Shown here: positions 1 through 42,104 of the stretch, in pieces | Layout: every line of letters starts with the position of its first letter | How positions within the stretch are numbered: position 1 is the stretch's first letter | Assembly (NCBI GenBank): GCA_943328795.2 | Contig: CALQBK020000021.1 | Span: 1 to 42,104, forward strand | DNA from: Bifidobacterium breve | GTDB taxonomy: Bacteria; Myxococcota_A; UBA796; SXON01 | Direction: 5' to 3' | Length of the DNA: 42,104 nucleotides | Translations under genes and position numbers: made by a program | Notes under the pieces: model-generated | What the model was told of the DNA's origin: nothing | The model's input: only the letters and a program-made list of their open reading frames with translations | Databases searched by the model: none

Positions 1-3
1 CCC

Positions 4-2382
4 TTGTCGAGTCTGACCGTTGGTCGCGCCCTCCTCGCCCTCGTCACGTGCTCCGGCGCGCTCTCCGCGTGCTCCGGGGACGCCGCAGACCCGGGCGCGG
101 AGGCCGCCCCGCCGGCGGTGGCTGACCTACCGGACGTCGTGTTGGTCACGCTCGACACGACCCGCGCGGACCGCATCGGCGCGTACGGCTACGCCAACGC
201 CCACACCGAGACGATCGACAAGCTCGCGAACGCCGGCCTGCGCTTCTCGAACGCGTACTCGCCGCTCCCGCTCACGATCCCCGCCCACGCGACCCTGTTC
301 ACCGGCCTGCTGCCGTACCACCACAACATCCGGGCCAACGGCGACAATGTGCTGGACCCGTCGATGACCACGCTGGCCGAGCGCCTGCACGACGCCGGCT
401 ACCGCACCGGCGCGAGCGTCGCGGCGTTCGTGACCACGCGCCAGTGGGGCTTCAACCAAGGGTTCGACGCGTACTACGACACGATGCCCGAGGGCGAAGA
501 CGGGGACAAGAACTACTGGCACACCGAGCGGTCCGGCGACCTCGTCGTGGACGACGCGCTGAACTGGCTCGCCGGGCAGCCCGAGGACAAGCCGGTGTTC
601 TTGTGGGTCCACTTGTACGACGCGCACTACCCGTACGCCCCGAAGGAGCCCTACGTCACCGAGAACGCCGGCAGGCCGTACGACGGCGAGCTCGCGTTCA
701 TCGACGACCAGGTGCAGCGCCTCGTGGACGCGTTCGCGTCGCGCCGGGTGCTGTGGGCGCTGGTCGGGGACCACGGGGAGAGCCTGGGCGAGCACCAGGA
801 GCTCACGCACGGGCTGTTTAACTACAACGCCACTCAGCACGTGCCGTTCATCCTGTCGGGCCAGGGCGTGGACGCCGGGGTGTACGAGAAGCCCGTCTCC
901 ACCGCGGACCTGTCGCCGACGATCCTGCGCACCCTGGGGCTCCCCGTCCCCGAAGGGCTCGACGGCAAGCCCCAGCCCGGGGCGGACGACGTGCCGTACG
1001 CCGAGAGCTACCAGCTGGCGGACCGCTTCAAGATCGCGCCCCACCGCATGGTGGTGGACGGCACGCTGAAGCTGATCGACACGCCGATCCCCGAGCTCTA
1101 CGACCTGGTCGCAGACCCCGGCGAGAAGGCGAACCTCGCCGAGGCGCGCCCTGACGACGTGAAGCGGCTCAAGCAGCTGTTGACCGACAAGGCGGCCAGC
1201 CCGCCCAGCGGACACACCGCGAACATGGACGCCGACACCCAGGCGCAGCTCGCCGCGCTCGGGTACACGTCACCGACGATGGGTGGCGTGGATTACGACA
1301 AGCTGCCGGACCCGAAGGGCTTCCGGGAGTTCTTCGAGAAGCTCCGCATGCTGGACCAGGGGAACGCACCGCACACGCCGGAGCAGACCCTCGCGCTCGT
1401 CGACGAGGCGATCGCGCTGAAGTCCGACGCGTTCGAGCTGCGCATGCGGCGGGTGAACCTGCTCGCCCGGATGAAGCGCGTGGACGAGGCGCGTGACTAC
1501 ATCCAGACGTTGACGAAGGACTTCGGCGACGAGCCCCGCGTGTGGGCCACGCTCGCGGCCATGGCCGTACAGGCCGGCCAGCCCGAGCAGGCGCTGGAGT
1601 ACGCCCAGAAGGCGCTCACGTTCGACCCGAAGGGCACCACCGCGCAGGAGATCGAGGTCCAGGCCCTGTTCCAGCTCAAGCGCGAGGAGGACGCCGTCGC
1701 CAAGGCGACCGCCTACTGCACCGAGAACACCCGGAACTACGGGGTGAGCGCGCTGCTCGGCCAGTACTGGCTCAAGAAGGCCGACTACAAGAAGGCGGAG
1801 GACTACCTGCGGGTCGCGGTGAGCGGGCCCACGCCCCGGCGCGCGGCGCGGTCCCAGCTCGCTCTGCTGGCCATCGCAGCGGGCGCCCGGCAAGACGCGT
1901 ACCGCCTGCTCGAGCCGGAGGTCAAGGAGTTCCCCGGGAACCTGACGGCCCGGCGCTTGCTCTCGAAGCTCTACTCCGAAGACCAGCGCTGGCTCGACCA
2001 GCGGCCGCAGGCGGAGGCGATCGCACGCGCGTTCCCAAAGGAGGCGAACGCCCACCGGCAGCTCGCGCAGTGCCTGTTCAACCTTGGCGACTACGCGGCG
2101 GCGCGGAAGGCGATTGACCAGGCGCTGGCGTTGGCGCCGGACAGCCCCGACGTGATGCTACTGCACGCGAACCTGTTGGCGAAGGAAGGAAAGAAGGACG
2201 AGGGCTACGCGATCTACCAAAAGGCGAACGCGATGAACGAGGCCCGCGTGCGCGAGGCGGCGAAGAAGGGCGGCACCATCATCGAGCTCGACCCAAAGAC
2301 GGGTAAGCCCCTGGACCCCGCCGCCGGGGGTGGTCCGACGCCCACGCCGGCCCCGGTCGCGCCCCCGGCGCAAGCGCCATGA
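4..2382 (+). CDS. Sulfatase-fold lipoprotein with C-terminal TPR repeats
   Basis: Predicted exported lipoprotein of the alkaline phosphatase/sulfatase superfamily. A lipoprotein signal ends at LSAC (Cys about residue 23). The sulfatase-like domain (about 43-390) opens with VTLDTTRAD and contains GDHGESLGEH, a metal-binding pattern. The nucleophile position reads T91-x-P-x-H rather than the C/S-x-P-x-R needed for formylglycine, so classical sulfatase activity is doubtful; hydrolysis or transfer of phosphate esters is equally possible. From about 440 to 770 there are tandem TPR-like helical repeats, then a Pro/Ala-rich tail. The TTG start lies 3 bases from the window edge, so no ribosome-binding site can be seen and the true start could be further upstream. 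The stop overlaps the next gene by 4 nt (ATGA), implying an operon. The substrate is unknown. Confidence 0.88.
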   Translation: MSSLTVGRALLALVTCSGALSACSGDAADPGAEAAPPAVADLPDVVLVTLDTTRADRIGAYGYANAHTETIDKLANAGLRFSNAYSPLPLTIPAHATLFTGLLPYHHNIRANGDNVLDPSMTTLAERLHDAGYRTGASVAAFVTTRQWGFNQGFDAYYDTMPEGEDGDKNYWHTERSGDLVVDDALNWLAGQPEDKPVFLWVHLYDAHYPYAPKEPYVTENAGRPYDGELAFIDDQVQRLVDAFASRRVLWALVGDHGESLGEHQELTHGLFNYNATQHVPFILSGQGVDAGVYEKPVSTADLSPTILRTLGLPVPEGLDGKPQPGADDVPYAESYQLADRFKIAPHRMVVDGTLKLIDTPIPELYDLVADPGEKANLAEARPDDVKRLKQLLTDKAASPPSGHTANMDADTQAQLAALGYTSPTMGGVDYDKLPDPKGFREFFEKLRMLDQGNAPHTPEQTLALVDEAIALKSDAFELRMRRVNLLARMKRVDEARDYIQTLTKDFGDEPRVWATLAAMAVQAGQPEQALEYAQKALTFDPKGTTAQEIEVQALFQLKREEDAVAKATAYCTENTRNYGVSALLGQYWLKKADYKKAEDYLRVAVSGPTPRRAARSQLALLAIAAGARQDAYRLLEPEVKEFPGNLTARRLLSKLYSEDQRWLDQRPQAEAIARAFPKEANAHRQLAQCLFNLGDYAAARKAIDQALALAPDSPDVMLLHANLLAKEGKKDEGYAIYQKANAMNEARVREAAKKGGTIIELDPKTGKPLDPAAGGGPTPTPAPVAPPAQAP

Positions 2383-3593
2383 TGAAGCTCCTGCCGCTGC
2401 TGTTGGGGCTGGCGCTTACCCCTTCGGTGCTCGCGAAGAAGGCCCCTCGGGCGCCAACGGCGGCCGCCCCGACGCCCGCGGACGGCGAGGCCCACCGGCG
2501 TATACAAGGCGCCGGCGAGGCCTCCTTCAAGCAAGGCAACTACCGCCAGGCCGCGGAGGCGTTTCGCAAGGAGCTCGCCGAGAACCCCGACTCCGTCCCC
2601 GCGCACCTTGGGCTCGGGCGCGCGTTGAGCCGCCTCGGACGCTGTGACAAGGCCCTCGTCGAGTTTTGGCCCTACGTCGGGATGAAGGCGTTCTCGTCCG
2701 ACACCGCGCTGGCCGCGGCCGTCTGCTCGGGCCGCCTCGGCTTGAACGACGACGCCGTGACGTTCAGCCAGATCGCCGTCGAGCGGGACCCAGAGAACGC
2801 GAGCGCGCTCACGAACCTCGTGCTCGCGCTCGACGCCGCTGGTCAGTATGACGAGGTCGACGCGCTGCTCGATGAGCTCGTCGTGGCCAAGCCGGACCGC
2901 GACGCCAGCTTCTACGCGCGCGCGGTGCTCGCGCTGCGCCGGGGCGACCTCGACGAGTTCGACATGGTGGCGCGCGACTGGCCGACCGACCGCGAGACCG
3001 CGCGGATGCTCGTCGGCTTGAAGGGTCAGAGCTGGCTTGACCTCGACGACCCGCTGCAGGTCGGCCGGGAGATGCGGGGCATCCACCGCCCGCGCCGGCC
3101 CGGCCTCGCCCGGATGGTGAACGCCGAGAGCGTACGCCGCTCCGGCGAGGTGCAGATGGCCGACGAGATCCTCTCCGGCCGCGCGCTGCGCAACGCCGAG
3201 ACCAACGACACCGACGCCATCCGCGTCCGCGTGCTGGCCGACCAAGGAGACTTCGAGGGCGCGCACACCGTGTTGGCCCGGTACGACCTGCTGGCAGACG
3301 CCGACCTCGTCGCGAGCGCCTGGTACCTCGCCTGGCACGAGTCCGACGTGCCCGAGATGGCCCGGCTCAGGGACGCCTACCTCGGCGTCCGCGTGAGCCC
3401 GCTGCGCCACCTGTACCACCTGATCCCCGTCCCGTGGCGCCTCGACTACGTGCCCGGGGCCCCGATGCCTCGCCCCCCTGCCCCCGCCGAGCTGCGCGCT
3501 GCCGCGAAGCTCGCCGCGGACCAGCAGCCGCCTGCCCAACGGCGGCCCGGCCCCGGCGGCGCGAACGGCCCCAAGCCTCCGCAGCGGCGCTGA
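2379..3593 (+). CDS. Secreted TPR-repeat protein
   Basis: A 404-residue protein with a Sec signal peptide (hydrophobic stretch 3-19, likely cut near SVLA|KK). Residues about 45-200 hold TPR-type helix pairs, for example the segment with ASFKQGNYRQAAEAFRKEL. The middle is less regular helical repeat, and the C-terminus is Pro/Ala/Arg-rich and probably disordered. There is no enzymatic motif, so a periplasmic scaffold or partner of the upstream TPR sulfatase-fold lipoprotein is a reasonable inference. Its ATG overlaps the upstream stop by 4 nt, so translation is probably coupled. It ends 13 nt from the convergent glycosyltransferase gene, leaving no room for a separate terminator. Confidence 0.85.
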   Translation: MMKLLPLLLGLALTPSVLAKKAPRAPTAAAPTPADGEAHRRIQGAGEASFKQGNYRQAAEAFRKELAENPDSVPAHLGLGRALSRLGRCDKALVEFWPYVGMKAFSSDTALAAAVCSGRLGLNDDAVTFSQIAVERDPENASALTNLVLALDAAGQYDEVDALLDELVVAKPDRDASFYARAVLALRRGDLDEFDMVARDWPTDRETARMLVGLKGQSWLDLDDPLQVGREMRGIHRPRRPGLARMVNAESVRRSGEVQMADEILSGRALRNAETNDTDAIRVRVLADQGDFEGAHTVLARYDLLADADLVASAWYLAWHESDVPEMARLRDAYLGVRVSPLRHLYHLIPVPWRLDYVPGAPMPRPPAPAELRAAAKLAADQQPPAQRRPGPGGANGPKPPQRR

Positions 3594-3606
3594 TCGAGCG
3601 CGGCTC

Positions 3607-4659
3607 CTACCCGCCGCGGCCCGCCAGCACCGCCTCGTAGCGCCGCCACACGGCGTCCCACCGGTATCGCTCCACGAACGCGCGGCCCTCGGCCCCGATC
3701 GCCTCCCGCAGCGGCCGGCTCGCGCCGAGCTCCAGCATCGCGGCCCGGAGCGCGTCCGCGTCGTCGATAGCCACGGCGCGCCCGATGCCCCCGGTGGCCT
3801 CTCGGATCGCCGGCTGTTCGCTCCAGATCACGGGCTTCCCACAGGCCATCCCCTCCACAGCGGTGAAGCCGAACCCCTCCTCCATCCGCGTCGGGAACAG
3901 CACGACATCCGCGTCTTGGTACCACGGCACGATGTCGGGGACGTCGACCGCGATCCGGACCGGCAGGTTGTACGCCTGGACCTTGAGCTGGTCCACGTAG
4001 ATGCCGTCCGCGGCAGCGCCCACGAGCACGAGCTCCCAGCCCTTGCGCTGGTCGGGCCGCAGCCGTCCAAACGCGTCCAACGCGACGTGCTGGCCCTTGC
4101 CGGGCAGGATGCGGCTCGGGTAGACGAAGCGGATCACGCCGTCCGCGGGCCGCTCTCGGGGGGTGAAGCGCTCCACGTCCACGCCGTTGTGGATCACGGT
4201 GCACGAGAGGCCGATGCTGCGCAGCCGGGCGGCCGTGGCGTCGCTCACCGTCACGATTGTCGCGCCCGTAGCCCCTTGCGCTCGGTACAAGACCTCGCGC
4301 GCGCGGTGCGCCGGCGTGCGCTGGCCGGCTGCGCCGAAGTTCAGGTCGTGCACGATCACGACGTTCCGCACGCCGGGCACGCGGATCTCGACCGAGTTCG
4401 AGAGCACGACGTCCGGCTTGAACCGCCGCGCTTCGGCCAGCGCCGCGCGCTCCATCGCGAGGTAGGGCGCGAACCCCCTGCCCCGCAAGTCCACCGCGAC
4501 GGCGGAGGGCGGGAACCCCGCGGGCGACGTCTTGAACCCGACGACGAGCTTGACGTCGTGCCCCGCGGCGCACGCCTGCCGCCAGAGGTTCTCGAACACG
4601 GTCTCGGTGCCGCTCCGCACGTCCGGCGGCCAGCGCCGCGCGGTCATCAGGATCCGCAT
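3607..4659 (-). CDS. Family 4 glycosyltransferase (GT-B fold)
   Basis: A 350-residue glycosyltransferase of the GT1/GT4 type. The N-terminus MRILMTARRWPPDVRSGTE matches the usual GT-B opening with a glycine-containing acceptor loop. The C-terminal nucleotide-sugar domain includes SRILPGKGQHVALDAF and an EX7E-type motif in EEGFGFTAVEGMACGKPVI. Such enzymes add a sugar from an activated donor to a lipid, polysaccharide or protein acceptor at the cytoplasmic face of the membrane. It is the last gene of a minus-strand operon, 7 nt after the phosphodiesterase-like gene, which suggests envelope glycan or lipid modification. Donor and acceptor cannot be told from sequence. Confidence 0.9.
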   Translation of the reverse strand: MRILMTARRWPPDVRSGTETVFENLWRQACAAGHDVKLVVGFKTSPAGFPPSAVAVDLRGRGFAPYLAMERAALAEARRFKPDVVLSNSVEIRVPGVRNVVIVHDLNFGAAGQRTPAHRAREVLYRAQGATGATIVTVSDATAARLRSIGLSCTVIHNGVDVERFTPRERPADGVIRFVYPSRILPGKGQHVALDAFGRLRPDQRKGWELVLVGAAADGIYVDQLKVQAYNLPVRIAVDVPDIVPWYQDADVVLFPTRMEEGFGFTAVEGMACGKPVIWSEQPAIREATGGIGRAVAIDDADALRAAMLELGASRPLREAIGAEGRAFVERYRWDAVWRRYEAVLAGRGG

Positions 4660-4666
4660 AGTGGGC

Positions 4667-6406
4667 TCACTTCGGGGCCGGAGCGGGGCCGGAATCGATG
4701 TACCCCAGCGCCTTGAGCTGGTCCTCGTTCACGCCTCCGCCACCCTCACCAACGTCCACCCACTGGAGCTGGGACACGAGGCCATCCCAGGACGGAACGC
4801 GGGGGAGCTCGGGGAAGATCTGTGCTTTTCCCGGCATGTTTTCGGCTGCTGGGAGGCCAGCCGCGGCCAGGATCGTAGGGGCAGCGTCCAGCAGTGGGAC
4901 CTCGGGCAGCTCCTGACCGGCCGGCACCCCGGCGCCGAACGCGTAGAACACGCCGTTGAACTTGTGGGTCCCCGTGTACGCGTCCGTCAGCGTGACGTAG
5001 TTCGCGATCGGCTCGCCCCCGACGGTGTCGGTCTTGAGCCGCTCGGCGGTGATCTGCTCGTCCGCGAGGGTCAACCCCAGCGTCGCGCCGGCCCCCTCGA
5101 CGTCCTCGGTCTTGTAGAACGCGGCGCCGCTCGCGTCTGTCAGCGAGAGCACCGCGGTGCGCACAGCGTCGCGCATCGACGGATCCCCGAACCCGAGCGT
5201 CAGCTTGTGGCCGACCTTGGTGACGTCGTACGGCCCGGCTGCAGGCAACAGCGTGCCCATCCGCGCGCGGAGCCCCTCGGTGAGCGGCGCGAACTGCCCC
5301 GCGAGGCCGGTGCCGTCCATCGCCTTGAACCCGTGGTCGCTGACGACGATCAGCCGTGCGTCGGGCCCCATGATCGCGCGGATGTCGCCGAGGATCGTGT
5401 CGGCCTGCATGTACGCGGCGAGCACGGGGGTGACCTGCCCGGGGCCAGCGGCGGCGTACTTGTCCCAGTACAGGTGAGCCAGGCCGTCCGTCGCGTAGTA
5501 GGTGAAGCTCGCGATTCCCGGGTTCGTCCGGTACACCTGGGCGACGTAGACGTCGCGGTCCACCCAACCGCGCAGCTTCTGGAGCTCGACGTTGGTCTGC
5601 ACGGGGTCCGGATGGGTGAGCTTCTCGCGCACCGACCACGCCACGGCCTTCTGCAGTGTCGAGAGGCGCACCCCGACCTTCACGAGGTCCAGGGCCAGCG
5701 CAGCCGTCCCGTGCTTGGCCGCGACCTGCTTGCGCCGCAGCCGCTTCGAGAGCTCCAGCTCCTTCACGACCGAGAGCTCGGGCGGGGAGGTCTGCACGTC
5801 CGGCGCCAACCAGCTCGGGACCCAGAAGCCGCCGGTCTTGAACGCGCGCGGCGGGTAGTCGACGAGCCACTTGTAGAGCCCGACGGCCTCGCCCTTCTCC
5901 TCCGCGATGTCCCAAAAGCGCGCGACCTTGCAGTCGTCCGAGTGCACGCGGAACCCACGCACGCCGTGCTCGTCGGGCGTGCGGCCAGAGGCGATGGTGG
6001 TCCACAACAGGGGGCTGAACATCGGCTCCACCGAGCGCAGCACGCCGCGAGCGCCCTGCGCCTTCAGCCGGGTGAAATTCGGGAGCACGTCCGCGTGGGC
6101 GTCGATGACCTCGAACGTGGCGCCATCGACGCCGAGGACGAACAGCTTGGGCGACGCCGGCGCGTGGGGGAAGCGCCAGGCCGCGAACGCCGTCACTGCC
6201 GCGGCGAGCGCCTGCGCGGTGCGCGTCGGCACGTGGCGGACCGAGATCACGGCTGCGACCAGGGGCAGCAGCACCAGCGCCGGGACGTCCATGAAGAACG
6301 GGTTCAGCAGGCTCCCGGCGAGGCTCACCACCGCGAGCCCAGCGGTCGCCGCAGCCAGCAGCCAAACCAGCGCCTTCCAGAGCCTACCCACCGAGACCTT
6401 GCTCAT
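4667..6406 (-). CDS. Type I phosphodiesterase/nucleotide pyrophosphatase-like membrane protein
   Basis: A 579-residue protein of the alkaline phosphatase superfamily. Two or three N-terminal hydrophobic segments (about 8-75) anchor it, and the catalytic domain is probably periplasmic. Motifs seen are VLGVDGATFEVID (first metal Asp), MFSPLLWTTIASGRTPDEHG (nucleophile loop, typical of the type I phosphodiesterase subgroup) and VVSDHGFKAMDG (metal ligands). It likely hydrolyses or transfers phosphate esters on an envelope substrate, but which one is unknown. The start is fixed by an ATGA overlap with the upstream acyltransferase stop: ATG 6406-6404, TGA 6405-6403. An upstream in-frame extension to 6448 would lie inside the acyltransferase gene and is not used. 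Confidence 0.87.
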   Translation of the reverse strand: MSKVSVGRLWKALVWLLAAATAGLAVVSLAGSLLNPFFMDVPALVLLPLVAAVISVRHVPTRTAQALAAAVTAFAAWRFPHAPASPKLFVLGVDGATFEVIDAHADVLPNFTRLKAQGARGVLRSVEPMFSPLLWTTIASGRTPDEHGVRGFRVHSDDCKVARFWDIAEEKGEAVGLYKWLVDYPPRAFKTGGFWVPSWLAPDVQTSPPELSVVKELELSKRLRRKQVAAKHGTAALALDLVKVGVRLSTLQKAVAWSVREKLTHPDPVQTNVELQKLRGWVDRDVYVAQVYRTNPGIASFTYYATDGLAHLYWDKYAAAGPGQVTPVLAAYMQADTILGDIRAIMGPDARLIVVSDHGFKAMDGTGLAGQFAPLTEGLRARMGTLLPAAGPYDVTKVGHKLTLGFGDPSMRDAVRTAVLSLTDASGAAFYKTEDVEGAGATLGLTLADEQITAERLKTDTVGGEPIANYVTLTDAYTGTHKFNGVFYAFGAGVPAGQELPEVPLLDAAPTILAAAGLPAAENMPGKAQIFPELPRVPSWDGLVSQLQWVDVGEGGGGVNEDQLKALGYIDSGPAPAPK

Positions 6407-7332
6407 TGAATCAGCCCCCCGGGTTGGAACCCGTCCCAGAAGTGCCACTCGCCAGGGTGCTTGGCCAGCACTTCCGAGAGGTACCGCGCCGTCCAGTCCG
6501 CCCCGAACTCGAGGACGTCGTCCAGCTTGCCCGACGGGAGCACCACCTCCGGACCGATCACCGAGAGCCAGCGCCCGGGCTTTTGCGGGTCCCGCACCGT
6601 GTGGAGCGGGTGCAGCGCCGCGCCGCTACGGGACGCTAGGTAGAACCCGCCCACCGGCACGCCGACCGCGTGGCCGAGCACCTGGCGCGTGTACCTGCGC
6701 CCGATCTCCTTGCCGCCGCCCGTGCCGTCCGCGGCCGTCAGCACGATCTCGCCGTCTTTCAGCGCGCGCAGCAACGACCGCAGGTAGCCGCCGCCCTGGT
6801 GCAGCGTGACCGGCATCCGCTGCTCCAAGTCGTGCCGGAGCTGCGTGGCCCAGCGGCCGGTCTCGCTCTTCTCGACGGCGGGCTCGCCGCCGCCGATCTG
6901 GTGGACGCGGTAGCCGCGAACGCCCAGGACACACAGCGGCAGCTGCGCGGGGCCCATGTGCGGGTGCAGCAGCACGAGCCCTCGGCGAGCGCGGGCGTGC
7001 GCTTCGATGGGCTCGATGCCGTCGAACCGCAGGTAGCTGTCCCAGTTGTCCACCGCGATTCGCCCGAACGCAAAGCTCGCGTACTGGTTCAGAAAGTGCG
7101 TGCCCATCGTCTCCCGCGCCAGCGCAGCGATGTCCGGGCGCGGGCCGAGGCCGCGCCGCAGGTTCTCTTGCACCTGTGCCATCTTGCTGCCAGCCAACGC
7201 GCCGGCGAGGAGCCCGAGGCGCCGGTTCGCGCGGTACTCCCAGGTGGCCGGGAGGCGCTCGAGGCCCTCGCGCCACGGCCCCCAGACGAAGCGTCGGTAG
7301 GCGTCCTTGAGCGGGTTCTCTTCGATCACCAT
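6403..7332 (-). CDS. LpxL/HtrB-like lysophospholipid acyltransferase
   Basis: A 309-residue member of the lipid A biosynthesis acyltransferase-like family, which transfers acyl chains to lipid acceptors at the inner membrane. Recognisable parts are an N-terminal helical region, the core LVLLHPHMGPAQLPL aligning with the family HX4D/E loop, and a LTAADGTGGGKEIGRRY segment. The acidic catalytic residue is replaced by Gln (H125-M-G-P-A-Q130), so the usual His-Asp/Glu charge relay is missing. Start MVIEENP at 7332 is chosen because it lies 4 nt after the stop of the upstream sulfatase-fold gene; the open frame upstream is low-quality Pro/Arg-rich sequence. Its stop overlaps the phosphodiesterase-like start by 4 nt. 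Confidence 0.82.
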   Translation of the reverse strand: MVIEENPLKDAYRRFVWGPWREGLERLPATWEYRANRRLGLLAGALAGSKMAQVQENLRRGLGPRPDIAALARETMGTHFLNQYASFAFGRIAVDNWDSYLRFDGIEPIEAHARARRGLVLLHPHMGPAQLPLCVLGVRGYRVHQIGGGEPAVEKSETGRWATQLRHDLEQRMPVTLHQGGGYLRSLLRALKDGEIVLTAADGTGGGKEIGRRYTRQVLGHAVGVPVGGFYLASRSGAALHPLHTVRDPQKPGRWLSVIGPEVVLPSGKLDDVLEFGADWTARYLSEVLAKHPGEWHFWDGFQPGGLIQ

Positions 7333-7336
7333 CGGG

Positions 7337-9532
7337 TCACTCCCGCGGCTGGAAGAGGGGCGCCACCGTCGGCGTTGCGGCGGGCGGGGTCGAGCCAGGT
7401 GGGGGCGTGGCGGCGGGGGCAGCCGCGGGCGGCACGACAACCCCGGCCAGCGCTGCGTCGAGGCCGGCGGCCGTGGCGGGTTCGAGCGCCACGGAGCCGC
7501 GCACCCCCAGCACTGACTCGAGGATGGAGTGCTGCGGGGCAGCCGGGCTGGAGTCCCCGAGAGCCCCCGGGCACGGGACCGAGGCGTCGACCGCAGTCGC
7601 GGCCGTCCCACTCCCCTCGCCTTCCGTGCCGGACAGGTACCCGAGGGCCTCCAGCTTCTTCCGCTCCTCCTCGCCTACGTCCCCAGCGCTGCGCTCGCTG
7701 GCCGTCGACTGGAACAGCTCGCCCGCGTGTGCGTCGAGGATCTCGAGCAGCTGCTTGCCTTGCGTCGAGCAAGCGACGTTCGCGTACACGTCCTTCTCCC
7801 CCGTGGGGTCTGCGACCAAGTCGTAGTACTCGGGTCCGGCGCCCGTCTCCCGCTGCACGTAGCGGCTGCTCGCGCCCCGCAGGCCCGCCAGTCGCCACTT
7901 CGGCTTCGTGATCTCGCCCCGCTCCCGCCCGGCGATATTGGCCGCGCGGTCAAAGCAAAGCGCGCGCGCTTCGATGCGCCCGTCCCCTTCGAAGTCCCCG
8001 ACCAGGCCGGCCGACGAGACGCCGGTCATGCTCGCCGCCCGTGGGACACCCACTAGCGCCAAGACTGTGGGCGCCAGGTCCGTCCCCTCGAACGGCTTCT
8101 CGACCCGCACGGCAGCGTTCACCCGGCCGGGCCAGCGCATCGCGAACGGCACGTGGAGGCTGGTCTCGTAGACGTCGTCGCCGTGGTTGAACCACACGCC
8201 GTGCTCGCCGAACGACTCCCCGTGGTCGCCGATCACGACGACGAGCGTGTTCTTGGTGTCGATGCTGTCCAGCAGCCTGCCGAGCTGTTGGTCCGCGTAG
8301 CTGATCTCGCCCTCGTATTGCGCGGTGACGTAGTTCACGTCCGTGATGCCCTCGAGGCTCTTCTTGAGGTACACCGCGACGTTCTTGACGTCCTTCATGC
8401 TGGTGTGCGCGGGGTCGCGCGGGTCGCCCTGGTAGTACCGCGTGTCGAACGGGGGCGGGGGCGCGTACGGCCCGTGGGCGTCGAAGAGGTGCACCCAGGC
8501 GAACCAGGTGCCGTGCTGGTCCCCGATCCAGGCCAGCGCGTGGTCTACCGTGTCCCCGCCGCGGCGCTCGAGCTCCTCTTCCGGGTGGAAGTGCCGCTGC
8601 AGCATGGCGATGATGCGGGTCGCGAGCAACGACTGCGCCCCGGGGAGGCCCCCAAAGTCGTCGTCGTACACCTGGAAGCCGCGGCGAAACCCGTACGAGC
8701 CGTCGAGCACGTAGCTGCTGACGAACGCGCCGGTCGCCCAGCCGCGGTCGTGCAGCACCTCTGCGAGCAGCGTGCGGTCCTGCGGGATCGCGATCCCGTT
8801 CAACAGCACGCCATGATCCCAGGGCCCGGAGCCCGACAGCATCGAGGTGTGGCTCGGTCCCGTCACGGCCGCGACCGCGCTGGCGTCGAGGAAAAGGGCG
8901 CCCTCCTTGGCGATGCGATCGAACGCGGGGGTGTCGATCGGGTTGCCATACGCCCCAACGTGGTCCGCGCGCGTGGTGTCCAGCGTGACGAGCAGCACGT
9001 TCGGCGCCCCGGCGGGCAAAGGCTCGGAGGCCGCGGCGGGGACGGAGCGCCCGGAGAGCGCAAAAGCGCACAGCGACACTGCGCCCACCAGGGCGGCGAC
9101 ACCGCGCGCCCTCGCGGTAGTCAGCATCCGGCCGACGCCCAGGACGAGCCCCGCAGCCAACCCCGCTACGACGAGGAAGCCAACGGGGTTGCCCTGCAGC
9201 GGCAGCGGGTCCTGGAACGGCGGCGGGTCGCTGAACCACCAGACCGCGATGTCCGCCAGCGCGGGCGTCACCAGGCCCGCGACGAGTCCGAGCCAGCGCT
9301 GCTCCCCCAGCGCACGGGGCGGGAGCACGAGCAACGCAGGCGCCGCCGCGGCGCCGATCAGCCCCGCGCTGACGCCCCCGAGCGCCAGCAGGATGCCGAC
9401 ATCCGCGCCCGAGAAATAGAGACGGCTGGCCCCGAGCACCCGGGCGACCTCGACGAGGCCGAAGACCGCACCGCCGAGCGCAGCCGGGACCAGGAGGTGG
9501 GGCAGCGATTGGAGGCGGCTGTGTCGTTCCAT
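7337..9532 (-). CDS. Membrane-anchored sulfatase-fold protein
   Basis: A 731-residue first gene of the minus-strand operon. About five hydrophobic segments (residues 10-165) are followed by a sulfatase/alkaline-phosphatase-fold domain (about 177-560), an ALGYLSG segment near 610 as in the TPR sulfatase at the window start, and a Pro/Ala/Thr-rich tail. Motifs are VTLDTTRADHVGAYG and IGDHGESFGEHG. The nucleophile position reads T224-x-P-x-H instead of C/S-x-P-x-R, as in phosphoethanolamine transferase-like proteins, so a formylglycine sulfatase is unlikely. The topology (membrane domain then periplasmic catalytic domain) also resembles envelope phosphotransferases. An AAAGGTGG-type ribosome-binding site sits just upstream of ATG 9532. 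The gene diverges from the outer-membrane-type gene across a 162-bp spacer. Confidence 0.87.
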   Translation of the reverse strand: MERHSRLQSLPHLLVPAALGGAVFGLVEVARVLGASRLYFSGADVGILLALGGVSAGLIGAAAAPALLVLPPRALGEQRWLGLVAGLVTPALADIAVWWFSDPPPFQDPLPLQGNPVGFLVVAGLAAGLVLGVGRMLTTARARGVAALVGAVSLCAFALSGRSVPAAASEPLPAGAPNVLLVTLDTTRADHVGAYGNPIDTPAFDRIAKEGALFLDASAVAAVTGPSHTSMLSGSGPWDHGVLLNGIAIPQDRTLLAEVLHDRGWATGAFVSSYVLDGSYGFRRGFQVYDDDFGGLPGAQSLLATRIIAMLQRHFHPEEELERRGGDTVDHALAWIGDQHGTWFAWVHLFDAHGPYAPPPPFDTRYYQGDPRDPAHTSMKDVKNVAVYLKKSLEGITDVNYVTAQYEGEISYADQQLGRLLDSIDTKNTLVVVIGDHGESFGEHGVWFNHGDDVYETSLHVPFAMRWPGRVNAAVRVEKPFEGTDLAPTVLALVGVPRAASMTGVSSAGLVGDFEGDGRIEARALCFDRAANIAGRERGEITKPKWRLAGLRGASSRYVQRETGAGPEYYDLVADPTGEKDVYANVACSTQGKQLLEILDAHAGELFQSTASERSAGDVGEEERKKLEALGYLSGTEGEGSGTAATAVDASVPCPGALGDSSPAAPQHSILESVLGVRGSVALEPATAAGLDAALAGVVVPPAAAPAATPPPGSTPPAATPTVAPLFQPRE

Positions 9533-9577
9533 GGGCCACCTTTTGCCCCGGTCCGCGGCGGATGGCCAGCACGAAAA

Positions 9578-9604
9578 CGTGCATTCTGCGTGCACCGACG
9601 TGCA
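9578..9604. promoter_or_regulatory. Three phased CGTGCA repeats in a divergent promoter region
   Basis: CGTGCA occurs at 9578-9583, 9589-9594 and 9599-9604, with start-to-start distances of 11 and 10 bp, so all copies face the same side of the helix. The cluster lies between the divergent starts at 9532 and 9695. A weak promoter for the plus-strand gene can be drawn next to it: GTGCAA at 9600-9605, a 17-bp gap, then CATTAT at 9623-9628. Repeats spaced by one helical turn are typical of activator or response-regulator sites. The binding protein is unknown and chance cannot be excluded. Confidence 0.4.
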
Positions 9605-9694
9605 AAGTGCGACCGAGTGTGGCATTATGCGCGCCCGTCCCGGTTTGGAATCGCAGGGCCCCCCTCGGGGCTCGGACCCCGGAAAGAGGTACTC

Positions 9695-11557
9695 ATGGCG
9701 CACTGGTCCAGAAAACTCCCGCTTGTCCTTGGTCTTGTGCTCCCGACCGCCGCCTGGGCAGGCGGCACCGCCGTGGTCGCGCCGTTCGTGTCCAAGGGCG
9801 TGGACACCAAGGTGACGAACAACGTCACCGGACTCGTCTCCTCGGAGCTCGATTTTTCGGGTGCGTTCGACACCGTGAACGAGCTCGCGCAGGCGCCCAG
9901 CACCCTGAACGTGGCGTGCCTCTCGAGCACGAGCTGTCTGCAAGGCATCGCGAAGGCCAGCGCGGCCGACGCCGTGATCGCGGGGTCCGTGGCCCCGAGC
10001 GCCTCGGGCGTGCAGATCTACCTCGTCTACTACGACGTGAAGAAGAACGCGATCGTCCGGAAGAAGACCTACGACGTCGGCGCCGAGCCGTCGATCCTCG
10101 CCGGCAAGGCCGGGACCTGGGTGACGGAGCTGACGACCGGGCAAGACGCCGAGGCCACCGCCGAGGCCGAGTCCGTGCCGACCACGTTCGCAGAGAGCGA
10201 AGACGACGACATGCAGATCGGGGGCACGAACCCGTCGGGCACCACCGCGAAGACGCGGATGTCCACGGAGATCCGCCCAGGTGAGCTCGTCGAGGAGGAG
10301 GACCCTGAGGAGGCCCGCGAGGCGGCCGCCGCAAAGACCGCCGCCGCAGCCCAGGCCAAGGCCGCAGCCGACGCGAAGGCGAGGGCGGCCGCGGCCGCGC
10401 AAGCGAAGGCCGCAGCCGATGCGAAGGCGAAGGCAGACGCCGACGCGCGCGCAGCAGCCGAGGCGCAGGCCGCGGCGAAGGCAGCGGCGGACGCGAAGGC
10501 GAAGGCGGACGCACAGGCGAAGGCGGACGCTGCCGCCCGCGCCGCTGCGGCGAAGACGGCGTCGACGGCGAAGCCCGCCGAAGAGGAGTTCTCCTTCGGG
10601 TCCGCCGCCAGCTCCATCCAGGTCGAGGAGGACGCCCCGTCCCGCGCCGTGGTGGAGGACGACGACGAAGACCTCGTCCCGACGCGCACCACGACCTCCC
10701 GCAGCAGCGACGACGTCGAGGACCTCGACCTCGATGAGCCTGCGAGCAAGCCGACGAAGACCACCGCGTCGCGCTCTACCCCCAAAGACGACGAGGAGGA
10801 CCTGGACCTCGACGAGCCCTCTCACTCGAGCCGCGACGACGAGGACTCCGAAAGCTCGTCGAGTCGCTCCCGCACGAGCTCCCGGGACGACGAGGACCTC
10901 GACAGCTCGAGCCGCTCGCGCAGCAGCTCGCGCGACGAAGAGGAGGACGAGCCTCGCTCCTCCTCCAAGTCCCGCTACAGCGACGACGAAGGCAGCGATT
11001 CGCGCAGCTCATCCTCGCGCTCGACGACGAAGAAGGACGACGAGAAGCCCGGCATCGGGGTGACCGTCCGCGTCGGCTACTCGCGGTACTACGACTTCAA
11101 CTTCGTCACGTACGGCGGTGAGCTCACGGTGCCGATCAGCTCGCACATCATGTTCGAGGCCGGCCTCGAGGGCTTCTCGACGCAGCGTGAGCTGTCCGAG
11201 AAGGTGATCCTGCAGATGGCCGAGGAAGAAGACGTGAGCCCCGACCAGATCAACGCGCACCCGTGGAACACGATCCTCCCGTTGAACCTCGGGATCCAGT
11301 ACAAGGTCACCCAGTCGAAGATCCGGCCCTACGTCGGGGCAGACCTCACGGTGACGCCGTACTCGGCGAACTTCGACGTCGCGGTGGGCGGACGGGCGCG
11401 CGTGGGCGCCGACTTCATGGTCGCGGACGTGTTCGGCCTCAACCTGAACCTGTCGGCCGGCGTGATGAGCGGGAAGAACCTGGAGAACACGCAGCCCGGA
11501 ACCAAGAACACCGGCATCATCCCGCAGATCTCCGGCGGCACGGTGCTCGCGTTCTGA
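9695..11557 (+). CDS. Outer-membrane-type protein with TolB-N-like domain, Ala/Lys coil and charged linker
   Basis: A 620-residue exported protein. A Sec signal peptide ends near AWA|GG (about residue 23). Residues about 24-165 resemble the small alpha/beta domain of TolB-N/FlgO-type proteins (AVVAPFVSKGVDTKVTNNV). Residues about 209-288 are Ala/Lys/Asp-rich with repeated QAKAAADAKA units, like the TolA helical domain. Residues about 297-450 are low-complexity Ser/Arg/Asp/Glu. The last 170 residues alternate as beta-strands (VTVRVGYSRYYDFNFVTYGG) and end in Phe, as outer-membrane beta-barrels do. This could span the periplasm from peptidoglycan or inner membrane to the outer membrane. A GGAAAGAGGT ribosome-binding site at 9681-9690 fixes the start. 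The open frame extends far upstream, but that part is antisense to the sulfatase-fold gene. Confidence 0.82.
   Translation: MAHWSRKLPLVLGLVLPTAAWAGGTAVVAPFVSKGVDTKVTNNVTGLVSSELDFSGAFDTVNELAQAPSTLNVACLSSTSCLQGIAKASAADAVIAGSVAPSASGVQIYLVYYDVKKNAIVRKKTYDVGAEPSILAGKAGTWVTELTTGQDAEATAEAESVPTTFAESEDDDMQIGGTNPSGTTAKTRMSTEIRPGELVEEEDPEEAREAAAAKTAAAAQAKAAADAKARAAAAAQAKAAADAKAKADADARAAAEAQAAAKAAADAKAKADAQAKADAAARAAAAKTASTAKPAEEEFSFGSAASSIQVEEDAPSRAVVEDDDEDLVPTRTTTSRSSDDVEDLDLDEPASKPTKTTASRSTPKDDEEDLDLDEPSHSSRDDEDSESSSSRSRTSSRDDEDLDSSSRSRSSSRDEEEDEPRSSSKSRYSDDEGSDSRSSSSRSTTKKDDEKPGIGVTVRVGYSRYYDFNFVTYGGELTVPISSHIMFEAGLEGFSTQRELSEKVILQMAEEEDVSPDQINAHPWNTILPLNLGIQYKVTQSKIRPYVGADLTVTPYSANFDVAVGGRARVGADFMVADVFGLNLNLSAGVMSGKNLENTQPGTKNTGIIPQISGGTVLAF
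10330..10560 (+). repeat. Degenerate tandem repeat encoding Ala/Lys/Asp coil
   Basis: Imperfect repeats built on GCNGACGCGAAGGCGAAGGC-like units encode QAKAAADAKA-type segments inside the outer-membrane-type gene. The protein pattern resembles the TolA periplasmic helix. Repeat number probably varies between strains through slippage. Confidence 0.6.
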
Positions 11558-11567
11558 TCGCGTAGCC

Positions 11568-13565
11568 ATGCGGCCACGGTGGGTGCGGCTCGCGCTCTCG
11601 ATCGCGACCGGCGGGATCTTCGCTGGGGCGGCGCTGCTGTACGCACCGGCGTACTGGCTCGGGGCCGTGTCCGCGCTCGGGATGGCCGGCCCGGGAAGGT
11701 GGCGGCGAGCAGGCGCCGTCGGGGTCTTGGCCGCGGGGGCGTGGACGTTCGCGCGGTTCGTCCTCGCGACGCGGGCCGCTACGGCGAACTTCGGACCCGA
11801 GGCCGACGCGCAGGCCGCGGTGGCCCTGCAGGGCGCAGGTGCGGCGCTGGCGGGGCTCGTCGTGGTGGTCGCCGCGCTGGGCTTTGCGCCCGAGGAGCGC
11901 TTGCGCGGACGGTCGGCGGCCCTGGGCGCCGTCGGCGCTGCCTGCGCGTGGGGGGCGGCCGCGTACCTGCTCTGTGCCGCGGTGGGCGTGCACGCGGCGC
12001 TCGCGCCGCTCTCGTCGGCGCAGGTCGTACGCACCTGGGCGCCCGGGGTAGCCGCCGGGGCGATCGCCCTGTTCGTCACCGCCCGCAGCTCGCGCCTGGC
12101 CGCGCTTGGCCCGCTCCTCGTGCCCGGGCTCCTGCTCCTGCGCGCCCGCCCTGACGACACGGACACCGCGCCGAGCGCCCGCGGGATCGAAGCCGGCGAG
12201 GTCCAACGCACCCGCGCCCGCGCCCAGCGCGAAGGCGCGATCCACGAAGCTCCGACCCCTGGCCCCTGGCGTCTCGCGGGCGAGGCGTTCCCCATCGCCC
12301 CCGGTCGGGACGCGCTGCCGGGCAAGGACGCCTCCTCCACGGCGCGGCTCGGCCGGCGGGTGGAGGTGGTCCCCGGCTTCCCCGTGCCGGTCGTGAACAC
12401 GCGGCCCGAGCGAGTCAGCAGCTGGCTCGTGATCCCCGGCGGTGAGCCCGCGCTGCTGGATCGCGGGTGGACACCCGCCCCTGCGCTCGATGCAGCCGCG
12501 GTGCGGACCTCGCTGCTCGCCGCTTCGAGCTTCCTCGAGCGAAACCAGCTCGCCGGCGGGAAGTTCACGTACATCGTGCGCGGTCCGAGCGGCGATCCCG
12601 GGCCCGGCTACAACTACCCCCGGCACGCGGGCACCGCCTGGTTCCTCGCGCGCATCGCGGCGGCGTTCACCGACGAGCCCGCTCGGCTCGGCGCGCTCGC
12701 GGCCCTGCAGCACCTCGTCGACGTCAGCGGGCGCACGTCGGACGGGCGCGCGTTCGTCCTCGACCCGACGCGCAAGGACGGCAAGGCGTGGATCGGGACC
12801 ACGGCGCTCGCCGTGCTCGCCGTCGAGACGCTCGCCGAGCGCGACCGCCCCCCGGAGTGGGCGGGGTGGACCCGGCAAGTGATCGCCAGCGTCGGACCCG
12901 ACGGCAAGGTGCGCGGGGAGATCCGCACGGGTAGCGGCGAGTTCGTCGACGACGACGCGAACGCGTACGGGCAAGGGCAAGTGATGCTCTCGCTCGCCGC
13001 GATCGCCCGTGCGCCCGGGGAGCCCGACGCCGCCGCGGCGATCGAGGCCCTGGAGCGCGCCAGCGCGTACGTAGGCGGGGTCGGCTACTACGGCCTCGCA
13101 GACCCGCCGTGGGTCGCCGACGAGCACTGGATGTGCCTCGCAGCGCACGGCATCCACGCGCTGAACGCGCTGGGCGGCGTGGCGGTCGACACGGCCGGGC
13201 CGGACGGCGTCTGTCAGACCTACGCGGCTACCGAGGCGCTCTCTGCGCCCCCTGCCGGCGCAGGGTTGCCTCCCTCCGCCGGGCCCGGCGGCGGCGCGGC
13301 CGAGGCCATCGTCGCACGCGCCTGGGACCGCCCCGGCGCTGGCATGACCGCCGCCTCGCTGGACTACGCGCGGCTCTTCCTCGCCAGCCAATACCAGCCA
13401 GGCGACGCACCGATGCTCGCCCGGCCGGAGCGCTTGCTCGGCGGGTTCCGCGACGGCACGTACGACCTGGACGTGCAGATCGACGCCGTGCAGCACATCG
13501 GCGGCGCGCTGCTGGGCACCCTCGCGCTCCTCGAGGGCGTGGATGGCCCCGGCCGCTTGCCGTAG
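11568..13565 (+). CDS. Membrane protein with C-terminal helical (alpha/alpha-barrel-like) domain
   Basis: A 665-residue protein that I do not recognise as a named family. The first 190 residues contain about five hydrophobic segments. A polar linker follows (about 190-310), then a soluble domain (about 315-660) with repeated helical pairs containing GTAWFLARIAAAF, GKAWIGTTALAVLAVETLAE and MTAASLDYARLFLASQY. Aromatic/Gly-rich helix ends such as GPGYNYPRHAGTAWF resemble alpha/alpha-toroid enzymes (terpenoid cyclase-like, glycosyl hydrolase or epimerase folds), but no catalytic signature could be assigned. It starts 10 nt after the stop of the upstream outer-membrane-type gene and is probably co-transcribed. 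It could process an envelope polysaccharide; this is inference only. Confidence 0.75.
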   Translation: MRPRWVRLALSIATGGIFAGAALLYAPAYWLGAVSALGMAGPGRWRRAGAVGVLAAGAWTFARFVLATRAATANFGPEADAQAAVALQGAGAALAGLVVVVAALGFAPEERLRGRSAALGAVGAACAWGAAAYLLCAAVGVHAALAPLSSAQVVRTWAPGVAAGAIALFVTARSSRLAALGPLLVPGLLLLRARPDDTDTAPSARGIEAGEVQRTRARAQREGAIHEAPTPGPWRLAGEAFPIAPGRDALPGKDASSTARLGRRVEVVPGFPVPVVNTRPERVSSWLVIPGGEPALLDRGWTPAPALDAAAVRTSLLAASSFLERNQLAGGKFTYIVRGPSGDPGPGYNYPRHAGTAWFLARIAAAFTDEPARLGALAALQHLVDVSGRTSDGRAFVLDPTRKDGKAWIGTTALAVLAVETLAERDRPPEWAGWTRQVIASVGPDGKVRGEIRTGSGEFVDDDANAYGQGQVMLSLAAIARAPGEPDAAAAIEALERASAYVGGVGYYGLADPPWVADEHWMCLAAHGIHALNALGGVAVDTAGPDGVCQTYAATEALSAPPAGAGLPPSAGPGGGAAEAIVARAWDRPGAGMTAASLDYARLFLASQYQPGDAPMLARPERLLGGFRDGTYDLDVQIDAVQHIGGALLGTLALLEGVDGPGRLP

Positions 13566-13630
13566 CCCAAAGTGTGCACGAGGCGCAGCCGCAGCGCGCA
13601 ATTTGGGCGCTCACATCCTGGGCTAGCGCC
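13565..13630. terminator. Inverted repeats between convergent genes
   Basis: GCCCAAA at 13565-13571 pairs with TTTGGGC at 13602-13608 across a large GC-rich loop with partial internal pairing. GGCGCT at 13606-13611 pairs with AGCGCC at 13625-13630. The location between two convergent genes suits a bidirectional terminator, but there is no clear T-run. Confidence 0.4.
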
Positions 13631-13986
13631 TACCCCTCGAGCAGCCGCGCTAGCTCACCGGACTTCACGGCCGCCTCTGCCTGGTCCGCCCCGCCGAGGA
13701 GCTGGCCCTTGACGAACACCATCGGGTAGGTCGGCCACTTGGCCCACAGCTTCAGCGCGAGGCGCTCGCGCCAGCCCGAGGCGTAGCTCCCGAACTCGAT
13801 GTACTCGACCTTATGGCCGGCGCCCTCGAGCGCCCGGACCCCGCGCGGACAGTTCGGGTTCCACGCCATCCCGACTACGACGATCGGGTGAGCGGCGAGC
13901 GCGTCCGCGACCTTCTGCACGGTCTCCACGTGGAAGGCATCGAGCCGGGCGTCGGCGAGGGAGTGATGAGCGGGTGACGGAATCAT
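13630..13986 (-). CDS. Monothiol glutaredoxin-like protein
   Basis: A 118-residue thioredoxin-fold protein. The redox loop reads WNPNCPRGV with one cysteine (C46) where CxxC or CGFS would be expected. The cis-proline loop is WPTYP (Pro88), followed by FVKGQLLGGADQ, the usual glutaredoxin glycine pair that contacts glutathione. Lineage-specific monothiol glutaredoxins carry or transfer Fe-S clusters, but the CPRG variant is not the standard CGFS, so the role is uncertain. Start ATG 13984-13986 follows the strong domain boundary; the open frame continuing upstream is antisense to the kinase gene. The gene diverges from the UbiB-type kinase with an 88-bp spacer. Confidence 0.8.
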   Translation of the reverse strand: MIPSPAHHSLADARLDAFHVETVQKVADALAAHPIVVVGMAWNPNCPRGVRALEGAGHKVEYIEFGSYASGWRERLALKLWAKWPTYPMVFVKGQLLGGADQAEAAVKSGELARLLEG

Positions 13987-14074
13987 GGGGGTGGTTATCC
14001 TTCGGGCGGTGAGTCCCTCCGCCGCGGCAAGCGGCTTCCGGGGCGGTAGATACACACGCACGAGAAAAGCGGCG

Positions 14075-15406
14075 ATGGCTATCAAACTTTCCCGACTCGC
14101 CCAGCTCGGAAGCCTCTCCACGCGCGTCGGAGGCTCGTACCTGGGCCAGCGCATCACCGGCATGTTCCAGGACGAGGAGGGGCGAAAGCGCTCGCTCGAC
14201 AAGGCGCACGTCGAGAACGCCGAGCGCATCGTGGCCAACCTCGGGTCACTGAAGGGCGCCGCGATGAAGGTGGGCCAGGCGGTCGCCCAGGTGGCCGACG
14301 GGCTCAACATGCCGCCCGAGGCGCGGGCGATGCTCGGGCGGCTGCACGACAAGGCAGAGCCGGTGCCGTTCAGCGACATCCGCCGCCGCGTGGAGAGGGA
14401 GCTCGGCGGGGACCTCGGCAGCTTGTTCAAGAGCTTCGACGAGGAGCCGGTCGGCACCGCGTCGCTCGGGCAGGCGCACGGCGCGCTCTTGCCGGACGGC
14501 ACGTCGGTCGTCGTGAAGGTGCTGCACGACGGCATCGAGGACAGCGTCGGCAGCGACATGAGCGCCCTCAAGACGATGCTGCTCGCCGGCCGCGTGTTGC
14601 AGCGCGACAAGGCGGAGGTCGACGAGATCTGGTCGGAGATCACGGCTAGGCTCCAGGAGGAGCTCGACTACCGGCAGGAGGCCGCGAACCTGGTGTACTT
14701 TCGGCGCCTGTTCACGCAGGGTCGCCCCCAGGACCGCGACCCCGACGTCACTGTCCCGTTCGTCCACGAGGGCTGGTCGACGGGCAAGGTGCTCACCATG
14801 GAGCGCCTGCCCGGCCGCCCGCTCGCAGTTTTCCAGGCCACCGCCCCGGCCGCGGCGAAGCAGCGCGCGGGCGTCACGCTCGGCCGCACCTTCCTGAAGA
14901 TGGAGTACCTCTGGCGGGCGATGCACGCGGACCCGCACCCGGGCAACTACCTCTTCACGCCCGACGGCAAGGTCGGCATCCTGGACTTCGGCTGCGTGCG
15001 TCGGTACGACGTCAAGTGGATGGCCAGCTACGCCCGGGTCGGCCTCGCAGCGATCAACGGAGACCGCGAGGCGTGCGTCTCAGAGTGCATCCCGCTCGGC
15101 TGCCTGACCGAGCGCCACCCCGAGGCCGACGAGCTCCTCTGGAAGCTCTGCTCGTCGATCGCGGAGGCGTTCCGCCCCGGCGGCTTCGTCATGGGCGGGC
15201 CCGACGACCACGTCCAGGACGAGGTCACGAAGCTCATGCCGTCGATCATCGCACAGCACCGCCTCAAGGCTCCCCGCGAGCTCGTCTACCTGCACCGCGC
15301 GCTTGGGGGCACCCACCAGCTGATGAAGGCGCTGAAGGCGCACGCCGAGTGGCGGCCGATGCTGGTCGAGTACGGCACCCAGTGCATCCGAGATGCGGGG
15401 GTGTAG
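14075..15406 (+). CDS. AarF/UbiB (ABC1) family atypical kinase
   Basis: A 443-residue ABC1-family protein. Seen motifs are the N-terminal KxGQ (KVGQ, residues 65-68) with its surrounding GAAMKVGQAVAQ segment, GTASLGQAH in place of the glycine-rich loop, the VVVKV lysine, ELDYRQEAAN, the catalytic loop HADPHPGNYLF and the metal DFG in ILDFGCVRRYD. Such proteins bind ATP and support ubiquinone or other lipid metabolism. No ubiquinone genes are adjacent, so the substrate pathway is unknown. Start MAIKLSRL at 14075 is preferred over an in-frame ATG at 13985, which would overlap the start codon of the divergent glutaredoxin-like gene and add 30 unconserved-looking residues. The ribosome-binding site is weak (GAGAAAAG). 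Confidence 0.9.
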   Translation: MAIKLSRLAQLGSLSTRVGGSYLGQRITGMFQDEEGRKRSLDKAHVENAERIVANLGSLKGAAMKVGQAVAQVADGLNMPPEARAMLGRLHDKAEPVPFSDIRRRVERELGGDLGSLFKSFDEEPVGTASLGQAHGALLPDGTSVVVKVLHDGIEDSVGSDMSALKTMLLAGRVLQRDKAEVDEIWSEITARLQEELDYRQEAANLVYFRRLFTQGRPQDRDPDVTVPFVHEGWSTGKVLTMERLPGRPLAVFQATAPAAAKQRAGVTLGRTFLKMEYLWRAMHADPHPGNYLFTPDGKVGILDFGCVRRYDVKWMASYARVGLAAINGDREACVSECIPLGCLTERHPEADELLWKLCSSIAEAFRPGGFVMGGPDDHVQDEVTKLMPSIIAQHRLKAPRELVYLHRALGGTHQLMKALKAHAEWRPMLVEYGTQCIRDAGV

Positions 15407-15426
15407 CACCGAGTTATCAGGGGCAT

Positions 15427-15527
15427 GGCAGGCCGTGCCGCGCTGGTGCCGGCCCCGGTCTTCAAAACCGGTCGGGGCGCTCTGGAAGGATCCGCCCGGT
15501 GAGTTCGATTCTCATGGCCTGCCGCCA
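15427..15527 (+). tRNA. selC: tRNA-Sec (selC), anticodon TCA
   Basis: The acceptor stem has 8 bp: GGCAGGCC at 15427-15434 pairs perfectly with GGCCTGCC at 15516-15523. A discriminator G and genome-encoded CCA follow (15524-15527). The anticodon stem CCGGT/ACCGG encloses loop CTTCAAA, with anticodon TCA at 15462-15464. A long variable arm (GGGCG/CGCCC around 15475-15497) and a T-arm with TTCGATT (GTGAG/CTCAT, outer pair G-U) complete it. The 8-bp acceptor, UGA-reading anticodon and long extra arm are diagnostic of selenocysteine tRNA. It lies 20 nt after the kinase stop and may be read through from it. Its last 16 nt overlap the antisense end of the BNR-repeat gene. Confidence 0.95.
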
Positions 15528-17764
15528 AACCGCCGCCCAGCGCCCAACACCGGCAGGAGCAGCAGCAGGGCCGCGCCGCCTCCGCAGCCGTGGCCACACC
15601 CTTCGTCGCCGGCCCCGGCTGTGTCCCCCGTCTCGGCGGTGTCATGCACCAGGGGCGGGTCGTACCACTCGCCGGGCGTAGCGGCCTGCAGCCAGCTTAT
15701 GCCCCCGTCCACCGGGTCCCCCTCCACGCTCTCCAGGTGCAGGGGGTGCCAGCCGGACGCGCCGAGCGACAGGGCCTCACCCGGCTGCACGTCCCCCAGG
15801 TCCACGTCCTGGTCGTACACCCGGAGCACAGTGCCCGGACTCCCCTTGAACGAGAAGGTGTCGCCAAAGACCGTCCACTCGAAGGTCTGGCCGATCGACA
15901 CGGTCCACGCGGAGTCGGTGTCGGCCGAGAGGCACGGGGGGCCATCCGCGGCGTAGCAGCGGACGACACCCGACTGCGCCGAGGCCCGCATCAACGACGG
16001 GGCCTGGCGCCAGCCAGAGCCGTCCGACCAGGAGATCCCCTCCAGCGTCGAGACCGCGACCACGTCGGACGCAGCGGGCACCAGCGCCATCGCAAACACC
16101 CCGCCGGCGGTCGGCTGGCCCCAGGCGTCGAACCCCTGGCCGCCATCGCTCGACACCCAGACGTCCCCGTTCGACTGCAGCAACGCCACCGTGTCGCGCA
16201 CCGCGGCCATCGCCACCACGCCGTCGTGGCCCGGGACCGGAGTCCAGGTCGCGCCGGCGTCCGGGGAGGTGAACATGATCCCGTCTTGAACGCCGAACAG
16301 CGCGCCCGAGTCCGCGCCCACCAACGACGCGAACTCCATGTCCGGGTTCACCAGCTCCCACGACTCGCCGCCGTCGACGGACCGGTAGATGCCCGCCGGC
16401 TCCGTCACAGCCCACAGCGCGCCCGGCGTGGCCTGGATCCGCACGAACTCGCTGGCGTCCACCACATCGGCGAGCCCTGCGGGCGTCTCGAAGGCCACCA
16501 TGTCGCTGGTGGTCACCGCGCCCACCGCCTCGCCGCCCCGGCTCGAGACCCACCATCGCCCGTCCACCCACTGCACGTCGCTCGGCCAGGCCAGCCCCGT
16601 GACGCTGAACTTCCACCCTTCGATGTCGTCCAATCCGTAGGTCATGGCGCCGACGTCGTAGGTGGCCAGCGCCTTGTCGCCGTTCGCGCCGATCGACTGT
16701 ACGAACAGCTCCTGGTGGTCGAGCGCGGGGTCGCGCCACTTGACCTCCTGGGCCGCTGGGTCCAGCGAGTACACGCCCCCGCCGTACGTCCCGACCCACA
16801 AGCCCCCGGCGTCGGTGGACGCCAACGCGTGCGAGATCCCGCAGCTCAAGAGCCCGGAGACGTCGAAGTGGTCGCCCGCCTGGGAGACGACCCCGGGGTG
16901 GCCGTAGAAGCGCAGCGGCTCCTCCTCGGCCCCGACCCATGCCTCGATCGGCCGCTCGACGTCGCCGACCTCGCCATAGTGAAAGGTCGGCGAGATGACC
17001 TCCTCCGTCCACGTGGCGCAGCGGTCGTCCGACACGTACGCTTGCTGACCCGTGAGCACGATCACGCGCTCGCCGACGATCAAGCGGGTGACGTACCCTG
17101 CGTACTGCGCCTCCTCGTCGCTGATCGGGAGCGCGCCGCACGCGTTGACCCCGCCGTCCGCGTCCACCCACGAGATGCCGTCCTGGCCTGCGGCCCAAAC
17201 CTCGCGCTCCCCGGTCTCGCCGATCGCCAAGGTGACCAGGTCCACGTTGTCAGGGACGTCCAGCGCCGTGATCGCGCCGTCGTAGTACGCGCCCACCCCC
17301 TCCGCGGAGACCCACGCCGCACCGGCGTCTGTGGCCGAGAACGACACCAGCGGGCCGTTGACCAACGTCGTCCCGTCGCCGCGCTCGTCCACGAGCACGA
17401 GCCCCTCCGACGTGTCGAGCCAGACTCCGTCGTCGTTCCCATCGACCTGGACGACAGCCCCGAGCTGCACGCGCGCGAGCTCCACCCACCCGCCGCTCGA
17501 ACCGCGGAACACGACGCCGTCCTCGGTCACCAACACGAGGTCGTCCCCCATCGTCGCGACGCCGGCCGGGAGCGCCAAGTACGGCGGCATCGTGATGCCC
17601 GTCCACGCGCCTTCGGTCTCGCGCAGCAGCACCTCGTAGCTGCCTTGCCGGGAGTCGCTGATCGCGAGCACCACGGTGCCCTCCGCCGTGCGGACAGCGT
17701 CCACGATGGGCACGTGCGGCAGGTGCGCCGAGGCGGCAGGGAGCAGCGCGAGCCAAGTGAGCAT
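15512..17764 (-). CDS. Secreted BNR-repeat (beta-propeller) protein with MYXO-CTERM-like tail
   Basis: A 750-residue exported protein. The signal peptide is MLTWLALLPAASA. The body contains BNR/Asp-box-like repeats, including SVDGGESWELV, SPDAGATWTPV and SSDGGQGFDAW, as in Ycf48- and sortilin-type propellers. The C-terminus has a DTAETGDTAGAGD linker, a Cys-rich GCGHGCGGG, a hydrophobic LLLLLPVLGAG and a basic RRFGGR end. This matches the MYXO-CTERM sorting pattern, which predicts surface anchoring after processing. The function is unknown; no catalytic residues were recognised. The stop codon (15512-15514) lies inside the T-arm region of selC on the other strand, so the last residues are encoded antisense to the tRNA acceptor. 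Confidence 0.85.
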   Translation of the reverse strand: MLTWLALLPAASAHLPHVPIVDAVRTAEGTVVLAISDSRQGSYEVLLRETEGAWTGITMPPYLALPAGVATMGDDLVLVTEDGVVFRGSSGGWVELARVQLGAVVQVDGNDDGVWLDTSEGLVLVDERGDGTTLVNGPLVSFSATDAGAAWVSAEGVGAYYDGAITALDVPDNVDLVTLAIGETGEREVWAAGQDGISWVDADGGVNACGALPISDEEAQYAGYVTRLIVGERVIVLTGQQAYVSDDRCATWTEEVISPTFHYGEVGDVERPIEAWVGAEEEPLRFYGHPGVVSQAGDHFDVSGLLSCGISHALASTDAGGLWVGTYGGGVYSLDPAAQEVKWRDPALDHQELFVQSIGANGDKALATYDVGAMTYGLDDIEGWKFSVTGLAWPSDVQWVDGRWWVSSRGGEAVGAVTTSDMVAFETPAGLADVVDASEFVRIQATPGALWAVTEPAGIYRSVDGGESWELVNPDMEFASLVGADSGALFGVQDGIMFTSPDAGATWTPVPGHDGVVAMAAVRDTVALLQSNGDVWVSSDGGQGFDAWGQPTAGGVFAMALVPAASDVVAVSTLEGISWSDGSGWRQAPSLMRASAQSGVVRCYAADGPPCLSADTDSAWTVSIGQTFEWTVFGDTFSFKGSPGTVLRVYDQDVDLGDVQPGEALSLGASGWHPLHLESVEGDPVDGGISWLQAATPGEWYDPPLVHDTAETGDTAGAGDEGCGHGCGGGAALLLLLPVLGAGRRFGGRP

Positions 17765-17856
17765 CCGCCTATGTACCTGGGAAGCGGACCCACCCGGAGC
17801 CTCTTCCGCGGCGCTCCAGGACCCGTGACACTTCGTTGACCGGGTTAAAGTGAGCC

Positions 17857-19110
17857 ATGCTCTCCTTCACTGCCCGTCCCGCCGCACCCAGCGGGAACAC
17901 CGGCCGCGTCACGGTCGTCCCCGCCTGGTCGAACGACGAGGTCAAGGCCGGCGTAGCAGAGCTGCTCCGCACCTGGGAGCACCGGCTGCCGGTAGACAAG
18001 GCCACGGCGATCGTCATCAAGCCGAACTTGAACAACGACCTCGTGGCGCTCTCGGGCAACTGCACCGACCTGCGCGTGCTTGACGCGCTGTGCGCCGACC
18101 TGCGCGCGCGGGGCTACACCGACATCACCATCGCGGATGGGTCGAACGTCGGCATCGCTCGGCGTGGCATCTCCACGTTCAAGCGCCTGCGGGTGGACAG
18201 CCTGAAGTCGCGGTACGGCATCCGAACGGTGGACCTGAACACGGACAGCGCGACGCCCGTCGTCCTGCACGATGACGCCCACCCGGCCGTCGCCAACACG
18301 ATCTTGAACGCCGGCTTCCTGATCAGCGTGCCGAAGGTGAAGACCCACGCGGAGGCCCAGCTCTCGTGCGCGATGAAGAACTGGGTCGGCATCTGCCGCG
18401 GCCAAGACAAGCGCCACATGCACTACAACCTGTCGCGGAACATCTTCGCGATCAACGAGGTGGTGCAGCCCGACTTGATCCTGGTCGACGGGCTCGTGGG
18501 CATGGAGGGCAACGGCCCGGGGGACGGCGAGCCGTTCCGGTTCGGGCAGCTCGTGATGAGCGACGACGCGTTCGTCAACGACGCCGTGGTGGCGCAGCTC
18601 GTGGGGTTGGAGTGGGGGCAGGTGCCGTACTTGGTCCACGCGCTGGAGGCCGGGCTGCTCACGCCGGAGATCGTCGCGCGGATCGCGGCTGAGGTGGCCG
18701 TCATCCGGCCGATCAAGCGTCCGCCCGAGCGCACCCGCCTGGCGAAGCTGGCGGAGAATCGCTCGCTCGAGTGGCTGAAGAAGACGGTCCGGCCGATCGT
18801 GCAGAAGCCGCAGGTGACCGAGGTCGCGTACAAGCTCAAGATCGTGCAGGACGTCTACTTCCTCGAGGACGACACGCTGCGCGTCGTTGGCCGCGCGAAG
18901 GAGAAGTGCGGGACGTGCGCGCGCTGCGTCGACTTCTGCCCGACGAGCCTGTCGCTCTCGGACATCGGCGTGAAGACCACGGAGCCGGACTGCGCGCAGT
19001 GCCTCTACTGCTGGTGGGTGTGCCCGAAGGACGCGATCATCCTCGAGGGCGAGCCCCAGGGCATGGCGCGCCAGATCGCGCGGTACAAGAAAGACATCGA
19101 GCGCCTGTGA
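17857..19110 (+). CDS. DUF362 protein with two C-terminal 4Fe-4S motifs
   Basis: A 417-residue protein. Residues about 30-270 form the DUF362 domain (AIVIKPNLNNDL, ADGSNVG, ISVPKVKTHAEAQLSCAMKNWVG). Residues about 350-400 form a ferredoxin-like domain with CGTCARCVDFCP and CAQCLYCWWVCP, enough for two [4Fe-4S] clusters. DUF362 proteins are predicted redox or iron-sulfur proteins of unknown substrate, usually cytoplasmic. There is no signal peptide. The next gene starts with a 4-nt GTGA overlap, so the two products are probably made together. It diverges from the BNR-repeat gene across 92 bp in which no strong promoter is evident. Confidence 0.9.
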   Translation: MLSFTARPAAPSGNTGRVTVVPAWSNDEVKAGVAELLRTWEHRLPVDKATAIVIKPNLNNDLVALSGNCTDLRVLDALCADLRARGYTDITIADGSNVGIARRGISTFKRLRVDSLKSRYGIRTVDLNTDSATPVVLHDDAHPAVANTILNAGFLISVPKVKTHAEAQLSCAMKNWVGICRGQDKRHMHYNLSRNIFAINEVVQPDLILVDGLVGMEGNGPGDGEPFRFGQLVMSDDAFVNDAVVAQLVGLEWGQVPYLVHALEAGLLTPEIVARIAAEVAVIRPIKRPPERTRLAKLAENRSLEWLKKTVRPIVQKPQVTEVAYKLKIVQDVYFLEDDTLRVVGRAKEKCGTCARCVDFCPTSLSLSDIGVKTTEPDCAQCLYCWWVCPKDAIILEGEPQGMARQIARYKKDIERL

Positions 19111-19949
19111 TCCGGGGCCCGATCCACGTGGTCGCGCCGTCAGGGGCGGTGGACCCCGAGCGCGTGGCAGCGGGCGCGGACGTGCTTCGCGCCTGGGGGT
19201 ACCGGGTCGAGGTCGACCCGTCGATCACCCTGCGGCACCGCTACTTGGCGGGCGACGACGACGCGCGGCTGTCCGCGCTGCGGCGCGCCGCAGAAGCCGC
19301 AGCCGCCGACGATGGCGCCGTCTGGATGGCGCGCGGCGGGTATGGCCTCTCCCGCCTGCTGCCCCACCTCCTGGATCGCCCGCTCCCCGCCGTGCCCGTC
19401 GTCGGGTTCTCGGACGGCACGGTGCTGCTCAACCACCACCCGGGGGCGTGCCTACACGGCCCCGTGATCAACAGCTTGTTGGGCCACGCGGACAAGGACT
19501 CGCTCGCGCACCTGCGGGCCGTCTTGCAGGGCGAGACCCCCGCGCTGACGGGCACGCCGTGGGTGCCTGGCTCGGCGAGCGGCCGGCTGGTCGGCGGGAA
19601 CCTGTGCGTGCTGGCGTCGCTCGCGGGTACGCCGGGGGCGCTGCGGGCGGCCGGGTGCATCGTCGCGCTCGAGGACACGGGCGAGGCCGCGTACAAGGTG
19701 GATCGGCTCCTCACGCAGCTGATCCAGGCCGGCGCGTTCGACGGGGTGCGGGGCTTCGCGCTCGGCACGTTTGACGGTGCGGACGCGCCCGATGGCGCAG
19801 ACTGGAGCGTGCGCGACGTGCTCCTCGAGCGGCTCAGCCCGCTCGGCGTACCGGTGCTCGGCGGACTGCCGTTCGGTCACGGCCGGGCGAACCGCGCGTT
19901 CCGGTTCGGCCCTGCGCGGATCGACGGGGACCAGCTGACCTGGGGGTAG
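19107..19949 (+). CDS. S66 family LD-carboxypeptidase (MccF/LdcA-like)
   Basis: A 280-residue peptidase S66. The Ser-Glu-His catalytic triad is visible as GFSDGT (Ser102), ALEDTGEAAYKVDR (Glu189) and PFGHGRAN (His258). The RGGYG motif at 77-81 is also typical. LdcA enzymes cut the L-Lys/DAP-D-Ala bond in recycled murein tetrapeptides; MccF relatives cleave toxic acyl-peptide conjugates. LdcA is the more common role, but the sequence does not decide. The start is GTG at 19107, overlapping the upstream stop (GTGA). Open sequence further upstream is the DUF362 gene in another frame. It ends 6 nt from the convergent sppA stop. Confidence 0.9.
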   Translation: MIRGPIHVVAPSGAVDPERVAAGADVLRAWGYRVEVDPSITLRHRYLAGDDDARLSALRRAAEAAAADDGAVWMARGGYGLSRLLPHLLDRPLPAVPVVGFSDGTVLLNHHPGACLHGPVINSLLGHADKDSLAHLRAVLQGETPALTGTPWVPGSASGRLVGGNLCVLASLAGTPGALRAAGCIVALEDTGEAAYKVDRLLTQLIQAGAFDGVRGFALGTFDGADAPDGADWSVRDVLLERLSPLGVPVLGGLPFGHGRANRAFRFGPARIDGDQLTWG

Positions 19950-19955
19950 GTCCAG

Positions 19956-21797
19956 TCAGCGGACGTCGATGATCCCAGGCATCATCGCCGCGACACCGCC
20001 GTGGGCGAGGATGCCCTGCAGCGTCTGCAGGTGCTCGAGGCTCCGCGCGAGGTCCGGCGAGACGCCCGAGACCGCCACCAGGCTCACGTCTGGCGTCGGC
20101 GTGGCCGCCTGCTCGTCCAGGTCCTCCAGCAGCTGCTCCACGAAGGTCTTGCGCTTCGGGTACCGGTCGATCGTCAGCTCCTCGTCCGCGCCGACCTTCG
20201 CGAGGTCACGCGCCGCGGCGATTGCCATGTCGAGCCCGCCGAGCTCGTCGACCAAGCCGCGCTCCTTGGCCTGGACGCCGGTCCACACGCGGCCCTGCGC
20301 GACCTGGTGCACGGCGTCCCGCTCCATGTTCCGGCCGGCGGACACCCGCGCGAGGAACTGCTCGTAGAAGCTGCTCAAGAACGCCCGGAACTGCACCCGC
20401 TCCGCGTCGCTGAAGTCCGTCTGCGGGTCCAGCAGCCCCGCCAGCTCGCCGCGCTTCCACGTGTGCATCGTGACGCCGAGGTTCGTGTAGAGCCCCGCCA
20501 TGTTGATCTTGCCGCCAAAGACGCCGATCGACCCCGTGAGCGTGCCCGGCTCGGCGAAGATCTTGTCCGCCCCGGCGGAGATGTAGTACCCACCGCTCGC
20601 GGCGTAGTCGCCCATCGACACGACCACGGGCTTGCCGGCAGCCTTCACCAGGTCCACCTGGTGCCACATGTTGTCGCTCGCGAGGCCGCTCCCGCCCGGC
20701 GAGTTCACCCGGAGCACCACCGCGACGATGTCCTCGTCCTCGCGGATGTCCGTCATCTGCTCTTCGAAGGTCTGGTCGCCCAGCTTCTCGCTTCCGAACA
20801 TGGACGAGCCGCTCTCCCCGTCGATGATCTCGCCCTCCGCGTGCACGACCGCGATGCGCTTCCCCTGCGCGAACGGCGCGGGCGTCTCGTGGTAGCTCGA
20901 CAGCTTCGTGCGCTCCTTCCCGGCCATCCCGTCCCGCACCTCGTCGCGGAACTTGAGCCCGTCGACCATCTTGGCGTCTAGCGCTTGTTGGGGCGTGACC
21001 GGGGCATGGTCGACCAGCGCCTTCGCCTCGTCCACGCTGATGTTTCTCCCCTTCGCGATCCCATCGAGGAACTGCGCGTAGAGGCTGTCGAGCATCTGGT
21101 CCATCGCGAGCGACGCAGGCTCGGAGGGCTCGCTGCGCTGCAGGGGCTCTACGGCGGTCTTGAAGTCGCCCACGTGCTCGAAGTCCGCGTGGACCCCGAG
21201 CTTCTCGAACGTGCCCAGGTAGTACTCGGTGGTGACCGAGAAGCCGTTCACGACCATCATCCCGGCTGGCGCGAGGTACACCTGGCCGCACCCGGTCGCG
21301 AGGTAGTAGCCTTTGTTGTCATACCCCTCGGACCACGCGTAGCAGGGCTTCCCCGAGTCCTTGAACGCCACCAGCGCGTCCCGCATCTCCTCAGTGGCGG
21401 CCCACCCGCCGACCCCGCCCGAGATCTCGACGTACAGGCCCTTGATGCGGGCGTCCGTCGCGGCGCGCCGGATGTCGGCCGTCATCTCGGTCAGCACTGG
21501 GGGAAAGTCGTTCGGGTCCATCACGAACCCGCCCTGCTGCGGCGCGTCCGTCACGCCCTTCGTCAGGTCCACCTCGAGGAACGAGTCGTCCGTGACATCG
21601 CCGCCCATGTCGCCCATGGCGAGCCACACGGTGCCCGCGATCCCGGCGCCGACGGTGAGGACACCGAACGCGAGGACGACGAGCAGCACGCGCGCCCCGG
21701 AGCGACGCGGCGGGCGGGGCCGGGCAACGCTGGCGGGGCGACGCCCCGCGGCGGGGTCGGTGTTTTCGTTGGAGTCGGGAGCGCGCGGGTCGGCCAT
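19956..21797 (-). CDS. sppA: Signal peptide peptidase SppA, two-domain (67K) type
   Basis: A 613-residue inner-membrane protease that degrades cleaved signal peptides. A basic N-terminus and one membrane segment (about 36-60) are followed by two ClpP-like domains. The general-base lysine is in VGDFKTAVEPL (Lys213). The nucleophilic serine is in GDYAASGGYYISAG (Ser401). The TLTGSIGVFG segment matches the second domain of E. coli SppA, and the length is close to that protein (618). Start ATG 21795-21797 has an AGGA ribosome-binding site about 7 nt upstream. Open sequence extends further upstream but lacks SppA character. It is convergent with the LD-carboxypeptidase gene. Confidence 0.95.
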   Translation of the reverse strand: MADPRAPDSNENTDPAAGRRPASVARPRPPRRSGARVLLVVLAFGVLTVGAGIAGTVWLAMGDMGGDVTDDSFLEVDLTKGVTDAPQQGGFVMDPNDFPPVLTEMTADIRRAATDARIKGLYVEISGGVGGWAATEEMRDALVAFKDSGKPCYAWSEGYDNKGYYLATGCGQVYLAPAGMMVVNGFSVTTEYYLGTFEKLGVHADFEHVGDFKTAVEPLQRSEPSEPASLAMDQMLDSLYAQFLDGIAKGRNISVDEAKALVDHAPVTPQQALDAKMVDGLKFRDEVRDGMAGKERTKLSSYHETPAPFAQGKRIAVVHAEGEIIDGESGSSMFGSEKLGDQTFEEQMTDIREDEDIVAVVLRVNSPGGSGLASDNMWHQVDLVKAAGKPVVVSMGDYAASGGYYISAGADKIFAEPGTLTGSIGVFGGKINMAGLYTNLGVTMHTWKRGELAGLLDPQTDFSDAERVQFRAFLSSFYEQFLARVSAGRNMERDAVHQVAQGRVWTGVQAKERGLVDELGGLDMAIAAARDLAKVGADEELTIDRYPKRKTFVEQLLEDLDEQAATPTPDVSLVAVSGVSPDLARSLEHLQTLQGILAHGGVAAMMPGIIDVR

Positions 21798-22101
21798 CTG
21801 GAGTCCTGAAAGCGCGACCCTTGTAAGCACCCTGGACCGCGCGACCAAGGAAACGGCGCAGAAGCGCGTCCGGGGGATTGCATTGTTTAGGTGATGTGGT
21901 ACGGTAGCTCTTGACGTGGCAAGGGTTCTCCGAGCCACCGCCCCTCGAGGTCCGGCAGGACCGCGCGTTTGCCCTCGCTGTTGCACATGCTCTGTTCGCA
22001 GATGCTCGCCGTGATCGACGCCCGGAAGGGATGAGCGAGCTCGATCACCCCCCACGCTGCTCACCCCCCGCGCCCTGCCGGCCTCTCCTCCCCCACAGGC
22101 G
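21798..22101. other. 304-bp divergent intergenic region
   Basis: This spacer lies between the sppA start and the alpha/beta hydrolase start. It contains an AT-richer patch at about 21873-21905 and a TTGACG (21911-21916) with no acceptable -10 at the right distance. Both divergent promoters probably lie here. A 78-codon frame starting with TTG at 21911 has no ribosome-binding site and low-complexity Pro/Arg content, and was not called. No hairpin, repeat or RNA gene was recognised. Confidence 0.5.
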
Positions 22102-23202
22102 ATGCCCAACGACATTCCCCCCGCACTCGATGCCGCGACGGCGCTAGACGTCCGGCGGAGGCCGTACCAGCCCGTCGGCCCCGCGGTGGCCCGCGCGGTG
22201 GGCGACGCTGCGCTCGCGCTCACCTGGCGCGTGGTGCAGGCGCGCTCCCGCGAGGCGTTCCTCGGGGCGGAGCCCACGACGCTCTCGCGGGTCTACTACA
22301 CGTCGGACGATGGCTGGCGAGCGCCCCTGTTCGTGATCCCAGCGCGGGCTGGCACCACCGGCGAGCCGGTGCTGTTGGCGCACGGCCTTGGCGGCAGCGC
22401 CGTCGACTTCGACCTCGGCCCGACCTCCCTCGCCCGTTGCCTCTCGGACGCCGGCTACACCGTCTACCTGTTCGAGCACCGCGGCGACCGCAGCGCGCTC
22501 CCCCCGCCGAACGCCGCGGCCTTCACCGCAGATGATCTCGCCTCGCGCGATCTCGACGCCGCCCTGGTCTTGATCCAGGCGCACAGCGGCTTCCCCCGCT
22601 GCTTGGTCGTCGGCCACGGCTTCGGGTCCCAGCTCGTGCTGCTGCGCATGGCGCTGCTCGGCGCGGACGACATCGCCGGCGCCGTGCTGATGAGCGGCGC
22701 CGTCCGGTTCAGCGAGAGCGCGTCGGCGACGCGGTCCTGGGCGCAGGTCGCGCAGGTGCTCCCGGCGTCGTGGGTGCTCCCCGCCCGCCGGCTCCAGCAG
22801 CTCGCCTCGCCCTTCGTCGCCTCCGGCGCTGACGTTGGCTCGCCTGGCACAGACGGTGGCCTCGCCCGCGCGCACCTCCGCCACGCCGCGGGCGACCTGC
22901 ACGTCGGCGTTCTCAAGCAGGTCGGGCGCTGGTTCACAGCCGGGCGCCTCACCGACGCGACAGGGCGGCTCGACATCGTCGCGGCCCTGCCACGCTGCCC
23001 CGCGCTCGTGATCGAGCCGGACGACGACGCCAGCTGCCCGGTCGGCGCCGCGGAGCCCGCTGCCCACGCGCTCGACGCCTACTTCGAGCGGCTGTCCGGC
23101 GGCTGGGGCCACCTCGACCCCCTGCTCGGCGCCCGCGCCCCCGAGCACGTGCACCCGATGGTGCGCAACTTCCTCGAGGCGCGTCGGCGCGCGTGCTGGT
23201 GA
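22102..23202 (+). CDS. Alpha/beta hydrolase-fold protein lacking the nucleophilic serine
   Basis: A 366-residue alpha/beta hydrolase-fold protein. The oxyanion-hole strand reads VLLAHGLGGSAVDFDL. The nucleophile elbow is VVGHGFGSQL, where the family has GHSxGG, so Gly173 (codon GGC at 22618-22620) stands in for Ser. The acid and histidine regions persist as IEPDDDASCP and GGWGHLDPLLG. AGC to GGC is one base change, so either the protein is a non-catalytic binder, the window carries a variant, or another residue acts. There is no signal peptide. A short AGG lies just upstream of the ATG. The substrate is unknown; the general architecture resembles lipase or PHA-synthase-like hydrolases. Confidence 0.82.
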   Translation: MPNDIPPALDAATALDVRRRPYQPVGPAVARAVGDAALALTWRVVQARSREAFLGAEPTTLSRVYYTSDDGWRAPLFVIPARAGTTGEPVLLAHGLGGSAVDFDLGPTSLARCLSDAGYTVYLFEHRGDRSALPPPNAAAFTADDLASRDLDAALVLIQAHSGFPRCLVVGHGFGSQLVLLRMALLGADDIAGAVLMSGAVRFSESASATRSWAQVAQVLPASWVLPARRLQQLASPFVASGADVGSPGTDGGLARAHLRHAAGDLHVGVLKQVGRWFTAGRLTDATGRLDIVAALPRCPALVIEPDDDASCPVGAAEPAAHALDAYFERLSGGWGHLDPLLGARAPEHVHPMVRNFLEARRRACW

Positions 23203-23253
23203 GCGCCTGCTTGCTGGGTCAGGGCGCTGGGGCGCCCCTCCCGGCGGCCCTAC

Positions 23254-23291
23254 GGCGAATCCGGCGGGCGAGTACACCCGCCAGATTCGCC
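23254..23291. terminator. Long bidirectional hairpin between convergent genes
   Basis: A 15-nt arm (23254-23268, GGCGAATCCGGCGGG) pairs with 23277-23291 (CCCGCCAGATTCGCC) with one mismatch around an 8-nt loop. A second small hairpin, CCCGCC/GGCGGG, lies at 23303-23320. The position between the alpha/beta hydrolase and the protease gene, which converge, fits a bidirectional terminator, although no T-tract follows. Confidence 0.7.
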
Positions 23292-23379
23292 CACGGTTCG
23301 GTCCCGCCGAAGACGGCGGGGCCGAGACCGCGCGGGCCGGGCGGGCTTGAGCCCAACCGAGCTTCTTCGCTGTGACGCA

Positions 23380-24441
23380 CTAATTGACGCTCTCCGTCGG
23401 CCGCTCCCCGAGCTTCACCTCGACCTGTTTTGCCTTCCCGTCTCGCTGGAGCGTCACGCTCACCTTCTTGCCCGGCTGCAGGCTCTGCACGGCGCGCTGC
23501 AGCGCCTGCGCGTCGGAGATCGTGCGCTCGTCCACCTTCACGAGCACGTCCCCAGGCTTGATGCCAGCGGCCTCGGCGGGCCCGCCGGGCTCGACCTGGG
23601 TCACTAGGACGCCGCCCTCGACGCCGAGCTGCTTCTTCCCCGCCTCGTTCAGCGCGGCCATCTGGACGCCGAGGTAGCCGTGGCTCACCTTGCCGTCATC
23701 CCGCAGCTGCGCGACGATGTCCTCGAGGTGGTCGGACGGGATCGCGAACCCGACCGTGTTCGCGCCCTGGATGATCGCGGTGTTCATCCCCACGACCTCG
23801 CCGTTCACCCCGAGCAGCGGCCCGCCCGAGTTGCCCGGGTTGATGCTGGCATCGGTCTGGATGAAGTCGTTGAGCGGCTCCTCGGGCAAGATACGCCCCT
23901 TCCCGCTCACGATCCCGGCGGTGACCGTGTGCCCGAGCCCCAGCGGGTTGCCGATCGCCACCACCCAGTCGCCAACCCGGAGCGCCCCCGAGTCCCCGAG
24001 CTTGAGCCACGGCAGCGCCCCCTTCGCGTCGATCTTCAAGAGCGCGATGTCCGAGTCGGCGTCGCTCCCGACCACCTTTGCGGTGTACTCGTCGCCGTTC
24101 TCGAACTTCACCTTGATCTCGCTCGCGCCCTCGGCGACGTGGTTGTTCGTCAGCAAGAAGCCGTCTGGCGAGATCACGAACCCGGACCCTTGGCCTTGCA
24201 CCGTGCGCTCGGTGGACGACGGGTAGCCGAACAGCATCTGCATCTGGGGCGGCACGTTCACGACCTGGCGCTGCGTGACGTAGACGTTGACGACCGCGGG
24301 CTCGACCGCGTCGACGAGCGGCGCGAGCGAGGTTGGCGGGACGAAGGTGGTGGGCGGGATGGCCGGGGTGGGCGTGTCGGCGATCGCGGCGCACGCGGAG
24401 AGGAGCAAAGAGGGGACGAAGAGGGAGAACCGGGTGAGCAT
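23380..24441 (-). CDS. DegS/HtrA-like serine protease lipoprotein with one PDZ domain
   Basis: A 353-residue trypsin-like HtrA protease. The N-terminus has a lipoprotein signal with lipobox LSAC (Cys17). The catalytic triad is His101 (TNNHVAE), Asp131 (DSDIALLK) and Ser205 (NPGNSGGPL). One PDZ domain occupies about 245-340 (GYLGVQ through GDVLVKVDERTISD). DegS-like proteins have one PDZ and act in envelope stress signalling, while DegP/DegQ usually have two; here the anchor is lipid rather than a membrane helix. Start ATG 24439-24441 is chosen because GGAG lies 5 nt upstream; a GTG two codons earlier would overlap that site. It diverges from the MBL hydrolase gene. Confidence 0.93.
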   Translation of the reverse strand: MLTRFSLFVPSLLLSACAAIADTPTPAIPPTTFVPPTSLAPLVDAVEPAVVNVYVTQRQVVNVPPQMQMLFGYPSSTERTVQGQGSGFVISPDGFLLTNNHVAEGASEIKVKFENGDEYTAKVVGSDADSDIALLKIDAKGALPWLKLGDSGALRVGDWVVAIGNPLGLGHTVTAGIVSGKGRILPEEPLNDFIQTDASINPGNSGGPLLGVNGEVVGMNTAIIQGANTVGFAIPSDHLEDIVAQLRDDGKVSHGYLGVQMAALNEAGKKQLGVEGGVLVTQVEPGGPAEAAGIKPGDVLVKVDERTISDAQALQRAVQSLQPGKKVSVTLQRDGKAKQVEVKLGERPTESVN

Positions 24442-24556
24442 GAACACTCCGAAGGATGCTCAAGCTTAGGGCCCCGACAGAATTCCGGGGAGGGGTCCGG
24501 GGGTCACGTTATGTCGATGGCTGCTGACGGATGTCGCGTTTCCTCCAGGTGAATCC

Positions 24557-25426
24557 ATGAACCCCCCGAACCTTCAAACCCGGTCGTTTCCGAGCGGCCC
24601 CGACGCTCACCGGCCGGACCTGGGGGACCACGAGCTCGAGGGCTTGAGCCTCGGCGGGCTCGAGACCACGCTGGCGATGCCGCGCTGGGACCTCTGCTTC
24701 GATATCGGCCGTTGCCCGCCTTTCGCGGTGCACCGCTCCACCGTGCTCGTCACGCACGCGCACATGGACCACGCCGGCGGCCTCGCGTACCACTGCGCGA
24801 TGCGCGACCTGCTGCGGCTCCCCGCGCCCACCTACGTCGTGCCGCGCGAGAACTACGCCGATCTCCAAGCGCTCTTCGACGTGTGGCGAAGGCTGGACCG
24901 GTCCACGCTCCCGCACACCTTGGTCCCGCTGTCGCCCGGGGAGAGCCACCCGCTGTCGAAGGACCGGCTCGTGCGCGCGTTTCGCTCGCCGCACAGGGTC
25001 CCCTGCCAGGGCTATGCGCTGCTGCAGGAGCGCCAGCGGCTCTTGCCCGAGTACACGGGCCTGACCGGGCCGGAGATCCGGGACCTCCGGGCGACCGGCC
25101 GGGCGGTCTCCGAGCGCGTGCAATCGGTCGAGGTCGCGTTCTGCGGCGACACCGTGATCGACGTCGTGGAGCACGAGGACGCCGTCCGCACGGCGCGGCT
25201 GCTGCTGTTGGAGGTCACGTTCTTGGACGACCGGGTGCCGGTGCCCTCGGCGCGCGCGAAGGGGCACGTACACCTGGACGAGGTGATCGCCCGCGCCGAC
25301 CTCTTCCAGAACGAGCGCATCGTGTTCACCCACTTCTCCCAGCGATACAGCCCGGCCGACGTGCACGCCATCGTCGACAGGCGCCTGCCCGCCTCGCTGC
25401 GGGGCCGGGTGACCGTACTCTGCTGA
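24557..25426 (+). CDS. MBL-fold metallo-hydrolase (RNase Z-like)
   Basis: A 289-residue metallo-beta-lactamase-fold protein. The metal motif HxHxDH is THAHMDH (His67, His69, Asp71, His72). Further ligands are suggested by FCGDT and FTHFSQRYS near the C-terminus, the arrangement seen in RNase Z-like hydrolases. It is cytoplasmic, with no signal peptide. RNase Z matures tRNA 3' ends, but many short relatives act on other substrates, and the usual exosite cannot be confirmed here. AGGTGA precedes the ATG by 5 nt. The stop lies about 26 nt before the start I use for the TolC-like gene, so the two are probably co-transcribed. Confidence 0.87.
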   Translation: MNPPNLQTRSFPSGPDAHRPDLGDHELEGLSLGGLETTLAMPRWDLCFDIGRCPPFAVHRSTVLVTHAHMDHAGGLAYHCAMRDLLRLPAPTYVVPRENYADLQALFDVWRRLDRSTLPHTLVPLSPGESHPLSKDRLVRAFRSPHRVPCQGYALLQERQRLLPEYTGLTGPEIRDLRATGRAVSERVQSVEVAFCGDTVIDVVEHEDAVRTARLLLLEVTFLDDRVPVPSARAKGHVHLDEVIARADLFQNERIVFTHFSQRYSPADVHAIVDRRLPASLRGRVTVLC

Positions 25427-25452
25427 TCCGAGCCGCGGGATACATCTACGTC

Positions 25453-26610
25453 GTGCTGTTGCTCGCCCTCACCTCGGCCCCCGCGTTCGCCATCACCCTG
25501 CCCGAGGCCATCGATCGCGCCGCGGAGGTGGACCCGGACGCCGTGATCGCGGCCCTGCGCGCCCGCAAGGAGGCCTCGCAGACGGTGCAGGCGTACGCGA
25601 ACTTGGGGCTCACGCCGAGCGTCAGCGTGTCGGAGACGTTCGGGAGCGCGGCTACGAGCAGCGTCAGCGTGAGCACGTCGCTGCTCGACCCCCCGTCGTG
25701 GTTCAGCGCGCTCGCCCAGGGCGAGAACCTCCACGGCGCGCGGGCGACAGCCGACGCCACTGCCCGGGACACGCGGTTCGGGGTGGCGGCCCTCTGGTTC
25801 CAGGCGTTCGCCGCGCAAGAGGCCGAGGACCTGGCGCAGACGTCGTTGTCCGAGGCGCGCGGCACGGCGGACGCCGCGGAGGCACGCCTGCGTGCAGGGC
25901 TCACGAGCGAGCTCGACGCGAAGGCCGCCCGCCTCGGGGTCCTGAACGCGCAGGCCACCCTGGCTTCCGCGCAGAGCACGCGCTTCATCGCGCTCGCACG
26001 CCTCTCCTCGGCCATCCAGGTCGACGTCGCCGAGGTCGACGCGCCCGAGGCCCCGCAGATGCCGGACGCGACAGGCGTTTCCCCCTGGCTCGCCGTGTAC
26101 GAGGCCAACGTCCAACAGGCGCGCTGGAACGAGGCTGCGGCCTGGGCGAACCTGTTCCCGAGCCCGAGCCTGTCGGGCTCCCACACGCTGCTGCCCGCAT
26201 CGACATCGTCCGCGTGGGCCATCACGCTCTCCGCGTCCTGGTCGTTCTCCGGCCTGGTCTCGCCGTTCCTGGACGTCCAGACCTCGCACATCGACCGCAA
26301 GGTCGCGGAGCTCCAGCTCGACGCGCAGCGGCGCGCGGACGCGTTGGACGTCTCCATCGCCCGGGCGAAGGTGGACGCCGCGAAGGCGCGCCGGAGCGCG
26401 GCCGTGGACGGCGAGAAGCTCGCTGCCGAGACCGTCACCGTCGGGAAGGCGCGGCTCGGCGCGGGGCTCATCAGCACGCTCGACGTGCTCAAGCTCCAGG
26501 AGCAGGAGGCCCAGGCGCGCGTGCAGCGGGTGAGCGCAGAGCTCGACCTGGCGCTCGCGGTGCTCGATAGCCGCCGGCTCTCGGGCCTCCCGGTGCTCGG
26601 CGGCGGTTGA
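25453..26610 (+). CDS. TolC-family outer membrane efflux protein
   Basis: A TolC-like protein of about 385 residues from the GTG used here, shorter than typical family members. A signal peptide (LLLALTSAPAFA) precedes ITLPEAIDRAAEVDPDAVIAALRA, the standard TolC opening. Two long helical hairpins follow, with the characteristic LRAGLTSELDAKAARLGVLNAQATLASAQ and ARLGAGLISTLDVLKLQEQEAQARVQ. These proteins form outer-membrane/periplasmic tunnels for efflux or type I secretion; no pump or adaptor gene is nearby. The start is uncertain: GTG 25453 leaves no basic residue before the hydrophobic core, while earlier in-frame codons are only CTG (25420, 25423) or ATC (25426), abutting the upstream stop. 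Confidence 0.85.
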   Translation: MLLLALTSAPAFAITLPEAIDRAAEVDPDAVIAALRARKEASQTVQAYANLGLTPSVSVSETFGSAATSSVSVSTSLLDPPSWFSALAQGENLHGARATADATARDTRFGVAALWFQAFAAQEAEDLAQTSLSEARGTADAAEARLRAGLTSELDAKAARLGVLNAQATLASAQSTRFIALARLSSAIQVDVAEVDAPEAPQMPDATGVSPWLAVYEANVQQARWNEAAAWANLFPSPSLSGSHTLLPASTSSAWAITLSASWSFSGLVSPFLDVQTSHIDRKVAELQLDAQRRADALDVSIARAKVDAAKARRSAAVDGEKLAAETVTVGKARLGAGLISTLDVLKLQEQEAQARVQRVSAELDLALAVLDSRRLSGLPVLGGG

Positions 26611-26648
26611 CGGCTGGGCCCCTGGCCGACCCGCGCCGGAGGTTCATA

Positions 26649-27404
26649 TCAGATCCCGGAGCTCTGGCCGGCGTCCTCGGCCCACCGCGCGTCGTCGGGC
26701 GTGAAGCCGGTGAGATCGCCGGACAAGTCGTACGTGTACGCGCACGCCGTCGTCACGGTGAGCAAGCAGCCGGTGACGTCGCAGTCGGTCGCCTCGTAGT
26801 CGTTCGTCGCGGCGACCTCCGCGCCGGTGGTGTCGAGCTTCAACAGGTACGTCGACGCCGGCACGCGGCCCGTGGTGCCAATGGTGGCGGCCACCTCGTC
26901 GGCCCAACTGTCGCTCTCCGTCCAGCTCAACACGGCCTGGGAGCTGTCCTCCCACGTGCCGTTGAAGCTCCCGCCGCTGAACGTGCCCGTCACGCGCGTC
27001 GTCGTGGTCGTGTCGTACGTGTAGACGTAGTTGTAGCCGCTCTCGTGCGTGTCGTTGTCCCGGCCGGCGGCGGTGTGGTCCCACGCGAACACCCAGGCGC
27101 CGTCCTCCTGCTTGGTGCCCGGGAAGGCCGACGCGCCGACGATCAGCACCGCGGTGTCCCCCTCCTGGTCCACTCGCCCGAAGAACACGTCGGAGGAGAC
27201 CTCCGCCGTGTCGTTCTCGGTCCAGGCGTCATCGTTCTCGATCGTGGCGGGCTCGTAGGCGCCGATGAAGTCGTGCGTGATGCCGGACGTGCACTCGTCG
27301 CCGGTAGCGACCGTGATCGAGCGCGTGAACATCCAGGTGCCGTCGATTGGGCCCCCGCAGCCGGGGAGCACCAGGACCATCGCGGAGAGCAGGGCAGCGC
27401 GCAT
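26649..27404 (-). CDS. Lipoprotein of unknown function
   Basis: A 251-residue predicted lipoprotein. The leader MRAALLSAMVLVLPGC carries a lipobox cysteine at 16, followed by GGPIDGTWMFTRSI. The mature part is Thr/Asp/Ser-rich and looks like a beta-sandwich (SGGSFNGTWEDSSQAVLSW, TYTYDTTTTTRVTGTF). Four or more cysteines in the mature part (CTSG, DCDVTGC, TACAY) may form disulfides. I recognise no family. Start 27404 is supported by a GAGGT ribosome-binding site in TTGAGGTTCG just upstream. The gene is convergent with the TolC-like gene and diverges from tryptophan 2,3-dioxygenase. Confidence 0.78.
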   Translation of the reverse strand: MRAALLSAMVLVLPGCGGPIDGTWMFTRSITVATGDECTSGITHDFIGAYEPATIENDDAWTENDTAEVSSDVFFGRVDQEGDTAVLIVGASAFPGTKQEDGAWVFAWDHTAAGRDNDTHESGYNYVYTYDTTTTTRVTGTFSGGSFNGTWEDSSQAVLSWTESDSWADEVAATIGTTGRVPASTYLLKLDTTGAEVAATNDYEATDCDVTGCLLTVTTACAYTYDLSGDLTGFTPDDARWAEDAGQSSGI

Positions 27405-27452
27405 TCGAACCTCAAAAACCGCTCTGATAGCCCGGCGAAGCACGCAAGGCGA

Positions 27453-27498
27453 GCATGCGCGTGGGGGCCGCGGCCCCCCGTTCCGGATAGGCCCGCGC

Positions 27499-27502
<4 letters not shown>
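27453..27502 (+). promoter_or_regulatory. Nested inverted repeats covering the kynA start codon
   Basis: GCATGCGCG at 27453-27461 is complementary to CGCGCATGC at 27494-27502; the latter contains the kynA ATG (27499-27501). Between them is a perfect 16-bp palindrome, GGGGGCCGCGGCCCCC, at 27463-27478. In RNA the two could form a nested structure that hides the start codon. This may control translation, or may simply be a promoter-region palindrome. Confidence 0.4.
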
Positions 27503-28578
<1,076 letters not shown>

Positions 28579-28627
28579 CGCTCCACAGCCCGCGCACGGG
28601 CGCCTCGCCGCCCGGCGGCCCGCGCGG

Positions 28628-28655
28628 CTCGATGCTCGGCGGGCCGCGCATCGAG
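28628..28655. terminator. Hairpin between kynA and ppsA
   Basis: CTCGATGC at 28628-28635 pairs perfectly with GCATCGAG at 28648-28655 across a 12-nt GC-rich loop that can itself pair. It lies between two convergent stop codons and directly abuts dispersed repeat copy A. It fits a bidirectional terminator. Confidence 0.55.
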
Positions 28656-28656
28656 C

Positions 28657-28694
28657 GATAGCACGATTCTCAGTCTCTGAGATTCGTTACATCC
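28657..28694 (-). repeat. Dispersed palindromic repeat, copy A (after ppsA)
   Basis: Reading the minus strand, this is an imperfect palindrome centred on the 14-nt core CTCAGAGACTGAGA, with flanks GATGTAACGAAT and ATCGTGCTATC. It lies 10 nt after the ppsA stop. Matching copies lie at 31187-31224 and 42017-42055, all in the same sense as the gene they follow. Arms pair with a few fixed mismatches and an AGA triloop. Confidence 0.85.
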
Positions 28695-28704
28695 GGGCGC
28701 CGCA

Positions 28705-31101
28705 TCAGCCCTTCTCGGTCTCGGCCGCCAGCGCCGCCAGGGTGCCGGTCCACACGGTGTCGGGGTTGAGCGAGATCGAGTCGATCCCCTCCCCGACGAG
28801 GAACTTCAAGAACTCGGGGTGATCGCTCGGGGCCTGCCCGCAGATACCAATCTTCCGGCCCTTCGCGTGCGCGGCCCGGATCACCCGTGCAATCGCGCGG
28901 GTCACCGCTGGGTTGCGCTCGTCGAACAGGTGGGCGACCAGCTCTGAGTCCCGGTCTACGCCGAGGATCAGCTGCGTCAGGTCGTTGCTCCCAATCGAGA
29001 ACCCGTCGAACACGTCCGCGAACTCGTCCGCCAGCTCCACGTTGGACGGGATCTCGCACATCACGTACACCTCGAGGCCCTCCTTGCCTTGCACCAACCC
29101 GTGCTTGGCCATCTCGGCGATCACGAGCCGCCCCTCTGCCGGCGTCCGGCAAAAGGGCACCATCACCGTGACGTTGTCGAGGCCCATCTCATGCCGCACC
29201 CGGTGCAGCGCCTGGCACTCGAGCCCGAACGCGTCGCGGTAGCGCGGGTCGTAGTAGCGAGACGCGCCCCGGAAGCCGAGCATCGGGTTCTCCTCGCGCG
29301 GCTCGTACGCCTCTCCGCCGAGCAGGTGGGCGTACTCGTTCGTTTTGAAGTCCGAGAGCCTCACGATGACGGGGCGCGGGTAGAACGCTGCCGCGATGGT
29401 CCCGACCCCCTGCGCAAGCCGCTCTACGAACCAGCCCGGCCCAGGCGGGAACCCGAGCGCCGCCTCGGCGATCCGCCGCTGCAGCGCGGGCGCGAGCCCG
29501 GCGTAGTCCAACAGCGCCTTCGGGTGCACGCCGATCCAGCTCGAGATGATGAACTCGAGCCGCGTGAGCCCCACGCCATCGTTCGGCATCCGCGAGAGCC
29601 GCAGCGCCTCCGCCGGGTTGCCCACGTTCATCATGATCTTCGTGCGGGGGCGCTTCACGTCGCCGAGCGGCGTCCGCTCGACGTGGAACGGCACGGCCCC
29701 CCGCAACACCCGCCCCTCGTCCCCCTTGTCGCACGCGACCGTGACGACTTGCCCGGCGGTGAGGCTCGTCGTGGCGTCCCCGGCCCCGACGACCGCGGGG
29801 ATCCCAAGCTCGCGGCTGACGATCGCCGCGTGGCAGGTGCGCCCTCCGCGGTTCGTCACGATCGCCGACGCCTTCTTCATGATCGGCTCCCAGTCGGGAT
29901 CCGTGCGGTCCGCGACGAGGACCTCGCCGTCTTGGAACTCGGCCAGGTGGTGGACGTCCGTCACCGCGCGCACGGGCCCGCTGCCGATGCGGTCGCCTAC
30001 GGCCCGGCCGGTGAGCAACGTCTCCCCTTCGCCCTCCAACACCCAACGCTCCAGCACGTCCGCGGACCGCGAAGCCTGCACGGTCTCCGGCCGCGCTTGC
30101 ACGATGAACAGCTCACCCGTCCGGCCGTCCTTGGCCCACTCCATGTCCATCGGCGTCTGCACGCCGCGCAGCTTCGAGTAGTGCTCCTCGATCGTGCACG
30201 CCCAGCGAGCCAGGGTCAGCACTTCCTCGTCATCGAGCACGAAGCGAGCGCGCTCAGCGTGCGGGGTCGAGATCGTCCGCGTGCCCCGGGTCCCGCCCGG
30301 CACGTACACCATCTTCAGCTCCTTCGACCCGAGCGTCTTCTGCAGGATCGGTGCGAGCCCGCGCGCGAGCGTAGGCTTGAACACGACGAACTCGTCCGGG
30401 TTCACCGACCCTTGCACCACCGTCTCGCCAAGGCCCCACGCGCCGGTCACCAGCACCACGTCCGGAAAACCAGTCTCCGTGTCGATCGAGAACATCACCC
30501 CCGAGCACGCCAGGTCCGAGCGCACCATGCGCTGGACCCCGACGGAGAGCGCGACGGCGTCGTGCTCGAAGCCCTTGTCCACCCGGTACGAGATCGCCCG
30601 GTCGGTGTACAGCGACGCAAAGCACCGGCGCACGGCCTCCAGCAGCGCGGCGTCCCCGCGGACGTTCAAAAAAGTCTCTTGTTGCCCGGCAAAGCTGGCG
30701 TCCGGCAGGTCCTCCGCGGTCGCTGACGAGCGCACCGCGACGTCGATGCCCCCCGCGACACCGTCCCCGAGCTGCGAGTAGCTCGCGAGGATCGCGCTCG
30801 CGAGGTCCGCCGGGAGCGGGACGGCCAAGATCGCCTCGCGCACGGCGTGGCCCGCCTTGGCCAGCGCGTCGGAGTCGCGGGTGTCGAGCCCCGCGAGCAG
30901 CGTGACGATCCGCTGGCGGAGATCCGCCTGCTGCAAGAACGCGCGAAAGGCGTCTGCGGTGGTGGCAAACCCGCCCGGGACGCGCACCCCACGCGGCCCG
31001 AGCGTACGCACCATCTCGCCGAGCGAGGCGTTCTTCCCACCAACACGGGGGACATCGGAGAGCGAGAGGGCGGTGAACGGCAAGACGAGGGGATCAGACA
31101 A
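28705..31101 (-). CDS. ppsA: Phosphoenolpyruvate synthase
   Basis: A 798-residue enzyme that makes phosphoenolpyruvate from pyruvate and ATP for gluconeogenesis. The N-terminal ATP-grasp region begins VPRVGGKNASLGEM and contains VAVRSSATAEDLPDASFAG. The phosphohistidine domain has GGRTCHAAIVSREL (His424). The C-terminal PEP/pyruvate barrel has MVPFCRTPAEG, SIGSNDLTQLILGVDRDS and the catalytic cysteine in IGICGQAPSDHPEF (Cys754). Length and domain order are standard. The start is TTG 31099-31101 with GGAGG 5 nt upstream, which decides it. The gene is flanked by direct copies A and B of the dispersed repeat. Confidence 0.96.
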   Translation of the reverse strand: MSDPLVLPFTALSLSDVPRVGGKNASLGEMVRTLGPRGVRVPGGFATTADAFRAFLQQADLRQRIVTLLAGLDTRDSDALAKAGHAVREAILAVPLPADLASAILASYSQLGDGVAGGIDVAVRSSATAEDLPDASFAGQQETFLNVRGDAALLEAVRRCFASLYTDRAISYRVDKGFEHDAVALSVGVQRMVRSDLACSGVMFSIDTETGFPDVVLVTGAWGLGETVVQGSVNPDEFVVFKPTLARGLAPILQKTLGSKELKMVYVPGGTRGTRTISTPHAERARFVLDDEEVLTLARWACTIEEHYSKLRGVQTPMDMEWAKDGRTGELFIVQARPETVQASRSADVLERWVLEGEGETLLTGRAVGDRIGSGPVRAVTDVHHLAEFQDGEVLVADRTDPDWEPIMKKASAIVTNRGGRTCHAAIVSRELGIPAVVGAGDATTSLTAGQVVTVACDKGDEGRVLRGAVPFHVERTPLGDVKRPRTKIMMNVGNPAEALRLSRMPNDGVGLTRLEFIISSWIGVHPKALLDYAGLAPALQRRIAEAALGFPPGPGWFVERLAQGVGTIAAAFYPRPVIVRLSDFKTNEYAHLLGGEAYEPREENPMLGFRGASRYYDPRYRDAFGLECQALHRVRHEMGLDNVTVMVPFCRTPAEGRLVIAEMAKHGLVQGKEGLEVYVMCEIPSNVELADEFADVFDGFSIGSNDLTQLILGVDRDSELVAHLFDERNPAVTRAIARVIRAAHAKGRKIGICGQAPSDHPEFLKFLVGEGIDSISLNPDTVWTGTLAALAAETEKG

Positions 31102-31127
31102 CGGGGCCTCCAGGCGGCGTGGGCAGC

Positions 31128-31151
31128 GGGCGATCGCAGTTGCGATCGCCC
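31128..31151. promoter_or_regulatory. Perfect 11-bp inverted repeat upstream of ppsA
   Basis: GGGCGATCGCA at 31128-31138 pairs with TGCGATCGCCC at 31141-31151 with only 2 nt between. It lies 27 nt upstream of the ppsA TTG and just after the upstream gene's repeat copy B. It may be an operator in the ppsA promoter or a terminator of the upstream operon; each half contains GCGATCGC. Confidence 0.5.
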
Positions 31152-31186
31152 CCGTGCATGCAACAACCGTGCCGGGAGATCGGGCA

Positions 31187-31224
31187 GATAGAACGATTCT
31201 CAGTCTCTGAGCTTCGTTACATCC
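31187..31224 (-). repeat. Dispersed palindromic repeat, copy B (end of hydrolase gene, before ppsA)
   Basis: Minus-strand reading gives GATGTAACGAAG, the shared core CTCAGAGACTGAGA, then ATCGTTCTATC. The TAA stop of the alpha/beta hydrolase lipoprotein (31217-31219) is the TAA within GATGTAACG, so the repeat supplies that gene's stop codon. It has 34 of 38 positions in common with copy A. Confidence 0.85.
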
Positions 31225-32290
31225 GGCTGTGCTGGAAGGCCACGCGGGGAGAGACCTGGATGCTGCCGTCGAGCACGCCGGTCACCTCGGGCGCGTCGCT
31301 GCCCAACACCGTCGCCCACCCGAACGCGAGGGTGTACGACCACACGATCTGCTGGCCCTCGTCTTTTGGCAGCGTGTCGCACGGCAAGTCCGTCGACGTG
31401 AAGGACTCGTGGCACGCGCCGTCGATCTCTACCCACCGCACGTCCGCCGCGGAGGCGCGCGTGTAGGGCTCTGTCCCGTCGTTGTCCGCCGTGCCCGTCT
31501 GGTACAGGATCGGCACCGCTACGTCGCCCCACGTCGCGTCGTCCACGAGCGTCGAGTCGGCCGATCCCGCCATCGGGCCAACCCCGACGATCCGCGGGTC
31601 GCCCGTCGGGTGATCAAAGGCAGCTTGCTCCTCGGCCGTGCAACCACCCTCGGCACACGACGTCGCGACACCGTCCGTGTTGAACCCGACCCCGGAGAGC
31701 AGCCAGCTGGTCTGCCCGCCAAAGCTGTGCCCGAGCACCAACACACGAGATGTATCAACTTTGCCGTACAGCGGATCGTCCTCCTGCAAGCTGGCGACCC
31801 AGTTCAAGGTCTCGACGATGTCCGTCGCCCGCACCAGGGGGTACACCACCGGCCGCGGATCGAGGTCGTCCACCAGCGTGTTCCCGGTGTGGTCCGGCGC
31901 GACGGCCACCCAGCCATTGTGCACGAACTGCTGCATCAGCTCGTAGTTGCTCCCGCCCCACGCCTGCGAGCCGTGCGAGTAGAGCAACAGCGGCCGAAGG
32001 CACTCACGCGGGTCCATCGGCGAGTCCACCCGGCTGTCCGGGTCGTTCCACATGCCGATGTACTGGGCGCCCTCGTCCGTCGGCGCGTCCGTCGAATACC
32101 AAAGGTTCAAGCCGATGGTCCGCGCGGTCCCGTCCCACGGCAACGCATAGTCGTGTGATACATATCGATACCCGACAATTGTGTCATCGGTGTCGATGCT
32201 CGGAAGATCGGGGACGCACGCGGCGACCGGCGCCCCGGTGTCCGCCGAGTCCACGGGCTTGCCGGTGCAGGCGAGGAGGAGAAGGAGCAT
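31217..32290 (-). CDS. Alpha/beta hydrolase lipoprotein (PAF-acetylhydrolase-like)
   Basis: A 357-residue exported lipoprotein. The very short leader MLLLLLAC gives an early lipobox cysteine (Cys8), then an Asp/Thr-rich linker. The hydrolase core has LLLYSHGSQAWGG (oxyanion region), VLVLGHSFGGQTS (nucleophile Ser189), an acid candidate in GTADNDG and a His in GACHESF. The arrangement resembles platelet-activating-factor acetylhydrolase/dienelactone hydrolase-type enzymes that cut ester bonds. It is last in a four-gene operon, with a 1-nt TGATG overlap with the lipoprotein gene upstream. Its final codons and TAA stop lie in dispersed repeat copy B. Confidence 0.86.
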   Translation of the reverse strand: MLLLLLACTGKPVDSADTGAPVAACVPDLPSIDTDDTIVGYRYVSHDYALPWDGTARTIGLNLWYSTDAPTDEGAQYIGMWNDPDSRVDSPMDPRECLRPLLLYSHGSQAWGGSNYELMQQFVHNGWVAVAPDHTGNTLVDDLDPRPVVYPLVRATDIVETLNWVASLQEDDPLYGKVDTSRVLVLGHSFGGQTSWLLSGVGFNTDGVATSCAEGGCTAEEQAAFDHPTGDPRIVGVGPMAGSADSTLVDDATWGDVAVPILYQTGTADNDGTEPYTRASAADVRWVEIDGACHESFTSTDLPCDTLPKDEGQQIVWSYTLAFGWATVLGSDAPEVTGVLDGSIQVSPRVAFQHSRM

Positions 32291-33141
32291 CAGCCCTCGA
32301 AGAGGAAGATCGGGATCGCGGTGAACTGCAAGGTGATCGAGAGCTGCTGACAGGTGCCGTAGTCGTTCGGCGCCATGTCGACGTTGTAGTCGAGCAGCGA
32401 CGACACGAGCGCGGTGACCTCGCTGTCGATGTTGTCTGTCGACGCGAGCTCGATCAGCTGGGCCTGGTCCAGGCCGCCGGCCAGGTACCCGGCCAACGAG
32501 CCATCCGGCTGGACCTCGAACCGGAGCGAGCCCTCCAGCACGGTGACCAAGAGCTCGTGCCCGAGGATGGTCACCGGAAGCGTCACTTGCAGCCCGTCCG
32601 CCTCGAGGCGGCCGCCGGTGACCGCGACGTGGCCGGCTTCAGAGCGCGGCGAGACGGTGTCCCGCGCGAGGGTCTGGTACCACTCCATCAACCCGTCCGT
32701 ACCGATGGACGGGGCGCCGGTGGCCCGCCCCAACGCAAAATCAACACATGTATCGCTTGCGTCGGTGGTCGCGATGTCGCTGTCCACGTTTCCGAGCTCG
32801 AGCGTGATCAGGAGCGAGCCATCGTCGATCGCGGCCTGGATCAGCGGCTCCAGCGCCTGCGCCTCGGTGGTCTCGAGCACGGGGAGGACCTTCGCGAACT
32901 GGTTGTCAATGCCGGTGGTGCCGTCGGGATCGGTGTAGTCCTGGATCCCGCAGCCCGTGCCGCCGCCTGCGTCTGTCACGGACTCGTCGAGGTTGAACCC
33001 CGCGGAGGTCCCATCGTCGAGCTCCCGAGAGAAGAGCAGCGTGGACATCACGTACGTGCTGGTTTTTTCGCCGGAGCACGCAGCCGTGTCGTCGCCGGGC
33101 TGGGCGCAAGCGAGCAGGAGGGCGAGCGGCAACGTGAGCAT
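32290..33141 (-). CDS. Lipoprotein of unknown function in DUF1552/DUF1592 operon
   Basis: A 283-residue predicted lipoprotein with leader MLTLPLALLLAC (lipobox Cys12), then a QPGDDTAACSG linker. The mature chain alternates beta-like segments (GRLEADGLQVTLPVTILGHELLVTVLEGSLRFEV) with acidic turns, and contains several cysteines (GCGIQD, DTCVDFALG, GTCQQLS). I recognise no family; the layout resembles other secreted proteins of unknown role from myxobacterial relatives. The start codon directly follows the TAG of the DUF1552 gene, and the stop overlaps the hydrolase start by 1 nt. Tight coupling suggests a shared periplasmic or surface function. Confidence 0.78.
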   Translation of the reverse strand: MLTLPLALLLACAQPGDDTAACSGEKTSTYVMSTLLFSRELDDGTSAGFNLDESVTDAGGGTGCGIQDYTDPDGTTGIDNQFAKVLPVLETTEAQALEPLIQAAIDDGSLLITLELGNVDSDIATTDASDTCVDFALGRATGAPSIGTDGLMEWYQTLARDTVSPRSEAGHVAVTGGRLEADGLQVTLPVTILGHELLVTVLEGSLRFEVQPDGSLAGYLAGGLDQAQLIELASTDNIDSEVTALVSSLLDYNVDMAPNDYGTCQQLSITLQFTAIPIFLFEG

Positions 33142-34509
33142 CTACGCCTCGATGTCCGAGAGACCGTCGGTCGCGAGCCCCTCGTCCGCGCCGAACGACG
33201 CCGCGGAGATGCCCATCGCCCGGATCACCGAGAGCATCACGGACGACGCGTTCTCCTGCGTGTACGAGCGGTAGTGGTAGCCGGTCTTCAGCGCGCCGCA
33301 GCCCCCGCCGGCGACCAGGATCGGCATGTCGTCGAGCGAATGGGTCCGGCCCTGCGACACCTCCGAGGCGGCCATCACCACGCAGTGGTCGAGCAACGTT
33401 GCGTCGCCTTCCACCACGTTGGACATCGCCGTGAGCAGGTAAGCGAGCTCCGCGACGCAGTCGGCGGTGATCATACGCACCTCCGTCTGCGGGTCGGGCT
33501 CGTCGTGGGTCAACGAGTGGTGCCCAGCGCTCGCGTCGGGGAACAGGATGTCGGCTACCGGGTCGGTCAGGTAGTGGCTGAACACCCGGGTTTGGTCACA
33601 AGCGAGCGCCATCGTGATCATGTCGCACATCGCCCGCGACCGGGCGGAGATCTGGGGCCGCCCGTCGACGTCCGCAAAATCGGCGGTGAAGGCCGGGGGT
33701 TGGGAGCACGCTGCCAAGTCGGGCGGATCCTCTTGGAGCTTCGCGAGCCGCGTCTCCAAGTCGCGAACTCCGTCCAAGTGCTGCTCCAGGCGGGCCTTGT
33801 CCGCCGTACCCACCCTCGACTGGAGGGCCGCGATGTCCTCCATCACGGAGTCGAGGATGCTCTGGCGAAGCCCAAGCGAAGGGTCGACGACGCCCTCCTC
33901 CCCAGGAGCGCGGAAGGTGTCGCCGAACAGGCGCTCGTACAGCGTGTACGGGTCCGTCTCCGGGTAGTTGCGGCTCGATGGTCCGTTCCAGCTCTGCCCG
34001 TCACAGTCGGTCCCGCCGGTCTGGATCGACGGGAAGATGGTGTCCCCGCCGATCTCGTTGGCGATCAGCTGGTCGATGGTCGGGCCGGCGAACGTGTACT
34101 CGTCGTTCACGGTGTCGAGGCCCATGCCAGTGAGGAGCCCCGCGGCCCCCGACGTGTGCGGCTCGGTGTTGGGGAGCTTTACCGACATCCCCGAGACCAC
34201 GCTGACCCAAGCCTTGACGTCCGACAGGGGCGTCAGCAGCTCAGAGAGCTCCCAGTCGTACCCCTCGGTCCCGGGCACCCAGTACTCGGGGACGTTCCCG
34301 TTGCCCCAGAAGAAGAGCCCAAAACGGGTAGGGAACCCATCGTCGCAGGCGCGCGCCTTGCGCCCGGCGAAGATCTCGAGCCAGGGCAACGACAACGCCA
34401 CGACCGAGCCGCGGAACAGGCCCTTCAGCACAGTGCGGCGCGAGAACCCGCCATGTTGTTGGCGAACGCCCGGCAGCCGGCGCTTCAACAGCGGGGGGAC
34501 GGGCTTCAT
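33142..34509 (-). CDS. DUF1552 protein with Tat signal
   Basis: A 455-residue DUF1552-family protein. The twin-arginine leader FSRRTVLKGLFRGSVVALSLPWLE (Arg pair near 24-25) predicts folded export by Tat, often meaning a bound cofactor or metal. Conserved-looking family segments are FGLFFWGNGNVPEYW, PHTSGAAGLLTG, SIQTGG and HHSLTHDE. DUF1552 proteins are found in Planctomycetes and Myxococcota, usually beside DUF1592 genes; biochemical function is unknown to me. The start is fixed by an ATGA overlap with the DUF1592 stop (ATG 34509-34507, TGA 34508-34506). The downstream lipoprotein starts immediately after its TAG. Confidence 0.9.
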   Translation of the reverse strand: MKPVPPLLKRRLPGVRQQHGGFSRRTVLKGLFRGSVVALSLPWLEIFAGRKARACDDGFPTRFGLFFWGNGNVPEYWVPGTEGYDWELSELLTPLSDVKAWVSVVSGMSVKLPNTEPHTSGAAGLLTGMGLDTVNDEYTFAGPTIDQLIANEIGGDTIFPSIQTGGTDCDGQSWNGPSSRNYPETDPYTLYERLFGDTFRAPGEEGVVDPSLGLRQSILDSVMEDIAALQSRVGTADKARLEQHLDGVRDLETRLAKLQEDPPDLAACSQPPAFTADFADVDGRPQISARSRAMCDMITMALACDQTRVFSHYLTDPVADILFPDASAGHHSLTHDEPDPQTEVRMITADCVAELAYLLTAMSNVVEGDATLLDHCVVMAASEVSQGRTHSLDDMPILVAGGGCGALKTGYHYRSYTQENASSVMLSVIRAMGISAASFGADEGLATDGLSDIEA

Positions 34510-36077
34510 TGCTCCACCTCGCCCAACCGACGAAACCCGCTGCTGGCCGCGATGTCCCGGATCAACCACTGGACGCGGTACCCGCTGTCTGCGAACCCGG
34601 CGGAGTGCCAGTCGATCAGCGGATCCTCGGCGTCCGACGCCGCGTGGCCCGTCGCATACTGGTAGAGCGTGCGGGAGAAGCACGGCGCGAGGTTGCTGTT
34701 CGCCCGAACCGCCGAAGCGAGGGACCAAGCGTCTGGGAACATCACGCCGTCCAAGTCCCCCGAGGGGTCGATCGTGTTTCCATTCTCCGTGTCCCGCCAG
34801 CCACCCAACCCGTCGAAATTCTCAAACCCGAGGCCGATCGGGTCCGTTTGGACGTGGCACACCGCGCACCCCTCGTTCGACATGTGCTCCTCGAGGCGAT
34901 CGCGCATGGTGGGGTAGCCGTCGGAGGGCTCGGGGATGGACGTGTCGACGTCCGCCGGCGGTGGGGAGAGGGGCTGGCAGAGCAGCACCTCGCGGATGAA
35001 CTTGCCGCGGCGGGTCGGGGAAGTGGAGGTCGGATGGGCTTGGAGAGCAAGGAAGCTCACCTCGCCGAGGAAGCCGCGCCGGCCACCGTCAGCCGGGAGC
35101 GTCGTCTTGGCGAACCCGTCCATCGATGGCGCAGGCACCCGGTAGATGGTGGCCAACTTTGGGTCGAGGAAGGCGGTCTGGGTGGTGAAGAAGTCGCGGT
35201 AGTCCCCGTCGTCGTCGAACGTGAGCCACTCGGCGAGCGAGAGCGTCTCCTCGCGAGCGCTCGCGCCTACGCTGGAGCTCGCGTGCACGTACACGGTGGG
35301 GTCCTTGCTCAAGTCGTCCAACTCGTACAGCGTGAGCATCTCGTTGAAGAAGTTGCGGATCCCCGCGCGGGCCCGGTCGTCCGACAGCATCCGGTCGACC
35401 TGGGCGTCGATCCCCGCGTCGGTGACCAAGTCCCCCGCCTCCCCCGCCGCGATGAGCTCCTCGTCGGGCGTCGAATTCCACAGGAAGTACGCGAGGCGCG
35501 TGCTCATCTCCAGGCTCGTGTAGCGCCGCTCGCCCGGGGCGTCGGGGTCATCCTCCCCCAGCTCCACGCGGTAGACGAAGTACGGCGACTCCAGCAGCGC
35601 GGCGATGCCGTAAGTGAGCCCCTCGTCCCAGCTCCCGAGCGTAGCCGTCGCCTCGGACGCGATCGTCGCGATGCGATCGAGCTCAGCGTCCGACAGCGGC
35701 CGACGCCACGCGCGGCGGCCAAGCGCCTGGAGCACCGTCCGGCTGCACGCGTCGTCTGCCGTGTCGCACGACACCAAGGCGGTCCGCAGCTCGTCGCTCG
35801 CCATCACCTGGTCCGCGACATCGAACGCGGCGGTCTCGTACTGCTCGACGCCGAGCGAAGACAAGGAGTTCACCGTCCCGCCGATCACCAACAAGCCATC
35901 GGACGCCGCATCCGGCTCGATGTCGTCCGGGACCACGACGGCGTCGCCGAACAAGGACTGGATCGAGTTCCCGTACTGCGCGTGCGTCAGGCGCTTGAGC
36001 ACCGGCCCGGCGGGCTCCACCACCGGGGCGCTCTCGCGCACGGGGTCTACAGTCGCGCACGCGAGGAGGAGCAGCAT
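34506..36077 (-). CDS. DUF1592 multidomain lipoprotein with CxxCH motif
   Basis: A 523-residue exported protein with the DUF1587-1595-1592-1588-1585 order usual for this family. The leader MLLLLAC places a lipobox cysteine at 7. LTHAQYGNSIQSLFG near 30 is DUF1587-like. LAYFLWNSTPDEELIAAGEAG and RNFFNEML belong to DUF1592. TSTSPTRRGKFIREVLLCQP begins DUF1588. CAVCH at 404-408, within GCAVCHVQTDPIGLGFENFD, could bind one c-type heme; the full N-terminal cytochrome domain seen in many planctomycete versions is absent. TLYQYATG near the end is DUF1585-like. It heads a tightly coupled operon and sits 63 nt after the acyltransferase stop. Confidence 0.9.
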   Translation of the reverse strand: MLLLLACATVDPVRESAPVVEPAGPVLKRLTHAQYGNSIQSLFGDAVVVPDDIEPDAASDGLLVIGGTVNSLSSLGVEQYETAAFDVADQVMASDELRTALVSCDTADDACSRTVLQALGRRAWRRPLSDAELDRIATIASEATATLGSWDEGLTYGIAALLESPYFVYRVELGEDDPDAPGERRYTSLEMSTRLAYFLWNSTPDEELIAAGEAGDLVTDAGIDAQVDRMLSDDRARAGIRNFFNEMLTLYELDDLSKDPTVYVHASSSVGASAREETLSLAEWLTFDDDGDYRDFFTTQTAFLDPKLATIYRVPAPSMDGFAKTTLPADGGRRGFLGEVSFLALQAHPTSTSPTRRGKFIREVLLCQPLSPPPADVDTSIPEPSDGYPTMRDRLEEHMSNEGCAVCHVQTDPIGLGFENFDGLGGWRDTENGNTIDPSGDLDGVMFPDAWSLASAVRANSNLAPCFSRTLYQYATGHAASDAEDPLIDWHSAGFADSGYRVQWLIRDIAASSGFRRLGEVEQ

Positions 36078-36121
36078 GCGCCAATCATAACCCTGATCCG
36101 CGCACGAGGGGCCCGGCGCGA

Positions 36122-36154
36122 ACCGCTGGGTGAACGGCGTTCACCGCCAGCGGT
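36122..36154 (-). terminator. 14-bp stem hairpin overlapping the acyltransferase stop
   Basis: ACCGCTGG (36122-36129) plus GTGAAC (36130-36135) pair with GTTCAC (36139-36144) plus CCAGCGGT (36147-36154), with a GGC loop and a 2-nt bulge. It contains the acyltransferase stop and could end the waaA-lpxK-acyltransferase transcript, separating it from the DUF1592 operon 45 nt further on. Confidence 0.6.
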
Positions 36155-36941
36155 CGTGCAGCCACAGCCAGCCGCTGGGCTCCTCGCGGATCCGCGCCTC
36201 GTAGTAGGCGTTGCAGGCATCGGTGATGGCCTGGACGTCGGCCTCCTTGTCCCCCGTCGGCTCCGGCATCTGAAACGGCTGACACTCGAACCGGTGCTGC
36301 CCGGGGCCCACGCGCCGCTGCCACACCGCGAACACCGGCCGCTGCGTCTTCAGCCACATCACCCCGAGCGCCGGGGAGGTCTTGCACGGCCGGCCAAAGA
36401 ACAGGCTCGGGATTCCCTTGTTCAGCCGCTGGTCCTGGATCAGCAGCAACGAGCGACCGGCTTCGAGCGCCGCGTAGCCATCCGCGAGAGTCGAGCCCGT
36501 CTCGAGGAACAAGAGCCCGTGCTTCGCGCGGAGCGAGGCCATCTTCTCCCGCGCCCAACGCCCCGACGGGGTCCGCACGAACGTCGCGAGGGGCACGGCC
36601 CGCGCTGCGACCAAGAGCCCCAGGTCCCACGCCCCGGAGTGCGCACCGATGAGCAAGCTGCCCGGCGGGACAAGCTCCGCGCCAATCGCGGGGGAAGCCT
36701 GCCCCGTGCGGTCGAACACGACGAGCTCGATGTACGAGAGCACGATGTCGTGCATCATGCGAACCAGCGTGCGCCGGACCTGCGGGGCGTCGAAGGCTGG
36801 GAACGCCCTCCGCAGGTTGTCCGCGGCGAGCCTCCGGCGGATCGGAAGGATGAACCACCATACCCAAGCGACACACCACGCGAGCGGGTCGGCCACGGAC
36901 AATGGGATCCGCGCCATCACCCAAGCCAGCACGCCCAACAC
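36141..36941 (-). CDS. LpxL-type lipid A acyltransferase
   Basis: A 266-residue inner-membrane acyltransferase of the LpxL/LpxM (HtrB/MsbB) family, which adds secondary acyl chains to Kdo-lipid A. The N-terminus has a membrane segment (about 15-33) followed by RRRLAADNLRRAFP, a family hallmark. The catalytic HX4D motif is intact: GAHSGAWDL, His101 and Asp106. A later LLLIQDQRLNKGIPSLFFGRPC segment is also conserved. The GTG start (36941-36939) directly follows the TGA of the WaaA-LpxK fusion, so it is made right after the Kdo transferase/kinase. Acyl chain and position cannot be told. Confidence 0.9.
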   Translation of the reverse strand: MLGVLAWVMARIPLSVADPLAWCVAWVWWFILPIRRRLAADNLRRAFPAFDAPQVRRTLVRMMHDIVLSYIELVVFDRTGQASPAIGAELVPPGSLLIGAHSGAWDLGLLVAARAVPLATFVRTPSGRWAREKMASLRAKHGLLFLETGSTLADGYAALEAGRSLLLIQDQRLNKGIPSLFFGRPCKTSPALGVMWLKTQRPVFAVWQRRVGPGQHRFECQPFQMPEPTGDKEADVQAITDACNAYYEARIREEPSGWLWLHDRWR

Positions 36942-39083
36942 TCAGCGCCCCCGTGCCAGCGCGGCCAAGCGGTCCCGCAGCTCTTCTTCGCCCGACAGGA
37001 ACTCCCAGTCGAGCACCAGCGCCCATGCGGGCCAATCGAAGGGCAACCGCGCGGCGTCCTTCTCGGTCGTGACCAACACGTGGGAGTCGCCCAGGCCCTC
37101 GAGCACGGCGAGGTCCTCGGGGGTGTAGCGGTGATGGTCCGGGTAGACGAACGTGCGCGCGGGCGGGTGGCCGACGTCCCGGAGGTGACGAAAGACCCCG
37201 CCAGGCCGCGCGATACCCGCGAACGCCGCGACGGGGAGGGCAGGCAACGCGTCCAGCGGGTACCGCCGCCCCTCGTGGAGCCAACCCACGGGCCGGTACC
37301 GGGCGCGGACCATCAACGTGCCGGGGGCAACGAACGCCCGCATCGACGGCGGGAGTTGGCCCTGGTCGCTTCCCGCGTGGTTGAGCCAGATCACGTCAGC
37401 CCGTCGCAGCGCCCGCAGCGGGAGGCGCCGACTCCCGACCGGGATCAGGCCGTCCTCGCCGGGAAAGCGGGCGTCGACGACCACGATCTCCAGGTCCTTC
37501 GCAATGCTCCGCACCTGCAACGCGTCGTCGAGCACGGCGACCGGCCGGGACCCGCTCCCCGAGCGCGAAAACGCCTCGACGACACCCCGCACGCGGTCGG
37601 GCGACGACACCACCGGGACCCCGCGCCGCGCGAGCATCGTGAGCTCATCGCCGAGCTCGCCGGCCTCCCCCGAGGTCCGCACGTCGGACCCCGGATCGCG
37701 ACCGTACCCGCGCGACACCACGGTGCCGGACACGACCCCAGCCACCCACGCCGCGACAGGGGTCTTGCCCGCGCCCCCGGCGGTCAGCGAGCCAACCGAG
37801 ATCACGTGGCCGCCCGGCACCCGCCGACGAGCACCAAGCGCGTCTCGCACGGCCGCAGCCGCAGCCCACGCCGGGACCAACGGCCACAACCACGGCCGCA
37901 ACGCGCGCTCCTTCGGCGTCTCCGCGTCCCAAGCGACCTCCAGCGCGCGCACTGTCGCCTCCGCAGCTCGCGCCGACTTGGGCACGCGCCGGGGGGCCTG
38001 GAGCGCGGCCTGCAGCGCCGACGTGACCGCCGCGGGGGTGCGGGCGACGAACCCCGCGACCCCCTCCCACGCGCCCGGGTTCGCGCCGGTGAACGGCCCG
38101 TGTACGACCGGGCACCCCGCGGCGACCGCCTCCGCGGGGGAGTGCCCGCCGACCGCCTCGCGGAAGGTCCCGCCTACGAACGCCGCAGCAGCCCCCGCGT
38201 ACAGCGTCCCGAGCTCGCCGATCGTGTCGAGCAGCAGCACGTCGATCTCGGGCCGGACGACATCCGGATCCTCGTCGTCGTCCCCGAGGCGCGTCCGGCG
38301 CTCGGCGGCGCCCGACATCGCCTGGACCAACTTCCACACGTCCTCGAACCGCGCAGGGTCACGCGGGGCGAGCACCAGCTGCGGCCGCGGCGCGATCTCG
38401 GACACGGCTGCCATCAGCGCGCGCTCCTCCCCGGGGTGCGTGCTCCCGCCGATCACCACGGGGCGCGTGAACCGCAACGCAGGCTTGCCGAACGTCGCCT
38501 CCAGCTTGAGGTCGCCTACCGCGATGCCCCCGAGCTCCCGCGCGGTCGGGAGGTCCGGCGCGACCCACGACAGGTCCCGCGTGAGCCCCTCCCAAAGCCA
38601 CGGCACCGCCTTCCACCGCCGCAGCCCCGAGCCCAGCCTCGCGTTCACCACGGCCACGGGGATGCCCCGGTCCCTGCAGCCCTCCAGCAGCACCGGCCAC
38701 AGCTCGGCCTCCGCCAGCACCAAGCAGCGCGGCCGCACCCGGTCGAGGAACGCGTTCACCGCGAAGGGGACGTCCACCGGCGCGTACGCCGACTGGTCCG
38801 CGCCAACGTCCTGGGGCCGCGCGTTCACCGAGGTGCACGTGCGCAGGATCGCGACGGGGCCCAGCGCCGCGCGGATCGCAGGGATCAACGCGGACGCGAC
38901 GCGCCCCTCTCCCAGGCTCGCCGCGTGGATCCAAACGGCGCCCGGCTCGACCTCGGAGACCACGAGCCCAAGGCGCTCGCGCGCGCCCCCCCGGAGCTTC
39001 GGGTGCGTGACCACCACGAGCGCGACCAGCGGCGTCGCCGCCCACGCGAGGGCCTGGAGCACGAAGAGCGCGAGGAGGTACAT
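36942..39083 (-). CDS. waaA-lpxK: Fusion of Kdo transferase (WaaA) and lipid A 4'-kinase (LpxK)
   Basis: A 713-residue bifunctional protein. Residues 1-390 are WaaA/KdtA-like: N-terminal anchor (1-27), catalytic-base region GGARERLG (Glu36), VWIHAASLGEG, LAEAELWP, GGSTHPGEE and GGHSPAEAVAAGCPVVHGP. Residues about 395-713 are LpxK-like: Walker A SVGSLTAGGAGKTP (Lys440), VSRGYGRD, LDDALQ (Asp519-520), AGIARPGGVFRHL, YPDHHRYTPEDL and LVTTEKDAARL. The first half transfers Kdo to the lipid IVA disaccharide; the second phosphorylates the 4' position. These are normally separate proteins acting in sequence at the cytoplasmic face. No stop or frameshift separates the halves. The ribosome-binding site is weak. 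The acyltransferase follows with no gap. Confidence 0.94.
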   Translation of the reverse strand: MYLLALFVLQALAWAATPLVALVVVTHPKLRGGARERLGLVVSEVEPGAVWIHAASLGEGRVASALIPAIRAALGPVAILRTCTSVNARPQDVGADQSAYAPVDVPFAVNAFLDRVRPRCLVLAEAELWPVLLEGCRDRGIPVAVVNARLGSGLRRWKAVPWLWEGLTRDLSWVAPDLPTARELGGIAVGDLKLEATFGKPALRFTRPVVIGGSTHPGEERALMAAVSEIAPRPQLVLAPRDPARFEDVWKLVQAMSGAAERRTRLGDDDEDPDVVRPEIDVLLLDTIGELGTLYAGAAAAFVGGTFREAVGGHSPAEAVAAGCPVVHGPFTGANPGAWEGVAGFVARTPAAVTSALQAALQAPRRVPKSARAAEATVRALEVAWDAETPKERALRPWLWPLVPAWAAAAAVRDALGARRRVPGGHVISVGSLTAGGAGKTPVAAWVAGVVSGTVVSRGYGRDPGSDVRTSGEAGELGDELTMLARRGVPVVSSPDRVRGVVEAFSRSGSGSRPVAVLDDALQVRSIAKDLEIVVVDARFPGEDGLIPVGSRRLPLRALRRADVIWLNHAGSDQGQLPPSMRAFVAPGTLMVRARYRPVGWLHEGRRYPLDALPALPVAAFAGIARPGGVFRHLRDVGHPPARTFVYPDHHRYTPEDLAVLEGLGDSHVLVTTEKDAARLPFDWPAWALVLDWEFLSGEEELRDRLAALARGR

Positions 39084-39228
39084 GGGGTGTTTTACTCGCT
39101 TTGGGGGGCTCGTGCTTCTCGCGCCGGCGGCGGCCCCCTCCCCCGCGCCTGTCCACCGCCTTCCCAGCGGTCCGGAGCGCGCACGGGTCGACCTCGGCGC
39201 GCCGGGCGACCTTTCTGATCCGCAGATC

Positions 39229-39256
39229 TTGACTCAGTCCAGATTTAGACTATATC
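39229..39256 (+). promoter_or_regulatory. perR-katG promoter (-35/-10)
   Basis: TTGACT at 39229-39234 and TATATC at 39251-39256 are separated by 16 bp, a reasonable sigma-70-type pair. Transcription would begin at about 39262-39264, which is the perR start codon, so the message should be leaderless. No Shine-Dalgarno sequence precedes the ATG. Confidence 0.65.
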
Positions 39257-39262
39257 TAAATC
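39242..39262 (+). promoter_or_regulatory. FurA/PerR-type operator abutting the start codon
   Basis: GATTTAGA (39242-39249) and TCTAAATC (39255-39262) form an 8-5-8 inverted repeat in otherwise GC-rich DNA. It covers the -10 and ends one base before the perR ATG. The shape is like PerR/Fur boxes, so repression of its own operon is expected, with release under peroxide or metal change. Confidence 0.8.
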
Positions 39263-41958
<2,696 letters not shown>

Positions 41959-41962
41959 GCGG

Positions 41963-41990
41963 CAGGGGCCGGGCGAGAGCCCGGCCCCTG
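41963..41990 (+). terminator. katG terminator hairpin
   Basis: CAGGGGCCGGGC (41963-41974) pairs perfectly with GCCCGGCCCCTG (41979-41990) around a GAGA tetraloop, starting 4 nt after the katG stop. It has no T-run but is the strongest simple hairpin in the window. Confidence 0.8.
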
Positions 41991-42016
41991 GGCCGCTCCG
42001 GGTGCCCCTCCCCGCC

Positions 42017-42055
42017 AAATGAAACGAAACTCAGAGACTGAGATTCGTTGCATTT
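42017..42055 (+). repeat. Dispersed palindromic repeat, copy C (after katG)
   Basis: AAATG-A-AACGAA-A-CTCAG-AGA-CTGAG-A-TTCGTT-G-CATTT: an 18-nt arm on each side of an AGA triloop, pairing except at two symmetric positions. It shares the 14-nt core CTCAGAGACTGAGA and flanking AACGAA/TCGTT with copies A and B, in the same sense as katG. This is the most symmetrical copy. The 49 bases after it, to the window edge, hold nothing I can call. Confidence 0.85.
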
Positions 42056-42104
42056 GTCCCAGGCTCGCGTGGACAATCAAGGCGTGTTCAAGTACACCAC
42101 GACG

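Follow-up and report, generated by a model that had tools for sequence, protein, structure and literature searches.

The window, the whole stretch of DNA analysed here, is 42,104 nucleotides long and corresponds to contig 21 of a draft genome that totals 4.79 Mb in 298 contigs. Four genes, which we call A, B, C, and D, occupy positions 36077-31217 of its minus strand, with A first and D last; all coordinates given for these genes and their motifs refer to that strand. A and B overlap by 4 nt (ATGA, 34506-34509), B and C abut with 0 nt between them (TAG/ATG, 33142/33141), and C and D share 1 nt (TGATG, 32290), so that the four-gene order, coordinates, and overlaps of 4, 0, and 1 nt recorded in an earlier note on this DNA are borne out. 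Third-position GC is 0.88-0.91 in each of the four genes.

The surrounding sequence holds several features of its own. A 713-aa ORF (36942-39083, minus strand) combines the Kdo-transferase N-terminal domain (PF04413) with LpxK (PF02606) in an apparent WaaA-LpxK fusion; after it, on the same strand and just upstream of A, comes a gene for a lipid A acyltransferase. These lipid A genes were considered as members of the unit and rejected, since a related genome (G001) has different genes at this position. The gene directly upstream of A in G001 (locus L032) is a homologue of a lipoprotein-like gene without a Pfam match at 26652-27404 (minus) of the window. On the plus strand there are a selenocysteine tRNA gene (15427-15523) and a Fur-family regulator gene beside a frame that by eye resembles a catalase-peroxidase (39263-41955).

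Gene A (34506-36077) encodes a putative lipoprotein cytochrome of 523 aa with the domain order PSD3-PSD5-PSD4-PSCyt3-PSD2 (DUF1587/1595/1592/1588/1585). All five Pfam domains score above their cut-offs, PSD4 with 110.6 bits against 23.3 and PSCyt3 with 100 against 27, and a search of PDB sequences gave no significant match. A possible heme motif had been suspected, and this can now be placed more firmly: the c-type haem motif CAVCH occupies residues 404-408 (34854-34868), CxxCH is kept in 97/97 of the collected homologues that are 400 aa or longer, and C404, C407, H408, D412, and H398, which precedes the motif, are invariant among them. Cytochrome c assembly genes and TatC genes were found in the host genome.

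Gene B (33142-34509) encodes a 455-aa DUF1552 protein that matches Pfam HXXSHH (PF07586) at E 7e-61, scoring 206.9 bits against a cut-off of 30; its closest named records, at 82-83% identity, are labelled Myxococcota, Deltaproteobacteria, or 'proteobacterium' MAGs. The expected Tat-dependent member of the group is this protein, whose twin-arginine signal SRRTVLKG was read at residues 23-30 (34420-34443); R24 and R25 are invariant both in the TH-type proteins defined below and in other DUF1552 proteins. The family takes its name from the motif HxxSHH, which is absent from B; HHSLTHDE (residues 330-337, 33499-33522) stands in its place. On sequence grounds, this TH form marks a subfamily of Pfam DUF1552: in a quick tree of B computed with the motif masked, the TH state changes 3 times, against about 40 times when shuffled.

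Across 92 TH-type B proteins, H118, D146, C304, H331, H335, and H390 are invariant, T334 and E367 are fixed, and E337, Q341, and H412 are nearly so. These conserved histidine and acidic residues suggest a metal site. The AlphaFold model of B (pLDDT 83.7) matches sulfatases and alkaline phosphatases in Foldseek (E 3e-6, probability 1.00) with modest TM-scores of about 0.3-0.45, and the predicted fold is accordingly that of the sulfatase/alkaline-phosphatase superfamily. B resembles the superfamily in this respect; it differs in that neither B nor its profile has a significant match among PDB sequences, and in alignments its conserved residues look like a metal site rebuilt with histidines.

This fold raises the main rival to the reading that we prefer below. 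In this rival, B would simply hydrolyse sulfate or phosphate esters in the envelope as a member of the alkaline-phosphatase/sulfatase superfamily, A would be a haem partner with a structural or sensory role, and D would act on the same substrate as a second hydrolase. Besides the predicted fold, this explanation can draw on the recurrence of the esterase-like D as a neighbour and on a passage of PMC5615132 according to which sulfatase genes often adjoin PSCyt genes in Verrucomicrobia. Against this, the CxxCH of A is invariant, and T119 and S120, which follow H118, are not conserved in the alignment across DUF1552, so that no family-wide nucleophile is evident there; this last point is not decisive, since Ser120 is frequent in the C-linked group. 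We regard this explanation as unlikely, though a serious competitor.

Gene C (32290-33141) encodes a lipoprotein of 283 aa that belongs to an undescribed but conserved family. It starts MLTLPLALLLAC, which is lipoprotein-like, and carries the family signature GCGxxDxxxPxGxxGIDNxF at residues 63-82 (32896-32955). An alignment of 40 members defines this signature, with C64, D68, G74, G77, and D79 among the invariant residues; the window's C is homologous to the family profile and has the GIDN signature. Searches found no family match in Pfam or NCBIfam and no significant sequence match in the PDB. The AlphaFold model of C is confident (pLDDT 89.1), and a fold search with it against the PDB gave no match at E <= 0.001; C may thus have a new fold, or a beta-rich fold beyond detection. 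A scan of the genome contigs with the single C sequence returned 162 pattern matches, of which 0 were confirmed. Weak matches to the C profile (E about 1e-6 to 1e-8) occur in DUF1552-free genomes including G010, G017, and G065, which suggests a wider superfamily around C. Among ten stand-alone C genes scanned, the neighbours were beta-lactamase-like, cyclase, kinase, transporter, and other genes, with nothing recurrent.

Gene D (31217-32290) encodes a 357-aa lipoprotein alpha/beta-hydrolase. It shares with PET hydrolases and PAF acetylhydrolase-like proteins the sequence motif GHSFGG (31715-31732) and a match of residues 148-195 to the PET hydrolase 6ky5 (E 1.5e-5); the candidate triad Asp (within 31475-31498) and His (within 31400-31420) were assigned by eye. 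It is unlike them in being a lipoprotein of this length and in its weak Pfam matches, with PETase (PF12740) at 23.5 bits, below the cut-off of 28, and PAF-AH barely over its cut-off.

The earlier note had counted two lipoproteins. The lipoprotein-like starts stand, but the number does not: A begins MLLLLAC, with the lipobox LLLACA at residues 3-8, D begins MLLLLLAC, and C too has a lipobox at its start. Read by eye and predictor-free, the sequences of three proteins (A, C, and D) thus look like those of lipoproteins.

Whether these genes belong together is best judged from their relatives. In an order-level sample of 56 related genomes (the order sample), C is present in 41, and the 117 DUF1552 loci found have DUF1592 within 4 kb in 104 cases. 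C accompanies DUF1552 at 44 of the 117, always on the same strand and 300-540 nt past the DUF1552 match, and 19 further C homologues lie away from any DUF1552. A scan of the phylum found C in 131 of 284 genomes and DUF1552 in 150. Strong C matches (E < 1e-20) come from genomes with DUF1552 in 102 of 103 cases, tallied by eye in the phylum sample; the exception is G082, a genome estimated to be complete, where no DUF1552 passed the cut-off applied. Of 40 C loci drawn from the whole phylum, B lies directly upstream of C and on its strand in 33, and A precedes B wherever the sequence reaches. C follows B directly in 81 distinct Myxococcota loci; 71 of these extend far enough upstream, and in 69 of them A comes immediately before B in the same orientation. 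The A-B-C order is repeated in about twenty Myxococcota family groups, which is more than chance would give. The suggestion that tight coupling implies a joint process is thus upheld for a real module of these three genes, whose order is kept across the phylum. There are also variants: C genes are doubled in tandem after B at three loci (L148, L149, and L159), and at L196 (contig C88 of G102) two B genes flank one C (A-B-C-B), an apparent duplication.

C is also linked to the motif of B. Among 140 distinct B proteins, the T-H motif is found in 80/80 of those with C nearby (76 with C directly downstream and 4 within 6 kb), and the 39 without C but with enough room to see it divide into 28 non-TH and 11 TH. 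Counted from the other side, TH-type B with enough sequence has C adjacent or within 6 kb in 80 of 91 cases. In hand tallies of the order sample, TH-type B occurs in 41/41 genomes with C and in 1/15 without it (G037, 83% complete); five genomes (G027, G038, G039, G046, and G054) have a TH-type B without an adjacent C, yet carry C genes elsewhere. Fisher tests on C with DUF1552 and on the motif with C-adjacency ignore kinship and are descriptive only. C belongs with the TH-type DUF1552 subfamily across the phylum.

One might argue that C and D are both incidental beside an ordinary A-B pair, and C is indeed missing from most DUF1552 loci overall (73 of the 117 in the order sample). This absence does not extend to most members of the TH-type subfamily, as the counts above show, and C tracks that one subfamily both phylum-wide and in Alphaproteobacteria, which contradicts the argument for C; we consider it very improbable.

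The case of D is different, and its place as a fixed member of the set proposed in the earlier note is not supported. D-family hydrolases are found next to 23 of the 58 wide A-B-C loci, in 10 cases after C and in 13 before A, and mostly on the same strand. This is well over the roughly 0.1 loci expected by an estimate from guessed gene counts, and a tree of D requires at least 5 changes of the label for lying near or far from A-B-C; the D label of locus L084 of G002, which ends at a contig edge, is uncertain, as the gene may be the remaining part of a D found at the start of contig C179. We read D as having been acquired on more than one occasion, and hence as optional. The same recurrence at either end, together with the repeated label changes, can be read to mean that D forms one functional unit with A-B-C wherever it is encoded, as a four-gene system acting in trans where the genes lie apart. 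We lean against this possibility. No D is nearby in 35 of the 58 loci, the tree places the D of the window and of G001 inside a clade of hydrolases mostly encoded elsewhere, and within family group f1 the hydrolases most closely related to the window's D lie mostly on other contigs, one of them in a DUF1552-free genome (G017).

The claim that the whole system is undescribed has to be narrowed to family C, since the A-B pair is already in the literature. Passages of PMC5615132 describe PSCyt3 genes in Planctomycetes and Verrucomicrobia as usually lying next to one family of unknown genes; that this adjoining family is DUF1552 is our own reading of that paper. The window's genes resemble such pairs in the five Pfam domains and CxxCH of A, in a B above the DUF1552 cut-off, and in their tandem arrangement, whereas the HxxxTH(D/N/E)E form of B and the lipoprotein gene C that follows set them apart. 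A further parallel is offered by DUF1800-DUF1501 pairs, likened here by description only, which are likewise tandem and include a Tat-exported DUF protein without an assigned function (according to PMC5122149); these belong to other Pfam families. The passages on DUF1592 and DUF1552 that were read in the open literature assign no function to them, and redox functions were suggested earlier for planctomycete-specific domain proteins in a passage of PMC2754498.

The same source bears on another explanation, in which A-B-C would sense redox state or stress, or would maintain the envelope, and would not act as a catalyst. One of its tables places the DUF1552 gene RB9955 of Rhodopirellula baltica among regulated genes with the remark 'regulatory mechanism', and C has no enzyme-like match. 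However, B keeps a cluster of histidine and acidic residues suited to a metal site, and among the neighbours of A-B-C, most of them unannotated, no signalling gene was seen to recur; ten Myxococcota loci that were scanned had peptidases, radical SAM proteins, MopE repeats, and a redox flavoprotein, none of them recurrent. Such a role seems improbable to us.

Plasmids extend the picture beyond Myxococcota. DUF1552 was found on 15 plasmids, mostly of Sphingobium. A tblastn search of plasmids with C gave no match; distant C homologues were recognised by reading the loci and were then confirmed with profiles (hhalign 98.8%, E 5e-17; hmmsearch down to 4e-19). They precede A and B on plasmids of S. 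herbicidovorans, Sphingobium TomTYG73, and Novosphingobium RL4, where the B motifs are YHQSTHEE, YHQATHEE, and HHQLTHEE, respectively. The link between TH-type B and C is not absolute, because no C was detected in Sphingobium TomTYG65, whose B is of the TH type. The S-H form of B without C occurs in Novosphingobium KACC 22771 and on a plasmid of Planctomyces sp. SH-PL62 (L203). The Planctomyces locus, with the motif HHLLSHAD, is followed by a 3-keto-disaccharide hydrolase gene (PF06439), a neighbour that hints at oxidised sugars as substrate in this S-H branch.

Two of the Sphingobium loci also have cytochrome genes as neighbours. In S. herbicidovorans, genes for cytochrome c' and cytochrome b561 come after the A-B pair, and in TomTYG65 a cytochrome b561 follows B; such cytochrome neighbours were observed at these two loci and not in Myxococcota, and a redox role fits with them. 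HsaA-, HsaC-, and steroid-CoA-ligase-like genes, all scoring below curated cut-offs, lie near the same two loci, and this proximity to steroid-catabolism-like genes is the reason for considering a hydrophobic polycyclic (steroid-like) substrate, a lead that applies to Sphingobium only. The 47 kb of TomTYG73 carry no steroid-catabolism annotation. The strain names TomTYG and TomMM are used in work on tomatine degradation by Sphingobium (PMC10653915), and a word search of its main text for DUF or cytochrome genes gave no hit.

Our preferred reading is that A-B-C forms a three-protein redox module of the envelope with D as an optional helper, and we would give it about an even chance. That A-B-C is a real cell-envelope module acting as a redox enzyme is probable, given the invariant haem motif of A, the c-type maturation and Tat genes, the fold match of B, and its conserved histidine and acidic residues. 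Gene order, motifs, conservation, and co-occurrence are observed here, as is the predicted fold of B. In the proposed mechanism, B would be exported folded by the Tat pathway and hold a catalytic metal site in an alkaline-phosphatase-like fold, and A, as a c-type cytochrome with one haem and a lipid anchor, would accept electrons from B or donate them to it. C, lipid-anchored, cysteine-containing, and probably beta-rich, would serve TH-type B as a dedicated partner, either in docking or in holding the substrate, and D, where present, would cleave ester bonds of the substrate of A-B-C. The complex of the proteins, the metal, the direction of the electrons, and any substrate of the module are inferred; the process may consist in oxidising or hydrolysing a substrate outside the cell. 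A bolder proposal, that TH-type DUF1552 with A and C makes up an unrecognised class of extracytoplasmic metal-haem oxidoreductases built on an alkaline-phosphatase fold and acting on steroid-like or polycyclic lipids, is speculative and rather unlikely.

The new elements are family C, the rule linking it to TH-type B, and the extension to sphingomonads, descriptions of which were not found in the literature. DUF1592 and DUF1552 proteins occur widely among Planctomycetes, Verrucomicrobia, and Myxococcota; the gains are a minimal A-B-C unit, a diagnostic motif for the C-linked DUF1552 subfamily, and a new protein family, and the plasmid-borne version in the culturable genus Sphingobium offers a route to function.
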